From positions 1 to 64,000 of the forward strand of contig CAKZPD010000013.1 in assembly GCA_937138475.1 (NCBI GenBank): 64,000 bases of DNA, read 5' to 3'. Source of the DNA: an uncultured Sulfitobacter sp. Lineage in GTDB: Bacteria; Pseudomonadota; Alphaproteobacteria; Rhodobacterales; Rhodobacteraceae. Under the pieces are notes generated by a model. It did no database searches. It had not been told where the DNA came from and worked only from the letters and a program-made list of their open reading frames with translations. This document shows, piece after piece, positions 1-64,000 of the stretch (the first letter of the stretch is position 1; every line of letters starts with the position of its first letter). The translations under genes were made by a program, and so were the position numbers.

Positions 1-1244
1 CAGCTGGGGCACCGACCGGGCCGCTGCATGGGGTGCCGGTGACCATCAAGATCAATGTCGATCAAAAGGGCCACGCCACGACAAACGGGGTCGTAGCGCT
101 GAAAGATGTCATCGCCCCTGATGACGCGCCGGTTGTGTCAAACCTTCAAAATGCCGGAGCCATCGTGATCGGTCGGACCAACACGCCCGAGTTTTCCTTC
201 CGCGCCGACACAGATAATCCGCTCTATGGGCGCACGCACAACCCCTGGGGGCGGCATATCTCGGCCGGAGGGTCGTCGGGCGGTGCCGGTGCGGCCGTCA
301 TGGCCGGGATTGGCGCTTTGGCGCATGGAAACGACATTGGCGGAAGCCTTAGGTTTCCGGCTGCCGCCAACGGGGCGGTGACAGTCAAACCCGGCCTTGG
401 TCGCGTCCCCGCCTGGAACCCCAGCCAAACGACTGAGCGCGGCATGCTGGCCCAATCCATGTCCGTTCAGGGCCTGATCACCCGATCCGCAGCCGACCTG
501 TCCCTGTCGATGCCCAGCCTGATCGCCCCGGACCCGCGCGACCCGTTTCATGTTCCTCTGCCGTGGCGGGGTGAGGCTTTGGACACCCCGATCAAAGTGG
601 CCTTTACCAAGAACACATTCGGATACGCCCTTCACCCAGAGGTCGAAAAGGCGCTGGACACCGCGCGCGACGCGCTGGTCGATGCGGGCTATCGGGTCGA
701 CGAGGTCGATCCCCCTGATGTCTTCGAATGTGGTCGCATCGGATACCGCACATTGATGGGTGAGGTTCTGACCCTCCTGAAATCCGATATCCAGGCGGCC
801 GGTTCCCAAACCATCCAGGATATCTTCGAGGTCTATTTTCAGGAATTCCCACCTATCGTGGAGACCGAGCTGCTGCGAATGCTCGCCAAACGCAGCCACT
901 ATGCCCGTGAATGGTCGCTGTTTATGGAAGACTACCCCCTCGTCCTGTCCCCGTTCCTGCCTCAACCCTTTTTCAAACCGGACCGCGACACCGAAGGGGC
1001 CGAGGGCGTGCATGAGGTTCTCGGCTGCGCGGTCTATTCCTATGCGATGAACTTCCTTGGCCTGCCTGCCGCCTGCGTTCCGGCAAGACTGGCAGAATTG
1101 CCCAACGGCCTGCAGCCCATCAATGTTCAGATCGCAGCGCGTCGTTGGCGTGAAGATCTGGCAGTCGAGGCGGCGGCGGCGATCGAGCCGCGAATCGGCC
1201 AGATGTGCCAGCCTCTTTGGGAACAAATGTTCCGCTCCGAGTGA
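1..1244 (+). CDS. Amidase signature family hydrolase, 5' end cut by window edge
   Basis: The reading frame is open from base 3 and the gene starts upstream of the window. The visible start reads GPLHGVPVTIK, the usual amidase-signature segment with the catalytic Lys (codon 48-50). GGSSGGAGAA and GNDIGGSLRFPA follow and carry the two serines of the Ser-cisSer-Lys triad. About 414 residues are visible against roughly 450-500 for the family, so only the N-terminus is missing. Family members hydrolyse amide bonds in the cytoplasm. The substrate cannot be read from the sequence, and nothing here shows it to be GatA. It ends facing nadK. Confidence 0.88.
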   Translation, partial: AGAPTGPLHGVPVTIKINVDQKGHATTNGVVALKDVIAPDDAPVVSNLQNAGAIVIGRTNTPEFSFRADTDNPLYGRTHNPWGRHISAGGSSGGAGAAVMAGIGALAHGNDIGGSLRFPAAANGAVTVKPGLGRVPAWNPSQTTERGMLAQSMSVQGLITRSAADLSLSMPSLIAPDPRDPFHVPLPWRGEALDTPIKVAFTKNTFGYALHPEVEKALDTARDALVDAGYRVDEVDPPDVFECGRIGYRTLMGEVLTLLKSDIQAAGSQTIQDIFEVYFQEFPPIVETELLRMLAKRSHYAREWSLFMEDYPLVLSPFLPQPFFKPDRDTEGAEGVHEVLGCAVYSYAMNFLGLPAACVPARLAELPNGLQPINVQIAARRWREDLAVEAAAAIEPRIGQMCQPLWEQMFRSE

Positions 1245-1262
1245 CCCCCCCCAAAAAAAATC

Positions 1263-1288
1263 GACCCCGGGTTTTTGTGCCCGGGGTC
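1263..1288 (-). terminator. Intrinsic terminator, minus strand
   Basis: GACCCCGGG (1263-1271) pairs perfectly with CCCGGGGTC (1280-1288). On the minus strand the stem is followed by a run of eight T (the A-run at 1253-1260). It would stop transcripts leaving nadK. Without T after the stem on plus, it is a poor terminator for the amidase gene. Confidence 0.7.
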
Positions 1289-1456
1289 CGCTTGCTTAAA
1301 TATGCCTGGATTTCAGATAACGAGCGTGGCACCACCCACCCTCGCCAGCGCAAAAAAATACGCAAGTATGTCGAAAACGCTGTTTGGTGGCCACTCACTC
1401 CCACCTAAGCGTGTTCTCCAGGCAAGATCACATTACCTATTGCACGCTCACCGGCA

Positions 1457-1491
1457 TGTGAACTTGTTCACACAAGGAAAAATTAATTTCC
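1457..1491. other. Two adjacent inverted repeats in the nadK 3' gap
   Basis: TGTGAAC-TT-GTTCACA is a perfect 16-base dyad at 1457-1472. It is followed by GGAAA-N6-TTTCC at 1476-1491. Both lie between the convergent ends of the amidase gene and nadK, in a stretch more AT-rich than its surroundings. They may be 3' UTR hairpins of the nadK transcript or an operator-like site. I see nothing else in 1289-1506. Confidence 0.4.
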
Positions 1492-1506
1492 AAAACTGAC
1501 GAAATT

Positions 1507-2268
1507 CTAAGTGAATTGTTCGGAAATCAGACGTTCTTCAAGGCCATGTCCGGGGTCGAACAGAATACGATGGGTGATTTCGGATTCCGAGCAGATTTCG
1601 ACCCAATCTATGTCAGGAAAGGAAATAGAATCGGCATCGGCCATCACCGGGCGCTTGTCTGCATCCAGAACATCTAGGCGAACTTTCGCGGTTTTGGGCA
1701 GCAAGGCTCCGCGCCACCGACGGGGTCGAAATGCAGCAATCGCGGTGAGGGCCAACACATCCGCCCCGATCGGCAAAATCGGACCATGGGCCGAGTAGTT
1801 ATACGCTGTCGATCCCGCAGGCGTAGACAGAAGCGCGCCGTCACAGACAAGCTCTCCCATCCTTTCGCGGCCATCGACGCTGATCTTCAGACGCGCTGCT
1901 TGAGGACCTGCGCGCAACAGGGACACTTCGTTAATCGCCAGCGCCTCATGCAGTTTTCCGGATTGATCCATGGCGCGCATGGCCAGAGGATTGATGACCT
2001 CTTCCTCGGCATCTTCCAGGCGGGCCATCAGGTCGTCTTCGTGATACTCGTTCATCAGGAACCCGATCGTGCCACGGTTCATCCCGTATACCGGTGTATC
2101 AAGGTGCTGCATGTTGTGCAGGGTATGCAACATGAAGCCATCCCCCCCAAGAGCAACCACAACATCTGCGTCGCGGGGCGCCGCATTACCGTGTTTGGAC
2201 ACCAGAATATCCCGGGCCGTTTGCGCCACTTTGACCTCACTGGCAAGAAAGGCGATTCTCTTTTTCAT
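1507..2268 (-). CDS. nadK: NAD kinase
   Basis: This is a 253-residue cytoplasmic NAD kinase that makes NADP from NAD and ATP. The GGDG motif (VVALGGDGFMLHT) sits near residue 40. The NE motif (AINEVSLLR) and the glycine-rich CDGALLSTPAGSTAYNYSA segment follow in family order. The ATG at 2268 (MKKRIAFLAS) is chosen because GGAAA lies just upstream and family proteins begin here; the frame extends to 2355 without similarity. It is transcribed divergently from glyA across a 168-base gap. Confidence 0.93.
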   Translation of the reverse strand: MKKRIAFLASEVKVAQTARDILVSKHGNAAPRDADVVVALGGDGFMLHTLHNMQHLDTPVYGMNRGTIGFLMNEYHEDDLMARLEDAEEEVINPLAMRAMDQSGKLHEALAINEVSLLRAGPQAARLKISVDGRERMGELVCDGALLSTPAGSTAYNYSAHGPILPIGADVLALTAIAAFRPRRWRGALLPKTAKVRLDVLDADKRPVMADADSISFPDIDWVEICSESEITHRILFDPGHGLEERLISEQFT

Positions 2269-2436
2269 GTTTTCCGGTTTCCGGTGCTGCACATTTGGTT
2301 CCGAAACAAACATACCTTTCCCCAATAGGCCAGTCTTGACGCCGCAGCAGGCCAAATCGTCGCTTTAAGCCTTTTGCAAATGTGGCGTTTCCGATAGGAA
2401 ATCCGCAAGTTTTTTACCCAGCCATGTGGAGCGCCC

Positions 2437-3732
2437 ATGAACGCCAATCTTCGTGACACCGGATTTTTCACCCAGTCCCTTGCTGATCGTGATCCCGAGC
2501 TTTTTGGCTCGATCACGTCGGAACTGGGTCGTCAGCGCGACGAGATCGAGCTGATCGCGTCCGAGAACATCGTCTCTGCCGCCGTGATGGAGGCGCAGGG
2601 CTCGGTGATGACCAACAAATACGCCGAAGGCTATCCCGGACGGCGCTATTACGGCGGCTGCCAGTTTGTGGATGTCGCCGAAAACCTGGCGATTGAACGC
2701 GCCTGCAAGCTGTTTGATTGCAGCTTTGCCAATGTGCAGCCCAATTCGGGCAGCCAGGCCAATCAGGGTGTGTTTCAGGCGTTGCTGCAACCGGGTGACA
2801 CCATCCTGGGGATGAGCCTGGATGCCGGCGGGCACCTGACCCATGGCGCCGCCCCCAACCAGTCGGGCAAGTGGTTCAACGCGGTGCAATACGGCGTGCG
2901 CAAAGAAGACAACATGCTGGATTACGATCAGGTCGAGGCATTGGCACGCGAACATCAGCCCAAGATGATCATCGCCGGTGGCTCGGCCATTCCGCGCCAG
3001 ATTGATTTCGCCCGGATGCGGCAGATCGCCGATATGGTCGGCGCGTATCTGCATGTAGATATGGCGCATTTCGCCGGTCTGGTCGCCGCAGGCGAGCACC
3101 CATCGCCGTTTCCGCATGCGCATGTCGCCACCACCACCACACATAAAACCCTGCGCGGCCCGCGCGGCGGCATGATCTTGACCAATGACGAAGCGCTGGC
3201 CAAGAAATTCAATTCGGCCATTTTCCCGGGCATTCAGGGCGGCCCCCTGATGCATGTCATCGCCGGCAAGGCCGTCGCCTTTGGCGAAGCCCTGCGCCCT
3301 GAATTCAAGACCTATATCAAGCAGGTGATTGCCAATGCGCAGGCCCTGTCCGATCAGCTGATCAAGGGTGGTCTGGATACGGTAACGCATGGCACCGACA
3401 CCCATGTGCTGTTGGTTGATCTGCGGCCCAAAGGGGTCAAGGGCAACGCAACGGAAAAGGCTCTGGGGCGGGCGCATATCACCTGCAACAAAAACGGCGT
3501 GCCGTTTGATCCGGAAAAGCCAACCATCACCAGCGGCATCCGTCTGGGATCGCCCGCCGGCACCACCCGCGGCTTTGGCGAGGCAGAGTTCCGGCAAATC
3601 GCCGACTGGATCATCGAGGTGGTGGACGGCCTTGCCGCCAATGGCGAAGATGGCAACGGCGCGGTCGAAGCCAAGGTCAAAGCCGAAGTCGCCGCGCTTT
3701 GCGCCCGCTTCCCGCTTTACCCCAACCTTTAA
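2437..3732 (+). CDS. glyA: Serine hydroxymethyltransferase
   Basis: This 431-residue PLP enzyme interconverts serine and glycine with transfer of a one-carbon unit to tetrahydrofolate. The PLP lysine is Lys237 in [14 protein letters not shown]. The N-terminal [11 protein letters not shown] and YPGRRYYGG segments are typical. Length matches alphaproteobacterial GlyA and GGAG precedes the ATG. It is probably a single-gene transcript, with a strong terminator directly downstream. Confidence 0.97.
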
Positions 3733-3740
3733 CCCGGCGC

Positions 3741-3774
3741 GCGCGGCCCATGCCGATATGGGCCGCGCCGTTTT
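3741..3774 (+). terminator. Intrinsic terminator of glyA
   Basis: GCGCGGCCCAT (3741-3751) and ATGGGCCGCGC (3758-3768) form an 11-bp perfect stem with a 6-base loop. CG and four T follow. It begins 9 bases after the glyA stop. Confidence 0.85.
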
Positions 3775-3827
3775 ACCTGCGCGCATTTCCTCTGGTCAGT
3801 TGCAGGCAGGGGCGCTAGGTCTTGGCC

Positions 3828-4601
3828 ATGTTGCATTTTCAGATCCATGGCGACGCCACGAATACCCCTCCGCTGTTGATTGTTCACGGTCTTTACGGAT
3901 CGGGGCGCAATTGGGGCGTGATTGCCAAACGCCTGTCGGACGCGCGCCAGGTGATCACCGTTGATCAGCGCAACCACGGCAACAGCCCTTGGTCAGACCA
4001 GCACGATTACCCGGCCATGGCCAGCGATCTGGCCCAGCTGATTGACCATCTGGGCGCACCGATGGATGTGCTGGGCCATTCGATGGGCGGCAAGGCGGCA
4101 ATGGCGCTGGCGCTGACCCAACCCCAGATGGTGAACCGGCTGATCGTGGGCGACATCGCCCCTGTCTCCTATTCGCACAGCCAGCTGCAATTCATCCAGG
4201 CCATGCGCGCCGTTGATCTGGGCGCCGTCACCCGGCGCAGCGACGCCGAGGCACAATTGGCCCAGCAGGGCGTTGACCCGGCCTTGCAAAGTTTTTTCAC
4301 CCAGTCGCTGGATGTGCCGGGCAAGCGCTGGCGGCTTAATCTGGACGCCCTTGAGGCAAACATGCCGCATATCCTGTCTTTTCCGGCGTTCAGCAGCCGC
4401 TTTGACGGGCCCACATTGTTCTTGTCTGGCGCCCTGTCTGACTATGTCACGCCAGACTATCGCCCTGCGATCAAAGCCCTTTTCCCAAAGGCGCGCTTTG
4501 CCAAGCTGCCGGGTGCCGGCCATTGGCTGCATGCCGAAAAACCGCGCGAGTTCGAGGCCGCCATCCGCGCCTTTCTAAGCCTGACCGCCGCGGCGGCCTG
4601 A
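3828..4601 (+). CDS. Alpha/beta-fold hydrolase, YbfF-like esterase
   Basis: This roughly 257-residue cytoplasmic alpha/beta hydrolase has the strand-loop [14 protein letters not shown], the DQRNHGNS segment, the nucleophile elbow GHSMGGKAA and a C-terminal catalytic His in [11 protein letters not shown]. This pattern is closest to the YbfF-type esterases, which cleave short acyl esters; the natural substrate is unknown. The ATG at 3828 is preferred to an in-frame TTG six bases upstream. It has its own start region after the glyA terminator and is followed by the carB promoter. Confidence 0.85.
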
Positions 4602-4653
4602 AGCATCGGCCAAAAGAAACACATCAGCGGCCACGCATTGCCGTTTTCGCCCC

Positions 4654-4681
4654 TTGCACCCCGCCCGATGATGCCTATAAC
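4654..4681 (+). promoter_or_regulatory. Putative sigma70-type promoter of carB
   Basis: TTGCAC (4654-4659), a 16-base spacer and TATAAC (4676-4681) lie about 52 bases upstream of the carB start, between the hydrolase gene and carB. The predicted leader is about 45 nt and contains no evident attenuator. Confidence 0.6.
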
Positions 4682-4732
4682 GCAGGACAATTTGGACACA
4701 TGGGGGTGTTCAAAAAGCAAAGGGGCCGCGCC

Positions 4733-7700
4733 ATGCCAAAAAGAACCGATATCAAGTCCATCATGATCATTGGTGCAGGGCCCATTGTTATCGGACAGGC
4801 CTGCGAATTCGACTATTCCGGCGCACAGGCGTGCAAGGCGCTGCGCGAAGAAGGCTATCGCGTGATCCTTGTCAACTCGAACCCGGCGACGATCATGACC
4901 GACCCCGGTCTGGCCGATGCCACCTATATCGAACCGATCACCCCCGAGATGGTTGCAAAGATCATCGAAAAAGAACGCCCCGACGCGCTGTTGCCCACCA
5001 TGGGCGGGCAAACCGGCTTGAACACATCGCTGGCGCTTGAGGAAATGGGCGTGCTTGACAAATTCGGCGTCGAGATGATCGGCGCCAAGCGCGCCGCCAT
5101 CGAAATGGCCGAAGATCGCAAGCTGTTCCGCGAAGCGATGGACCGTTTGGGGATCGAAAACCCCAAGGCCACCATTGTTACCGCCCCCAAGAATGCCGAC
5201 GGCAAAAAGGATCTGGCGGCCGGCGTTGCCATCGCCCTTGAACAGCTTGACTATGTTGGCCTTCCGGCGATCATCCGCCCCGCCTTTACCATGGGGGGCA
5301 CCGGCGGCGGTGTCGCATATAACCGCGAAGATTATGAATTCTTCTGCCGCTCGGGGATGGATGCCTCGCCCATGGGGCAGATCCTGGTCGATGAAAGCCT
5401 GCTGGGGTGGAAAGAATACGAAATGGAAGTGGTGCGCGACACCGCTGACAACGCCATTATCGTCTGTTCGATCGAAAACGTCGATCCGATGGGTGTCCAC
5501 ACCGGCGACAGCATCACCGTGGCCCCTGCCTTGACGCTGACCGACAAAGAATACCAGATCATGCGCAATCATTCGATTGCCGTGCTGCGGGAAATCGGTG
5601 TGGAAACCGGCGGATCGAACGTGCAATGGGCGGTGAACCCGGTTGACGGCCGGATGGTCGTGATCGAAATGAACCCGCGCGTGTCGCGATCTTCGGCGCT
5701 TGCGTCCAAGGCCACCGGATTTCCGATTGCCAAGATCGCAGCCAAACTGGCGGTTGGCTATACCCTGGATGAGCTGGACAACGATATCACCAAAGTCACC
5801 CCGGCCTCATTCGAACCCACCATCGACTATGTTGTCACCAAAATCCCAAAATTCGCCTTTGAGAAATTCCCCGGATCATCGCCCAATCTGACCACCGCGA
5901 TGAAATCGGTGGGCGAAGCGATGGCCATCGGCCGGACGATCCACGAATCCCTGCAAAAGGCGCTGGCCAGCATGGAATCGGACCTGACCGGGTTTGATGA
6001 AATCGACATCCCCGGTGCGCCGGACAAGGCGGCGCTGATCAAGGCGATCTCGCTTCAAACCCCGGACCGGATGCGCACCATCGCCCAAGCCATGCGCCAC
6101 GGCATGTCAGACGATGAAATCCACGGCGTCACCATGTTTGACCCTTGGTTCCTGGCCCGTATCCGCGAGATCATCGAAGCCGAGGCCCAGGTGCGGGCCG
6201 AGGGCCTGCCCCGCGACGAAGCCGGTGTGCGGGCCCTCAAGATGATGGGCTTTACCGATGCGCGCCTGGCCACCCTGACCGGCCAAAGCGAAAGCGCCGT
6301 ACGCGCCGCGCGCCGCGGCTTGAACGTCGTGGCCTGCTTTAAGCGGATCGACACCTGCGCCGCCGAATTCGAAGCCCAGACCCCCTATATGTATTCCACC
6401 TACGAAGCCCCAATGATGGGCGAGGTCGAATGCGAAGCCCGCCCATCAGACCGCAAAAAGGTGGTCATCCTTGGCGGCGGCCCGAACCGGATCGGCCAAG
6501 GGATCGAATTTGACTATTGCTGCTGTCACGCCTGCTATGCGCTGACGGATGCCGGCTATGAAACCATCATGGTCAACTGCAACCCGGAAACCGTTTCGAC
6601 CGATTATGACACGTCGGACCGGCTTTATTTCGAACCGCTGACCTTTGAACATGTGATGGAAATTCTGCGGGTTGAACAGGAAAACGGCACCCTGCACGGG
6701 GTGATTGTTCAATTTGGCGGCCAGACACCGTTGAAAATCGCCGCTGCGCTGAATGCCGAAGGGATCCCGATCCTTGGCACCACCCCCGATATGATAGATC
6801 TGGCCGAAGATCGCGAACGGTTTCAGAAGCTGGTTCAGGAACTGGGCCTGCTGCAACCGCGCAATGGCATTGCCCACTCCGATCAAGAAGCCCTTGATAT
6901 CGCAGAAAATATTGGCTTTCCGCTGGTGATCCGCCCTTCGTATGTTCTGGGCGGGCGCGCCATGGAAATCGTCCGCGATATGGCCAGCCTTGAACGCTAT
7001 ATCACCAACGCGGTGGTGGTGTCGGGCGACAGCCCTGTTTTGCTGGACAGCTATCTGTCCGGCGCGGTCGAACTGGATGTAGATGCGATCTGCGATGGCC
7101 AGGACGTGCATGTGGCGGGCATCATGCAGCACATCGAAGAGGCCGGCGTTCATTCGGGTGACAGCGCCTGTTCCCTGCCGCCCTATTCGCTTTCGCGCGA
7201 TGTGATTGAACAGATCGAACAACAGACCCGCAAGCTGGCTTTGGCGCTGAATGTTGTCGGCCTGATGAACATCCAGTTTGCCATAAAAGGTGACGATATC
7301 TATCTGATCGAGGTAAATCCACGCGCCTCGCGCACGGTGCCCTTTGTTGCCAAAGCCACAGACAGCGCCATTGCATCAATCGCGGCACGCGTTATGGCCG
7401 GCGAAAAGCTAAGCAGCTTTCCCAAGCGCGCGCCCTATGCGACGCAAACCGATTACAACGATGTGTTGCCCCTGGGCGATCCGATGACATTGGCCGACCC
7501 AAATATGCCTTGGTTCTCGGTCAAAGAGGCGGTTTTGCCCTTTGCCCGGTTCCCCGGTGTTGACACGCTGCTTGGCCCCGAGATGCGCTCAACCGGCGAG
7601 GTCATGGGATGGGATCGTGATTTCCCCCGCGCCTTCCTCAAGGCTCAGATGGGGGCGGGAAATTCGCTGCCACGCGGCGGGCGGGCGTTTTTGTCGATCA

Positions 7701-8065
7701 AGGATATGGACAAAAGCAGCCAAATGCTGGCAACCGCGCAAATCCTTTTGGATCAAGGGTTTGATCTGATCGCAACCCGCGGCACCGCCCAATGGTTGAC
7801 CGACAACGGATTGACGGTCGCGACGATCAACAAGGTCTATGAGGGGCGCCCGGACGTGACCGACATGATGAAGGACGAAGACATCGCCCTGGTCATGAAC
7901 ACCACCGAAGGGGCGCAAGCGGTCGAAGACAGCAAAGCCATCCGGTCCATCGCCTTGTATGAGAAGATCCCCTATTTCACCACAGCTGCCGGCAGCCACG
8001 CCGCCGCCTTGGCCATCAAGGCGCAAGCGGAAGATGACATCGGGGTGAAATCCCTGCAAGGATAA
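4733..8065 (+). CDS. carB: Carbamoyl-phosphate synthase large subunit
   Basis: This 1110-residue cytoplasmic enzyme makes carbamoyl phosphate from bicarbonate, ammonia and two ATP, for arginine and pyrimidine synthesis. It has the internal duplication of the family: one ATP-grasp half starting at [20 protein letters not shown], a second at [19 protein letters not shown], and a C-terminal methylglyoxal-synthase-like allosteric domain over about the last 140 residues. The ATG at 4733 ([10 protein letters not shown]) follows AAAGGGG and matches family starts; upstream in-frame codons are ignored. The small subunit carA is not in the window. Confidence 0.97.
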
Positions 8066-8099
8066 CACCGGGGACAAATAAGGGGGGTCTTTGCCGCAT

Positions 8100-8681
8100 A
8101 TGGCCAAGCTCTACTTTCATTATTCGACGATGAACGCAGGCAAATCCACCGCCCTGCTGCAAGCCGCGCACAACTATGAAGAGCGCGGCATGACGCCCTA
8201 TCTGATCACCGCGCTGCTGGACCATCGCGCCGGGCCATCGCGCATTGCCTCGCGGATTGGCATTGCCAAACCGGCCGACACGTTCAGCGCCGGCACCGAT
8301 CTGTTTGCCCAGATCAACACCCGGTTGGCACAGGGGCCGGTGGCCTGTGTTTTCATCGACGAAGCCCAGTTTCTGTCCTCGGATCAAGTGTGGCAATTGG
8401 CCCGTGCGGTGGATGATCTGCATGTGCCGGTCATGTGTTTTGGGTTGCGGGTCGATTTTCAGGGCAAGCTGTTTCCCGGATCGGCCACCCTGCTGGCGCT
8501 GGCGGATGAACTGCGCGAGGTGCGCACCATCTGCCATTGCGGCAAAAAGGCGACGATGGTCGTGCGCCGCGGCGCCGACGGCCAAACCCTGCGCGACGGC
8601 GATCAGGTGCAAATCGGCGGAAATGAAACCTATGTTTCACTGTGCCGGCGCCACTGGCGCGCGGCGGTGGGTGACGGCTAG
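8100..8681 (+). CDS. tdk: Thymidine kinase, TK1-type
   Basis: This roughly 193-residue salvage enzyme phosphorylates thymidine. The P-loop reads STMNAGKST, the DEAQF motif is present (FIDEAQFLSS), and a zinc-lasso cysteine set is visible (CHCGKK and a C-terminal CRRHW). The ATG at 8100 has AGGGGGG at the proper distance; an in-frame TTG nine bases earlier lies too close to that site. It starts 34 bases after carB on the same strand and is probably cotranscribed. Both serve pyrimidine nucleotide supply. Confidence 0.94.
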   Translation: MAKLYFHYSTMNAGKSTALLQAAHNYEERGMTPYLITALLDHRAGPSRIASRIGIAKPADTFSAGTDLFAQINTRLAQGPVACVFIDEAQFLSSDQVWQLARAVDDLHVPVMCFGLRVDFQGKLFPGSATLLALADELREVRTICHCGKKATMVVRRGADGQTLRDGDQVQIGGNETYVSLCRRHWRAAVGDG

Positions 8682-8688
8682 CCCCCCG

Positions 8689-9642
8689 TTAAACCGGGTT
8701 GGGTAGCGGATCACCGGCAAAGAACGCCCGCAGGTTTTCGATGCTCATCAGGCCCATTTCCTCGCGCACTTCCAACGCGGCGGTGCCAATATGCGGCAAC
8801 AAGACCACATTTTCCAATTCCATCAGCGCCTGGGGCACCTTGGGTTCGAATTCGTAAACATCCAGCCCGGCGCCAGCAATCTGGCCTGTGCGCAGCGCGG
8901 CAATCAACGCCGCCTCGTCGATCACATTTCCCCGTGCGATGTTGACCAAATAGGCGCTGGGGCGCATGGCGGCCAAAACATCGGCATCGACCAAATGCTG
9001 GGTGTCAGCCCCCCCCGGCACCGCCAGCATCAGCACATCGACCGCCCCCGCCAGATCGGGCAGGCTGCCGAAACGCTCAGCCGCGAAATCCAGTTCCTTG
9101 GGCGAGCGACTGAAATAGGCCACCTTCATGCCAAATCCGAAATGACAGCGCCGGGCGATGGCCTGACCGATCCGCCCCATGCCCGCGATGCCAACGGTCT
9201 TGCCGCCCAGATGCATGCCAAGCAGCTGTGTGGGGTGCCAGCCCGCCCATTGCCCGGCGCGCACCAACCGCTCTCCCTCGCTGGCGCGGCGCGCGCTCAT
9301 CAGCATCAGCGTGATGGCGGTGTCTGCCGTGGCGTCCGTAACCGCGCCGGGGGTGTTGGTAACGGCCAGACCTGCGGCGGTGGCCGCCGCCACGTCAATA
9401 TGGTTAAATCCCACGCCGAAATTGGCCAAAATCCGGCAACGTATCTTTGGACAGGCGGCAAAAACCTCAGCGTCGAAACAATCGCCCAAGGTCGGCAGCA
9501 CGGCGTCGTATTCTTGCAGGGCGGCGATCATCTCGGCTTGGGTCATCGGCAGGACGCTGCTGCGTTCGGTGACCTCAAATCGCTCTTGCGCCGCCTGGCG
9601 CACACGATCAGGCAACGGCCGCGTCAACAAAACCTTGGTCAT
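8689..9642 (-). CDS. D-2-hydroxyacid dehydrogenase (glyoxylate/hydroxypyruvate reductase-like)
   Basis: This 317-residue NAD(P)-dependent dehydrogenase carries the Rossmann motif GMGRIGQAIA, the catalytic Arg in VNIARGNVID, the acidic residue in DVYEFEPKVP and the catalytic His in LLPHIGTAA. The pattern fits glyoxylate or hydroxypyruvate reductases, but substrate choice among D-2-hydroxyacids is uncertain. Its ATG overlaps the stop of the CsaA-like gene (ATGA). It is the last gene of the minus-strand series ybjN-like, proC, csaA-like, dehydrogenase, and it converges on tdk with only a few bases between. Confidence 0.9.
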   Translation of the reverse strand: MTKVLLTRPLPDRVRQAAQERFEVTERSSVLPMTQAEMIAALQEYDAVLPTLGDCFDAEVFAACPKIRCRILANFGVGFNHIDVAAATAAGLAVTNTPGAVTDATADTAITLMLMSARRASEGERLVRAGQWAGWHPTQLLGMHLGGKTVGIAGMGRIGQAIARRCHFGFGMKVAYFSRSPKELDFAAERFGSLPDLAGAVDVLMLAVPGGADTQHLVDADVLAAMRPSAYLVNIARGNVIDEAALIAALRTGQIAGAGLDVYEFEPKVPQALMELENVVLLPHIGTAALEVREEMGLMSIENLRAFFAGDPLPNPV

Positions 9643-9980
9643 GCCATGCGCCCCCCTGCCGGCACGGCGTGATCGGGGCTGATCAAAACGATGCCGCCCG
9701 TGTCGTCAGGCACCCCCAGCACCAGAACCTCGGACCGCACTGGCCCGATTTGACGCGGCGGGAAATTCACCACCGCCATGACCGTTTTGCCGATCAGGCT
9801 TTGCGGATCGTAATGCGCTGTGATCTGCGCCGAGGATTTCTTTTCCCCGATCTCGGGGCCAAAATCGATCCACAGCTTGATCGCCGGTTTTCGCGCCTCG
9901 GGGAAGGGTTCGGCCCGCACCACCTGCCCGGCCCGGATATCAACCTTTAGAAAATCATCAAAGCTCAGGGTTTCAGCCAT
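9639..9980 (-). CDS. csaA: CsaA-like tRNA-binding domain protein
   Basis: This 113-residue protein is a single OB-fold tRNA-binding domain (FLKVDIRAGQVV, the KSSAQITAHY stretch, PRQIGPVRSEVLVLG). This is the CsaA type, related to the C-terminus of methionyl-tRNA synthetases and described as chaperone-like. The ATG at 9980 follows AGGAG, which lies inside the end of proC. It overlaps the proC stop by 8 bases and the next gene by 4, so translation of the three is probably coupled. Confidence 0.88.
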   Translation of the reverse strand: MAETLSFDDFLKVDIRAGQVVRAEPFPEARKPAIKLWIDFGPEIGEKKSSAQITAHYDPQSLIGKTVMAVVNFPPRQIGPVRSEVLVLGVPDDTGGIVLISPDHAVPAGGRMA

Positions 9981-10788
9981 TGGCCAGCTCCTGCGCGCGG
10001 CGGGTCGCTGCCGCAACAGTCTGCGCGATCAATGGTGCCAGCCCGGTTTGCCGGTCCATTAGCACCTCAAGCCCGGCCTGCGTGGTGCCATTGGGCGAGG
10101 TCACATTAACCCGAAGCTGGTCTGGGGCCTCGTCTGCCTCGATCGCCAGCGCCCCGGCCCCAGCCACCGTCGCCTTGGCCAACTGCATCGCCAGATCGGC
10201 GGGCAACCCCTGCGCCGCGCCGGCCTCGGCCAGGGTTTCGATCATGTGAAAGACATAGGCCGGGCCAGAGCCGCTTAGCCCCGTCACCGCATCAATCTGG
10301 CCTTCATCTGCCAAGCGCACCACCGCCCCCACCGCGGTCAAAAGCGATTCGGCTTCGTCCAATGCGGCGCCCGTCACAGCCGTGTTGCCGATGATTGCGG
10401 TGATTCCCTTGGATATTGCCGCCGGGGTGTTGGGCATGGCCCGCACGATGGGTGTTCTGGCGCCCAGTATCCCCTCGAATGTGCCAATTGTGATGCCGGC
10501 CGCAACGCTGACAAACACGGTTTGCCCCCCGCCCATCTGCGCCAGCGACGGCAAGGCATCCTGCATCATTTGCGGTTTGACCGCCACCAGAACCACAGCC
10601 GGGGCATCGGGCAGCGGCTGGTTCAGGTGCACCCCAAGATTGAGCAACCAATCCGATGGATTTGGGTCCACGACCCAGACTGACCGAACCGGCAGGCCGC
10701 GCGCCAACCACCCCGCCAGCATCGCCGACCCCATCTTGCCGCATCCCAAAAGCACCAGCCCTTGTTTGGCTATCCGGCTATCTTGCAT
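9973..10788 (-). CDS. proC: Pyrroline-5-carboxylate reductase
   Basis: This 271-residue enzyme catalyses the last step of proline synthesis, NAD(P)H-dependent reduction of pyrroline-5-carboxylate. The N-terminal dinucleotide-binding loop reads LLGCGKMGSAM. The C-terminal signature is visible as AVTGLSGSGPAYVF, with VTSPNGTTQAGLE after it. The ATG at 10788 (MQDSRIAKQG) is chosen; the frame runs to 10950 but the extra N-terminal sequence has no family similarity and would overlap the upstream gene. Confidence 0.94.
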   Translation of the reverse strand: MQDSRIAKQGLVLLGCGKMGSAMLAGWLARGLPVRSVWVVDPNPSDWLLNLGVHLNQPLPDAPAVVLVAVKPQMMQDALPSLAQMGGGQTVFVSVAAGITIGTFEGILGARTPIVRAMPNTPAAISKGITAIIGNTAVTGAALDEAESLLTAVGAVVRLADEGQIDAVTGLSGSGPAYVFHMIETLAEAGAAQGLPADLAMQLAKATVAGAGALAIEADEAPDQLRVNVTSPNGTTQAGLEVLMDRQTGLAPLIAQTVAAATRRAQELANG

Positions 10789-10828
10789 GGTGTTCCCCCG
10801 ATTGAACGCATCTTTTCGGGGGCAAGTG

Positions 10829-11329
10829 TTACGCGCGACCAAAGGCCTCTGCAATGGCGACCTGCATGGCTTGTTCCGGGGTTTGATCGCCCCAAACCGC
10901 CAGCTGCATCGCCGGGTAATACCGCTCTGCGTTGCAGACGGCGGCGGCAATCATCGTGTCGATTTGCTCGGCGCTGGCCACATGGCCACCCGACAGCACC
11001 AGACCATAGCGATACACCATCAGCTTTTCCTCGGGCCAATAGGTAAAGGCCCCGGCCCAGCATTGATCGTTGATCTTGTTCAAGAGCTCATACAAAACCG
11101 GCATCTTGTCTTGCGGTGGTTCAACCTCAAAGCTGCAAATCATCCGCAGGCTTTCGTCGAAACCCGACCAGGCCAACGTCAGCGAATAGGTCCGCCACTG
11201 GCCCTCGACCGCCATGGCGATTTGTTCATCTGATATCCGGTCGAAATCCCATTCGTGATGGGCCGCCAGATGTTCCACGATGTCGATAGGGTGAATTTCG
11301 TCTTCGATATAGTGCTCGGACAGGGTCAT
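10829..11329 (-). CDS. YbjN domain-containing protein
   Basis: This 166-residue soluble acidic protein matches the YbjN family, whose fold resembles type III secretion chaperones. In alphaproteobacteria a YbjN gene commonly precedes proC, and the 40-base gap here agrees with one operon. The ATG is supported by GAGG just upstream. No catalytic motif is visible, and the biochemical role is unknown. Confidence 0.8.
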   Translation of the reverse strand: MTLSEHYIEDEIHPIDIVEHLAAHHEWDFDRISDEQIAMAVEGQWRTYSLTLAWSGFDESLRMICSFEVEPPQDKMPVLYELLNKINDQCWAGAFTYWPEEKLMVYRYGLVLSGGHVASAEQIDTMIAAAVCNAERYYPAMQLAVWGDQTPEQAMQVAIAEAFGRA

Positions 11330-11405
11330 ATTGCCACCTCGTTATATCGTACCAGCCTTTGGGGCGTTCACACCCTCAACTGCTAGGCGCCTTCGCTACA
11401 AAGCG

Positions 11406-11499
11406 GGGGTTATCCCAGCTTTAATACAATATATGGTGCGGCCTCATCCGCGATGTGGCAACCATTTTCTTGGGGATAACCCCAATATCCTGTGGATGA
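11406..11499. other. Inverted repeat with DnaA-box-like nonamers in a 295-base non-coding gap
   Basis: GGGGTTATCCC (11406-11416) and its exact complement GGGATAACCCC (11473-11483) flank 56 bases that contain a smaller GCGG-N6-CCGC hairpin. Three nonamers resemble the DnaA box: TTATCCCAG (11410-11418), TGGGGATAA (11471-11479) and TGTGGATGA (11491-11499). They match the consensus in 7, 8 and 8 of 9 positions. The gap 11330-11624 lies between two minus-strand genes and holds no plausible ORF. It may carry the ybjN operon promoter, a structured RNA or DnaA sites. Confidence 0.4.
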
Positions 11500-11590
11500 A
11501 CCCGAAATTAACGTCATTGTGACCGCGCGGCGCCGTCCCTAACGGCACGATCTTGGCGTTGAACAGGCGAATCCCTAACGAGCGGCGTAT

Positions 11591-11616
11591 AAAAAATGGC
11601 GCAGCGCGCAGCGCTT
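11591..11616 (-). terminator. Possible terminator of ubiK
   Basis: A GC-rich self-complementary stretch (AGCGC-TGC-GCGCT on minus) begins about 10 bases after the ubiK stop. A T6 run follows at a distance of several bases. The spacing between stem and T-run is longer than ideal. Confidence 0.4.
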
Positions 11617-11624
11617 CCTTTGGA

Positions 11625-11867
11625 TCACGCCTTGCCTTCAAGCGCCTCGATTCGGGCCAAAAGCGCGGCGTTTTCCTCGCGCGCTTTTTGCGCCATCATC
11701 CGCACGGCCTCAAATTCTTCACGCGTCACCAGGTCTCGATCCGCCAGCCAACGATCCATCAAGCTGCTCATCGCGGTTTCCGCTTCAGCGCGCGCGCCCT
11801 GGGCGACACCCATGGCATTGGTCATCAATTGCGAAATATCGTCGAAAATTTTGCTGCGGCTTTGCAT
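11625..11867 (-). CDS. ubiK: Accessory factor UbiK family protein
   Basis: This 80-residue protein has a predicted helical N-terminus ([18 protein letters not shown]) and a C-terminal coiled coil ([20 protein letters not shown]), the layout of the YqiC/UbiK (BMFP) family. UbiK assists ubiquinone biosynthesis under aerobic conditions in enterobacteria, and the same role is inferred here. It lies head-to-head with lgt, a common arrangement in alphaproteobacteria. Confidence 0.85.
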
Positions 11868-11961
11868 GAGGAGTCCCCGAATTACTGTTGCGCCCTATAT
11901 GGGCCTGATTGGCCGCTGCTGCAAGGTTGACTTCCCCCGCGCCGGGTCGGAAACAAGGGGA

Positions 11962-12918
11962 ATGAAAGCCCTGATCCCCTTCCCCGACATCACGCCCGAG
12001 CTGTTTTCAATCACGCTGTTTGGCAGTGACTTTGCCCTGCGCTGGTATGCGCTGGCCTATATCGTCGGGATCTTGCTGGCCTGGCGCATCATGCTGATCG
12101 CGGTGCGCCGTCCTGCGTTGTGGCCGGGATCGCGCGCGCCGCTTGGCCCGTCGCAGATTGACGATCTGATCACCTGGGTCATCATGGGGGTCATCCTGGG
12201 GGGCCGCTTTGGCTATGCCTTGTTTTATCAAACGGATTACTATCTGGCCAACCCCATAAAGATTTTGCACCTGTGGGAGGGGGGGATGTCTTTTCATGGC
12301 GGGCTGCTCGGTGTGGCCATTGCCGGGCTTTGGTTTAGCCGAAAACACACCATCCCCCGCCGCAGCGCCGCTGACCTGATGGCCCTGGCCGCACCGGTGG
12401 GGCTGTTGCTGGGGCGGATCGCCAATTTCATCAACGCCGAGCTGTGGGGCAGGCCCACAGACCTGCCATGGGCCGTGGTTTTTCCCACTGGCGCTGCGCA
12501 GGACTGTCCCGGTGTGATCGGGCTGTGCGCCCGCCACCCCTCGCAGCTTTATGAAGCGCTGCTCGAAGGGGTGGTGCTTGGCACGCTGTTGATTTGGATG
12601 GCGTGGCGGCGCGGGGCGCTGCGGGCGCCCGGCCGGATCGCCGGAACCTTTTTTGCCGTCTATGGCATCGCCCGCTTTACGGTCGAACTGGTGCGCCAAC
12701 CCGATGCGCAGTTCGTATCGCCGGACAATCCGCTTGGGTTTGCCATGCAGCTGGGCGATTTCGGGCTGACCATGGGGCAAGTTTTGTGCATCCCGATGAT
12801 CGCCCTGGGGGCCTGGCTGATTGCCGCGTCGCGGCAAGTGCCGGCGCCCGCCCAATCCAACACACCGACATCGACAAAAGCCGGCAAAGCGGGGGCCAAT
12901 GGCCGTGACGCTGACTGA
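11962..12918 (+). CDS. lgt: Prolipoprotein diacylglyceryl transferase
   Basis: This 318-residue inner-membrane enzyme transfers diacylglycerol from phosphatidylglycerol to the lipobox cysteine of prolipoproteins. About seven membrane segments are visible. The family signature appears as [10 protein letters not shown] and [13 protein letters not shown]. The ATG at 11962 has AAGGGG upstream; the frame extends 122 codons further without similarity and across ubiK. The last 20 bases overlap the next gene, so lgt-midA-pgeF probably form one operon. Confidence 0.95.
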
Positions 12919-13969
12919 TATCTTGTTGCAGCGCATCGCGGCGCAAGGCCCGATCAGCATGGCCGATTACATGGCCGATTGCCTGCTGCATCCCCAGCAT
13001 GGCTATTACACCACCCGCGAGGCGATCGGCGCAGATGGCGATTTCATCACCGCCCCGGAAATATCACAAATGTTCGGAGAGCTGATCGGCCTTTGTCTGG
13101 CGCAGGCCTGGCTGGATCAGGGGCGGCCGCCCCGCTTTACCCTGGCAGAGCTGGGCCCGGGGCGCGGCACCTTGATGCGTGATCTGCTGCGCGCGGCCGG
13201 CACGGTGCCCGGCTTTCTTGATGCCGCCCAGGTCTATCTGGTCGAAGCTGCGCCGCGCATGGTGCAAAAACAGGCACAAACCTTGGCCGATGCACGACCC
13301 CACTGGGTCGACCGGGTGCAGGCCCTTCCGGCGCAACCGCTGTTTGTTGTGGCCAATGAATTCTTTGATGCGCTGCCGGTGCGGCAATTCTTGCGCGACG
13401 GGGATATGTGGCGCGAACGCCAAGTCGCCCAGGATCAAGGCGCACTGGCGTTTGGGCTTGGGCCTGCCCGCCCCCAGCCGGCGCTGCGCGGACGGCTGGC
13501 GGATACGCCCGATGGCGCGCTGATCGAGGATTGTCCGCTTCTGGCCCCCCTGACGGGGCACCTCAGCGAGACAATCGCCGCCCATGGCGGCGCAGCGCTG
13601 ATCATCGACTATGGCGATTGGCGCAGCCAGGGCGACACGGTGCAGGCCCTTTATCGCGGTGCCCCATCGCCGGTTCTGGCCCATCCCGGCGCGGCCGATC
13701 TGACCGCCCATGTCGATTTTGAAGCCATCGCCACAGCCGCCGCCCCCACCTGTGCGCACAGCAAGTTAACCCGCCAAGGGGTCTTTCTGGAGCGTCTGGG
13801 CATCACCGCCCGCGCCCAAACCTTGGCCAAGACCCTTGACGGCCCCGCCCTAAGAAGCCACATCGCCGCGCATCGCCGCTTGACGCATCCGTCGGAAATG
13901 GGAAATCTGTTCAAAGTGATCGGCCTTTTCCCCAAATCGGCCCCCCCCCCAGCGGGATTAGAGCAATGA
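12899..13969 (+). CDS. SAM-dependent methyltransferase, MidA/NDUFAF7 family
   Basis: This 356-residue class I methyltransferase has the SAM-binding motif [14 protein letters not shown], the conserved [14 protein letters not shown] segment and IIDYGD. These are hallmarks of the family of mitochondrial complex I assembly factor NDUFAF7, which dimethylates an arginine in a complex I subunit. The bacterial role is inferred by homology. It starts inside lgt and its stop overlaps pgeF (ATGA). Confidence 0.9.
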
Positions 13970-14724
13970 CCTTGGAAATTCTTACCGCCGACAGCCTTGC
14001 GCCGATCCGGCACGGGTTTTTCACCCGCCTTGGCGGCGCTTCGTCGGGGATCTTTTCCGGTTTGAACTGTGGCACTGGCAGCAGCGACCAACGCGAAGTC
14101 GTTGCGATCAACCGCGCCCGCGTTGCCAGCGCGCTTGCCGTCCCGCAAGAGGCGCTGATCGGGGTCCACCAAACCCATTCGCCCCAGGTTCTGACCGTCG
14201 GCAGCGCCCCGCCAAATACCGCGGCCCGCGCCGATGCCCTTGTCACCGATCAACCGGGCCTGGCCCTTTCAGTCCTGACCGCAGATTGCCAACCGGTGCT
14301 GTTCGCCGATCGCGCCGCCCATGTGATCGGGGCCGCCCATGCCGGGTGGCGCGGCGCCCTGGACGGGGTTCTTGAGGCCACGTTGGACGCGATGGAGGCC
14401 CTTGGCGCGCAGCGGGCCAATATCACCGCCGTCATCGGACCCTGCATTTCCCAGCCCGCCTATGAGGTCGGCCCCGAATTCTTTGACGATTTCACCGCGC
14501 ATAACCCGCTGTATGATCGGTTCTTTGCCAACGGCGCCGGCGCGCGGCTGCAATTTGATCTGCCAGGGTTTGGCCTGCACCGGCTGCGGCAAGCGGGCGT
14601 GGGCCATGCGGAATGGATCCGGCATTGCACCTATCAGGACGCGCGGCGCTTTTATTCCTATCGCAGGGCAACACATGAAAAAGACGCCGACTATGGGCGC
14701 CTGATATCTGCAATTCGCCTTTGA
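13966..14724 (+). CDS. pgeF: Peptidoglycan editing factor PgeF (laccase-domain family)
   Basis: This 252-residue protein of the YfiH/PgeF family has the metal-binding His in GVHQTHSPQV, the conserved Cys in LTADCQPVLF and the second His in AAHAGWRGAL. In E. coli PgeF removes misincorporated L-Ser-containing peptidoglycan precursors; older annotations call the family polyphenol oxidase. The 4-base overlap with the upstream methyltransferase indicates coupled translation. Confidence 0.92.
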   Translation: MTLEILTADSLAPIRHGFFTRLGGASSGIFSGLNCGTGSSDQREVVAINRARVASALAVPQEALIGVHQTHSPQVLTVGSAPPNTAARADALVTDQPGLALSVLTADCQPVLFADRAAHVIGAAHAGWRGALDGVLEATLDAMEALGAQRANITAVIGPCISQPAYEVGPEFFDDFTAHNPLYDRFFANGAGARLQFDLPGFGLHRLRQAGVGHAEWIRHCTYQDARRFYSYRRATHEKDADYGRLISAIRL

Positions 14725-14734
14725 AATCGGGTCA

Positions 14735-14761
14735 GGCCCGGCGCCGCGATGGCGCCAGGCC
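14735..14761. terminator. Hairpin between convergent pgeF and lrp
   Basis: GGCC-C-GGCGCC, loop GCGAT, then GGCGCC-A-GGCC makes a 10-bp stem with one mismatch. It fills the 39-base gap between the two stops. There is no T-run, so termination strength is doubtful. Confidence 0.5.
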
Positions 14762-14763
14762 AA

Positions 14764-16417
<1,654 letters not shown>

Positions 16418-16531
16418 GGGCTGTTGCGCGGCGGCGCCAAGCGGCGCACGGGCCTTTAAGGCCCCGACCATCTTGCCATCCGATGATGGCGCGGGCCCTG
16501 CGGGAGGCCCGCAACCAGATGGAGCCGCCCC

Positions 16532-17854
16532 ATGACCCCCCTGCCCTTGTTGTCCCATATTCCGGGGCCTGTCGCCCCGCCCATTGTCGGCCATACCCTG
16601 ACCGTGGTGCGCGACCCCTATGGCAGCCAACAGCGGTTTATCGACCGCTTTGGCCCGGTTTATAAAACCAAGGTTCTGGGGGTGTGGCATATCAACCTGT
16701 GCGGCGCCGATGCCATGGAAATGGTGTTGATGGACCGGGCGCAAAGCTTTTCTTCGGCCAAGGGATGGGACGCGATCGAGCGCCTGTTCGCCGGGGGGCT
16801 GATGCTGCAAGATTTTGCTGAGCACCGCAGGAACCGCCGCATCATGCAAAGCGCATTTCGCGCATCGGCGCTGGAAAGTTATCGCAAGGCCATGGTGCCC
16901 GCCCTTGAGGAGATGATCGCCGCCTTGCCGCGCGGGCGTCGATTTTGCTTTTATGACGCCATCAAAGATCTGACCCTGCGCATTGGCTGTGCGGTGTTCT
17001 TGGGGCTGCGCCCCGATGATCCGCAAGCCGCGCGCTTGAACCGGGCGCTGCGGGAACAAATCAACGCCGCCCTGTCGGTGATCCGCGCCCCACTGCCGAT
17101 GACACCGATGCAACGTGGCCTGCGGGCACGCGCGCAGCTGCGGGCGCAATTGCGCGGTTTGATCGCGCCGCGCCGGCGCGCGGGAGGGGATGACTTTTTC
17201 TCACGGATGTGCCGGGCGCGGGACGAAGATGGCAACGGCTGGACCGAGGAAGAGCTGTTGGATCAGTTCAATTTCTTGATGATGGCCGCCCATGATACCA
17301 CCGCCTCGGCGTTGACGGCGATTGTCTGGCTGCTTGGGGCGCATCCGCAGTGGCAGGTAAAGCTGGCAGATGAGGCGCGCAGATTGGGCCCAGACCTTAG
17401 CGCCGCCGGCGCATTGGAGGACATGTATCAGACCGATCTGGTGATCAAAGAGGCGCTGCGCCTGGTGCCGCCCGTGCCGTTCATCCCGCGCCGCGCGGTG
17501 GCGGATGTGACATGGCAAGGGCATCTTATCCCGGCGGGGGCCTCGGTCACGGTTAATCCGGGGGTGACAATGATGTCGCCCGCGCTTTTTCATCGGCCCG
17601 AACGGTTTGACCCATTGCGATTTGCCCCGAACCGGGCCGAGGACAAGGCGCATAGGTTTGCCTGGGCGCCCTTCGGGGGCGGCGCCCATAAATGTATTGG
17701 AATGCATTTCGCGTTGATGGAGATCAAGCTGTTGCTTGCGGTTTTGCTGCGCGGGGACCGGATCACCCTGAGCGGGCGGCAGCCGGTGAACTGGCAACGC
17801 CTGCCGATCCCGCGCCCGCGCTGTGGCTTGCCGATCGTTTTGTCGCGGGCTTGA
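16532..17854 (+). CDS. Cytochrome P450
   Basis: This 440-residue P450 has the I-helix oxygen-activation motif AHDTTAS, the K-helix ExxR in KEALRLVPP and the heme loop FGGGAHKCIGMHFA with Cys388 as thiolate ligand. No N-terminal membrane anchor is seen, so it should be soluble as usual in bacteria. GGAG precedes the ATG. No ferredoxin or reductase gene is adjacent, so electrons must come from partners encoded elsewhere. The substrate cannot be predicted; the N-terminal pattern recalls CYP120/CYP26-like proteins, which is only an impression. Confidence 0.93.
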   Translation: MTPLPLLSHIPGPVAPPIVGHTLTVVRDPYGSQQRFIDRFGPVYKTKVLGVWHINLCGADAMEMVLMDRAQSFSSAKGWDAIERLFAGGLMLQDFAEHRRNRRIMQSAFRASALESYRKAMVPALEEMIAALPRGRRFCFYDAIKDLTLRIGCAVFLGLRPDDPQAARLNRALREQINAALSVIRAPLPMTPMQRGLRARAQLRAQLRGLIAPRRRAGGDDFFSRMCRARDEDGNGWTEEELLDQFNFLMMAAHDTTASALTAIVWLLGAHPQWQVKLADEARRLGPDLSAAGALEDMYQTDLVIKEALRLVPPVPFIPRRAVADVTWQGHLIPAGASVTVNPGVTMMSPALFHRPERFDPLRFAPNRAEDKAHRFAWAPFGGGAHKCIGMHFALMEIKLLLAVLLRGDRITLSGRQPVNWQRLPIPRPRCGLPIVLSRA

Positions 17855-17921
17855 TTGGAGAGGATGGGCAGAATGCCCCGGTGGCGCTGAACCTTGGCGC
17901 GCCGTGCATGTGGCGCGCGTC

Positions 17922-17959
17922 GGAGCCTCCGGCGGGGATATTTACAGAACAAAAGAAGC
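17922..17959 (+). repeat. Dispersed intergenic repeat, copy 1
   Basis: It reads GGAGCCTCCGGCGGGG, then ATATTTACAGAACAAAAG, then AAGC. It lies 68 bases after the P450 stop, in the convergent gap before the DUF1150 gene. Near-identical copies lie at 56518, 60981 (inverted) and 50929 (inverted, variant). It may act as a transcription end or RNA-processing signal. Confidence 0.85.
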
Positions 17960-17967
17960 TGGCAGGT

Positions 17968-18192
17968 TTAGTGAACTGCCACCGGCGCCAAGTCATTTTG
18001 CCGGGCCAGTTTGAAGGCCAGTTGCCGATCCGCGACCAGGGCGAGCTGTTGGCCTGCGGCGTCATGCACGGCATAAAGCTGATCGAGCCCATGCACCTTG
18101 TTTTGCACATCCTGGGGCAAATCCAGCACATCGACCGTTTTGACATAGACCAGTCGGCCAGTGGATTTGAGGTCATCAAATGTTGTGTTCAT
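17968..18192 (-). CDS. DUF1150 family protein
   Basis: This 74-residue protein of a family found in alphaproteobacteria has the conserved end LYAVHDAAGQQLALVADR followed by LAFKLARQNDLAPVAVH. It commonly follows a small heat-shock gene, as here. Two starts are possible: ATG at 18192, with AGAGG at good distance, or ATG at 18201, which overlaps the hsp20 stop as ATGA. The first is preferred. Function is unknown; expression with hsp20 suggests a stress role. Confidence 0.82.
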   Translation of the reverse strand: MNTTFDDLKSTGRLVYVKTVDVLDLPQDVQNKVHGLDQLYAVHDAAGQQLALVADRQLAFKLARQNDLAPVAVH

Positions 18193-18197
18193 CTGGA

Positions 18198-18611
18198 TCA
18201 TCCTCTTTTGATGTTGATCTTTTGCACCACGCTTTGGGGTTTGGCGCGGGTCAGGTCGATATGCAAAAGCCCGTTTTCCATCTGTGCCTCTCCGACCTCG
18301 ACGCCGTCGGCCAGAACGAAACTGCGTTGGAATTGGCGGGCAGCAATGCCGCGGTGCAGGAAAATGCGGCTTTCGGCGTCTTCGCCCTGGCGGCCACGGA
18401 TGACCAACTGGCGATCTTCGACCGTGATCGACAGATCATCCTGGGCGAAACCGGCAACGGCCAGTGTAATCCGATAAGAGAAATCCGACGTTTGTTCGAT
18501 ATTGAAGGGGGGATAACCTTCGTTGCCCGATTTGGCGGTGCGCTCAAGCAGCCGTTCAAGTTGCTCAAACCCCAGCATGTGCGGGTATGATCCCAGCGTC
18601 ATTTTCGTCAT
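18198..18611 (-). CDS. Small heat-shock protein, Hsp20/IbpA family
   Basis: This 137-residue protein is an alpha-crystallin-domain holdase: ITLAVAGFAQDDLSITVED starts the domain and the GLLHIDLTRA strand ends it. The N-terminal FEQLERLLERTA helix matches the IbpA type. Such chaperones bind unfolding proteins in the cytoplasm and usually depend on RpoH. Upstream on minus a CTTGACC resembles a -35 element, but a convincing RpoH -10 was not found. It is cotranscribed with the DUF1150 gene. Confidence 0.93.
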   Translation of the reverse strand: MTKMTLGSYPHMLGFEQLERLLERTAKSGNEGYPPFNIEQTSDFSYRITLAVAGFAQDDLSITVEDRQLVIRGRQGEDAESRIFLHRGIAARQFQRSFVLADGVEVGEAQMENGLLHIDLTRAKPQSVVQKINIKRG

Positions 18612-18773
18612 GCGACACGTCCTTATTCGTCAAGCGACAGTCATTGTGGTCAAGGCCCCTTTTGCGGCGGCCCATGGCAAATATGGGAAGCCCAAGGCGG
18701 ATACGCAAGGACTATGCGAAACTGGGTGGAAAGATTATATTATTCACAGCTTTAGGAATGGAATCACCCTGCG

Positions 18774-18998
18774 ATGAATGCGCCATCCAATCTGTCGATG
18801 AAAAACGAAGATGTCTTGCGGGTTGAGCTGGAGGTGTTTCGGCGCGAGCATCGCGATCTGGATGACGCCATTCATGCCTTGGTGGAAAAGGGCACCGGCG
18901 ATCAGTTGACGTTGCAGCGGCTGAAAAAGCGCAAATTGCGCCTGAAGGATATCATTGCCCAGATCGAAGACCGCCTGACCCCGGATATCATCGCCTGA
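18774..18998 (+). CDS. YdcH family protein (DUF465)
   Basis: This 74-residue basic, helical protein has the DUF465 pattern: EVFRREHRDLDDAIHALVEK, then QRLKKRKLRLKDIIAQIED. Two helices probably form a short hairpin or coiled coil. The function is not established. It stands just upstream of the purE promoter and may be a single-gene transcript. Confidence 0.85.
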   Translation: MNAPSNLSMKNEDVLRVELEVFRREHRDLDDAIHALVEKGTGDQLTLQRLKKRKLRLKDIIAQIEDRLTPDIIA

Positions 18999-19014
18999 AG
19001 CGGCCTTTGCTGCA

Positions 19015-19042
19015 TTGCCACGCGGGGGAGTTTGGCTATAGT
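19015..19042 (+). promoter_or_regulatory. Putative sigma70-type promoter of purEK
   Basis: TTGCCA (19015-19020), a 16-base spacer and TATAGT (19037-19042) lie 30 bases upstream of the purE ATG. The ribosome-binding site AAGGAGGG follows in the leader. Confidence 0.6.
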
Positions 19043-19071
19043 GCGCGCTTGATCAAGGAGGGCGCCACGCC

Positions 19072-19560
19072 ATGAGCACACCCAAAGTTGGCCTGATTAT
19101 GGGCAGCCAATCAGATTGGTCCACCATGGCCGAAGCCGCGCAGATGTTGGAAGCCCTTGGGATATCTTACGAAAAGCGCATCGTATCGGCACATCGCACC
19201 CCGGATCGTTTGTGGGACTATGGCAAGACAGCGGCGGCGCGCGGCCTTCAGGTCATTATTGCCGGGGCCGGTGGCGCGGCGCATTTGCCCGGAATGATGG
19301 CGTCAAAGACACGGGTGCCGGTGATTGGCGTGCCCGTCCAGACCAAGGCATTGGCCGGCGTCGATTCGCTGTATTCCATTTTGCAGATGCCGCGCGGCTT
19401 TCCTGTGGCCACAATGGCCATTGGCGCCGCCGGTGCGGCCAACGCCGGGTTGATGGCCGCCGGTATTTTGGCCCTGAACGATCCCGCCCTGGCCACGCGT
19501 CTTGATCAATGGCGCAGCGCCCTTTCCGATTCCATTCCGCACGAGCCTGAAGATGAATAA
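19072..19560 (+). CDS. purE: N5-carboxyaminoimidazole ribonucleotide mutase
   Basis: This 162-residue class I PurE converts N5-CAIR to CAIR in purine synthesis. The N-terminal [12 protein letters not shown] and the [12 protein letters not shown] segment form the active site, and [13 protein letters not shown] is also diagnostic. A strong AAGGAGGG ribosome-binding site precedes the ATG. It overlaps purK by 8 bases, so the two consecutive enzymes are translated together. Confidence 0.96.
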
Positions 19561-20623
19561 ACCTTTGCAAACTGGCGCAACCATTGGGATTTTAGGTGGC
19601 GGCCAATTGGGCCGAATGCTGAGCGTTGCCGCCGCGCGCCTTGGGTTTCGCTGTCATATCTATGAGCCCGGCGCCCAGCCACCGGCCGGGGATGTTGCCC
19701 ATGCCGTGACCTGCGCCGGCTATGACGATGCCGAGGCGCTGATTGCCTTTGCCAAAGCCGTCGATGTGGTCACCTTTGAGTTTGAGAACATCCCGACAGC
19801 GGCGCTTGACATCATCGAAGCGCATGCCCCCATTCGGCCGGGCCGCGAGGCATTGCGGGTTTCCCAGGATCGGTTGATCGAAAAGCAGTTCTTGCAAGAC
19901 CTTGGCCTGCGCGTGGCGCCCTTTGCCGATGTCAGCGACGCGGCCACGCTGGATCAGGCGCTGGCGCAGATCGGCGCCCCCGCGATCCTGAAAACCCGGC
20001 GCTTTGGCTATGATGGCAAGGGGCAGGCACGGCTGCACAGCCCGGATGATGCCGCCAGTGCCCTGGCCGATATGGCCGGCAGCCCCGCCATTCTTGAGGG
20101 GTTTGTCGATTTCACCCATGAGGTGTCGGTGATTGCCGCCCGCAGCCCCAGCGGCGAGGTCGCCTGTTTCGATCCGGGTGAAAACCTGCACACCAACGGG
20201 ATTTTGCACAGCACGACGGTGCCCGCCCGGCTAAGCCCGGCCCAGCGCACAGATGCCATACTTTTGGCTGCCAACATATTGAATGCGCTTGATTATTGCG
20301 GCGTTCTTGGGGTTGAGCTGTTTGTGACCCCGGCCGGGCTGGTGGTGAATGAGATTGCGCCGCGTGTGCATAATTCGGGCCATTGGACCCAAAACGGCTG
20401 TGCGGTCGATCAGTTTGAGCAGCACATCCGCGCCATTGCTGGCTGGCCGTTGGGGGATGGATCGCGGCACAGCGATGTGGTTATGGAAAACCTGATTGGC
20501 GATGACATGAACAAAGTGCCGCAGATTGCCGCCGAAAAAGGCGCGGCGCTGCATCTTTATGGCAAGGCAGACATCAAACCGGGCCGCAAAATGGGCCATG
20601 TCAACCGGGTGAAACACCACTAG
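19553..20623 (+). CDS. purK: N5-carboxyaminoimidazole ribonucleotide synthase
   Basis: This 356-residue ATP-grasp enzyme carboxylates AIR to N5-CAIR with ATP and bicarbonate, providing the substrate of PurE. The N-terminal [11 protein letters not shown] loop, the ATP-grasp [12 protein letters not shown] segment and [14 protein letters not shown] are typical. The ATG at 19553 sits inside the end of purE; the frame extends 17 codons further within purE without similarity. Confidence 0.96.
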
Positions 20624-20646
20624 GGGCAAGCCAAGTGCCCAGCCTG

Positions 20647-21786
20647 CTAGATGAACCGCTGGGCGATGGCGCCGGACATAAAGCTGATCTGACCCGCCGA
20701 CAGGGTGGCGGCAACCTGCTGGGTTTGACTGTCTAGGATAACCATATCGGCCCGCTGGCCGGCTGAAAGCTGGCCGCGATCCCCAAGCCCCAGCACCCGT
20801 GCCGGCCCTGCCGATACCAAGGCCCAGGCCTGGTGGAAGGGCAAGACACCGGATTTGGCAAGCATCAGCGCGGCGCGGCGCGGGCTGGGATAGTGGTAAT
20901 CCGAGGCCAGCGCATCACACAGCCCCATGGCGATCAGATCAAAGGCGCTGACGTTGCCCTTGTGCGATGCGCCGCGCACCACATTCGGGGCGCCCAGCAC
21001 CACGGCATCCCCTGCCGCTTTGGCGGCTTCGGCGGCGGCTTGGGTTTCGGGGAATTCAGCAACATGCACCCCGCGCGCATTCCAGGTTTGGCGATCGGCC
21101 TGGGTGTGGTCGTCATGGCTGCCCAGGCACACGCCCATGGCGGTCAGGGCGGCGCATAACCCATCCAATGCGGCAGGCACCTGCCCGGCATCCGCGTGCA
21201 TTTGCAGCATCGCTTGGAAATGCACATCTGGGTTGCGGGCGGCCTTGAGGGCCTGACCAACCAGACGCGGCGGCTTGCGCCCTTGGGCCAGTCGGTCATG
21301 GGGCAGGTGATCGTTGAACACGACATACCCCACCCCCCAATCCCGGATCAAATCCGGTAATTCATCATATAAATCAAGTTGATGCGTTTCAAATCGCAAT
21401 TGAGCACGCAGATCCGTGACCAAATTCGGCGCCGTTTCGGCAATGGCGGCGAACACCTGCTGGGCGAACTCCAGCCCCCGCAGCCCGCCTTCCCAGCTGA
21501 CAAATTGCGCCAGCACCCCGGTGGTGATGCCATTGGCGGCCAGCTCTGCCTCGGCGGCGCGCAGCCCCTCGTTCATCTGCTTCATCGCCCCGCGACGCGG
21601 CGCAAGATGGCGTTCGAACCCGTCACCATGCACATCGACAATGCCCGGAAGAACCATAAACCCGCCAAGATCAACGGGTTTGCCATCCCCGCCTGGCTGC
21701 ACCTTGCCGCCATGCACAAACAGCGGCGCATCGTGAAAACCCGCCGGGCCCAACACCTGCGCATTGCGAATTTCGATGTCAATCAT
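20647..21786 (-). CDS. phnM: PhnM-like amidohydrolase (orphan)
   Basis: This 379-residue metal-dependent hydrolase matches PhnM, the diphosphatase acting on alpha-D-ribose 1-methylphosphonate 5-triphosphate in the C-P lyase pathway. Metal-site segments are [35 protein letters not shown] and ASDYHYPSP. No other phn gene is in the window, so its role here may differ from phosphonate breakdown. It overlaps the upstream lipase-like gene by 8 bases. Confidence 0.88.
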
Positions 21787-22561
21787 TGTCGCGCTCTACT
21801 CCGGGGATGCAGGCCGCTTGCGGACAGCCCAATTGCTCAAGCACAGCGTCTAGCCAAGTCAAAGACCGATTGAAACGCCCCGTTTCAAGAAAGGCCAGAA
21901 CCTGAGCAATCACCCGTGGATTGTTCATCATGAATGTATGCGTTACCGGCAGCACAAGGTGATCGGACATCCCCGACAGGCGCGTCGAGGCCACCGAAAC
22001 CTTGCCGTCATCAGGCCCCGGCAAAAGCGTCGAAAAATAAGGGTTCAAGGACTGGTTCCCAGCAATCACGCCAAGTTCAAAATTGGCCGGCGGCAATTGC
22101 TGCGGCAGATCGTTGCGCCCGGTTCCCAGCTGACCACCCGCCGGGCCGTTGAAGAAATCGAACGCCTCGTTTCCATCAAAGGTATCAACAACTTCGCTGC
22201 CGCCGTTCGGCGGGGCCAGCATCACAACCCGGCCAATTCTGGATGGGCCAACACGCGCCGCCCAGTGGCGCAGCAAAATGCCGCCCATCGAATGGGTGAC
22301 AAAATCAACCCGGCGCACCGGGCCACAGGCGCGCACGGCCTCAGGCAGGGTTTGTGCGCTTAGCTGGCCGATTCGGGCCTCGGTCGACGGGTATCCGGGG
22401 CGCACCACCTTATACCCTGCGTTTTCAAGCGCTTCCTCCATCAACACGAATGATGTCTGCGTGCGGGCCAAGCCATGTAACAACACCACACAGCGCCCCG
22501 CCGCCGCCAGGCCGGGCAGCAACGCGAAAACCAATAAAGCTGTGAAAAACACCCGTTTCAT
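21779..22561 (-). CDS. Exported alpha/beta hydrolase, lipase-like
   Basis: This 260-residue protein has an N-terminal signal peptide ([20 protein letters not shown]) and is probably periplasmic. [14 protein letters not shown] forms the oxyanion region, [10 protein letters not shown] the nucleophile elbow, and VTHTFMMNN a possible catalytic His. This is the class of triacylglycerol lipase or PGAP1-like hydrolases; substrate unknown. The ATG at 22561 is chosen because the signal peptide starts there. It sits between a DMT transporter and the phnM-like gene in one minus-strand unit. Confidence 0.85.
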
Positions 22562-22600
22562 TCTGCCCAGATAATGCCAAAACGGGGGCGTGAAAACCAC

Positions 22601-23464
22601 CTATGCGGGATAATTTGCGCGCGGGCGAACAACGGTGGTTGTGGCCAGCCCGATCCCCAGCAGCACCGCCGCCCCGCCCAGCACCAAGCGCAGGGTTAGC
22701 GGTTCGGCCAGCCACAGCGCCCCGGCGGCGGCGGCAAGAACAGGCACGCTCAGCTGGACGATTGCGGCATTGGTCTGGGGGATTTGTGGCAAGACATGAT
22801 ACCACAGGGCATAGCCAAGGCCGGATGTGACCGCCCCGCAAAGCACCGCAACAGCCACCCCCAACGCCGGCGCATCGCCGCCCGGCCCGGTCAATCCCGC
22901 AAGGGCTGGCACCGCGACCAGCGGCAGGCACCACAGGAAATTTGCCGCCGTCGTCGCCAAAGGGTCCACCGCGTGGCGCCCGCTGATGGAATAGACTGCC
23001 CAGCCAAGGCCGGCGGCGATCATGGCGCCGGTCGCCCCGATCACACCGGTGGCCGCCGCGTCTGATGGCCAAAGAACCACCCCCAACCCAGCAAAAGCCA
23101 GCAACGCCCCAAGCCCCTTGCGCAGGCCCAGCCGATCACCGCGCATCTGGGCGGCGAACAGCATTGTCACCTGCACGACACCAAACAGGATCAAGGCCCC
23201 AAGACCCGCATCAAGATACTGATAAGCAACAGAAAACCCAATCATATAGGTGGCCAAACTTAGCACCCCGACCGGATGCGCGCGCAGCGCCAGCCGTTTC
23301 GACCGCCACAGCACAATCAGCCCCAGCATCGCGGCGCCGGCGGCGGTGCGGATCACCGCAAAGCCAAGCGGCGCTAGGCCGCCATCCTCGACACCAAGGC
23401 GGGTCAGCACCGAATTGGCGGCAAAGGCAAGCATGGTCAATGAGGTCAGAATGACAAGGCGCAT
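22601..23464 (-). CDS. DMT (EamA) family transporter
   Basis: This 287-residue inner-membrane protein has about ten hydrophobic segments arranged as two EamA repeats of five, starting MRLVILTSLTMLAFAANSVL. Members of the superfamily export metabolites or amino acids; the substrate cannot be predicted. It is the first gene of a minus-strand series with the lipase-like and phnM-like genes, 39 bases upstream of the former. Confidence 0.9.
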   Translation of the reverse strand: MRLVILTSLTMLAFAANSVLTRLGVEDGGLAPLGFAVIRTAAGAAMLGLIVLWRSKRLALRAHPVGVLSLATYMIGFSVAYQYLDAGLGALILFGVVQVTMLFAAQMRGDRLGLRKGLGALLAFAGLGVVLWPSDAAATGVIGATGAMIAAGLGWAVYSISGRHAVDPLATTAANFLWCLPLVAVPALAGLTGPGGDAPALGVAVAVLCGAVTSGLGYALWYHVLPQIPQTNAAIVQLSVPVLAAAAGALWLAEPLTLRLVLGGAAVLLGIGLATTTVVRPRANYPA

Positions 23465-23510
23465 GGGCCTGACTAGATCAATTCTCCGGCCCCGCCAAGC
23501 CCGGCCCGCG

Positions 23511-24257
23511 CTAGGTGCTGCGCAATGGCAGCCGCACGATCATCTGGGTGCCGCGCTTGCGTTTGCCATTGGGCCGGGCCGAGGCGCTGCCGCCATAGCG
23601 TTCGGCGATCTTGCGCACAATCGCAAGGCCCATGCCGCTGCCTTCCACCTCGTCGCGCGGGCGCAGGGTGGCCATCGCCGCAAAGACCCTTTCGTGATGC
23701 TCATCCGCGATGCCGGGCCCGTCGTCTTCGACTTTGATCACCGCCTCGTCCTTGTCGGCCGAAACCGTCACACGGATTGTTCCCCTGGGCTTGTCGTGAT
23801 GTTTGAACGCGTTTGAAATCAGCGCGGTGAACAGCGTCAGGATATCGCGATTGCCGATCTCGATGGTGATATCATCAACTTTTTGTTCAATATCAAATCC
23901 TTGCGGGATATATATTTCATCCAACACCTCTGTCACCGCGTCGCGCACCTGCACGGGGCCAATGGTCTGCATATTGCCAATGCGCGAATAAACCAGCAAA
24001 TCCACCAGCATCCGGTCCAACCGCGCGGTGTGCCGGTTCATCAGATCCAGCGTCTTGGCGACCGATCCTTCGATCTTGATCCCGGCGTCCTTCATGTCAT
24101 CCGCCAGCCATTGCGGCAATTCGATCAAGGCCCGCACCGATCCACGCACGTCGTGGCTGATCAAATAGACGAAATCCTCAAATGTCTTTGAGACTTGCGC
24201 GGCCGGATCGACCTTGTCTTCTTGTCGCGCGTCATCTGGTGGGCTGTTCTTATTCAT
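23511..24257 (-). CDS. Soluble sensor histidine kinase (HK2)
   Basis: This 248-residue kinase has no membrane segment and no recognisable sensor domain beyond a short N-terminus. His35 in YLISHDVRGSVR is the phosphoacceptor. The ATPase domain shows SNAFKHHDKPRG (N box), DDGPGIADEHHER (G1) and EGSGMGLAIVRKIA (G2). These boxes closely match those of the membrane kinase at 25840. GAGG precedes the ATG at 24257. It follows the binding-protein gene by 49 bases on the same strand. Confidence 0.9.
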   Translation of the reverse strand: MNKNSPPDDARQEDKVDPAAQVSKTFEDFVYLISHDVRGSVRALIELPQWLADDMKDAGIKIEGSVAKTLDLMNRHTARLDRMLVDLLVYSRIGNMQTIGPVQVRDAVTEVLDEIYIPQGFDIEQKVDDITIEIGNRDILTLFTALISNAFKHHDKPRGTIRVTVSADKDEAVIKVEDDGPGIADEHHERVFAAMATLRPRDEVEGSGMGLAIVRKIAERYGGSASARPNGKRKRGTQMIVRLPLRST

Positions 24258-24306
24258 GTTTCGCCTCGTTTCCAATTTTCCATCCTCAACCCCGTCAGGC
24301 TATACT

Positions 24307-25782
24307 TTAGGATGTATTTCTCAACCATTGCGATACTTTTTGTGGGTATTTTTCGCGCAAAAGTGTCCATCGTTTAATTTGCTGTGCCCGTCCCGATCGC
24401 GAGGTTATCAGCTCCCACAGCTGGGCGGCGCGGGTCATCGCCTGGGGCGCGGTCAGCGTGCCCGCGACGGCCTGGGCAATCGCCTCGTCCAGCACCCGGA
24501 AATATTCAGCCTGATTTTTCAGATACAGGTCCGGGATCGCGTCGATCATGCCTTGGCGGTGGACCTGCAGCAACGCATCGCCATAGACCTGTTGAATTGC
24601 CGGGTCGGCATAGTGTTCTTCGCGGAAGGGGTCGAAAAACCCGCCGATTTGTCCCACCGAAAGGGTCGAGATCACCGGGCTGGCGGCGAAAAGGCAATAA
24701 AGATAGGCCAGCTCGGGACGGTCGGTCGAGGCGCTGACCACATAGTTTTTACCCCAGTTGAAATATGAACAGGGAAAATACGCACCGGTTTCTGGGTCTT
24801 GGCCGCCCGGCAAGCCAGAATTCACAATCGCATTGGGGTCGAAAAATTCGCTGCGTTTAAACAGTTTGTGCGCGCCGCCCCAACCGATGTTACTAAATAT
24901 GTTTTGTTTGAAAAATACGTTCCAATTTTCGAAAATCGACGCCTGATTTGTTGCGGGATGCAAATATGCGGTGGCCCGAACCATATCCTCAAGGGCTTCT
25001 ATTCCGGCATCACCGCCGATCTGCGCATCCATCTGCGGTGAAAACGGCCACACCCCCTTGGCGTGAAAGCGGCTCCACCATTCCCAGGCGAAATAACCGG
25101 GAGTGCGAAACATCAACCCGCCATATTGATCCTGATCGGGGCGGTGAAACCACCGCATCTGTTGGTCCAACTCTTCCCAAGTAGACGCAATCCCCAGCGG
25201 CACCCCAAAGCGGTCCGCATAGGCGGCCTGTTCATCGCGGCTTTCCAGAAATGCCCGCTTGTAATACATCAAATAAACATCGCCATCTGTCTGAAATCCA
25301 AAGTATTTTCCATCAAACTTATCCGCGACATTATACAGTGATCCGTCGCGAAAACCGGGCGGTTCATAGGTATCGACGAAATGATCAAAGGGTTGAATAA
25401 CCCCGGTGCTGGCCAAATCCGGCAGGCCGTTGCTGGTGGGCAGGCCCACATCGAACGCCACGTTTCCCGTCATTGCCAACAAGCTGATCCTTGTGTTCAA
25501 ATTCAGTGGATTTTCCTCGACCAGCTGCACCTTTATGCCTGTCAGCTCGTGGAACTTGGCCATCACCGGGGCAAGGTTGGCCCCCGCCCCATTCGGCCCC
25601 AACAGGACCAACGGCCGCGTATCCCCGGCCGCAACCCGTTTGGCATGTTCCGCGGCCACCAGATGCAGCGGCCGGCCCTGCGCCATCGCCGCCCCCGGCA
25701 AAGCCGAGGCAAGAACCCCGCCGGCAATCCCCCTGACCACAGCCCTGCGATTTGGTCCTGCATTTTGATTGCCGCCGCCCAT
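24307..25782 (-). CDS. Tat-exported ABC-type solute-binding protein without permease
   Basis: This 491-residue protein has a twin-arginine signal (NRRAVVRGIAGGVLASALPG, ending near AMAQG), so it is exported folded to the periplasm. The mature part fits the family 1 extracellular solute-binding proteins (sugar-type): VEENPLNLNTRI, YFGFQTDGDVYLMYYKR and STWEELDQQMRW. No permease or ATPase gene is adjacent; the neighbours are two kinases and a response regulator. A sensory role is therefore inferred. AAAGGG supports the ATG at 25782. The ligand is unknown. Confidence 0.85.
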   Translation of the reverse strand: MGGGNQNAGPNRRAVVRGIAGGVLASALPGAAMAQGRPLHLVAAEHAKRVAAGDTRPLVLLGPNGAGANLAPVMAKFHELTGIKVQLVEENPLNLNTRISLLAMTGNVAFDVGLPTSNGLPDLASTGVIQPFDHFVDTYEPPGFRDGSLYNVADKFDGKYFGFQTDGDVYLMYYKRAFLESRDEQAAYADRFGVPLGIASTWEELDQQMRWFHRPDQDQYGGLMFRTPGYFAWEWWSRFHAKGVWPFSPQMDAQIGGDAGIEALEDMVRATAYLHPATNQASIFENWNVFFKQNIFSNIGWGGAHKLFKRSEFFDPNAIVNSGLPGGQDPETGAYFPCSYFNWGKNYVVSASTDRPELAYLYCLFAASPVISTLSVGQIGGFFDPFREEHYADPAIQQVYGDALLQVHRQGMIDAIPDLYLKNQAEYFRVLDEAIAQAVAGTLTAPQAMTRAAQLWELITSRSGRAQQIKRWTLLREKYPQKVSQWLRNTS

Positions 25783-25821
25783 ACCTAACCCTTTCGATAC
25801 CAACTATACGTTACTTGATTC

Positions 25822-25838
25822 AAACTTAAGATAAGTTT
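25822..25838. promoter_or_regulatory. Operator-like dyad AAACTTA-AGA-TAAGTTT
   Basis: It is a perfect inverted repeat with 7-base arms and a 3-base centre, in the 57-base AT-rich gap between the divergent binding-protein and membrane-kinase genes. It touches the predicted kinase start. It is a candidate shared control site, or a hairpin hiding that start. Confidence 0.5.
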
Positions 25839-25839
25839 A

Positions 25840-27822
25840 ATGATTAACACGCATATTGAAAAAATGAACACAGTTTCCCCCTTCCACGCCCCAATAACCG
25901 GTGGCCTGACGCGTATCGTCACGCGGTTGCGGATTGCTTTTCTTCTTGGGGTGATGGTGGTTGCGGCCGCCAGCGTCGCAGGGGTTTTTCAGGCCCGCGC
26001 CATCAGCAGGGCGCACAGCAACCTGGTTGACATCGACATACCGGTTTTCGCGCAAACCCATGAAACCATTCGGATATTGGATGATGTTTTTGCCGCCGTC
26101 GAATTGGCCACCGTTGCGCCGGATCAGCCGACATTGGACCAGATCCGCGATGATTACCGCGCCGCGCTTGAGGCGCTGAACACCAGCCTGCAAGACGCGC
26201 GCGCCTTTACCGACAGCCAGGATGTCTTGCAATCGGTCACCGCCGCGACGCAGGCGCTGCAATCGGCCATCGCGCCGCTGTTTGATATGAAAGCACAATT
26301 ATTTCAAAGCGATGACCGCATTCAGGCCATGATGCGTGACCTGGTCGATCTGCACAGCCGCGCCGGGCTGACGCTTGAGACGTTGAATTTTCAGACGACC
26401 GGGCGGATTGAAACCGTCCTGATGAATTCACGCGACGGTCATGCCCCCACGCCCGAGGTCATTCAACAGCTGTTCTCGAATCTTTTTCTCAGGTCACTGA
26501 ACCTGACCAATATCGCCCTTGATCTTGAGACCATCATCGATCTGACCTTTGGATTTCAGTTAAGCGAAACCTCTGAGGTGCCCGCCAGCAGCCGCGCGAT
26601 TCTTGAAAACAAGATGCGCCGGGTGGTTGCGGTCATGGCCCAGATCGAAACCGGACCCGAACGCACAACTTTGGCGCAGCTTGTGCAGCAGATGGATCAC
26701 CTTTTGTTTACCTCAGACGGGTTGCTGGCGCGCTTGGCCGATCGGGAACGGATATTGGCCGACCTTGAAGCCATCCGCAGTGCGCGCCAACAGATTGCCG
26801 ATAATTTCACCGCGCTGAACGATCGCATCAACACCGAGGCCCTGGCCCAGGTCGATCTGGCCTCGGGGCGGCTGGGGTCGGCGACCCTGCGGCTGATGGG
26901 GGTGCTGGGCGCTGCCGCGCTTGGCACTTTGGCGCTGGCGGCGCTGGCCAACCTGTTGATCACCGAACGCCAGATCAATCACCGGATGGACAGCCTGCAC
27001 CGTGCGGTGTCAGCCATTGCAGGCGGCACGCTGGATCACCCGATCGAAGTCACCGGCAAGGACGAGCTGGGCGACATCGCCCGTGCGCTGGCCGTGTTCC
27101 GCCAAACGGCGCTGGCGCTTGACCGCTCGAATGTGGATCTTGAGAATTTCGCCTATGTCGCCGCGCATGACCTGCGCTCGCCGCTGCGCGCGATCCATGA
27201 TCTGGCTGCCTGGTCCCTTGAAGACCCAGAAAATTCCCTGTCGGAAACCACGCAAAAATACCTTGCGCTGCTGCTGACCCGGACCGAACGGTTGGACAAC
27301 CTGCTGACCGATCTTTTGGACTATGCCCGCGCCGGGCAGAAATCCGGCGATGAGGGCCGGGTCGATCTGTCCGAGATGGTGCACCAGATCAGCAGCCTGC
27401 TGGATCAAAGCGGGGCCTTCCATGTTCATTACGACGGCCCGAACATGACCGTGATCACCCACCCCACCCCATTGAAACAGATTTTGATGAATTTGGTGTC
27501 AAATGCGATCAAGCATCACGACAAACCACAGGGCGAGGTGGTCGTAAAAGTGACCCACCGCGCCGGCCGCTTGCGATTTGCCGTGCATGATGACGGGCCG
27601 GGCATTCCCAAACAATATCAAGACCGGATCTTTGCCCTGTTCCAGACCCTGCGCCCACGAGACGAGGTAGAAGGCAGCGGGCTGGGGCTGGCGATCATTC
27701 GCAAACTTGTAAACCGCTATGACGGGCGCATCCGCGTCAGCTCGGACCCAGGCAGCCGCCGCGGAACGACATTCATCTTTGATTTTCCCGGAGATGCCCC
27801 GCGCTTTGAACCGACCACATAA
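25840..27822 (+). CDS. Membrane sensor histidine kinase with helical periplasmic domain (HK1)
   Basis: This 660-residue kinase has a first membrane segment at about 30-50, a largely helical periplasmic region at about 53-348 with no PAS or Cache motif, a second membrane segment at about 350-372, HAMP (373-425), and a dimerisation domain with His443 in YVAAHDLRSPLRAI. The ATPase domain has SNAIKHHDKPQG, DDGPGIPKQYQD and EGSGLGLAIIRKL. The layout recalls TorS, whose helical domain reads a periplasmic binding protein. The ribosome-binding site is weak. It stands 12 bases upstream of the response regulator. Confidence 0.92.
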   Translation: MINTHIEKMNTVSPFHAPITGGLTRIVTRLRIAFLLGVMVVAAASVAGVFQARAISRAHSNLVDIDIPVFAQTHETIRILDDVFAAVELATVAPDQPTLDQIRDDYRAALEALNTSLQDARAFTDSQDVLQSVTAATQALQSAIAPLFDMKAQLFQSDDRIQAMMRDLVDLHSRAGLTLETLNFQTTGRIETVLMNSRDGHAPTPEVIQQLFSNLFLRSLNLTNIALDLETIIDLTFGFQLSETSEVPASSRAILENKMRRVVAVMAQIETGPERTTLAQLVQQMDHLLFTSDGLLARLADRERILADLEAIRSARQQIADNFTALNDRINTEALAQVDLASGRLGSATLRLMGVLGAAALGTLALAALANLLITERQINHRMDSLHRAVSAIAGGTLDHPIEVTGKDELGDIARALAVFRQTALALDRSNVDLENFAYVAAHDLRSPLRAIHDLAAWSLEDPENSLSETTQKYLALLLTRTERLDNLLTDLLDYARAGQKSGDEGRVDLSEMVHQISSLLDQSGAFHVHYDGPNMTVITHPTPLKQILMNLVSNAIKHHDKPQGEVVVKVTHRAGRLRFAVHDDGPGIPKQYQDRIFALFQTLRPRDEVEGSGLGLAIIRKLVNRYDGRIRVSSDPGSRRGTTFIFDFPGDAPRFEPTT

Positions 27823-27834
27823 GGGAGTAACCGA

Positions 27835-28272
27835 ATGGCACCAAAAGCAACGACAGCCACTTTTCTGCTGGTGGATGATGACGATGTCAGCATCATGGCC
27901 ATGCAGCGGGCGCTGAAAAAGTTAAAGATCGTGAACCCCACGCTTGTCGCTAAGAACGGCCAAGAAGCCTTTGATATCCTTCAAGAAGCGGTCAAGAACA
28001 ATGGCGGGGTGCTGCCGCCGTTCATCGTGACGCTGGATCTGAACATGCCGCGTATGAACGGGCTTGAATTCCTTGAGGCCGTGCGCGCCGATGATGCCCT
28101 AAGCCGGCTGGTGATCTTTGTCTTTACCACCTCGGATGTGACGCGCGATATTCAGCTGGCCTATAGCCGGAACGTCGCGGGGTATCTGATCAAGGAAAAT
28201 CCCGGCGAAACGCTGAGCAAAGCCCTTGAAATGCTGGGAAGCTATGCCCGGATCGTCGAATTGCCAAGCTAG
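27835..28272 (+). CDS. Single-domain response regulator, Rcp1-like
   Basis: This 145-residue receiver has no output domain. FLLVDDDDVSIMAM supplies the acidic pocket, Asp68 in VTLDLNMPRMNG is the phosphoacceptor, and FTTSD and YLIKENPGE carry the Thr and Lys positions. The extended loop before the Asp (QEAVKNNGGVLPPFIV) is typical of the Rcp1 group that partners bacteriophytochrome-type kinases. GGGAG precedes the ATG. It is cotranscribed with HK1. Output must pass by protein contact or phosphotransfer. Confidence 0.92.
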   Translation: MAPKATTATFLLVDDDDVSIMAMQRALKKLKIVNPTLVAKNGQEAFDILQEAVKNNGGVLPPFIVTLDLNMPRMNGLEFLEAVRADDALSRLVIFVFTTSDVTRDIQLAYSRNVAGYLIKENPGETLSKALEMLGSYARIVELPS

Positions 28273-28283
28273 GCCAGGGGAAG

Positions 28284-29420
28284 CTAGGCCGGGGGCGCCG
28301 CCAAATCATCAGCGCCCTGCGCCGGGCGGCGCGGGCGTGTCCAGATATGGCACAGATCCGGCCCGATTGTCTGGCTGCTGCGCAGTGAAAATCGCGGCGC
28401 ATCGGCCAAGCGCCCAAGGCCAAGCGCCCCCACAGCGGGCAACCCTTCGGCGCCGATCACCGCGCCGGCGCAATAGCCGACCAGCTGATCCACCAGATCG
28501 GCCTCAAGCAGCGCGGCGGCCAGCCCGCTGCCGCCCTCGCAAAAAATTCGCGTCAAGCCGTGACCGGCCAGTTTGGCCAGCATATCCGCCGGATCAAGCT
28601 GCGCGCCGCGCGCCGCACAGCACAAAAGCGTCGCGCCAAGATCGCGCCAAACCCCTTGCAATTGATCATCCGCGCCCGGCCCGTGGCACAATATTAACGG
28701 AATGTCCCGCGCGCTGCGGGCCAATTGCCCCATCAAGGGCAAATCAAGACGCCGGCTGGCCACGACCCGCACCGGCTGGCGGGCAAGGCCCAATTCGCGC
28801 ACGGTCAAGGATGGATCATCCTGGCGCGCGGTGCCCCCGCCGACCAAAACCGCATCATGGCGCGCCCGCATCATATGAACATGGCGGCGCGCCTGCGGTC
28901 CGGTGATCCATTTGCTTTCGCCCGAAGCGGTGGCAATGCGACCGTCAAAGCTGCTGGCCAGTTTCAGCGTCACAAATGGTCGCCCCTGCCCGACCCGGCC
29001 GAAAAATCCGGCGTGATCTTCGGCGGCTTGATCCGCGCCCAAGCCAAGGTGCACCTCAATCCCCGCCTGGCGCAGCATCTGCACACCGCGGCCATTCACC
29101 CGGTCATCAAGATCGCCCAGCGCCACGAACACCCGCCCCACACCTGCGTCAATCAACGCCTGCGCGCAGGGCGGCGTGTGGCCCATATGGGCGCATGGCT
29201 CAAGCGTGACAAAAACATCGGCGCCCCGGGCGCAAGCGCCCGCCTGCGCCAGCGCAACCGCCTCGGCGTGGGGTCGCCCCCCTGGTTGCGTCCAACCGCG
29301 CCCAACGATCCGGCCACCCTGCACAATCACACAGCCCACGGCCGGATTGGGCCAAACCTGACCCTGTCCGCGCCGCCCCAACGACAGGGCCAGCGCCATA
29401 AAGCGGTCTGGGGGCGTCAC
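28284..29420 (-). CDS. ribD: Bifunctional diaminohydroxyphosphoribosylaminopyrimidine deaminase / reductase
   Basis: This 378-residue enzyme performs the second and third steps of riboflavin synthesis. The N-terminal deaminase has the zinc ligands in PHAEAVAL and [16 protein letters not shown]. The C-terminal reductase begins near [15 protein letters not shown], with [14 protein letters not shown] near its end. The GTG start overlaps the nrdR stop by 4 bases (GTGA), as is common for nrdR-ribD pairs. The gene ends 11 bases from the convergent response regulator. Confidence 0.93.
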
Positions 29421-29884
29421 TCTTCTTTTGGCAGATCTGGGCGCAACTCGCTGACAAACTTGTCAAAATCATCCGCCGCCTGGAAATTCTTGTAAACGCT
29501 GGCAAAGCGCACATAGGCAACGGTGTCGATCCGCGCCAGCGCCTCCATAACGATTTCCCCGATCTGCTTGGATTTGATGTCGGTCTCGCCCATGCTTTCC
29601 AGACGGCGCACCAGCCCGGAAATCATCTGGTCAATCCGCTCTGGCTCAATCGGGCGTTTTTGCATGGAAATCCGGATGGAGCGCTCAAGCTTGTCGCGGT
29701 CGAAATCTTCGCGTTTCCCCGAGGATTTGATCACCACCAAATCGCGCAGCTGCACCCGTTCATAGGTCGTGAACCGTCCCCCACACGCCGGGCAAAACCG
29801 GCGCCGGCGAATGGCGACGTGATCTTCGGCGGGGCGGCTATCTTTGACTTGGGTGTCCACATTTCCGCAAAACGGGCAGCGCAT
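29417..29884 (-). CDS. nrdR: Transcriptional repressor NrdR
   Basis: This 155-residue regulator represses ribonucleotide reductase genes in response to (d)ATP. The N-terminal zinc ribbon has CPFCGN and CPACGGRF. The ATP-cone follows ([20 protein letters not shown] and on). It is upstream of, and overlaps, ribD. No clear pair of NrdR boxes was found in its own upstream region (29885-30082). Confidence 0.96.
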
Positions 29885-30082
29885 CCGCTGTCTCCTTTAC
29901 TGTTCGAGTGCCTCATGGTGGCGATATGGACCGCCCTTACCAGAACTATAGGGCCTATGCTTGGTCTTGGGTAGGGGGCAAATTCACCCCTAGATGTGGT
30001 GGGAAAATGCGCAAACAGCGGGCATTGCACCCCCCAGCGCAATCGCCTATCGCCATCAAGACCCAATTGGAAAGCCGATCTT

Positions 30083-30787
30083 ATGTCTCAGCCCGCGATA
30101 GATCCCGCCGACTATATCTTGCAACTGGAGGCGCTGGCCAACCCCGAGCGCGCCGCCCAGATGCGCGCCTATCACAAACAGGATCGCCCCTATCTTGGGC
30201 TGGCCAACCCCACCACCAGCGCCCTGGCCAAAAGCTGGCAACAGGCGCTGCCGATGCAGGCCCGGCTGGGCGTCGCCCAGGGCCTTTGGGACAGCAACAT
30301 CTTCGAGGCGCGCCTTGCCGCCGCCAAGATGTTCACCCAGGCGCGCATCAAAGACGACGGTCCGGTCTGGCAGATGATCCAAGGCTGGCGCAACGATTTC
30401 GACAGTTGGGCCATCGCCGACCACGCCTGTATCGCCGGGCAAAAGCGTCTGGTGGCCGATCCTGCCCGCCTGGAGGATGTCGCCGCCTGGACCCACAGCG
30501 ACAACCTTTGGCTGCGCCGCGCCGCCTTGGTTATCACCCTGCCCTGGACCAAGCAAAACCACCCCAAACCGCAAGATCTTGCCATTCGCGACCGGGTGCT
30601 GGGCTGGGCGGCGGAAATGGTGCCGGATCGCAACTGGTTCATCCAAAAGGCCATTGCCTGGTGGCTGCGCGAGCTAAGCAAACATGACGCCCCGCGCGTG
30701 CGCGCCTTCCTGGACCAGCACGGCGCCCAGATGAAGCCGTTTGCGGCCAAAGAGGCGGCGAAATACCTGCGCACAGGCAGCCAATAG
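30083..30787 (+). CDS. DNA alkylation repair protein, AlkD-like
   Basis: This 234-residue helical-repeat (HEAT/ALK) protein matches the DNA alkylation repair family: [34 protein letters not shown] and [14 protein letters not shown]. AlkD glycosylases remove alkylated purines without base flipping. Whether this member is catalytic is not certain. The ATG at 30083 ([10 protein letters not shown]) is chosen; the frame begins 29 codons earlier without similarity. moaA follows on the same strand after 40 bases. Confidence 0.88.
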
Positions 30788-30827
30788 CCCCTTGCTGCGA
30801 CGCCGCCCGCGCTTTACCACTGAACCT

Positions 30828-31835
30828 ATGAACGCTCCTTTGATTGATCCCTTCGCCCGCGCGATCACCTATTTGCGTGTTTCGGTCACGGACCGCTGCG
30901 ATTTCCGCTGTGTCTATTGCATGTCCGAGAACATGACCTTCTTGCCCAAGAAGGAACTGCTGACCTTGGAAGAGCTGGACCGCCTGTGCAGCAGCTTTAT
31001 CGGTTTGGGGGTCGAAAAGCTGCGCATTACCGGGGGCGAGCCGCTGGTGCGCCGCGATATAATGACCTTTTTCCACGGCATGTCGCGCCATCTTGAGGCC
31101 GGCACCCTGAAAGAGCTGACCCTGACCACCAATGGCAGCCAGCTTGAGCGTTTCGCCAGCGATCTTTATGCCGCAGGGGTGCGCCGGGTGAATGTGTCGC
31201 TTGATACGCTGGATGATGATAAATTTGCCCAGATCACCCGCTGGGGCCGCCTGCCGCAGGTGCTGCGCGGGATTGATGCGGCCCAGGCCGCCGGGTTGCG
31301 GGTCAAGCTGAATGCCGTCGCCCTCAAGGGATTTAACGAAGACGAACTGCCGAAGATCACCCAATGGTGCGCCGCCCGCGACATTGACCTGACCTGGATC
31401 GAGGTCATGCCCATGGGCGATATCGGCAACGAAGATCGCCTGGGGCAGTATTGGTCGCTGTCTGATGTGCGCGCAGCCTATGAAAGCGCCTATACCCTGC
31501 GCGATCTGGACGAACGCACAGGCGGGCCGGCACGCTATATCCGTCTTGAGGAAACCGGCCAAAAGATCGGGTTCATCACCCCGCTTAGCCATAATTTCTG
31601 CGAAAGCTGTAATCGGGTGCGGATCACCTGCACCGGCGAGATTTTTCTGTGCCTTGGCCAGGAAGATGCCGCCGACCTGCGGGCGCCGCTGCGGGCGCAC
31701 CCCCATGACAATGCCCCGCTTGAGGCCGCCATCCGCGACGCGATCAGCCACAAACCCAAGGGCCATGATTTCGATTATTCCCGGCAACAGCTTGACGGTC
31801 AGATGCCGCGCCACATGAGCCACACAGGTGGCTGA
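30828..31835 (+). CDS. moaA: GTP 3',8-cyclase (molybdenum cofactor synthesis)
   Basis: This 335-residue radical-SAM enzyme starts molybdenum cofactor synthesis from GTP together with MoaC. The N-terminal cluster ligands are in CDFRCVYC, and the C-terminal cluster ligands are in [18 protein letters not shown]. The protein ends in Gly-Gly, required for activity in the family. The ATG at 30828 is used. Its end overlaps waaA by 8 bases. No other mo genes are present. Confidence 0.96.
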
Positions 31836-33108
31836 CACGCCGTTGCTTTACCGGCTGTATGTGGCGGCATCCGCCCTTATGTTGCCCTTTGCCGCCCGGT
31901 CACAAATCGCCAAGCTGCGCCGCGCCGGCTTTGCCGCCGAACGCGCCCATGAAAAGCTGGGCCATGCCAGTTTGGCGCGCCGGGGCAGCGGGCCGCTGAT
32001 ATGGTTTCACGCCGCATCGGTCGGGGAAAGCCTGTCTGTGCTGGCGCTGATCACTGCAATGGGCAAGGCCCAGCCCAAGGCACAGTTCCTGATCACCTCG
32101 GGCACCGCCACCTCGGCGCGGTTGATTGCCCAGCGCATTCCCCCCAATTGCCAACATCAATTTGCGCCTCTGGATGCCAAAGGTCCGGTCACGCGTTTCT
32201 TGAACCATTGGCGCCCCAGCGCTGCAATCTTTGTCGAAAGCGAGCTGTGGCCGCAAATGCTGCGTCGCAGCTTTGATCGCGGCCTGCCGATGGTGCTTTT
32301 GAATGCGCGGCTTAGCGCGCGATCGCTGGCCGGATGGGCGCGGCGGCCCAAAACCGCGCGGTTCCTGCTGGGGGTGTTTCGCCTGATCATCACACAAAAC
32401 GCCGCCATGGCGCAGGGGGTGATCGGTCTGGGCGCCGCCCCCGAACGGGTGGTCGAAGGGGTAAACCTGAAATCGCTGTCTGGCCCTTTGCCGGTCGATC
32501 AAACCGCGCTCAGCGCTGCCCGGCAGGCGCTGAAGGACCGGCCGGTTTGGGTGGCTGCCTCGACCCACGCAGGGGAAGAGGCGCTGCTGTTGCAGACCCA
32601 CGCCCAGCTTGTAAAACACTGGCCCGAACTTTGCCTGATCTTGGTGCCACGCCACCCCGAGCGCGCCGCAGACATCAGCGCCTTGATCACCCGGCACGGG
32701 CTTAGCCACAGCCAACGCAGCGCCGGCGCAATGCCCAGCGCGCAGGTCTATCTGGCCGACACCCTAGGAGAGCTGGGCCTGTGGTATGCGCTGGCCCCTG
32801 TGGTGTTTCTGGGCGGGTCTCTTTTGCCGATTGGCGGCCACAACCCGTTCGAAGTCGCCCATGGCGGCGCGGCAATCCTGAGCGGCCCATATGTCACCAA
32901 CTTTAGCGAAACTTACGACGCCATGCAGGCCTGCGGCGCCGCGCAGCTGATCGCGCCGGGTGATTTGTTTCCTGTGGTGAAACATTTGCTGACCGATGCA
33001 ACGGCCCGCGCCACGGCCCGCGACGCCGCAAGCAGCTTTGCGCAGGCGCAATCGGCGCAACTGGATAAGCTGGCCGATCAGCTTTGGCAGGCCCTGCACC
33101 ATGGCTGA
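31828..33108 (+). CDS. waaA: 3-deoxy-D-manno-octulosonic acid transferase
   Basis: This 426-residue inner-membrane-associated glycosyltransferase adds Kdo to lipid A precursor. The N-terminal [15 protein letters not shown] and [11 protein letters not shown] are family landmarks, with [20 protein letters not shown] in the C-terminal domain. A single hydrophobic N-terminal segment ([12 protein letters not shown]) anchors it. The start is GTG at 31828, inside the end of moaA. Eight bases of the end overlap the glycosyltransferase gene. Confidence 0.94.
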
Positions 33109-34135
33109 GCTGTTCGTGACCAACTTTAATCCCAATTTCACTGGGGTTTCCGCAACGGCGGCTACGGTTTTGCGGGCCCAGATGTCGCGCTATGACTTGC
33201 AGCTGGTGGGCCGCCCCCTGCCCGGCTGCCCCGATCCCATCACCAGGCGCGAGGCCTTTGCCCTGTGCCGTCAGGCGCCGGCGGATCGCCCGTTTGCCAT
33301 TTGGCATGTGCGCCGCAACCCCGAAATGCGCGCCGCGATCTGGGCGCGCGATGTGCTGCGCCTGCCGGTGCGCATTGTCTTTACCTCGGCGGCGCAGCGG
33401 CGGCATTCGGCCTATCCGCGCTGGCTGATCTCGCGGATGGATGCGGTGATCGCCACCACCCCGCAGGCGGCGGACTATGTCCCGCATGTGCGTGCAACCG
33501 TTGGCCACGGTGTTGACACAGAACGGTTTTTCCCTTCCCCGGATCGCCGCGCCGCCTGGGAGGCCCTGGGATTTGGCGGTGGGCTGGGCATTGCCAGCAT
33601 CGGACGCATCCGGCCCGAAAAGGGCACCGATATCTTTGTAAACGCCATGCTGCGTTTGTTGCCGCGCCTGCCACAGGCCCGTGCGTTGGTCATTGGCCGC
33701 GCCGGCGGCAAACACGAGGCCTTTCTTGCCGCGCTGCGCGAACAGGTCAAGACGGCCGGCCTTGCCGATCGTCTGCTGTTCATAGGCGAGCTGCCGGCCG
33801 ATCGTTTGCCGCAGATGATGCGTGCCTTGTCATTGGTGTGCCAATTGCCGCGCTATGAAGGGTTTGGAATGGTTCCGCTGGAAGCTATGGCCAGCGGAAC
33901 CCCCTTTATCGGCAGCGATACCGGCGCCTATCGCAGCTTTGCCAGCGGCGCGCATGGGGCGATCACCCGCATCGGCGATGCCAGCGGCGCAGCCGACGCA
34001 GCCCAAGCGATGCTGACCCAACCGGATTTCGACGCCCGCGCCGTGGCCGCACGCCAAGCCGCCGTGGATCGGTTCAGCGCCAAGCACGAGGCCGACGGCA
34101 TCGACCGCGTTTATCAACAGCTTTGGGGAAGTTAA
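33101..34135 (+). CDS. Glycosyltransferase family 4 (probable LPS core)
   Basis: This 344-residue GT-B glycosyltransferase has IASIGRIRPEKGTDIFVNAM at the start of the C-terminal domain and the donor-binding E-x7-E in RYEGFGMVPLEAMASGTP. The N-terminal TNFNPNFTGVSATAA segment is the acceptor side. Overlap with waaA implies lipopolysaccharide core assembly after Kdo; sugar and linkage are unknown. The ATG at 33101 is used rather than upstream in-frame codons within waaA. Confidence 0.9.
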   Translation: MAELFVTNFNPNFTGVSATAATVLRAQMSRYDLQLVGRPLPGCPDPITRREAFALCRQAPADRPFAIWHVRRNPEMRAAIWARDVLRLPVRIVFTSAAQRRHSAYPRWLISRMDAVIATTPQAADYVPHVRATVGHGVDTERFFPSPDRRAAWEALGFGGGLGIASIGRIRPEKGTDIFVNAMLRLLPRLPQARALVIGRAGGKHEAFLAALREQVKTAGLADRLLFIGELPADRLPQMMRALSLVCQLPRYEGFGMVPLEAMASGTPFIGSDTGAYRSFASGAHGAITRIGDASGAADAAQAMLTQPDFDARAVAARQAAVDRFSAKHEADGIDRVYQQLWGS

Positions 34136-34156
34136 CCCCCAAAGCCAGTCCCCCCC

Positions 34157-35320
34157 CTAGGCCGCAGGCATGCGTTGTTCAGCGATTTCCGCCCACCAGC
34201 TGCATCCTGCCGGAATGGCTTCGTCGTTGAAGTCATACATCGGGTGATGCACCATGGCGGTATCGCCATTGCCCACCAGAATATAGGCGCCGGGGCGTTC
34301 TTCCAGCATAAAGGCGAAATCCTCGCCGCCCATGACCAAAGGTGCATCCGCGCAATCGCCCGAGACTGACCGCGCCACCTGGGCGGCAAATTCGGTTTGT
34401 TCGTCGTGGTTCACCATCGCCGGGTAATTCCGGGAATAGTCGACCTGCGCCACAGCGCCAAAACTGGCGGCGATACCGGTGGCGATTTCGCCCAGACGCT
34501 TTTCCGCCAGATCCCGCATTGCCGGGTCCATGGTGCGCACGGTGCCGCGCAACTGCACGCGCTGCGGGATGACGTTGAACGCCTTGGACGAGGTTTCGAA
34601 GGATGTCACCGATACGACGATATTCTCGACCGGGTCGGCATTGCGGCTGGCGATGGTTTGAATCGCCAGCACGATCTGCGACGCCACAACGGTGCTGTCG
34701 ACTGTTTCATGTGGTTTTGCCGCATGGCCGCCCAGCCCCTCTATCTGAATGGAAAAGACATCTGTGGCGGCAAAGAACGGCCCCGGACGAATCGAGAAAC
34801 TGCCCACCGGCGCGCCGGGCCAATTGTGCATGCCATAGACCTCTTGGATGCCCCAACGATCCATCATGCCGTCGTCGCACATCTCTTTGCCGCCGCCGCC
34901 GCCTTCTTCGGCGGGCTGAAAGATCACCACCACCGTCCCATCAAAGTTGCGGGTTTCCGCCAGATATTTCGCCGCACCCAACAGCATGGCGGTATGGCCA
35001 TCATGACCGCAGGCGTGCATTGCCTCGGCGGTTTTTGACGCATGCGGCAAGCCGGTCTGTTCCTGCATGGGCAGCGCATCCATATCAGCCCGCAGGCCAA
35101 TAACCTTGCCCGACGCGGTGGATTTTCCCTTGATCACCCCGACAACACCGGTGCGGCCGATCCCGGTCACGACCTCGTCACAGCCAAATTCGCCCAGCTT
35201 TTCGGCAACAATCGCTGCGGTCCGATGCGTGTCGAACAGAATTTCGGGGTGTTCATGGAAATCACGGCGCCAGGCGCTGATTTCGGCCTGTAATTCGGCA
35301 AAGCGGTTCTTGACGGGCAT
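34157..35320 (-). CDS. M20 family amidohydrolase (copy A)
   Basis: This 387-residue dimetal hydrolase of the aminoacylase / hippurate hydrolase type has LRADMDALPMQEQTG, MHACGHDGHTAMLLGAA and IFQPAEEGGGGG. These carry the metal ligands and the catalytic Glu. The dimerisation insert GLGGHAAKPHE is present. It is cytoplasmic. It is a clear tandem paralogue of the next gene, sharing even the start MPVKNRFAE. Last gene of the minus-strand peptide-transport series, it probably cleaves N-acyl amino acids or related amides. Confidence 0.92.
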   Translation of the reverse strand: MPVKNRFAELQAEISAWRRDFHEHPEILFDTHRTAAIVAEKLGEFGCDEVVTGIGRTGVVGVIKGKSTASGKVIGLRADMDALPMQEQTGLPHASKTAEAMHACGHDGHTAMLLGAAKYLAETRNFDGTVVVIFQPAEEGGGGGKEMCDDGMMDRWGIQEVYGMHNWPGAPVGSFSIRPGPFFAATDVFSIQIEGLGGHAAKPHETVDSTVVASQIVLAIQTIASRNADPVENIVVSVTSFETSSKAFNVIPQRVQLRGTVRTMDPAMRDLAEKRLGEIATGIAASFGAVAQVDYSRNYPAMVNHDEQTEFAAQVARSVSGDCADAPLVMGGEDFAFMLEERPGAYILVGNGDTAMVHHPMYDFNDEAIPAGCSWWAEIAEQRMPAA

Positions 35321-35344
35321 AAGTCTTTCCTTCCTGAAGATAAA

Positions 35345-36511
35345 TTATAAGGCCGGCATCCGGCGTTCGACCATTTCGGCATACCAACTGCACCCAGCCG
35401 GTATGGCGTCATCGTCAAATTGATATTCCGGGTGATGGACCGTGGCGCCATCGCCATTGCCCACCATAATATAGGCGCCGGGGCGTTCTTCCAGCATAAA
35501 GGCGAAATCCTCGGCAGCCATGATCGGGGGGATATCGCGCAGCACATGGCCGGCCACTGCCTTGGCGGCGTCTGCGGCAAACCCGGTGTTTTCCAAGGTA
35601 TTGACCGTTACAGGATAGCCAACTTGATAGGCGATCTGCGCCGTGCAGCCATGGGCCTGCGCCGTCGCGGTGGCGATCTGGGTGATCTTGTCTTGCACCA
35701 GGGCGCGCACGCCCCCCTCAAGCGCCCGCACGGTGCCGCGCATCACAGTGGTTTGCGGAATGACGTTATGGGCCTCGGTTGCGGAATGCAGCGCACAAAC
35801 CGACACGACCACTTGTTGCAAAGGGTCCACCACCCGGCTGGCGATGCTTTGCAAGGCAATCAACACATGCGCTGCCGCCAGATTGGGATCAATCGCATCA
35901 TGTGGCGCCGCAGCATGACCGCCCTTGCCGGTCACGGTGATCTCAAATTCATCTGCCGATGCCAAAAGCGCACCGGGCCGAATGGCAAATTCACCTGTCT
36001 TGATACCGGGCATGTTGTGCATCCCGTATACCTCCTGGATGCCCCAGCGGTCCATCAGCCCATCGCGGCACATTTCCCGGCCGCCGCCGCCGCCTTCTTC
36101 GGCGGGCTGAAAGATCAACACAGCCGTGCCATCAAAATTGCGCGTTTCCGCCAGATATTGCGCCGCGCCCAGCAACATGGCCGTATGGCCATCATGGCCG
36201 CAGGCGTGCATTTTGCCGGGGTGCTGGCTGGCATACGCAAGCCCCGTCGCCTCATGGATGGGCAGCGCATCCATATCGGCCCGCAGGCCGACAACACGGC
36301 CCCGGCTGTCGCTTTTGCCGTGGATCACCGCGACAATGCCCGATTGCCCGATGCCCGTGGTGATGTCATCCACCCCAAAGCTGCGCAGCTTTTCCTCAAC
36401 AAAGGCGGTGGTTTTGGGCAAATCGAATTGCAGCTCGGGGATGCTGTGCAAATGGCGCCGCCAGGCGGTGATCTGGGCATGGGTTTCGGCAAAGCGGTTC
36501 TTGACAGGCAT
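35345..36511 (-). CDS. M20 family amidohydrolase (copy B)
   Basis: This 388-residue paralogue of copy A has LRADMDALPIHEATG, the same MHACGHDGHTAMLLGAA, and IFQPAEEGGGGG. The ATG at 36511 (MPVKNRFAE) is chosen because copy A starts identically; the frame reaches 36589 without similarity. The two copies differ most in the dimerisation domain and in substrate-side segments, which suggests different acyl or amino-acid preference. They are 24 bases apart. Confidence 0.92.
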   Translation of the reverse strand: MPVKNRFAETHAQITAWRRHLHSIPELQFDLPKTTAFVEEKLRSFGVDDITTGIGQSGIVAVIHGKSDSRGRVVGLRADMDALPIHEATGLAYASQHPGKMHACGHDGHTAMLLGAAQYLAETRNFDGTAVLIFQPAEEGGGGGREMCRDGLMDRWGIQEVYGMHNMPGIKTGEFAIRPGALLASADEFEITVTGKGGHAAAPHDAIDPNLAAAHVLIALQSIASRVVDPLQQVVVSVCALHSATEAHNVIPQTTVMRGTVRALEGGVRALVQDKITQIATATAQAHGCTAQIAYQVGYPVTVNTLENTGFAADAAKAVAGHVLRDIPPIMAAEDFAFMLEERPGAYIMVGNGDGATVHHPEYQFDDDAIPAGCSWYAEMVERRMPAL

Positions 36512-36539
36512 AGCGGTTCCTTTGGTTATTGGTTGCGGC

Positions 36540-37886
36540 TTAGATCGACGGCCCCAAGCGCATAGCTGAGCCATCAAAGAACCGGCCATAGCGGAAGCGT
36601 GTCAGATCATGGCCGGGGGCCTCGCCCATGGCAAGGGCCGCCAGAATGCGCCCCATCGCCGGGCCGATGCCAAAGCCGTGGCCGCTCATCCCGGTGCCGA
36701 CGGTCAAGCCGGGCACCGCGGCAATACGGTCCACCACCGGAACGATATCGGGCATAGTGTCGATCATTCCGGCCCAGGCCAACTTGATCCGCACCGGCCC
36801 CAAATCCGGAAACAGCGCCGAAAACCGCCGCTGAAGCTGACCGATCTTGGCGCGGTTCGGGGCCGGGTTCAAAATGCGCATCGCCTCGAAGGGTGATCCG
36901 TCACCTGGCGACCAGCGCCGCGCCGTGCCCCACCCATCGGGATAGCCGGGCGGGGCAAATGGCAAAAGGCGCACCCCAAAGGGATCTGATGCCAATTGCC
37001 GGCGGTATTTGGGCAGCGCCCGAAAGGCATCCGGCCCAACAAACAATTCGCTAAAGCCCCCAACCGCCAGCGAATACCCCCCATCAGCGCGGGCGCGAAA
37101 CGCCAGCCGGTTGTCGGCGGCCCCGCCCCCATAGGGCTGTGGCAAGGGGTGGGTCGCGGCCACCGTGGCGCGCACTGACAATTGCGGCAAGGCCACGCCA
37201 AGGTTTTGCAAGAACAGCGATGACCAGGCCCCGCCCGCCAGAACCACTTGGGGCGTGGCAATGCGCCCTGCTTCGGTAAAGACCCCGGTCACCCGCCCGG
37301 CCGACAGATCCAGGCCACGCACCGCGCAATTCTCAATCAGATGCGCCCCTTCGCGCGCGGCCAACGCCGCCAAGGCTGGCACTGCGGTCCAGGGTTCGGC
37401 CCGCATATCCCCCGGCGCAAACAGCGCCCCGGCATACCGCCGCGACATGCCCGGTATCAGCCGGGCCAATTGCGTGCCATCCAACACACGCGCCTGTGCG
37501 CCCAAAGGTTCGGCGCGCGCAAGCCATTGGGCATATCCTTCGACTTGTCGCTGACTGTGGCCCATATAGGCGATCCCGCCCTGGACCAAATTGATCTGCC
37601 CCGGCGCCGCAGCGGCCAACTCGCGCCACAGTTGCTGGGCCTCGGCCACGATGGGGATTTCATCATAATCACGGCCCAGCTGACGGATCCACCCCCAGTT
37701 GCGGCTGGATTGTTCGCCCGCGATGCGCCCCTTTTCCGCCAAGACCACACGTTTGCCCCGCCGCGCCAGAAACAGCGCTGTGCAAACGCCAATGATACCG
37801 CCGCCAATCACCACCACGTCGGCCTGCTGGGGCGGCGGGCCGGGATAGGCAATCGGGGTCAGCTCATTGATGGGAAACAGGCTCAT
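36540..37886 (-). CDS. FAD-dependent oxidoreductase, D-amino-acid-oxidase (DAO) type
   Basis: This 448-residue flavoprotein starts with a Rossmann FAD site VVVIGGGIIGVCTALFLARR. SSRNWGWIRQLGRD follows near the flavin, and GTGMSGHGFGIGPAMG lies at the C-terminal FAD loop. The DAO superfamily includes glycine/sarcosine oxidases, D-amino acid dehydrogenases and opine oxidases. The neighbours (peptide transporter, deacetylase, aminoacylases) point to an amino acid or N-substituted amino acid. No transmembrane segment is seen. Confidence 0.9.
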   Translation of the reverse strand: MSLFPINELTPIAYPGPPPQQADVVVIGGGIIGVCTALFLARRGKRVVLAEKGRIAGEQSSRNWGWIRQLGRDYDEIPIVAEAQQLWRELAAAAPGQINLVQGGIAYMGHSQRQVEGYAQWLARAEPLGAQARVLDGTQLARLIPGMSRRYAGALFAPGDMRAEPWTAVPALAALAAREGAHLIENCAVRGLDLSAGRVTGVFTEAGRIATPQVVLAGGAWSSLFLQNLGVALPQLSVRATVAATHPLPQPYGGGAADNRLAFRARADGGYSLAVGGFSELFVGPDAFRALPKYRRQLASDPFGVRLLPFAPPGYPDGWGTARRWSPGDGSPFEAMRILNPAPNRAKIGQLQRRFSALFPDLGPVRIKLAWAGMIDTMPDIVPVVDRIAAVPGLTVGTGMSGHGFGIGPAMGRILAALAMGEAPGHDLTRFRYGRFFDGSAMRLGPSI

Positions 37887-37916
37887 GCGGGGGCGGCTCC
37901 TGTCAACATCGCTGAA

Positions 37917-39089
37917 TCACGCCCCCAAAGATCGCAGCAGATCTTGCATAAAGACCTGCCCGGCCTGGAACTGGGCGACCGAAATAAATTCATTGGGCTG
38001 ATGGGCCTGTTCGATACTGCCCGGCCCACAGATCACCGCGCTGTAACCGGCGGCCTGAAACTGACCCGCTTCGGTCGCATAGCTGACCACCATGTCGCCG
38101 TTATCGCCCGTAAGGCGGCGCACCAGCGCCTCGGCGGGGCCATCTTTCTCGGGGCGCAGACCTGGCACCTGAAACCGTGGCGTCAAACGTATTTCCGTTT
38201 CAGGAACAACGGCTTGCATTTCGCTTTCGACCTTTTTGACCGCGTCAAGATAGGCCGCCTTCCACTGGGCTTCGTCCTCGCCTGGCACGATACGGAAATC
38301 CATCGCAAAATGGCAATCGCGCGCGGTAATATTATGGGCGGTGCCGCCGCTGACCACACCCACATGGGCCGTGGTATAGGGCGGATCGAACATGGCCGCC
38401 AAGGGGGTTGGCGTTTGCGCGCCGTTGGTGGCATTCACCGTGTTGGCCCAATCAATCAGCTTGGCCCCCGACATGATCGCATTCACCCCCCGGTGCAAAA
38501 GCGAGCTGTGAACCTCGAACCCGACCACATGTGTGTTGAAACCGATACCGCCCTTGTGACCATTGACCGCCTTCATCATTGATGGCTCTCCGACGATCAC
38601 CGCCGATCCTTTTGGCAGGATCGGTTGCATCGCGGCAATCATCGGGGGCGCGCCGGTGCAGCCGACCTCTTCGTCAAAGCTTAGCGCGATCTGCAAGGGG
38701 CGTGTAACACCGCGGTGCTTGGCCTCGACCAGGGTCCAGATGGCAAGCGCGTCAAAACCCTTCATGTCGCAGGTGCCGCGACCAAAATATTTGCCATCCC
38801 TTTCAACAACCTCAAACGGGTCGCTGTCCCACGATTGCCCATCCACCGGCACCACATCGGTATGGCCGGACAAGACCACGGCCCCCTCGGTCCAGGGGCC
38901 GACATGGGCAAAAAGCGCCGCTTTTGGCTGATCGGGGTCGACATAGCGATGACAGTCGATGCCATGGCCGGTCAAATAGTCCTGCACCCAGTCAATCAGC
39001 GGTAAATTGCTGTCGCGGCTGACGGTGGGAAAAGCCACAAGCGTTTGCATGATCTGCAATGGATCAAGGCGGGGGGATGTCTGGCCCAT
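37917..39089 (-). CDS. argE: Acetylornithine deacetylase-like M20 peptidase
   Basis: This 390-residue dimetal hydrolase has [27 protein letters not shown] and [14 protein letters not shown], the layout of ArgE (deacetylation of N-acetylornithine). Its position directly after the ATPase gene, with no base between stop and start, suggests use in catabolism of imported acylated amino acids as well as or instead of arginine synthesis. It is the third M20 enzyme of this unit. Confidence 0.88.
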
Positions 39090-40922
39090 TCAATAACCGC
39101 TGTCTGTCGTCAAAACAAAATGCCCCGGCTCTATCTCGTGGTATTGCGAAGGGGGCGCATGATAATCAACCGGATGAATTGGCGACGGTATAGGCTTGAA
39201 ATTCAAATCTTTTTCCGCCTTTCTTTGGCGTGGGTCCGCGATGGGGACGGCCTTCATCAGGGCCTGTGTATAGGGGTGCTGTGGGTTTTCAAAAACCTTT
39301 GCCCGCGGGCCAAGTTCGACAATTCGGCCCAGATACATCACCCCGACGTGATGGCTGACCCTTTCCACAACGGCCATGTCATGGCTGATGAACAGATAAG
39401 ACACGCCCAGTTGTTCCTGCAATTCCATCATCAGGTTCAGCACCTGCGCCTGCACCGACACATCCAAAGCCGAGACCGCCTCGTCGGCGATGATCAGCTT
39501 GGGGTTCAGCGCCAGCGCCCGCGCAATTGCCACACGCTGACGCTGGCCGCCTGACAGCTCGTGCGGATAGCGGCGCATAAAGCTGCGCGGCAGCTCGACC
39601 CGGTCGAACAACATTGCCACGCGGTCTTGCACCGCCCGGCCGGTCAGCGTGCCGAAATTGTGGATCGGTTCGGCCACCTGGTCGCTCAGCTGCATCTGCG
39701 GGTTCAGCGAGGCAAAGGGATCTTGAAAGATCATCTGCATATCCAGCCGCGCCTGCCGAAGCTGCGCCGTTCCCAGCGCCATCACATCGGTATCGCCGAT
39801 GCGGATTTCCCCCGATTGCGGTTCAACCAACCGCAGGATCGACCGCCCGGCCGATGATTTTCCGCAGCCCGATTCCCCAACCAGGCTTAGGGTTTGCCCC
39901 TTGTTCAGCGTAAAGGACACATCTTCGACGGCGTGTACATTGGCCACGGTGCGGCGAAAAAACCCGCCCTTGACCGGAAAGCGCGTCGTCAGGTTCTTGA
40001 CGGTCAACAATGGCTCGGTCGTGCCGGGAATGGGTTTGATATCCTGCCCGCCGCGCCCCAACAGGCGCATGGGTTCCGGCAGGGGTTTTCCCGCCATCTC
40101 GCCCAGTTTGGGAACCGCCGCCAGCAGGGCCTTGGTATAGGGGTGCTGGGGGTTCTCAAAAATCTCGGCGACGGGGCCTTCTTCGACCTTGTTGCCGCGG
40201 AACATCACCACCACCCGGTCGGCCACCTGCGCCACCACCGCCATATCATGGGTGATGAACATCACCGCCGTGCCGGTTTCCCGCTTGAGCCGATCCATCA
40301 GCGCCAAAATCTCAGCCTGGATCGTCACATCAAGGGCGGTTGTCGGTTCGTCCGCGATCAGCAGGCGCGGCTTGCACGCCAGCGCCATGGCAATCACCAC
40401 CCGTTGCCGCATCCCGCCCGACAGCTCGTGCGGGTATTGGGTCAGCCGGCGCTCTGGCTCGGGGATGCGCACCTCGCGCAACAGTTCAAGCGCGCGGGCC
40501 TCGGCCTGGGACCGGGTCAGCGATTTATGCAAGCGCAGCCCTTCGGTCAATTGCCGACCAATGGTAAAGACCGGGTTCAGCGCCGTCATCGGTTCTTGAA
40601 AGATCATGCCGATTTCATTGCCGCGTATGCCGCGCATCGCATCGCCATCGGCGCGCGCCAGATCGACGGTTCCGCCGCTTTGGCGATCAAACAGCAGCTG
40701 CCCGCCGGCAATCTTGCCGCCGCCAAATTCCACAAGCCGCATCAACGACAGCGACGACACCGACTTGCCAGACCCGGATTCGCCAACGACACAAACGGTT
40801 TCCCCCGGCTGCACGTCGAACGATACATCCTCGACCCCGACAACAGGCCCATCCTTGGTTTGGAATTCAACCCGCAAGCCTTTCAGCTGGGCAATCGGTT
40901 TCGTATCTACTTGGTCCAACAT
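39090..40922 (-). CDS. Fused double ATP-binding subunit of a peptide ABC transporter (DppD-DppF type)
   Basis: This 610-residue protein has two complete ABC ATPases in tandem. Half 1 has Walker A GESGSGKSVSS and signature LSGGMRQRV. Half 2 has Walker A GESGCGKSSAG and signature LSGGQRQRV. The oligopeptide/dipeptide C-terminal extension follows each. It energises the permease pair encoded on the opposite strand from 43056. It is the first gene of the minus-strand series and faces the binding-protein gene across 287 bases. Confidence 0.93.
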   Translation of the reverse strand: MLDQVDTKPIAQLKGLRVEFQTKDGPVVGVEDVSFDVQPGETVCVVGESGSGKSVSSLSLMRLVEFGGGKIAGGQLLFDRQSGGTVDLARADGDAMRGIRGNEIGMIFQEPMTALNPVFTIGRQLTEGLRLHKSLTRSQAEARALELLREVRIPEPERRLTQYPHELSGGMRQRVVIAMALACKPRLLIADEPTTALDVTIQAEILALMDRLKRETGTAVMFITHDMAVVAQVADRVVVMFRGNKVEEGPVAEIFENPQHPYTKALLAAVPKLGEMAGKPLPEPMRLLGRGGQDIKPIPGTTEPLLTVKNLTTRFPVKGGFFRRTVANVHAVEDVSFTLNKGQTLSLVGESGCGKSSAGRSILRLVEPQSGEIRIGDTDVMALGTAQLRQARLDMQMIFQDPFASLNPQMQLSDQVAEPIHNFGTLTGRAVQDRVAMLFDRVELPRSFMRRYPHELSGGQRQRVAIARALALNPKLIIADEAVSALDVSVQAQVLNLMMELQEQLGVSYLFISHDMAVVERVSHHVGVMYLGRIVELGPRAKVFENPQHPYTQALMKAVPIADPRQRKAEKDLNFKPIPSPIHPVDYHAPPSQYHEIEPGHFVLTTDSGY

Positions 40923-41119
40923 AATGCCCCGCCATTCAACATGGCAAAAGCTATGACCATGGCTTGGGGCATGTCAAACCCCGCTTTTGCTTTTTTGGAT
41001 TTTGTTGTGATCCTCTCAAAGCGGGGGTTGCATTTTATTCGAATTCGGCTTTCCATAGCGGCATTCGCCGTGGGGGGATGAATGAAAAACTGCGCAATTC
41101 CCATAAGTTGCGCCGTGCT

Positions 41120-41146
41120 TTGACGCAAAACCCCACGGGATAATAA
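41120..41146 (+). promoter_or_regulatory. Putative promoter of the peptide-binding-protein gene
   Basis: TTGACG (41120-41125), a 15-base spacer (16 if read as TTTGAC) and TAATAA (41141-41146) lie about 65 bases upstream of the ATG. The expected start point, near 41152, coincides with the first base of a perfect hairpin. Confidence 0.6.
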
Positions 41147-41170
41147 AAAAAGCCCAGCGACAAGCTGGGC
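41145..41170. terminator. Hairpin at predicted mRNA 5' end; terminator-shaped on minus
   Basis: GCCCAGC (41152-41158), loop GACAA, then GCTGGGC (41164-41170) make a 7-bp perfect stem. On plus it would form the 5' terminus of the binding-protein mRNA. On minus it is followed by seven T (the A-run 41145-41151), a canonical intrinsic terminator shape. It could therefore stop antisense transcripts before they reach the divergent ATPase unit. Confidence 0.65.
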
Positions 41171-41209
41171 GTGGTTCCGGCGCAGAACGCGCCCAACAAG
41201 GAGTATATC

Positions 41210-42919
41210 ATGAAACTCAAAACCCTTTTGATGGGGGCTATTGCCACTGCGGCTTTTGCGCCTGCGGCCTTTGCCGATGGCGAACGCGGCCGTGACGGTC
41301 AGGTCAACATTATTTACTGGCAAGCCCCGTCGATCTTGAACCCGTTTCTGTCAGGCGGCACCAAGGATGTGGAATCGGCATCATTGGTGATCGAACCCCT
41401 GGCGCGCTATGACCAAGACGGCAACATGGTGCCCTTCCTGGTGACCGAGGTGCCAACCGTCGCCAATGGCGGCGTCACCGCCGATTTGACCCAGATCACC
41501 TGGAACATCAAAGAGGGCCTGAAATGGTCCGATGGTTCGGCCTTTACCTCGGCGGATGTCAAATTCACCTATGAATATTGCACCCACCCCGAAGGCGGCT
41601 GCGCGCAGGTGACCAAATTCGAGGGCGTCAGCTCGGTTGAAACGCCGGACGATCTGACCGTGGTTGTGACGTTTGATAAACCGACCCCGTTCCCTTACGG
41701 CCCCTTCGTTGGCGGCGAAAGCCCGATCATTCAGGCGGCGCAGTTTGCCGATTGTATGGGCGCCAAGGCCCCAGAATGCACGCAGGCCAACTTTAACCCG
41801 ATTGGCACCGGCCCCTTTGTGGTGGAAGAATTCCGCCCCAATGACGTGATCACCATGTCGGCCAACCCCAACTATCGCGAAGCCGGCAAACCGGCTTTTG
41901 CCAGCCTGACGTTCAAGGGCGGCGGCGATGCCACGGCGGCGGGCCGTGCAGTGATGGAAACCGGCGAATTCGACTATGCCTGGAACCTTCAGCTTGCGCC
42001 TGATGTGATCGCCAAAATGGAAGCAGGCGGCAAAGGCACGCCGGTTGCGGGCTTTGGCCCGTTGGTCGAACGCATCATGCTGAACAACACCAACGCATCG
42101 CCCGACCTGCCAGAGGGCGAGCGTTCAACCGCGGCCCATCCGCATCCGTTCCTGAAAGATCCTTCGGTCTATAAGGCGATGTCGATGGCCATCGACCGGC
42201 CGCTGCTGGTCGAAGTGGGCTATGGCAAGGCCGGCAAAGTGACCTGTAACTGGGTTCCGGCGCCTGCGATCTTCAATTCCACCACGTTTAACTGTGACGC
42301 TCAGGATATTGATGGCGCCAATGCCATGCTGGACGCAGCCGGTTACAAGGACACCGATGGCGACGGCGTGCGCGAAACACCCGATGGCGTGAAAATGTCG
42401 ATCCTTTATCAGACATCGACCAACGCTGTGCGTCAGGACTTTCAGGCGCTGATCAAAGATTGGTGGAGCCAGATCGGCATTGAAACCGAACTGCGCAACC
42501 TTGATGCGTCGGTCTTCTTTGGTGGTGATCCCGGATCGCCTGACACGTTCCAGAAATTCTATGCGGACGTGCAGATGTATGCCAACACCTTCAACGGCAC
42601 CGACCCACAGTCCTATCTGGGCAACCTGCTGTGCGACAAGGCCCCGCGCCCCGACAGCCAGTGGCAGGGCGAAAACATCAGCCGGTTCTGCTCGGCTGAG
42701 TATGACGCGCTGCATGCCCAGCTGGCCCAGACCGGCGGTGCCGAAGAACGCGCAGCCATCGGCAAAAAGCTGAACGATATGGCGGTATCTCAAGGGGCGA
42801 TGATCCCGCTGGTACACCGCGGTCGTCTGTCGGCCCACGCCAACAGCCTTGGCGGTGTTGTCCTGAACGTCTGGGACAGCGAGCTGTGGAACGCAGCCGA
42901 CTGGTATCGGATCAAGTAA
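41210..42919 (+). CDS. Peptide ABC transporter substrate-binding protein (DppA/OppA type)
   Basis: This 569-residue periplasmic binding protein has a Sec signal peptide (MKLKTLLMGAIATAAFAPAA, cut near FADGE). The family 5 pattern includes LKWSDGSAFTSADVKFTYEY and a C-terminal VPLVHRGRLSAH-like segment. Six or more cysteines in the mature protein suggest disulphides. AAGGAG is well placed before the ATG at 41210. Two hairpins follow the gene before the permeases, which fits higher production of the binding protein than of the membrane subunits. Confidence 0.94.
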   Translation: MKLKTLLMGAIATAAFAPAAFADGERGRDGQVNIIYWQAPSILNPFLSGGTKDVESASLVIEPLARYDQDGNMVPFLVTEVPTVANGGVTADLTQITWNIKEGLKWSDGSAFTSADVKFTYEYCTHPEGGCAQVTKFEGVSSVETPDDLTVVVTFDKPTPFPYGPFVGGESPIIQAAQFADCMGAKAPECTQANFNPIGTGPFVVEEFRPNDVITMSANPNYREAGKPAFASLTFKGGGDATAAGRAVMETGEFDYAWNLQLAPDVIAKMEAGGKGTPVAGFGPLVERIMLNNTNASPDLPEGERSTAAHPHPFLKDPSVYKAMSMAIDRPLLVEVGYGKAGKVTCNWVPAPAIFNSTTFNCDAQDIDGANAMLDAAGYKDTDGDGVRETPDGVKMSILYQTSTNAVRQDFQALIKDWWSQIGIETELRNLDASVFFGGDPGSPDTFQKFYADVQMYANTFNGTDPQSYLGNLLCDKAPRPDSQWQGENISRFCSAEYDALHAQLAQTGGAEERAAIGKKLNDMAVSQGAMIPLVHRGRLSAHANSLGGVVLNVWDSELWNAADWYRIK

Positions 42920-42927
42920 AACACAGA

Positions 42928-42993
42928 CGCAGGTGCCCTTGGACCTGCGCCCTTTGATCCCGCCCAAGGCAGCCGTTGTTGCCTTGGGCCTTT
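42928..42993 (+). other. Two consecutive hairpins between binding protein and permease genes
   Basis: Hairpin 1 is CGCAGGT (42928-42934) with ACCTGCG (42943-42949). Hairpin 2 is GCCCAAGGCA (42962-42971) with TGCCTTGGGC (42980-42989), a 10-bp perfect stem followed by CTTTCC. The T-run is weak, so it fits partial termination or 3' end protection of the first cistron rather than full stop. Confidence 0.7.
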
Positions 42994-43055
42994 CCACCCA
43001 CTGCCCCCAGTCCTTGAGGGCCAAACAAGAAGACTGACGCATAAAGGCGCCGCGC

Positions 43056-44093
43056 ATGTTGACCTTCACCATTCGTCGTTTGTTTCTTTCGATTCCGACG
43101 CTTTTATTCATCAGCCTGACAATCTTTCTTTTGTTGCAGCTTGCGCCGGGCGATCCCATGGCGCAGGTGCCCCTGACCGTGCCGCCCGAAGTCAAACAAA
43201 AGATGCGCGAGGCCCTGGGCCTGGGCGCGCCGATACATGTGCAGTATTGGAAATGGCTGGTGCAGTTTTTCTGGATCGAACCGCAGGTGTTGATTGATTG
43301 GGCCACCCGCGACAGCACGCTGTTTGGCTGGCTGCCCGATACCGCGCTGGCCGAAGGCAAACTGCGGGTGATCAGCTGGCAGACCCGGTCCCCGGTGATG
43401 GATATCGTCATGCAGCGGATGCCCCAGACCCTGTGGGTGGTGGGCATGTCCTATGTGGTGGGCATTCTGATTGCCCTGCCCATCGGGATTTATTCGGCCT
43501 ATCGTCAATATTCGCTGTTTGATCAGGCCGGCACATTCGTTTCGATGATCGGATTTTCGGTGCCGCCGTTCTTTTCCGGGGTGCTGGTCATCGTGATCTT
43601 TTCCGTCAATCTGGGCTGGTTCCCGTCGATCTATGACACCACGCATGTGGTTACCGATTGGGACAGCTTTGTCGTGCAGCTGCGCCAGATGATCATGCCG
43701 GTGATGGTGCTGGCGCTGCAAACCACCGCCCAGCTAAGCCGGTTCATGCGCGCCTCGATGCTGGACAATCTTAACCAGGATTATGTGCGCACGGCGCGGG
43801 CCAAGGGCCTGCCTGAAACGGCTGTGGTGCTGGTGCATGTGCTGCGCAATTCGATGATCCCGGTGATTACGGTGATCGCCCTTGGCATCCCGTCGATCTT
43901 TGGCGGGGCAATCATCACCGAACAGGTGTTCAAGGTGAATGGCATCGGCCAGCTGTTGATCACCGCGCTTTTTGCCAATGACCTGCCGATGGTCATGACA
44001 TTGACATTCATCTTTGCCATCCTGATCGTGGTGTTCAACCTGATTGCGGATGTGCTTTACGGGGTTCTGGACCCAAGGATCCGCTATGACTGA
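43056..44093 (+). CDS. Peptide ABC transporter permease (DppB type)
   Basis: This 345-residue inner-membrane permease has an N-terminal segment (FTIRRLFLSIPTLLFISLTI), then a periplasmic loop longer than usual (about residues 70-110), then five more membrane spans. The EAA loop reads DYVRTARAKGLPETAVVLVH, the coupling helix that contacts the ATPase. It overlaps the second permease by 8 bases. Confidence 0.94.
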   Translation: MLTFTIRRLFLSIPTLLFISLTIFLLLQLAPGDPMAQVPLTVPPEVKQKMREALGLGAPIHVQYWKWLVQFFWIEPQVLIDWATRDSTLFGWLPDTALAEGKLRVISWQTRSPVMDIVMQRMPQTLWVVGMSYVVGILIALPIGIYSAYRQYSLFDQAGTFVSMIGFSVPPFFSGVLVIVIFSVNLGWFPSIYDTTHVVTDWDSFVVQLRQMIMPVMVLALQTTAQLSRFMRASMLDNLNQDYVRTARAKGLPETAVVLVHVLRNSMIPVITVIALGIPSIFGGAIITEQVFKVNGIGQLLITALFANDLPMVMTLTFIFAILIVVFNLIADVLYGVLDPRIRYD

Positions 44094-45072
44094 CGACATC
44101 GCCCTGCCCGAGGATCAAAATGACCTTGGCGCGCTGAAGGACAAAGAGCCGCAAAAAGAGCCTCGCAGCCAATGGCGTGATGTGTGGGACCAGTTCCGCA
44201 AGCACAAAGGCGCGTTGGTCGGCGGGGGGTTCTTGCTGTTCATCACCTTGGCGGTGCTGCTTGGCCCCTATCTGTGGAGCGTGGATGCGCAAAAGCTGGA
44301 CATCCGCAACAAGGATCTGCGGCCGATTTATACCGCCCTGTGGGACAGCAGCGCCCGCGTCAGCTGGGCACGGCCCTTTGGCACCGACAACCTTGGGCGC
44401 GACATCATGGCGACCTTGATTGCCGGGGGGCGGGCGTCGATGGCGGTGGGCTGGACGGCGATGGTGCTGTCGCTGGTGATCGGCACGCTGGTCGGGGTTT
44501 GCGCCGGCTATTTCAAACGCACCGACGGGGTGTTGATGCGGCTGACCGATCTGTTCTTGTCGCTGCCGATTCTGCCCTTGCTGCTGGTGGCGGTGACGCT
44601 GTTCCGCCAGCCGCTGCGCGCCAGTTTTGGCCCAGAAACCGGGATGTTCATTTTGATTGTCGGGGTGATTGGTATCACCTCCTGGATGCAAACCGCGCGG
44701 ATCGTGCGAGGCGAGATCCTGGCCCTGAAAGAGCGCGAGTTCGTTCTGGCCGCCCGTTCGATCGGGACCACGCCCATGGCGATCATCCGGCGGCATTTGC
44801 TGCCCAATGTGGTGTCGCCCATCATGGTGTCCGCGACGCTGGGGCTGGCCACGGCGATCATCACCGAAAGCGCCTTGTCATTTCTGGGCGTAGGGTTCCC
44901 GTCGGATTTCCCGACCTGGGGCAAGCTGCTGTCAGATGCGGTGCCGCGTATGGAGGAATTTCCCGAACGGGTGATGTTGCCGGGGATTTTGATTTCCTTG
45001 ACGGTTCTCAGCGTGAATTACCTGGGCGATGGGCTGCGCGATGCGCTGGATCCGCGCATTCGGGGCCGCTGA
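44086..45072 (+). CDS. Peptide ABC transporter permease (DppC type)
   Basis: This 328-residue permease has a charged cytoplasmic N-terminus, the characteristic FGTDNLGRDIMATLIAGGRA after a first membrane span, and an EAA loop REFVLAARSIGTTPMAIIRR. The start ATG at 44086 lies inside the end of the DppB-type gene. It completes a transporter with the binding protein and the fused ATPase encoded divergently. Confidence 0.94.
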   Translation: MTDDIALPEDQNDLGALKDKEPQKEPRSQWRDVWDQFRKHKGALVGGGFLLFITLAVLLGPYLWSVDAQKLDIRNKDLRPIYTALWDSSARVSWARPFGTDNLGRDIMATLIAGGRASMAVGWTAMVLSLVIGTLVGVCAGYFKRTDGVLMRLTDLFLSLPILPLLLVAVTLFRQPLRASFGPETGMFILIVGVIGITSWMQTARIVRGEILALKEREFVLAARSIGTTPMAIIRRHLLPNVVSPIMVSATLGLATAIITESALSFLGVGFPSDFPTWGKLLSDAVPRMEEFPERVMLPGILISLTVLSVNYLGDGLRDALDPRIRGR

Positions 45073-45078
45073 ACGATA

Positions 45079-45099
45079 ATACCCGCCACCGGCGGGTAT
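45079..45099 (+). terminator. Hairpin after the permease operon
   Basis: ATACCCGCC (45079-45087), loop ACC, then GGCGGGTAT (45091-45099) form a 9-bp perfect stem 6 bases after the permease stop. The bases that follow are AT-rich but hold no long T-run. Confidence 0.65.
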
Positions 45100-45132
45100 A
45101 TATTGCGTTTTGGAAGGCCTTGAATCATCGCT

Positions 45133-45181
45133 CATCACCTATTGCGCCCAAATCAATGATTTCAGGCCGCGATAGGTGATG
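45133..45181. repeat. Long inverted repeat between convergent genes
   Basis: CATCACCTATTGCG (45133-45146) pairs with CGCGATAGGTGATG (45168-45181): 14 pairs including one wobble. The 21-base loop itself contains AAATCA-A-TGATTT. It lies between the permease operon and the convergent DUF3422 gene and may act as a bidirectional transcription end. Confidence 0.65.
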
Positions 45182-45201
45182 TCAGATTTAAGCCGGATTG
45201 C

Positions 45202-45215
45202 TTTAAGAACAAAAG
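45202..45215 (+). repeat. Partial copy of the dispersed repeat (core only)
   Basis: TTTAAGAACAAAAG matches the right half of the dispersed repeat, identical to copy 2 at 56537-56550, but lacks the GC-rich left half. Its orientation is that of the upstream permease operon. Confidence 0.45.
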
Positions 45216-45225
45216 CGGGGCCGGG

Positions 45226-46509
45226 TCATTTGACCTTGGCGCGCAGGCGGCGGATCATCCACCAGACGGCGGCGACCACCGGCAGGGTGGCCAGCGCCAG
45301 CAGCATCGGTTTACTGAGCCCTGTGGCCTGTGCCAAGGGATAGGCCAGATAACCCACCAGCGAGATGGCATAATAGCTGATCGCCACCACCGAGAGCCCT
45401 TCGACCGTGTGTTGCAGCCGCAATTGCAGATCGGCCCGGCGGTCCATGCTTTCGAGCAGCGCCTGATTCTGCGCAGAGCGCGCCACATCAACGCGGGTGC
45501 GCAGCAGGTTCGAGGCCCGCACCGAGCGTTCGGACATCGAGGCCAGCCGCGACCGTGTGGCCGTGACCGTGCGCATCGCCGGTTCATAGCGGCGCATCAT
45601 GAATTCCGCAAAGCTTTGCCGGCCCTTGAAGCGGGTTTCCCGCAGGGTGGCGATACGTTGGTCAACCAGCGCGCCATAGGCCCCCGTGGCATCAAAGCGA
45701 AACGAGGATTGCGCCGCAATGGTTTCCAGCTGAGCCGATATTTGCAACAGGTCTTGCAAGGTGGCCTCGGGCGGGGCGGCTTTGTCGCTCATGGTGCTCA
45801 TCACGCGGGTGAGGCGGCTGTCAAGGCTGTTGAGGTCGGGCTGAAGGCGGCGCGCACGGGCAAAGCCCAGCATGGACATGGCCTTATAGGTTTCCACCTC
45901 GCACAGACGCTGGACGATGCGGCCGATACGGCGGCGGCCTGTGTCCGCGCTTGGAAAGATGGCGAACCGCAGGTGGCCATTTGGGTCGATCCGAAAATCG
46001 CCCGCCACCACCGCCGCATCATCCAGCACCTTGGAAACCGCCAGGCTTTCGGCGACGAACCAATCGTCAAGATCGGCGGTCAGGCCGTCGTCGGATGCGG
46101 GGCGCGGCGCAATATGCATCAACGCCGATGTCAGCCGCTGACCGGGGGCCTCGGCCAGCCAGTCTTCTGGAAAGATTTCAAACTGAGCCGGGTCGAACGG
46201 GCGGGTCACCGCGCCTTCGCGGATTGCCGTATAGGTAACAAACTCAGTGTGTTGTTCCCACTTCAGCCAGTGCTGGCCGATCTGCCCATACCAATGGGTT
46301 GCACCCGGTTCAGGCGCCGGCGCGCCGCGCCGTTCAAGCAGGGCCGCCAGATGGGCCAGATCCTGTGACCGGTCGCGCGTTACCGCGTCTTCGGGGCGTT
46401 TGATCGCAATATAGGACACAGCGGCAGGCGCCCCCATCACCGGAAACGGCCGCGCGTGCATTTCATTGGCCAGCCGATAGCGCATGGGATGATCTGGAAT
46501 GGGTGGCAT
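45226..46509 (-). CDS. DUF3422 family membrane protein
   Basis: This 427-residue protein matches DUF3422: the N-terminal RYRLANEMHARPFP is diagnostic. A long helical middle region follows, and two hydrophobic segments near the C-terminus (ISYYAISLVGYLAYPLAQ and MLLALATLPVVAAVWWMI) probably anchor it in the inner membrane. This topology resembles the CorA-like arrangement of a large cytoplasmic part and two C-terminal helices, but no metal-transport motif is seen. The ATG at 46509 is supported by the promoter at 46545-46572, which overlaps the longer frame. Confidence 0.88.
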   Translation of the reverse strand: MPPIPDHPMRYRLANEMHARPFPVMGAPAAVSYIAIKRPEDAVTRDRSQDLAHLAALLERRGAPAPEPGATHWYGQIGQHWLKWEQHTEFVTYTAIREGAVTRPFDPAQFEIFPEDWLAEAPGQRLTSALMHIAPRPASDDGLTADLDDWFVAESLAVSKVLDDAAVVAGDFRIDPNGHLRFAIFPSADTGRRRIGRIVQRLCEVETYKAMSMLGFARARRLQPDLNSLDSRLTRVMSTMSDKAAPPEATLQDLLQISAQLETIAAQSSFRFDATGAYGALVDQRIATLRETRFKGRQSFAEFMMRRYEPAMRTVTATRSRLASMSERSVRASNLLRTRVDVARSAQNQALLESMDRRADLQLRLQHTVEGLSVVAISYYAISLVGYLAYPLAQATGLSKPMLLALATLPVVAAVWWMIRRLRAKVK

Positions 46510-46544
46510 GATGTGATCCTGATCTGATCGCCTAAGATTTCGCC

Positions 46545-46572
46545 ACCATAGCCCGCTGCTGCGCTCTGTCAA
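46545..46572 (-). promoter_or_regulatory. Putative sigma70-type promoter of the DUF3422 gene
   Basis: On minus, TTGACA (46572-46567), a 16-base spacer and TATGGT (46550-46545) lie about 36 bases upstream of the ATG at 46509. The -35 box is a perfect consensus match. Confidence 0.65.
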
Positions 46573-46639
46573 TAAGTGTTATTTATCAATGGCTTGCCGG
46601 AATGCCGTCGCATACAATCCCAGCAATTCAGGGCAAAGA

Positions 46640-46672
46640 AAAACGCCCCGAACCCAAGGCCCGAGGCGTTTT
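46640..46672 (-). terminator. Intrinsic terminator of pntAB
   Basis: On minus AAAACGCC and GGCGTTTT frame a GC-rich hairpin core, followed by a T-rich TCTTTG tail. It begins 18 bases after the pntB stop. Confidence 0.85.
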
Positions 46673-46690
46673 CCCTTTGCTTTTAGGTGC

Positions 46691-48124
46691 TTAGCCGATC
46701 ATCGGCAGCAATTTGTCCAGGCTGGCCTTGGCGTCGCCATAGAACATCCGGGTGTTTTCCTTGAAGAACAGCGGATTTTCGATGCCCGAATATCCCGTGC
46801 CCTGCCCCCGTTTGGACACGAAAACCTGTTTGGCCTTCCAGCATTCCAGCACCGGCATGCCGGCGATGGGGCTGTTGGGGTCTTCTTGGGCGGCGGGGTT
46901 CACGATGTCATTCGACCCAATGACGATGGCCACATCGGTGGTGGGGAAATCGTCGTTGATTTCATCCATCTCCATGACGATGTCATAGGGCACCTTGGCC
47001 TCGGCCAGCAGAACATTCATATGGCCCGGCAAACGCCCGGCCACCGGGTGAATGGCAAAGCGCACGGTCTTGCCAGACGCGCGCAGCTTGCGCACCAGTT
47101 CGGACACCGATTGCTGGGCCTGCGCCACCGCCATGCCGTATCCGGGGATGATGATGACGCTGTCCGCATCATTCAGCGCCGCCGCCACGCCATCGGCCTC
47201 GATCGCGATCTGTTCGCCCTCGACCTGCATCTGCGGACCGGCTGTGCCGCCAAACCCGCCCAGGATCACCGATATGAAACTGCGGTTCATCGCCTTGCAC
47301 ATGATATAGCTGAGGATGGCGCCCGACGATCCAACCAGCGCCCCGACCACGATCAGCAGATCGTTGCCAAGGCTGAACCCGATGGCCGCCGCCGCCCAGC
47401 CCGAATAGCTGTTAAGCATGGACACAACCACCGGCATGTCCGCACCGCCAATGCCCATGATCAGGTGATAGCCGATGAACAGCGCGGCAATCGTCATCAA
47501 CGCCAGCGGCAGCATTGCCCCGCTGTTGAAATACCAGATCAGACAGACCACCGACAACAGCGCCGCACCGGCATTCAGCCCATGACCGCCGGGCAGTTTG
47601 GTCGCGGCCGAGCCGACCTTGCCCGCCAGCTTGCCATAAGCAATCACCGATCCGGTAAAGGTCACGGCGCCGATAAAGATGCCCAAGAACAGCTCGACCC
47701 GCAGGATCGACTGTTCCACCGGCGATTTATGCGCCAACAAACCGGCGAACCCGTCCAGCCCGGCGCGGGCCTCGGCGGTCATGGCCTGCACGTTTGACAG
47801 CTCAAGATGGGCGATAAAGCCAACAAAGACCGCCGCCAGACCAACAAGGCTGTGCATGGCGGCAACCAGCTGTGGCATTTCGGTCATTTGGACCTTTTGC
47901 GCCACATAATAACCGATCATCCCGCCGCCCGCGATCAGCAGGATCGACAACAACCACAGACCCGATCCGGGACCGACCAAGGTGGCAACGACCGCCAGCG
48001 CCATGCCGACAATGCCATACCAGACAGCGCGCTTGGCGCTTTCCTGACCGGACAGGCCGCCAAGGCTAAGGATAAACAGAACAGTCGCAATGACATAAGC
48101 GGCAGTGGTGAACCCAAATTCCAT
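46691..48124 (-). CDS. pntB: NAD(P) transhydrogenase subunit beta
   Basis: This 477-residue subunit has an N-terminal membrane domain of about eight or nine spans (starting [20 protein letters not shown]) and a C-terminal NADP-binding domain III ([31 protein letters not shown]). With PntA it couples hydride transfer from NADH to NADP+ with inward proton flow. AAGGAGAG supports the ATG at 48124. It follows pntA by 13 bases. Confidence 0.96.
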
Positions 48125-48137
48125 GATCCTGCTCTCC

Positions 48138-49718
48138 TTAAGATTTCTGGAACATGGCAAGCATGCGCCGCGTGACGAGGAACCCGCCAAAGATGTTGAT
48201 CCCGGCCATGAACACCGACAGGGCCGCCAAAAGGATCACGAGCCCCGATCCGGAGCCAATCTGCATCAGCGCCCCCAGGATAATGATCGACGAAATCGCA
48301 TTGGTCACCGCCATCAGCGGCGTGTGCAGGCTGTGGCTGACATTCCAGATCACCTGGAAGCCAACAAAAACCGCCAGAACGAACACGATGAAATGCTGCA
48401 TAAAGCTGGCCGGCGCGACCGAGCCAACCAACAACATCAGCGCCCCGCCAACCGCCAACATCGTCACCTGCGATTTGGTCGCGGCCTTAAAGGCTGCGGC
48501 TTCTGCCGCGCGCTTTTCCTCGGGGGTTGGTTCTTTGGGGGTCTCTTTTTTGGGGGCCGCGGCAATGGCCGCAACCTTGGGCGGCGGCGGCGGGAATGTC
48601 ACCTCTTTTTCATGGGCAATCGTTGCGCCCCGGATGACATCATCCTCCATGTCGTGATGGATCACCCCGTCCTTGTCCGGGGTCAAATCGGTCAGCATGT
48701 GACGGATGTTTGTCGAATAAAGGGTCGAGGCCTGCGCCGCCATGCGGCTGGGGAAATCGGTATAGCCGACGATTGTCACGCCATTGTCGGTCACGATCTT
48801 TTCATCCATGACCGTCAGCTTGCAATTGCCGCCCTTTTCCGCCGCCAGATCAATGATCACCGATCCCGGTTTCATCATTTGAACCATGTCCTCGGTCCAC
48901 AGCTCGGGCGCTTCGCGGTTGGGGATCAGCGCCGTGCAGATGACAATGTCAATGTCCGGTGCCATCTCGCGGAATTTCTCAAGCTGCTTCTCGCGGAACT
49001 CGGGGCTGGACGGGGCCGCATAGCCCCCGGTCGCAGAGCTGTCCTGGGTGCTTTCCTCGAACTCAAGGAACACGAACTCGGCGCCCATGCTTTCGATCTG
49101 CTCGGCCACCTCGGGACGCACGTCAAAGGCATAGGTGATTGCGCCTAGGCTGGTCGCGGTGCCAATCGCCGCCAAACCGGCAACGCCTGCGCCCACCACC
49201 AAAACCTTGGCCGGGGGCACCTTGCCCGCCGCCGTCACCTGGCCGGTGAAAAAGCGGCCAAAGTTGTTGCCCGCCTCGATCACCGCGCGGTAACCGGCGA
49301 TATTGGCCATCGACGAAAGGGCATCCATCTTTTGCGCCCGGCTGATCCGTGGGACCATATCCATGGCAATGACGGTTGACCCTTTCTTGGCCGCCGCCGC
49401 CATCAGGTCGGGATTACCGGCAGGGTTGAAAAACGAAATCAATGTCTGGGCCGACCGCAGGCGCTTGACCTCGGCCTCGCTTGGGGCGCGCACCTTGGCA
49501 ACCACATCCGCCGCCTTCCACAAGGCCGGCGCCGTCTTGGCGATCTCAACGCCTGCGGCAATGTAATCGTCATCGGAAAACCCCGCCAAAGCGCCAGCCC
49601 CCGATTGAATGATACAGCTGTGCCCCAGCTTTTGCAGCTGAGCCGCGCTCTCAGGGGTCATCGCAACGCGGCGCTCTCCCTCATAGACTTCTTTCGGCGT
49701 GCCAATGATCAATTGCAC
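48138..49718 (-). CDS. pntA: NAD(P) transhydrogenase subunit alpha
   Basis: This 526-residue subunit has an N-terminal NAD-binding domain I ([40 protein letters not shown]) and four C-terminal membrane spans, so the chain is not split as in some relatives. A proline- and lysine-rich linker ([20 protein letters not shown] and on) joins them. The ribosome-binding site is GGGGGAG. It makes NADPH for biosynthesis and for trxB-type reductases. Confidence 0.96.
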
Positions 49719-50087
49719 TCTCCCCCTGATCGTCGATTGTGCCCAAACCCAAAAGCTTCCCTAGGGGAAACTTAACAGGTCAATATCTTTCAAGTTCCCA
49801 GATGAACAGCAAGAAAAGCAAAACGCAACGGATGTTAGCGCAACATATGAAAATACGTTGGGGCATTTTGGCGCAGAACGCGCCGGCACTTGCCAGCGCG
49901 CTGCCGGGTAAAAACCGGCAGCGCCCACCAACGCGCGCCCACACGCCCGGCCCAGCAAGGCCGCCGCCCAACCGTCGCGCAAAACCCGCTTGCGGCGGCC
50001 GATGGACCTGCGCAGGCCATCCAGCGCCCCGCCCCCTCGGGCCACGCACCCAGACGCCAAGCAAACGGTGGCCTTGCCCAAGACCGC
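49719..50087. other. Non-coding gap upstream of pntA with a strong hairpin
   Basis: No convincing gene is seen in these 369 bases. The right part carries GCGCTGCCGG (49898-49907), loop GTAAAAA, and CCGGCAGCGC (49915-49924), a 10-bp perfect stem. A small GGCGC-AGAAC-GCGCC hairpin lies at 49870-49884. TTCCC-TAG-GGGAA lies at 49757-49769 near the pntA start. The hairpins may end the puuD-like transcript; the pntAB promoter must lie in the left part but no consensus boxes stand out. Confidence 0.5.
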
Positions 50088-50855
50088 TCAGGCAACCTCA
50101 GCGCTGCGCCCTGCCGACCAGGCCCGCGCCGCAGCGCCAAAGGCCTCAAACAACTTGCGCGATACCCTATCCTGGGCGGCATTCCACTCCGGATGCCACT
50201 GCACCGCCAAGGTAAACCCCGGCGCCCCCTCAACATAGAGCGCCTCGGGGGTGCCATCGCCGGCCTGCCCATCAATCACGATCCGCGCCCCCGGCCGATT
50301 GATCCCCTGCCCATGCAACGTATTGGTCATTACCTCGGGCGCCCCCATCAAACGATGAAACACCCCGCCTGCCCGAAACCGCACAGCATGGCGCGGCTCG
50401 AACTTTTCCTCAAGCGTGCCCTCAGGCGGCATCCGATGGTTCATCCGCCCCGGCAAATCGCGTATCTCCGGATGCAAACTGCCGCCCATCGCGACGTTGA
50501 ACTCCTGAAATCCCCGGCAAATCCCAAAGACCGGCTGGCCGCGCTCAACACAGGCCCGAATAAGCGGCAGCGCCAGGCCATCACGCGCCCGGTCAAACGC
50601 CCCATGCGCCTCGGTCGCTTCCTCGCCATATTCCTCGGGATGCACATTCGGCCGCCCGCCGGTGAACACAAACCCATCACACAGGCCCATCAACTCATCC
50701 ACTTGGGCATACCGCGGATCCGTCGGGATCATCACCGGCATACAGCCCGCCACCCCGGACACCGCCTCGGTGGTCATCGCCCCAACGGCATGAACCGAAT
50801 ACTGCTCATTGATCAAATAATGATTGCCAATAATCCCAACGACTGGCCGCGCCAT
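50088..50855 (-). CDS. Gamma-glutamyl-gamma-aminobutyrate hydrolase family protein (class I GATase)
   Basis: This 255-residue class I glutamine-amidotransferase-like hydrolase has the nucleophile Cys in PVFGICRGFQEFNV and the catalytic His in AVQWHPEW. The family includes PuuD, which splits gamma-glutamyl-GABA in putrescine breakdown. No other puu gene is near, so the substrate remains open. It is transcribed away from the glcB end on the same strand, after a copy of the dispersed repeat. Confidence 0.88.
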   Translation of the reverse strand: MARPVVGIIGNHYLINEQYSVHAVGAMTTEAVSGVAGCMPVMIPTDPRYAQVDELMGLCDGFVFTGGRPNVHPEEYGEEATEAHGAFDRARDGLALPLIRACVERGQPVFGICRGFQEFNVAMGGSLHPEIRDLPGRMNHRMPPEGTLEEKFEPRHAVRFRAGGVFHRLMGAPEVMTNTLHGQGINRPGARIVIDGQAGDGTPEALYVEGAPGFTLAVQWHPEWNAAQDRVSRKLFEAFGAAARAWSAGRSAEVA

Positions 50856-50928
50856 GGTTCACCCTTATCTGCCCCTTGGCATATCATACCCCAACGCCGC
50901 CCCAAGTCGAGCGCCCAATCCCCGCGCC

Positions 50929-50976
50929 CTTCTTTTGTTCCCAAATATCCTGGGGGTCCGGGGGCAAAGCCCCCGG
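50929..50976 (-). repeat. Dispersed intergenic repeat, copy 4 (variant with hairpin)
   Basis: On minus it reads hairpin CCGGGGGC-TTT-GCCCCCGG, ACCCCCA, GGATATTTGGGAACAAAAG, AAG. The GC-rich left part differs from the other copies but is again placed before the GGATATTT core. It lies 29 bases after the glcB stop, in the direction of glcB transcription, and could be its terminator. Confidence 0.8.
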
Positions 50977-51004
50977 CCTGCTGCCAAAACCACCCCCGCG
51001 CAGC

Positions 51005-53152
51005 TTACCCGGCCAACGCCGCCTTCAACTCCAAGCGGCGGGCATGCAAAACCGGCTCGGTATAACCCGACGGCTGCACCCGCCCCTCAAACACCAGATC
51101 ACAGGCCGCCCGATAGGCGATGCCGTCATATCCCGGCGCCATCGGCCGATACAGCGGATCACCGGCGTTCTGGCCATCCACAACCACGGCCATCTTCTCC
51201 ATGATCTCGCGCACCTGCTCGGCCGTAACCACACCATGATGCAGCCAATTGGCAATATGCTGGGCCGAAATCCGGCAGGTGGCCCGATCTTCCATCAACC
51301 CGACGTTATTGATATCGGGCACTTTCGAACAGCCGACCCCCTGGTCAATCCAACGCACCACATAGCCCAGGATCCCCTGCGCATTGTTCTCCACCTCGCG
51401 CTGGATCTGGCTCTCGCTCCACTTGCGATAGGCGGCCACGGGAATATCCAGCACCGTATCCACATAGGCGCGCCGTCCCTGGGCGCGCAACCGGGCCTGA
51501 ACAGCGAATACATCCACCTTGTGATAATGCAGCGCATGCAAAATCGCCGCTGTCGGGCTGGGCACCCAGGCGCAATTGGCGCCGGCTTTGGGGTGCTCGA
51601 TCTTTTGCTCCAGCATCGCGGCCATCTGATCGGGCACCGCCCACATGCCCTTGCCGATCTGAGCCTTGCCCGACAGGCCGCACTCAAGCCCGATATCAAC
51701 GTTCTGGTTTTCATACCCACCGATCCACGCCTTGCGCTTGATGAAATCCTTGCGGCTAAAGGGGCCGGCTTCCATGCTGGTGTGGATCTCATCGCCGGTG
51801 CGATCCAAAAACCCGGTGTTGATAAAGGCGACGCGATGCTTGGCGGCGCGAATACATTCCTTGAGGTTGACCGAGGTCCGGCGCTCTTCATCCATGATCC
51901 CCAGCTTGACCGTATGACGCGGCATGCCCAGAATATCTTCCACCATGGCAAAGATCTTATCGGCAAAGGCCACCTCTTCGGGGCCGTGCATCTTTGGTTT
52001 CACCACATAGACCGATCCGGCCACCGAATTGCCGCCCTCTTGCTGCAGATCATGCAGCGCGATCAGCATGGTGACCATCGCATCCATCAGCCCTTCGGGC
52101 GCCTCATTGCCATCGCGGTCCAAAATTGCGGGATTGGTCATCAGATGCCCCACGTTGCGCACCAGCATGAGCGCGCGGCCCTTGATCGTCAGCGATCCGC
52201 CACCCGGTGCGGTATAGGTCCGGTCCGGGTGCAGACGGCGCGTCATGGTCTTACCGCCTTTTTCAAAACTGTCCGACAAATCGCCCTTCATCAGCCCCAG
52301 CCAATTGGCATAGGCGGTCACCTTGTCCTGCGCGTCCACACAGGCCACGGAATCCTCGCAATCCATGATGGCGGACATCGCGCTTTCGATCACCACATCG
52401 GCCAAACCGGCTTGATCGCGGCTGCCGATCGGATGCGTCCGGTCAAAGACCAATTCGACATGCAACCCATTGTTGCGCAGCACCACCGCCTCGGGCGCCT
52501 TGGGATGGCCCTTGTATCCGACAAATTTTTCGGGGGTGTCCAGCGGGCAATCGTCAATCAGCAAGGCCCCGTCATGCACATAATAACGCCGCGCATCGGC
52601 ATGGCTGCCGCCTTTGATCGGAAAGGCCTCATCCAGGAACACCCGCGCCCGCGCCACCACACGCGCCCCGCGCCCCTGATCATAGCCGCCCTTGGGGGCC
52701 GGGCTGCCCATGGCATCGGTGCCGTAAAACGCATCATAAAGGCTGCCCCAGCGCGCGTTCGCAGCATTAAGCGCATAGCGTGCATTGGTGATCGGCACCA
52801 CCAGCTGCGGACCGGGCACCTGCGCGATCTCGGGATCGACATTGGTGGTTTCGATCTCGAAGTCCTCGCCCTCGGGCAACAGATAGCCGATCTCGCGCAG
52901 AAAGGCGCAATAGGCCTCGTGATCATGGGGCTTGCCGCGATTGGCGATATGCCAGGCGTCGATCTGCTGTTGCAAACTCTCGCGTTTGGCCAGCAGCGCG
53001 CGGTTTTCGGGGCCCAGCTCATGAATGACGCGGCTCAGCCCGCTCCAAAAGGTCTTGGCCTCAACACCAGTGCCGGGAAGGGCCTGCGTTTCCACGAAAT
53101 CCACCAGTTCGGCGGCGATTTGCAATCCTTCGATGTTCCGGCGTTGCGTCAT
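51005..53152 (-). CDS. glcB: Malate synthase G
   Basis: This 715-residue cytoplasmic enzyme condenses glyoxylate with acetyl-CoA to malate. It has the G isoform length and segments: [47 protein letters not shown] and [11 protein letters not shown]. It supports growth on two-carbon compounds and handles glyoxylate that the reductase at 8689 may also consume. An isocitrate lyase gene is not in the window. The upstream region shares a motif with pepN. Confidence 0.97.
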
Positions 53153-53207
53153 GTCTTTTCCTTTTCCTTGAGCCTTCAGCCATCAAGCTTTGCCCTGAAT
53201 TAGAGCG

Positions 53208-53218
53208 AAAGTTTCCGA
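53208..53218 (-). promoter_or_regulatory. Motif TCGGAAACTTT upstream of glcB
   Basis: On minus the 11-mer TCGGAAACTTT lies 56 bases before the glcB start and reads towards it. An identical 11-mer, reading towards pepN, is at 53411-53421. It is a candidate binding site of a shared regulator. Confidence 0.4.
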
Positions 53219-53410
53219 TAAGCAACAAGCGCAGCAAAATCTGCCCCCGCATTTCCCCCTTGTTTCCATGGAAAATCGCGATTTTTTCGCCGCCCGGTGT
53301 GCAACAGCATACATTATTTCACCAAACCCTCCATTTGGGTCATTTTCCTGCGCAGCGCCGCAGGCCCCCGGCCAATCCGCTTGCGGAGCCATCGGCCCAG
53401 CCCTAGTCTT

Positions 53411-53421
53411 TCGGAAACTTT
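53411..53421 (+). promoter_or_regulatory. Motif TCGGAAACTTT upstream of pepN
   Basis: The 11-mer lies 18 bases before the pepN ATG and is followed by GCAACA. It mirrors the copy in front of glcB. Its closeness to the start would suit a repressor or an initial-transcript element. Confidence 0.4.
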
Positions 53422-53439
53422 GCAACACCGGAGCCAACG

Positions 53440-56004
53440 ATGCGCGACGCTGCCCCCCAGACCATTTACCTGGCCGATTACCAGCCCTTTGGCTTTGATG
53501 TCACCTCGGTCGAGCTGACCTTTGATCTGCACCCCACCGAAACCCGCGTGCATGCGCGGATCGCCTTTGCGCCCAAACCGGACGGCAACGGCGATTTCTT
53601 TTTGCATGGCGAAGGGCTGACCCTGATCAGCGCCCATATCGACGGCGCGCCCATCCATCCGGACCTGACGCCCGAGGGGCTGCGCTGCGCCGTGCCTGAT
53701 GCGCCCTTTGTCTGGGAAAGCACGGTGCAGATCGACCCGCAAAGCAATACCGCGCTTGAGGGGCTTTATATGTCGAACGGCATGTATTGCACCCAATGCG
53801 AGGCCGAAGGCTTTCGCAAGATCACCTATTACCCCGATCGCCCGGATGTGATGAGCATTTTCACCGTCCATATAAATGGCCCGCACCCGGTGCTGTTGTC
53901 CAATGGTAACCCGGTTTCCCGCGCATCCAATCAGGCAAGCTGGCATGATCCCTGGCCCAAACCGGCCTATCTGTTTGCGCTGGTGGCGGGGGATTTGGTT
54001 GCCCACACGGGGCACTTTACCACCCGGTCAGGGCGGCCCGTCGATCTGAACCTTTATGTGCGCCCCGGCGACGAAAACAAATGCGCCTTTGGCATGCAGG
54101 CGCTCAAGGCGTCGATGGAGTGGGACGAACGGGTTTACGGGCGCGAATACGATCTGGATGTGTTCAACATCGTCGCAGTGGATGATTTCAACATGGGCGC
54201 GATGGAGAACAAGGGCTTGAATATATTCAACTCTTCCGCCGTTCTGGCCGCGCCGGAAACCGCCACCGATGCCAACTTTGAGCGGATCGAAGCCATCATC
54301 GCCCATGAGTATTTTCACAACTGGACCGGCAATCGCATCACCTGCCGCGATTGGTTTCAGCTGTGCCTGAAAGAGGGGCTGACCGTCTTTCGCGACAGCC
54401 AGTTCACCGCCGACATGCGCTCCGCGCCCGTCAAACGGATTTCCGACGTGATCGAGCTGCGCGCCCGCCAGTTCCCCGAGGACCAAGGCCCCCTCGCCCA
54501 TCCGGTGCGGCCCGAAAGCTTTCAGGAAATCAACAACTTCTATACCGCCACCGTCTATGAAAAAGGCGCCGAGCTGATTGGAATGCTGCGCAATCTGGTG
54601 GGGGCGGATGTTTATGCCGCCGCGCTTGATCTGTATTTTCAGCGCCACGACGGGCAGGCCTGCACCATCGAGGATTGGATCAAAGTGTTCGAGGATCAAT
54701 CCGGCCGCGATCTAAGCCAGTTCAAACGCTGGTATGAGCAGCCCGGCACCCCGCGCGTCACCGTCGCGCAGGATTGGTCGGATGGGGTCTTTACCCTGAC
54801 CCTTTGCCAGAGCCAGCGCCAGATCGACGGCCTGCCCGCGCCGCAGCCATTGGTCATTCCGGTGGCGCTCGGCCTGCTGGATGAGACCGGCCAGACGCTG
54901 ATCCCTGAACAGATGCTGGTGCTGGATCAGGCCAGCCAAAGCTTTGAATTCAAGGGCTTGCCGCGCCGGCCTGTGCCGTCGATCCTGCGTGGGTTTTCGG
55001 CGCCGGTGATCCTGGATCGCGGTGATCTTGCCGCCGCGCAGGATGCGGTTCTGTCGCGGTTTGACAGCGACCCCTTCAACCGCTGGGAGGCCGGGCGCAA
55101 CCTGGCCCGCGCCAGCCTGATGGCGATGATCACCGCCGGCGCCGCCCCGGACCCGGACTATCTGGATGGGCTGTCGCGGGCCTTGGCCGATCCGCAGCTT
55201 GACCCGCAATACCGGGCGCTGTTGCTGGCGCTGCCCACACAGGCCGATCTGGCGCAAACCCTGGACGAGGCCGGGCATATCCCCGACCCAGACGCAATCC
55301 ACGCGGCCCACACGGCCCTGCGCCAGGCCCAGGCCAACCAGCTGCGCCCGATGCTTGCCGGGCTTTATGCCGACCACCAGGTGCAAGGCGGGTTTTCCCC
55401 CGATGCGGCGCAGGCCGGCCAGCGGGCGCTGGCCAATGCCGTGCTTGGGCTGATCAGCTTGGCGGATGGTGGCCAACAGGCCCAGCAACAGTTCGACACC
55501 GCAGACAATATGACGCTGCAACTGGCGGCGCTGGCCAATTTGCTGCGCATTGGCGCCGGCCAAGCGGCGCTGAAGCAGTTCGAAACGCAATGGTCCGGGG
55601 ACCGGCTGGTGATGGATAAATGGTTCGGCCTGCAAGTGCAGGAAAGCCCGCCCGAGCAGGCGATTGATTGCCTGAACACCCTGACACAGCACGCTGATTT
55701 CAATTGGAAAAATCCGAATAGATTTCGGTCGGTTCTGGGCAGCTTTGCCGCCCATCACGCCGGGTTTCACCGCGCCGATGGGGCCGGTTATGCGGCGCTG
55801 GCCGATTGGCTTATCCGGCTGGACCCGGTGAACCCCCAGACCACGGCGCGCCTCAGCGCGGCCTTCCAAAGCTGGCGGCGCTATGATCCGGGGCGCCAGG
55901 CGCTGATCAGTGCCCAGCTGGAACGGATCCTGGCGGTGCCCGGCCTGTCACGCGACACCGCCGAGATGATTGGCCGCATCCGCAGCGCCCCGGCGCGGCA
56001 GTGA
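53440..56004 (+). CDS. pepN: Aminopeptidase N
   Basis: This 854-residue M1 zinc metallopeptidase removes N-terminal residues from peptides in the cytoplasm. The substrate-binding GAMEN is at 253-257. The zinc motif HEYFH is at 289-293, with the third ligand Glu312 in LKEGLTV. Length matches the E. coli type. GGAG precedes the ATG. It can finish degradation of peptides imported by the transporter at 39-45 kb. Its stop overlaps the GTG start of the next gene. Confidence 0.96.
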   Translation: MRDAAPQTIYLADYQPFGFDVTSVELTFDLHPTETRVHARIAFAPKPDGNGDFFLHGEGLTLISAHIDGAPIHPDLTPEGLRCAVPDAPFVWESTVQIDPQSNTALEGLYMSNGMYCTQCEAEGFRKITYYPDRPDVMSIFTVHINGPHPVLLSNGNPVSRASNQASWHDPWPKPAYLFALVAGDLVAHTGHFTTRSGRPVDLNLYVRPGDENKCAFGMQALKASMEWDERVYGREYDLDVFNIVAVDDFNMGAMENKGLNIFNSSAVLAAPETATDANFERIEAIIAHEYFHNWTGNRITCRDWFQLCLKEGLTVFRDSQFTADMRSAPVKRISDVIELRARQFPEDQGPLAHPVRPESFQEINNFYTATVYEKGAELIGMLRNLVGADVYAAALDLYFQRHDGQACTIEDWIKVFEDQSGRDLSQFKRWYEQPGTPRVTVAQDWSDGVFTLTLCQSQRQIDGLPAPQPLVIPVALGLLDETGQTLIPEQMLVLDQASQSFEFKGLPRRPVPSILRGFSAPVILDRGDLAAAQDAVLSRFDSDPFNRWEAGRNLARASLMAMITAGAAPDPDYLDGLSRALADPQLDPQYRALLLALPTQADLAQTLDEAGHIPDPDAIHAAHTALRQAQANQLRPMLAGLYADHQVQGGFSPDAAQAGQRALANAVLGLISLADGGQQAQQQFDTADNMTLQLAALANLLRIGAGQAALKQFETQWSGDRLVMDKWFGLQVQESPPEQAIDCLNTLTQHADFNWKNPNRFRSVLGSFAAHHAGFHRADGAGYAALADWLIRLDPVNPQTTARLSAAFQSWRRYDPGRQALISAQLERILAVPGLSRDTAEMIGRIRSAPARQ

Positions 56005-56480
56005 CCCAGCCGCCCCCCGTCATCGGGCCGGACACTGGCGCGCCGCAAGAAATGGTGTTTGAACGTCAGGGCCGCAGCCCACGCGCCATTGCCGTGGTGG
56101 CGGCGATCTGGGCGGCCTTGATTGCCGCGCTTGCGTTTCTGGAGGCGGCCCCGCTGCTGATCGCTGGCCTGGCGGCGTTTACCTTGCCGGCGCTGCGCGA
56201 CATCGCGATGGACCGGCGCGCCGGGCTGCGCGTTGATCGGCGCGGCATTGCCTGGCACAGCGGCCGCCGCCAGGCCCACGTCACATGGGGGGAAGTGGAT
56301 CATATCGCCCTGCACCGGCGGCTGGATTTTTCGCGGCGCATCTGCGTTGTGCTTAAGGATGGCGGCAAGCTGCGCCTGCCAGAAGAATGCGCCCCGCCGG
56401 CGCCGGATCTGATCACGCTTGAAGCTGTGCTGAGCGATCTTGGGCAGCGTTGCCAGCATCATCCGTTTCAGCTGTTCTAG
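56001..56480 (+). CDS. Small membrane protein with two spans and a PH-like C-terminus
   Basis: The frame begins with GTG at 56001, overlapping the pepN stop (GTGA), and encodes 159 residues. Two hydrophobic segments (AIAVVAAIWAALIAALAFL and APLLIAGLAAFTLPALRDI) form a hairpin. A cytoplasmic region follows (LRVDRRGIAWHSGRRQAHVT, then WGEVDHIALHRR and VVLKDGGKLRLPEE) with the alternating-strand look of bacterial PH-like domains (YdbT or DUF2244 type). I cannot assign a family with certainty. Coupling to pepN suggests cotranscription. Confidence 0.7.
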   Translation: MTQPPPVIGPDTGAPQEMVFERQGRSPRAIAVVAAIWAALIAALAFLEAAPLLIAGLAAFTLPALRDIAMDRRAGLRVDRRGIAWHSGRRQAHVTWGEVDHIALHRRLDFSRRICVVLKDGGKLRLPEECAPPAPDLITLEAVLSDLGQRCQHHPFQLF

Positions 56481-56517
56481 CGCCGCCGCAGGCGGGTCGG
56501 TCTGGTGGCAGGCGGCG

Positions 56518-56555
56518 GGAGCCTCCGGCGGGGATATTTAAGAACAAAAGAAGCC
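56518..56555 (+). repeat. Dispersed intergenic repeat, copy 2
   Basis: It reads GGAGCCTCCGGCGGGG, then ATATTTAAGAACAAAAG, then AAGCC. It lies 38 bases after the stop of the small membrane protein gene, in the direction of transcription. It differs from copy 1 by about one base in the core. Confidence 0.85.
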
Positions 56556-56813
56556 AGGGACAGCCGGAGCGATCTTTCGGCGCGCGGCGGAGCGGGGCCC
56601 GGCGACGGAGCGGGGCGCTGGCCCGGTCTGGGGCGGCCCTGACCGAAGCCACGGGCGCCAAATCAAGAATGTCGTGCGCGCCGTCAGGCGCGCTCCTTTG
56701 GATTACGGGGAAAGGATGCGGCAGGGCTGCGATCTCGGCTGGACTTGGCGGCGGCGGGGTGGAATGAATGGGCAATATCCAGTTTTGGACGACAGCAACC
56801 GGAAGGACAGATT
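56556..56813 (+). other. metY upstream region
   Basis: The gap 56481-56813 holds dispersed repeat copy 2 and then no convincing gene. A perfect hairpin GCGCGCC-GTCA-GGCGCGC lies at 56676-56693, followed by TCCTTTGG. I looked for a SAM-II or SAM-I riboswitch pattern before metY and did not find one. No clear -35/-10 pair is visible. Confidence 0.5.
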
Positions 56814-58106
56814 ATGACAGACGGCCCTGTTTACGGCTTTGACACTTTGCAAATTCATGCGGGCGCGCGGCCTGATCCGGCGACGGGCGCCCGGCAGACG
56901 CCGATTTACCAGACCACCGCCTATGTGTTTCGCGATGCCGATCATGCGGCGGCGCTGTTTAACCTGCAGGAGGTTGGCTATATTTATTCGCGCCTGACCA
57001 ACCCCACGGTTGCGGTTTTGCAAGAGCGGATTGCCACCCTTGAGGGCGGTGTCGGGGCGGTGTGCTGTTCGTCGGGGCACGCGGCGCAGATCATGGCGTT
57101 GTTTCCCTTGATGCAGCCGGGGATGAATATTGTCGCCTCGACCCGGCTTTATGGCGGCACGGTTACGCAGTTCTCGCAGACCATCAAGCGCTTTGGCTGG
57201 AGCGCGACCTTTGTTGATTTTGACGATCTCGATGCGGTGAAGGCCGCGATTGATGACAACACCCGCGCAGTATTTTGCGAATCCATTGCCAATCCCGGCG
57301 GGTATGTCACCGATTTGGACGCGATTTCGTCCATTTCCGATGCGGCAGGCATTCCGTTGATTGTCGATAACACCTCGGCCACGCCTTATTTGTGCCGTCC
57401 GATCGAACATGGCGCCAGCCTTGTGGTGCATTCCACCACCAAATATCTAACTGGCAATGGCACCGTGACCGGGGGCTGTGTCGTTGATTCGGGCAAATTC
57501 GATTGGTCCGCCAATGACAAGTTCCCATCGCTTAGCCAGCCCGAGCCGGCTTATCATGGGCTCAAGTTCCACGAGACCTTTGGCCCCCTGGCCTATACGT
57601 TTCATGGCATTGCCATCGGGTTGCGCGATCTGGGCATGACCATGAACCCGCAGGCGGCCCATTACACATTGATGGGGATCGAAACCCTGTCCCTGCGGAT
57701 GCAGCGCCATGTTGAGAACGCCGAAAAGGTCGCAGGGTGGCTCGAATCCGATCCACGGGTGGATTATGTGACCTATGCCGGGCTCAAGTCGTCGCCCTAT
57801 AACAAGCGCGCCAAGGTGATCTGCCCCAAGGGGGCCGGCGGTTTGTTTACCTTTGCGGTCAAGGGCGGCTATGACGCCTGTGTCAAGCTGGTCAACGCGC
57901 TTGAGATTTTCAGCCATGTGGCCAATCTGGGCGACACGCGGTCGTTGATCATTCATTCCGCATCAACCACCCACCGTCAGTTGACGGCCGCTCAGCAAGA
58001 GGCCGCAGGCGCCGGCCCCGGCGTTGTGCGGATTTCAATCGGGATCGAAGATGCGGATGATTTGATTGCCGATCTGGACCAGGCCCTGGCCAAGGCGGCC
58101 TGCTAA
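56814..58106 (+). CDS. metY: O-acetylhomoserine aminocarboxypropyltransferase (sulfhydrylase)
   Basis: This 430-residue PLP enzyme of the Cys/Met metabolism family makes homocysteine from O-acetylhomoserine and sulfide. The PLP lysine is Lys210 in HSTTKYLTGNG. The length (about 430 rather than 390) and the opening FDTLQIHAGARPDPATGARQ indicate the MetY group rather than MetZ or MetB. The ATG at 56814 follows GGAAGGA. It is a single-gene transcript ending in a hairpin. Confidence 0.93.
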   Translation: MTDGPVYGFDTLQIHAGARPDPATGARQTPIYQTTAYVFRDADHAAALFNLQEVGYIYSRLTNPTVAVLQERIATLEGGVGAVCCSSGHAAQIMALFPLMQPGMNIVASTRLYGGTVTQFSQTIKRFGWSATFVDFDDLDAVKAAIDDNTRAVFCESIANPGGYVTDLDAISSISDAAGIPLIVDNTSATPYLCRPIEHGASLVVHSTTKYLTGNGTVTGGCVVDSGKFDWSANDKFPSLSQPEPAYHGLKFHETFGPLAYTFHGIAIGLRDLGMTMNPQAAHYTLMGIETLSLRMQRHVENAEKVAGWLESDPRVDYVTYAGLKSSPYNKRAKVICPKGAGGLFTFAVKGGYDACVKLVNALEIFSHVANLGDTRSLIIHSASTTHRQLTAAQQEAAGAGPGVVRISIGIEDADDLIADLDQALAKAAC

Positions 58107-58116
58107 GACGGCCCAA

Positions 58117-58143
58117 GGCCCGGCCCGTTCAGCGGGCTGGGCC
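58117..58143 (+). terminator. Hairpin after metY
   Basis: GGCCCGGCCCG (58117-58127), loop TTCAG, then CGGGCTGGGCC (58133-58143) form an 11-bp stem with one wobble, 10 bases after the metY stop. No T-run follows. Confidence 0.55.
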
Positions 58144-58236
58144 ACTGCGATGAACACGGGCGGCCAATACCGGCAATAGACATCGGCGGCCCATTATTCT
58201 GGCCAAAGACCCCGGTGTCATCAACCCTCGCGCCGC

Positions 58237-58947
58237 CTAGCGCAGCGCAAAAACCGCCGAAACCGCCGCCCGGAACTCAAGCTGACCGCGCGCCACCGGC
58301 ATGGCCGCCTCGCGAAGGGTCATCGCTTGGCCCGGCGGCCCCTGCCCGCCCTGTTCCTGCAAGGATATCAGCGGCCCCAGACCCACCCCCGCCGTGCTGG
58401 CCATAACCGCGGCCTTTTGCCCCGCGTCAAGAACCGCCGCGCGCCGGGCGGCATCCATCAGGCCGGCCGCATCGCGCACCTCAAACCGCAGCCCTTCGAT
58501 CTGATTGGCGCCGCTGGAGATCACGGAATCCAGCAAACCCGGCAAAGCATCCAGGTCAAACACCTGCACCCGCAGCAGGCTTTGCGCCGCAAAGCCGGTG
58601 ATCTTGGGCGGAGTGTTTCCGGCCCCGCGATCGGACCAAAGCGGGCGCATCTCCAGGCGGTTGGTCTGGATATCCTCGGGCGCAATCCCCGATCGGGCCA
58701 GCGCCGCCATGATCTGCGCCAGCGTTTCGCCCAGTTCCCGCGCCGCCGCATCGGCCCGTTTGGCCTGCACATTGGCGCCCAAATACAAAACCGCCATATC
58801 GGGCGCCGCGCTGACCGTGGCCTCGCCATGAACGCTGATCTGACGCGGCGGCGATCCGCCATCCTCGCCGCCCGTATCGCCGCCAATGGCGCCGCCGGCG
58901 CCCGCCAGCGCAAACCAGATAATCAATAACACACGCGCCGCCTGCAT
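58237..58947 (-). CDS. SIMPL domain (DUF541) periplasmic protein
   Basis: This 236-residue protein has an N-terminal signal peptide (MQAARVLLIIWFALAGAGGA) followed by a SIMPL domain: ISVHGEATVSAAPDMAVLYL, GIAPEDIQTNRLEMRPLW and EGLRFEVRDAAGLMDAARR. The E. coli relative YggE lowers oxidative stress; the biochemical activity is unknown. The ATG at 58947 is chosen for AAGGGGG upstream and for the signal peptide; the frame runs on to 59334 without similarity. It is divergent from the next gene. Confidence 0.85.
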   Translation of the reverse strand: MQAARVLLIIWFALAGAGGAIGGDTGGEDGGSPPRQISVHGEATVSAAPDMAVLYLGANVQAKRADAAARELGETLAQIMAALARSGIAPEDIQTNRLEMRPLWSDRGAGNTPPKITGFAAQSLLRVQVFDLDALPGLLDSVISSGANQIEGLRFEVRDAAGLMDAARRAAVLDAGQKAAVMASTAGVGLGPLISLQEQGGQGPPGQAMTLREAAMPVARGQLEFRAAVSAVFALR

Positions 58948-59135
58948 GGTGGCCCCCTTTTTCCGCATGACCTGCCCCCTCAGCATGACCTGCCCGCCGC
59001 CCCCAACGCAAGCCCCCGCCCCCGCGCCGGGCCGCCCGATGAATTCGCCCCCTGCCGCTTTCCCTTGCCCCGGCCATGCTATAAACTTGCCGTCGATCCG
59101 GGGCCCTGCACCCCAGCAACACCCTAAGGTTCGGC

Positions 59136-60968
59136 ATGACGCCACAGTTCGCGCTGTCTTTATCATTTGACGGAATACGCCTGTTGCACAACGCTCAGGG
59201 CGGCTGGCGCGTGCTGGGCGATGTGGCGCTGGATAATCCCAACCTTGCGGCGGCAATGCAGGCGCTGGCGGATCTGGCCCGCCAAACCGGCCAGGACACG
59301 GATATCTATTGCAAGGTGATCCTGCCCGACGCACAGATCAAATATCTGTGTCTTCCCCCCAGCGACACCCCCCAAGACGCCGCCCGCGCCGCCCTGACCG
59401 GCACCACCCCCTATCCGGTGAACGCGCTGGTGATCGACACGGTCCAGACCCAAGACCACCTGTTCGTCGCCGCCACCGCCCGCGAAACCCTGCACGAGGC
59501 CGATGCCTTCCTGCGCGGCCACGGCTTTACCCCCAGCCATTTCGCCGGGGTGCCCCCTGCTGATCTCTTCCCGAAAGAGCCATATTTCGACGGCCCGCCC
59601 CCGCTCTTTATCGCCTCGGGCGATCCGGCCGCCGCCCGCCAGCGCCCCAGCGACACGCCCGAAAAAACCCCAGATGAAACCGCGGATGAAATCCCAAGCG
59701 ACACCCCGGATGAAACCGCCGTTACCCCCGCCGACGGCGGGCCGATGCCCCCCCATCAACCGGATCTCTTCCCGGCAGACACGCCCCCAGCGGCGCCGGC
59801 CACACCCACGCCCATCCCCCCCCAGGCAAAGCCCCCGGCGCCGCGCCGCCTGGGCAGCCTCATCGTGCTGGTTGTCGGGCTGGGCCTTGCCGGCTTGGCC
59901 GCCGCATCTCTGGGCAGCGGCCTGCTGCGCCTGCTGGCCCCGCAAACTGCCCCGGCCCCGCACAGCACGGCAAAGGCCCCCGACCCTGCGTTGCCCCCCG
60001 AAGCACTGACCACTCAGCCCCCCACACAGGCGCCATCAACGGCCCCATCAGCGGCGCCCCCACCCCAAGACCCCCTCTATGCCAACCCCAAGGCCTTCTA
60101 CCGCCGCCACGGCATTTCCATCGCGCCGCCCCTGCAATCCAAGGCCCCGGCGCCCGGAACTCTCGACCGGCTCTACCTGACCTCAATCGACCCGATCAGC
60201 ATCCAGCTGGACGCCATCGCCCTGCCCAATCCCGCAGGCTATACCACCGACAGCGCCCCGGCGCCGGTGCCCTCACCGCCCAGCCCCCGCACCCGCTTCA
60301 GCTTTGACCAGGACGGGCTGGTGATCCCACAAAAAGACGGCGCCCTCAGCCCGGATGGCTATACCGTCTATGCCGGCAAACCCTGGGTGGTGCCGCCGCC
60401 GCCGCCCGTGCGCTTTGAAACCAACCCCATCGCTGATCTCGAACGCCAGCGCCTGTCAGCAACCCGCCCACGCTTGCGCCCGGACAGCCTCAGCGAAAAC
60501 AACCAACGCGCCGCGCTCGGCGGCCTCACCCGTGACGAGCTGTCTCAGCTCCGCCCCCGCCTGCGCCCGCAATCCGCCCAGGAAACCGCCCTCGCGGCCC
60601 AGCCCCCCGGCGCAGCCGCAACGCCGCTGGCCCTGGTGCCGCGCCCGCCCCTGCGCCCAAACACCCTCGCCGCGCCGCAATCACCCCAGCCCCAGCCCCA
60701 GGCCAGCGCGCCAAACATCCCCAGCTCGGCGTCGATCTCCCGGCAGGCCACGCGAAAAAACGCCCTGGCGCTGGGCCGGATCAACCTCATCGGCATCTAC
60801 GGAAAATCCTCAGACCGCCGCGCCCTGGTCCGCCTGGCCAACGGCCGCTACGTCAAAGTCGAAGTCGGCGACAGCCTCGACGGCGGCCGCATCCTGGCCA
60901 TCTCCGAAACCGAACTGCGCTACCAAAAAAGCGGCCGCAACCACGTCCTGAAAATGCCCAAGGGCTGA
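59136..60968 (+). CDS. Bitopic proline-rich protein with PilM-like N-terminus and PilP/GspC-like C-terminus
   Basis: This 610-residue protein is not assigned to a named family with confidence. Residues 1-140 resemble the actin-like fold of PilM/GspL cytoplasmic domains (FALSLSFDGIRLLH, DIYCKVILPDAQIKYLCLP). An acidic/proline-rich linker follows. One membrane span lies at about 239-265. A long proline-rich periplasmic part contains repeats of the form RPRLRPxS. The last 70 residues (INLIGIYGKSSDRRALVRLA, VEVGDSLDGGRI) resemble PilP/GspC domains. No other secretion or pilus gene is adjacent. Confidence 0.7.
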   Translation: MTPQFALSLSFDGIRLLHNAQGGWRVLGDVALDNPNLAAAMQALADLARQTGQDTDIYCKVILPDAQIKYLCLPPSDTPQDAARAALTGTTPYPVNALVIDTVQTQDHLFVAATARETLHEADAFLRGHGFTPSHFAGVPPADLFPKEPYFDGPPPLFIASGDPAAARQRPSDTPEKTPDETADEIPSDTPDETAVTPADGGPMPPHQPDLFPADTPPAAPATPTPIPPQAKPPAPRRLGSLIVLVVGLGLAGLAAASLGSGLLRLLAPQTAPAPHSTAKAPDPALPPEALTTQPPTQAPSTAPSAAPPPQDPLYANPKAFYRRHGISIAPPLQSKAPAPGTLDRLYLTSIDPISIQLDAIALPNPAGYTTDSAPAPVPSPPSPRTRFSFDQDGLVIPQKDGALSPDGYTVYAGKPWVVPPPPPVRFETNPIADLERQRLSATRPRLRPDSLSENNQRAALGGLTRDELSQLRPRLRPQSAQETALAAQPPGAAATPLALVPRPPLRPNTLAAPQSPQPQPQASAPNIPSSASISRQATRKNALALGRINLIGIYGKSSDRRALVRLANGRYVKVEVGDSLDGGRILAISETELRYQKSGRNHVLKMPKG

Positions 60969-60980
60969 CACCCGCCCGCC

Positions 60981-61018
60981 GGCTTCTTTTGTTCCTAAAT
61001 ATCCCCGCCGGAGGCTCC
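60981..61018 (-). repeat. Dispersed intergenic repeat, copy 3 (inverted)
   Basis: On minus it reads GGAGCCTCCGGCGGGG, then ATATTTAGGAACAAAAG, then AAGCC. It lies 39 bases after the hpd stop in the direction of hpd transcription, in the convergent gap with the bitopic protein gene. Confidence 0.85.
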
Positions 61019-61056
61019 TGCCCGCGCCGCGCCCACCATCCGGCGCGGCCCTTGCC

Positions 61057-62151
61057 CTAGGCGGCGCCCAGCTCACCTGACGCGATCTGCTCTTGCTCGA
61101 TGCTCTCGAACAGCGCCTTGAAATTGCCCTCGCCAAAACCGTCATCGCCCTTGCGCTGAATAAACTCAAAGAAAATCGGCCCGATCACGGTTTTTGAGAA
61201 AATCTGCAACAAAATACGGGTTTCGCCGCCATCCACGACCCCCTCGCCATCAATCAAAATGCCATGTTTGCGCATCCGCTCCAGCGGCTCGTCATGACCG
61301 CTGACCCGGTCCCGGCTAAGATCATAATAGCTGTCCGGCGGGCCCGGCATGAACCGCAGCCCGTTGTCACTGATCGCATCGGTGGCCGCATAGATATCCC
61401 GCGCGCCAACCGCGATGTGCTGAATGCCTTCGCCATTGTATTTCTTCAAATAGGCGACGATCTGCCCGGTCTCGCCCCGGTCCTCGTTGATCGGAATGCG
61501 AATGCGCCCGCAAGGCGAGGTCAGCGCCCGGCTGAACAATCCGCTATACTTCCCTTCGATGTCAAAAAAACGGATTTCCTTGAAGTTGAACAAATCGGCG
61601 TAATAACGGAACCACACATCCATATTGCCCTTGTGGACGTTGTGGGTCAGGTGATCCAGATAATAAAACCCAACCCCCTCGGGCTTGGATTGGGCGATCC
61701 AGTCATATTCAAAGTTATAGGGGCTGGTGTCATAGTATTGATCTACAAAGTAAATCAGCGATCCGCCAATCCCCTCGATGGCGGGCACGTCCAGAACCTT
61801 GCCAGCGCCAGTAAAGGGCGTGGCCCCCCGCGCCACCGCGTGATCAAAGGCTTGCCGGGCATCGACAACCCGCCAGCCCATCGACGGGGCGCAGGGGCCG
61901 TGCAGATCGGTAAACCGCGCCGCAAACCCATCAGGGTCGGCATTCAAAACATAGGTGATATCCCCCTGCTGCCACAGCTCGATGGCGCGGGTCTTGTGAT
62001 TGGCCACATGGGCATAGCCCATCTTGCGGAACACATCGCGCAGGGCCTCGGGGTCGGGGCTGGCGAATTCGACGAATTCGAACCCATCGGTGCCGGCGGG
62101 ATTGTCCGCAGTGATCTTGGATTTCGGCGCGTCATGCGGAAAAGGGCCCAT
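61057..62151 (-). CDS. hpd: 4-hydroxyphenylpyruvate dioxygenase
   Basis: This 364-residue Fe(II) enzyme converts 4-hydroxyphenylpyruvate to homogentisate in tyrosine degradation. Iron ligands are the His in DHLTHNVHKGN, the His in IQHIAVGARD and the Glu in FFEFIQRKGD near the C-terminus. The ATG at 62151 (MGPFPHDAPK) is chosen; the frame reaches 62259 without similarity. It faces an Lrp-family regulator across 218 bases, which is the natural candidate to control it by an aromatic amino acid. Other hmg genes are absent. Confidence 0.95.
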   Translation of the reverse strand: MGPFPHDAPKSKITADNPAGTDGFEFVEFASPDPEALRDVFRKMGYAHVANHKTRAIELWQQGDITYVLNADPDGFAARFTDLHGPCAPSMGWRVVDARQAFDHAVARGATPFTGAGKVLDVPAIEGIGGSLIYFVDQYYDTSPYNFEYDWIAQSKPEGVGFYYLDHLTHNVHKGNMDVWFRYYADLFNFKEIRFFDIEGKYSGLFSRALTSPCGRIRIPINEDRGETGQIVAYLKKYNGEGIQHIAVGARDIYAATDAISDNGLRFMPGPPDSYYDLSRDRVSGHDEPLERMRKHGILIDGEGVVDGGETRILLQIFSKTVIGPIFFEFIQRKGDDGFGEGNFKALFESIEQEQIASGELGAA

Positions 62152-62287
62152 GGCTGTGCTCCTGCTTGGGGTGGCCGCCGGGATCACAGCGATCCAAGGG
62201 GCGCGACTGCGTGAAAAAGCCCCGCGGCACGCCGCAGGATGAACCGGAATGATTGCCAAGCGACCCTACCGCATGATCTTTGCGTAT

Positions 62288-62297
62288 TTTGCGCAAT
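62288..62297. promoter_or_regulatory. Lrp-like site TTTGCGCAAT between hpd and lrp
   Basis: It is the same 10-mer as in the -35 region of the other lrp gene (15307-15316), here about 73 bases upstream of the lrp start and 137 bases upstream of hpd. TTTGCG also lies 10 bases to its left and TTGCGG to its right, which gives phased half-sites. A direct repeat TTCTGCATCAT follows at 62330 and 62361. Confidence 0.5.
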
Positions 62298-62369
62298 CTT
62301 GCGGCGCTCCCTTGCTTTTTGCGCGGATATTCTGCATCATTTCAGAAAACCATGCGGAATTTCTGCATC

Positions 62370-62834
62370 ATGAGCCACGGAATTGACCATATCGACAAAC
62401 GCCTGCTGGCGGCGTTGCAAAAGAACGCCCATCTGACCACCCACGAGCTGGGGGAACAGCTGAACCTGTCGCCCAGTCAGGCCGGGCGGCGGCGCCAGCG
62501 GCTTGAGGCCGAGGGCTTTGTGCAAAGCTATGTCGCGCGGCTGGATGCGGAAAAACTGGGGCTGCATGTGCAGGGCTTTGTGCAGGTGCATCTGGCCACC
62601 CACGGCCCGGACAACGCCCTGAGCTTTGCGCGGCTGGTCGCCACCACCCCCGAAATCGCCAGCGCCTGGACGATGACCGGGGATGCCGATTATTTGTTGC
62701 GCGTCTATTGCAAAGATCTGGCTGCCTTGAACAAACTGGTGCATCATGTGTTGCTGGCCCATCATGCCGTGGCCAAGGTGCACAGCCAAATCGTGATGGA
62801 GCAATTGAAACACGACGCCCCGCTGCCCACCTGA
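62370..62834 (+). CDS. Lrp/AsnC family transcriptional regulator
   Basis: This 154-residue regulator has an N-terminal winged helix (IDHIDKRLLAALQKNAHLTT, ELGEQLNLSPSQAGRRRQRL) and a RAM domain (VQVHLATHGPDNALSFARLV). The start is uncertain: ATG at 62370 or the in-frame ATG at 62352; neither has a strong ribosome-binding site. It is divergent from hpd and is probably its local regulator, sensing an aromatic amino acid. It shares only family-level similarity with the Lrp at 14764. Confidence 0.9.
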   Translation: MSHGIDHIDKRLLAALQKNAHLTTHELGEQLNLSPSQAGRRRQRLEAEGFVQSYVARLDAEKLGLHVQGFVQVHLATHGPDNALSFARLVATTPEIASAWTMTGDADYLLRVYCKDLAALNKLVHHVLLAHHAVAKVHSQIVMEQLKHDAPLPT

Positions 62835-62858
62835 CGGGGCTGTGACCGCACGCCGACT

Positions 62859-62918
62859 GGGCGAAGCATTTCTGGGCCAAGCAATTCTGGGCCAATCACA
62901 GCCGGGCCAAGCACGCCC
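62859..62918. repeat. 15-base tandem repeat, four units
   Basis: Units GGGCGAAGCATTTCT, GGGCCAAGCAATTCT, GGGCCAATCACAGCC and GGGCCAAGCACGCCC follow without spacing; the first halves are conserved and the second halves drift. It lies in the 120-base gap between lrp and the antiporter gene, upstream of the latter's AAGGGAG ribosome-binding site. Confidence 0.75.
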
Positions 62919-62954
62919 GCCCCACCCGCAACCCCCAGCTAAGGGAGACCCAAA

Positions 62955-64000
62955 ATGGAAGGCTTTTTGTTCCAGGCCTCGATCTATCTGGCGGCGGCGG
63001 TGATCGCCGTGCCGCTGGCGGCGCGGCTGGGGCTGGGATCGGTGCTGGGATATCTTGCGGCGGGCATCGTCATCGGGCCTGTGCTGGGGCTGGTGGGATC
63101 GGAAACCCAAGATCTGCAACATTTCGCCGAATTTGGCGTGGTGATGATGCTGTTCCTGATCGGGCTTGAGCTGGACCCCCGCGCCCTGTGGGATATGCGC
63201 CACCGCCTGCTGGGGCTGGGCGGGCTGCAAGTGATCCTGAGCACGCTGGCGCTGATGGCCATTGCCATGGCCTATCATCAGCCCTGGGGCGTGGCGCTGG
63301 CCATCGGGCTGACGCTGTCGCTAAGTTCGACGGCGATCGTGCTGCAAACCCTGTCGGAAAAGGGGCTGATGCAGACCAATGGCGGGCGCTCGGTGTTTTC
63401 GGTGCTGCTGACGCAGGATATCGCGGTGATCCCGATCCTGGCTTTTTTGCCGCTGTTGGTGGTGACATTGCCGGCGCGGCTGTCCTCGGACGGGTCGATC
63501 ACGCTGGACAGCCACGGCGATCACGCGCCGGCGCTGTCGCTGGTGGATGGGCTGCCGGCCTGGGGGGTGACCTTGGTGACCATCGGGGCGATCGGCGCGG
63601 TCATTCTGGCCGGCGTGTTCCTGACCCGCCCGGTGTTCCGATTTATCCACGCCGCCCACCTGCGCGAGATGTATACCGCTGTGGCGCTCCTGATCGTTGT
63701 GGGCATTTCCTTTTTGATGATGCTGGTCGGCCTGTCGCCGGCGCTGGGCGCGTTTCTGGCCGGCGTGGTGCTGGCCAACAGCGAATTCCGCCACGAGCTG
63801 GAAACCGACCTTGAACCCTTCAAGGGGCTGTTGCTGGGCCTGTTTTTCATCACCGTTGGTGCCGGTATCAATTTCGATCTGTTGCTGGGCAATATGCCGG
63901 CCATCGTGTCGATGGCGGTTCTGGTCATTGTTGTCAAAGGCATGGTTCTGTGGGGCCTGGGGCGCGCCTTTCGCCTGAAAGGGCGCGATCAATGGCTGTT
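62955..64000 (+). CDS. Kef-type cation:proton antiporter (CPA2), 3' end cut by window edge
   Basis: The frame is open to the last base of the window and encodes about 348 residues. It starts MEGFLFQASIYLAAAVIAVP and has about ten membrane spans, with FGVVMMLFLIGLELDPRALW, LSLSSTAIVLQTLSEKG, LTQDIAVIPILAF and LSPALGAFLAGVVLANSEF, all typical of the KefB/KefC membrane domain. The gene continues beyond the window, probably into a TrkA-N domain. AAGGGAG precedes the ATG. It would exchange K+ (or Na+) for H+ across the inner membrane. Confidence 0.92.
   Translation, partial: MEGFLFQASIYLAAAVIAVPLAARLGLGSVLGYLAAGIVIGPVLGLVGSETQDLQHFAEFGVVMMLFLIGLELDPRALWDMRHRLLGLGGLQVILSTLALMAIAMAYHQPWGVALAIGLTLSLSSTAIVLQTLSEKGLMQTNGGRSVFSVLLTQDIAVIPILAFLPLLVVTLPARLSSDGSITLDSHGDHAPALSLVDGLPAWGVTLVTIGAIGAVILAGVFLTRPVFRFIHAAHLREMYTAVALLIVVGISFLMMLVGLSPALGAFLAGVVLANSEFRHELETDLEPFKGLLLGLFFITVGAGINFDLLLGNMPAIVSMAVLVIVVKGMVLWGLGRAFRLKGRDQWL

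Follow-up and report, generated by a model that had tools for sequence, protein, structure and literature searches.

A four-gene island at 23511-28272 of the window (the whole 64,000-nucleotide stretch of Sulfitobacter DNA analysed here) probably encodes a chemosensor with three components that is similar in kind to TorT/TorS, in which a solute-binding protein (SBP) of a different class takes the place of TorT and to which an accessory kinase has been added. The preliminary description had proposed that the SBP is the receptor for the membrane kinase HK1, as TorT is for TorS. This proposal gained support because the linkage between the SBP and the sensor is conserved without permeases, the SBPs concerned belong to a single sensor clade, and the sensor of HK1 is of the TorS type by profile and fold.

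Organisation and conservation of the island

The four genes were all found as previously outlined, HK2 and the SBP being encoded on the minus strand and HK1 and a receiver divergently from them. The HK2 open reading frame (23511-24275, minus strand) opens with TTG at 24275, and the likely start is the ATG at 24257 (gene 23511..24257), whose Met is invariant among the relatives. Similarly, the SBP frame (24307-25803, minus strand) opens with TTG at 25803, and the likely start is the ATG at 25782 (gene 24307..25782), which has AAGGG upstream. In the sequence, a divergent intergenic region of 57 bp (25783..25839) lies between this start and HK1 (25840..27822, plus strand), a membrane histidine kinase with the order TM1, TorS-type sensor, TM2, HAMP, HisKA and HATPase_c. 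The stand-alone Rcp1-like receiver of 145 aa, a Response_reg protein with Asp68 as predicted phospho-acceptor, follows at 27835..28272 (plus strand). A family scan identified the flanks of the island as an EamA exporter and ribD and, in line with the preliminary description, no permease or ATPase adjoining the SBP; purE and purK, recognised from their translations without a family search, are located further out. No second SBP of the same family was found in the window genome, and scanning the island for promoters and terminators gave matches at chance level only. The GC content at 24000-28000 was 54-59% as compared to 61-66% in most flanking kilobases, which fits an old transfer or a relaxed composition of the island. 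Elsewhere in the window, two adjacent and very alike ORFs (34157-36589, minus strand; MPVKNRFAE...) seem to be tandem copies of an amidohydrolase-like gene.

An alignment query against 84,980 species genomes yielded 80 named SBP loci (numbered with L below); a single-sequence query against the same contigs yielded none. A two-TM histidine kinase was adjacent to the SBP at 61 of the 80 loci, of which 58 were assigned automatically and three divergent ones (L048, L098, and L099) were recovered by translated search. The 58 automatically assigned partners comprised 52 divergent and six tandem arrangements, and 34 of the 52 divergent loci encode a receiver directly downstream of the kinase and in the same orientation. 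Permeases or ABC ATPases were present at ten of the 80 loci, either as two permeases and two ATPases or as the part of this set that the contig held. Not one locus (0/80) had both a kinase and permeases adjacent, and no permease was found beside a sensor-clade SBP in the census loci. A conserved permease pair beside the SBP, which had been named beforehand as evidence against a signalling role, was thus confined to the outgroup clade. At L067, a divergent sensor protein carries HAMP-GGDEF-EAL in place of the kinase, and at L094 the part of the sensor that remains before the contig stops still scored 81.7 bits to the sensor HMM. The partner loci of L072 and L116 are apparently frameshifted, and at L051, L053, L059, and L091 the contig ends a few hundred bases from the SBP on the side where the partner is expected; L101 is the only partnerless locus to which neither a contig end nor a frameshift applies.

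The same four-gene order as in the window recurs in other genomes; therefore, the arrangement is not a product of chance. The junction between HK2 and EamA was also observed in several Roseobacter and Sulfitobacter loci, and in the complete genome that holds L026 it is accompanied by purE and purK. About 6% of the family genomes hold a relative of the SBP with 37-49% identity (17 of 296 at E 1e-30, including a few of the transporter type; 18 of 293 at E 1e-60). Rarity or scrambling in relatives had also been expected to speak against the idea: the distribution is indeed patchy, but the gene order is kept. The linkage between SBP and sensor is maintained across alpha- and gammaproteobacteria and Bdellovibrionota. 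At L093 (2511-4075) and L100 (1704-4006), from Allgaiera and Defluviimonas, an extra receiver and a 360-aa kinase, possibly another accessory kinase, are encoded upstream of the SBP-kinase pair.

The binding protein and its transporter relatives

Pfam matches of the window SBP were limited to SBP_bac_8 (PF13416, 5.6e-13) and SBP_bac_1, and its AlphaFold model (pLDDT 90.5) aligned with oligosaccharide-, alditol-, and sulfoquinovose-binding SBPs in the PDB at Z scores of 36-38. Fold and Pfam family are those of an ABC-transporter SBP, and cognate permeases and ATPases are missing beside the window gene and its sensor-clade relatives. A tree of 83 SBPs required one change only: the kinase-linked proteins were parted from the permease-linked ones by one branch (SH-aLRT 99), the transporter types forming the outgroup and the next branches. 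The SBP appears to have changed from a transport to a signalling role a single time, and early. A twin-arginine signal is present in the window SBP, in 61 of 64 sensor-clade relatives, and in 13 of 14 relatives of the transporter type, so that Tat export probably dates back to the ancestral transporter SBP. About 70 positions are identical in at least 93% of the sensor SBPs and at least 90% of the transporter SBPs, and systematic differences between the two are restricted to four alignment columns, one of which is a gap column; hence, the ligand class may well have been retained when the role of the SBP changed.

These common positions would also be expected if the SBP took part in uptake with permeases from another part of the genome and stood beside a kinase owing to co-regulation only, and so would the finding that its closest kin beyond the sensor clade are genuine transport proteins, whose loci encode two permeases and two ATPases. 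Such a role is very unlikely, however, considering that no sensor-clade locus has an adjacent permease, that the sensor clade is a single branch apart from the transporter SBPs, that the partners have a TorS-type sensor, whose fold is known from proteins that read SBPs, and that the same sensor is joined to GGDEF-EAL in the partner at L067.

The operons of the transporter clade have in common a histidinol-dehydrogenase-like gene that is nearest to HpsN (sulfopropanediol dehydrogenase), the homologues scoring 410-456 bits against HpsN and about 240-258 bits against the best true HisD. The sulfonate-recognising residue that marks HpsN is His126 in CpHpsN numbering (PMC11382572). At this position, the seven transporter-clade homologues all have Leu, within GGKYPL, and Lys353 is kept. 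Dihydroxypropanesulfonate (DHPS) was dropped as a candidate ligand on account of this replacement in 7/7 homologues, and given the kept Lys353, another small hydroxylated or anionic substrate is possible. Co-occurrence with HpsN was uninformative because 209 of 293 genomes matched at the threshold used. Members of the HpsN-related GGKYPL subfamily, which is tied to transporter-type SBPs, are encoded at L065 (662-1960), L076 (476-1768), L077, L078, L080, L090, and L092 (1590-2876). In addition, a conserved protein of 370-395 aa with no significant Pfam or NCBIfam match is encoded downstream of the transporter-type SBP operon at L065 (12537-13694), L076 (12561-13739), and L096 (12570-13676).

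The sensor domain of HK1

HK1 matched HAMP, HisKA (27139..27336), and HATPase_c (27463..27789) in Pfam, and neither PAS nor Cache. The predicted phospho-acceptor, His443 in AHDLRSPLRA, is invariant in the alignment of the partners. Two TM segments enclose 301 residues, and the periplasmic loops of the partner proteins are nearly all of 270-320 residues, with about 215 in Bdellovibrionota. The AlphaFold (AF2) model of the sensor domain (about residues 50-351; 25987..26892, plus strand) is all-helical, with a mean pLDDT of 93.1. The best six Foldseek matches of this model were all TorS (top E 3.8e-5), and VIA-align placed five TorS entries at Z scores of 18.4-19.6 with 229-268 residues aligned. 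A profile of the sensor region against PDB sequences also returned TorS first (9.9e-10, 6.6e-8, and 9.1e-8); the next match was a designed coiled coil (2.5e-4), and only TorS was matched over its full length. The periplasmic region, which had been described from the letters alone as largely helical, about 300 residues long, TorS-like, and without PAS or Cache motifs, is thus a TorS sensor domain by both profile and modelled fold. Pfam TorS_sensor_domain (PF21689) scored above its threshold in 7 of 58 partners, the window HK1 remaining below, and one iterated HMM took in 51 of 57 partner sensor regions. Reversed and shuffled controls of this HMM reached at most 5.6 bits, and 33 of 47 real sequences outside the seed exceeded 8 bits.

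Next to TorS in fold are McpS-type two-bundle domains (Z about 15.7; McpS 15.7), which bind ligands directly, and HK1 might likewise sense its own ligand, as NarX or McpS does, with the SBP modulating this response or scavenging. This possibility is very unlikely, since TorS scores higher (Z 18-20) and provides the only full-length profile matches, and since the linkage to the SBP persists in alphaproteobacteria, gammaproteobacteria, and Bdellovibrionota. The partial correlation of the distances of SBP and sensor given the kinase was 0.57 (maximum of 0.21 in label permutations), and that of SBP and kinase given the sensor was 0.40. The part that stays with the SBP is the sensor, as seen from L067, which keeps the divergent TorS-like sensor but has HAMP-GGDEF-EAL and no kinase. 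Adjacency and co-divergence of the SBP and the sensor would nevertheless fall short of proving contact between them.

Within the same bacterial order, the HK1 sensor profile also detected TorS beside TorT at L155 and PgtB-like kinases at L156 (6657-10117), L158 (7568-10853), and L159 (6757-9959). The PgtB-like loci matched NF047794 at 5e-62 (L156) and 1.1e-53 (L159); SBP_bac_6/11 binding proteins are neighbours at L156 and L159, and a PgtA-like regulator is a neighbour at L158. The sensor tree grouped the three PgtB types in one clade and set off the window family from the rest by two changes with modest support; the sensor trees have shallow support and long branches. Judging from the gene neighbourhoods, TorS-type sensors are paired with at least three SBP classes, namely TorT, PgtC-like proteins, and the class of the window SBP.

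Signal output and comparison with known systems

The 145-residue receiver matched Response_reg alone, and its nearest solved structures are phytochrome-associated regulators of the Rcp/RcpB type. It keeps the acid pair D15 D16, D68, T98, and K120; among 40 relatives, D68 and K120 are present in all and D15 in at least 39. The earlier suggestion that the output passes through this stand-alone receiver is backed by its position in the 34 of 52 divergent loci and by these conserved phosphorylation residues, which make it a likely phosphoryl acceptor. There is a Rhodobacterales precedent for a single-domain receiver that controls CckA-ChpT-CtrA in another manner: Osp of Rhodobacter sphaeroides lacks the acidic residues before helix 1, is not phosphorylated, and inhibits CckA (PMC9430884). 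The island receiver could similarly inhibit another histidine kinase in place of a phosphoryl relay, but this is unlikely since it and its relatives keep the acid pair, Asp68, Thr98, and Lys120. Its identity with Osp itself was rejected on the acid residues, which are present here and missing in Osp (PMC9430884).

The kinase cores differ among sub-branches that have a common SBP and sensor. Kinases of the HDLRSPLR type go with an Rcp1-like receiver and those of the HE(V/I)RTP type with a CheY-like one, and hybrid kinases that include a receiver also occur. As far as the encoded domains tell, the output is swapped within the family among a histidine kinase plus stand-alone receiver, a hybrid kinase, and GGDEF-EAL. 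The L067 protein (4345-6924, minus strand), from a gammaproteobacterial MAG, has a TorS-like sensor, HAMP, and intact GGDEF and EAL motifs, and is a possible SBP-controlled c-di-GMP enzyme.

HK2 matched HATPase_c (1.4e-23) and weakly HisKA, and has no TM segment and no sensor domain. Its H-box, SHDVRGSVRA, departs from the canonical H[ED]xx[ST]P by replacement of the proline. This proline is missing in all 19 members of the HK2 clade, most of which keep the N, G1, and G2 boxes. The 19 HK2s formed one clade (99) nested among the HK1 kinase cores; 16 other kinases of the window genome taken into the tree were placed separately. By this placement, HK2 is a paralogue of the HK1 kinase core and would have arisen by duplication of that core in Rhodobacterales; we infer that it still prefers the same receiver, with an altered kinase/phosphatase balance. 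HK2 is absent from most of the SBP-sensor family and is thus not essential to the scheme. Its descent from the HK1 kinase core, the lack of a sensor, and the loss of the H-box proline in 19/19 with the other boxes mostly kept would suit a protein that is chiefly a phosphatase or a dominant heterodimer partner of HK1 and that tunes or silences the receiver, as opposed to a second kinase input. The H+4 residue typical of phosphatases is N or T, whereas the window HK2 has G and several copies have S, A, or G at this position; on this evidence, the phosphatase or partner role is quite possible, if somewhat short of probable.

In the proposed mechanism, the Tat-exported SBP would bind a small hydroxylated solute in the periplasm and, either ligand-bound or free, would dock on the helical TorS-type sensor of the HK1 dimer. 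The docked SBP would shift HK1 between kinase and phosphatase states via TM2 and HAMP, and HK1 would phosphorylate Asp68 of the stand-alone receiver, which would act by protein-protein contact and not by DNA binding. HK2, as a sensorless copy of the HK1 kinase core, may act on the same receiver and provide a second, cytosolic arm.

The island resembles TorT-TorS-TorR of E. coli and Vibrio in that a dedicated SBP is encoded divergently from a membrane kinase and in that the sensor domain is of the same family and fold as that of HK1. On the other hand, TorT is a type I Peripla_BP protein (Peripla_BP_1 in the TorT control; TIGR02955 type) and the island SBP is SBP_bac_8, the hybrid kinase TorS also contains REC and Hpt (TorS control) and HK1 is a plain HAMP-HisKA-HATPase_c kinase, and TorR is an OmpR-type DNA-binding regulator in contrast to the receiver-only protein of the island. 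Furthermore, no torCAD or tor reductase genes are linked to the island, whose neighbours are EamA and ribD, and HK2 is an extra kinase. PgtC-PgtB-PgtA, which serves phosphoglycerate sensing, likewise combines an SBP, a two-TM kinase, and a regulator, but differs from the island in its SBP_bac_6/11-type PgtC, its sigma-54 type PgtA-like regulator, and its separate sensor branch. HK1 scored 76.8 bits against the PgtB model NF047794 (cut-off 1000) with the best stretch in the kinase core, and no sigma-54 regulator (PgtA, NF047793) was found at the island. Rcp1 and other phytochrome-associated receivers are stand-alone and structurally closest to the island receiver, although their partner is a phytochrome and that of the island receiver is an SBP-linked membrane kinase.

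An SBP also acts as a signalling co-receptor in LuxP-LuxQ. The same applies to AioX-AioS (PMC5908839) and GlnH-GlnX (PMC6069109), and all three pairs differ from the island in the class of the SBP and in the type of sensor or output. The preliminary description regarded a sugar-family SBP with two kinases and no DNA-binding output as new. A two-component system beside an SBP of the sugar family is in fact known from CuaD-CuaS-CuaR of Ruminiclostridium cellulolyticum, in which the carbohydrate-family SBP CuaD reports to the adjacent kinase while another SBP transports, and in which CuaD binds the ligand and the isolated sensor domain of CuaS does not (PMC10384115). The claim is narrowed accordingly; CuaDSR has a different sensor fold (modelled as alpha/beta, not TorS-like), a DNA-binding output (CuaR, AraC-type), and one kinase (PMC10384115). 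The literature searched, whose incomplete coverage makes this weak evidence, contained no example of a carbohydrate-class SBP combined with a TorS-type sensor, a lone receiver, and a second kinase without a sensor, and nothing relevant on an SBP-kinase family in roseobacters.

On balance, we lean slightly towards the view that a carbohydrate-class ABC SBP was converted once to a TorS-sensor co-receptor, now in several phyla, that its output was rewired repeatedly, and that duplication of the kinase core in Rhodobacterales gave rise to a further kinase, which has neither a sensor nor the H-box proline and uses the same receiver, and thereby to a two-kinase chemosensor with no DNA-binding output. 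Solute-binding proteins are normally predicted as transporters, and annotation pipelines would label the window SBP a sugar transporter subunit. The change from transport to signalling can be assigned to a branch of the tree, and related bacteria hold both states, which would allow a step-by-step study. The TorS sensor fold would be a general docking module: it occurs beside at least three unrelated SBP classes, and its output side can be a kinase or a c-di-GMP enzyme. A large share of the SBP-sensor genes occur in marine roseobacters and bear on the question which phytoplankton cues these cells perceive, and the island would show how an uptake protein has been turned into a dedicated part of a signalling system.
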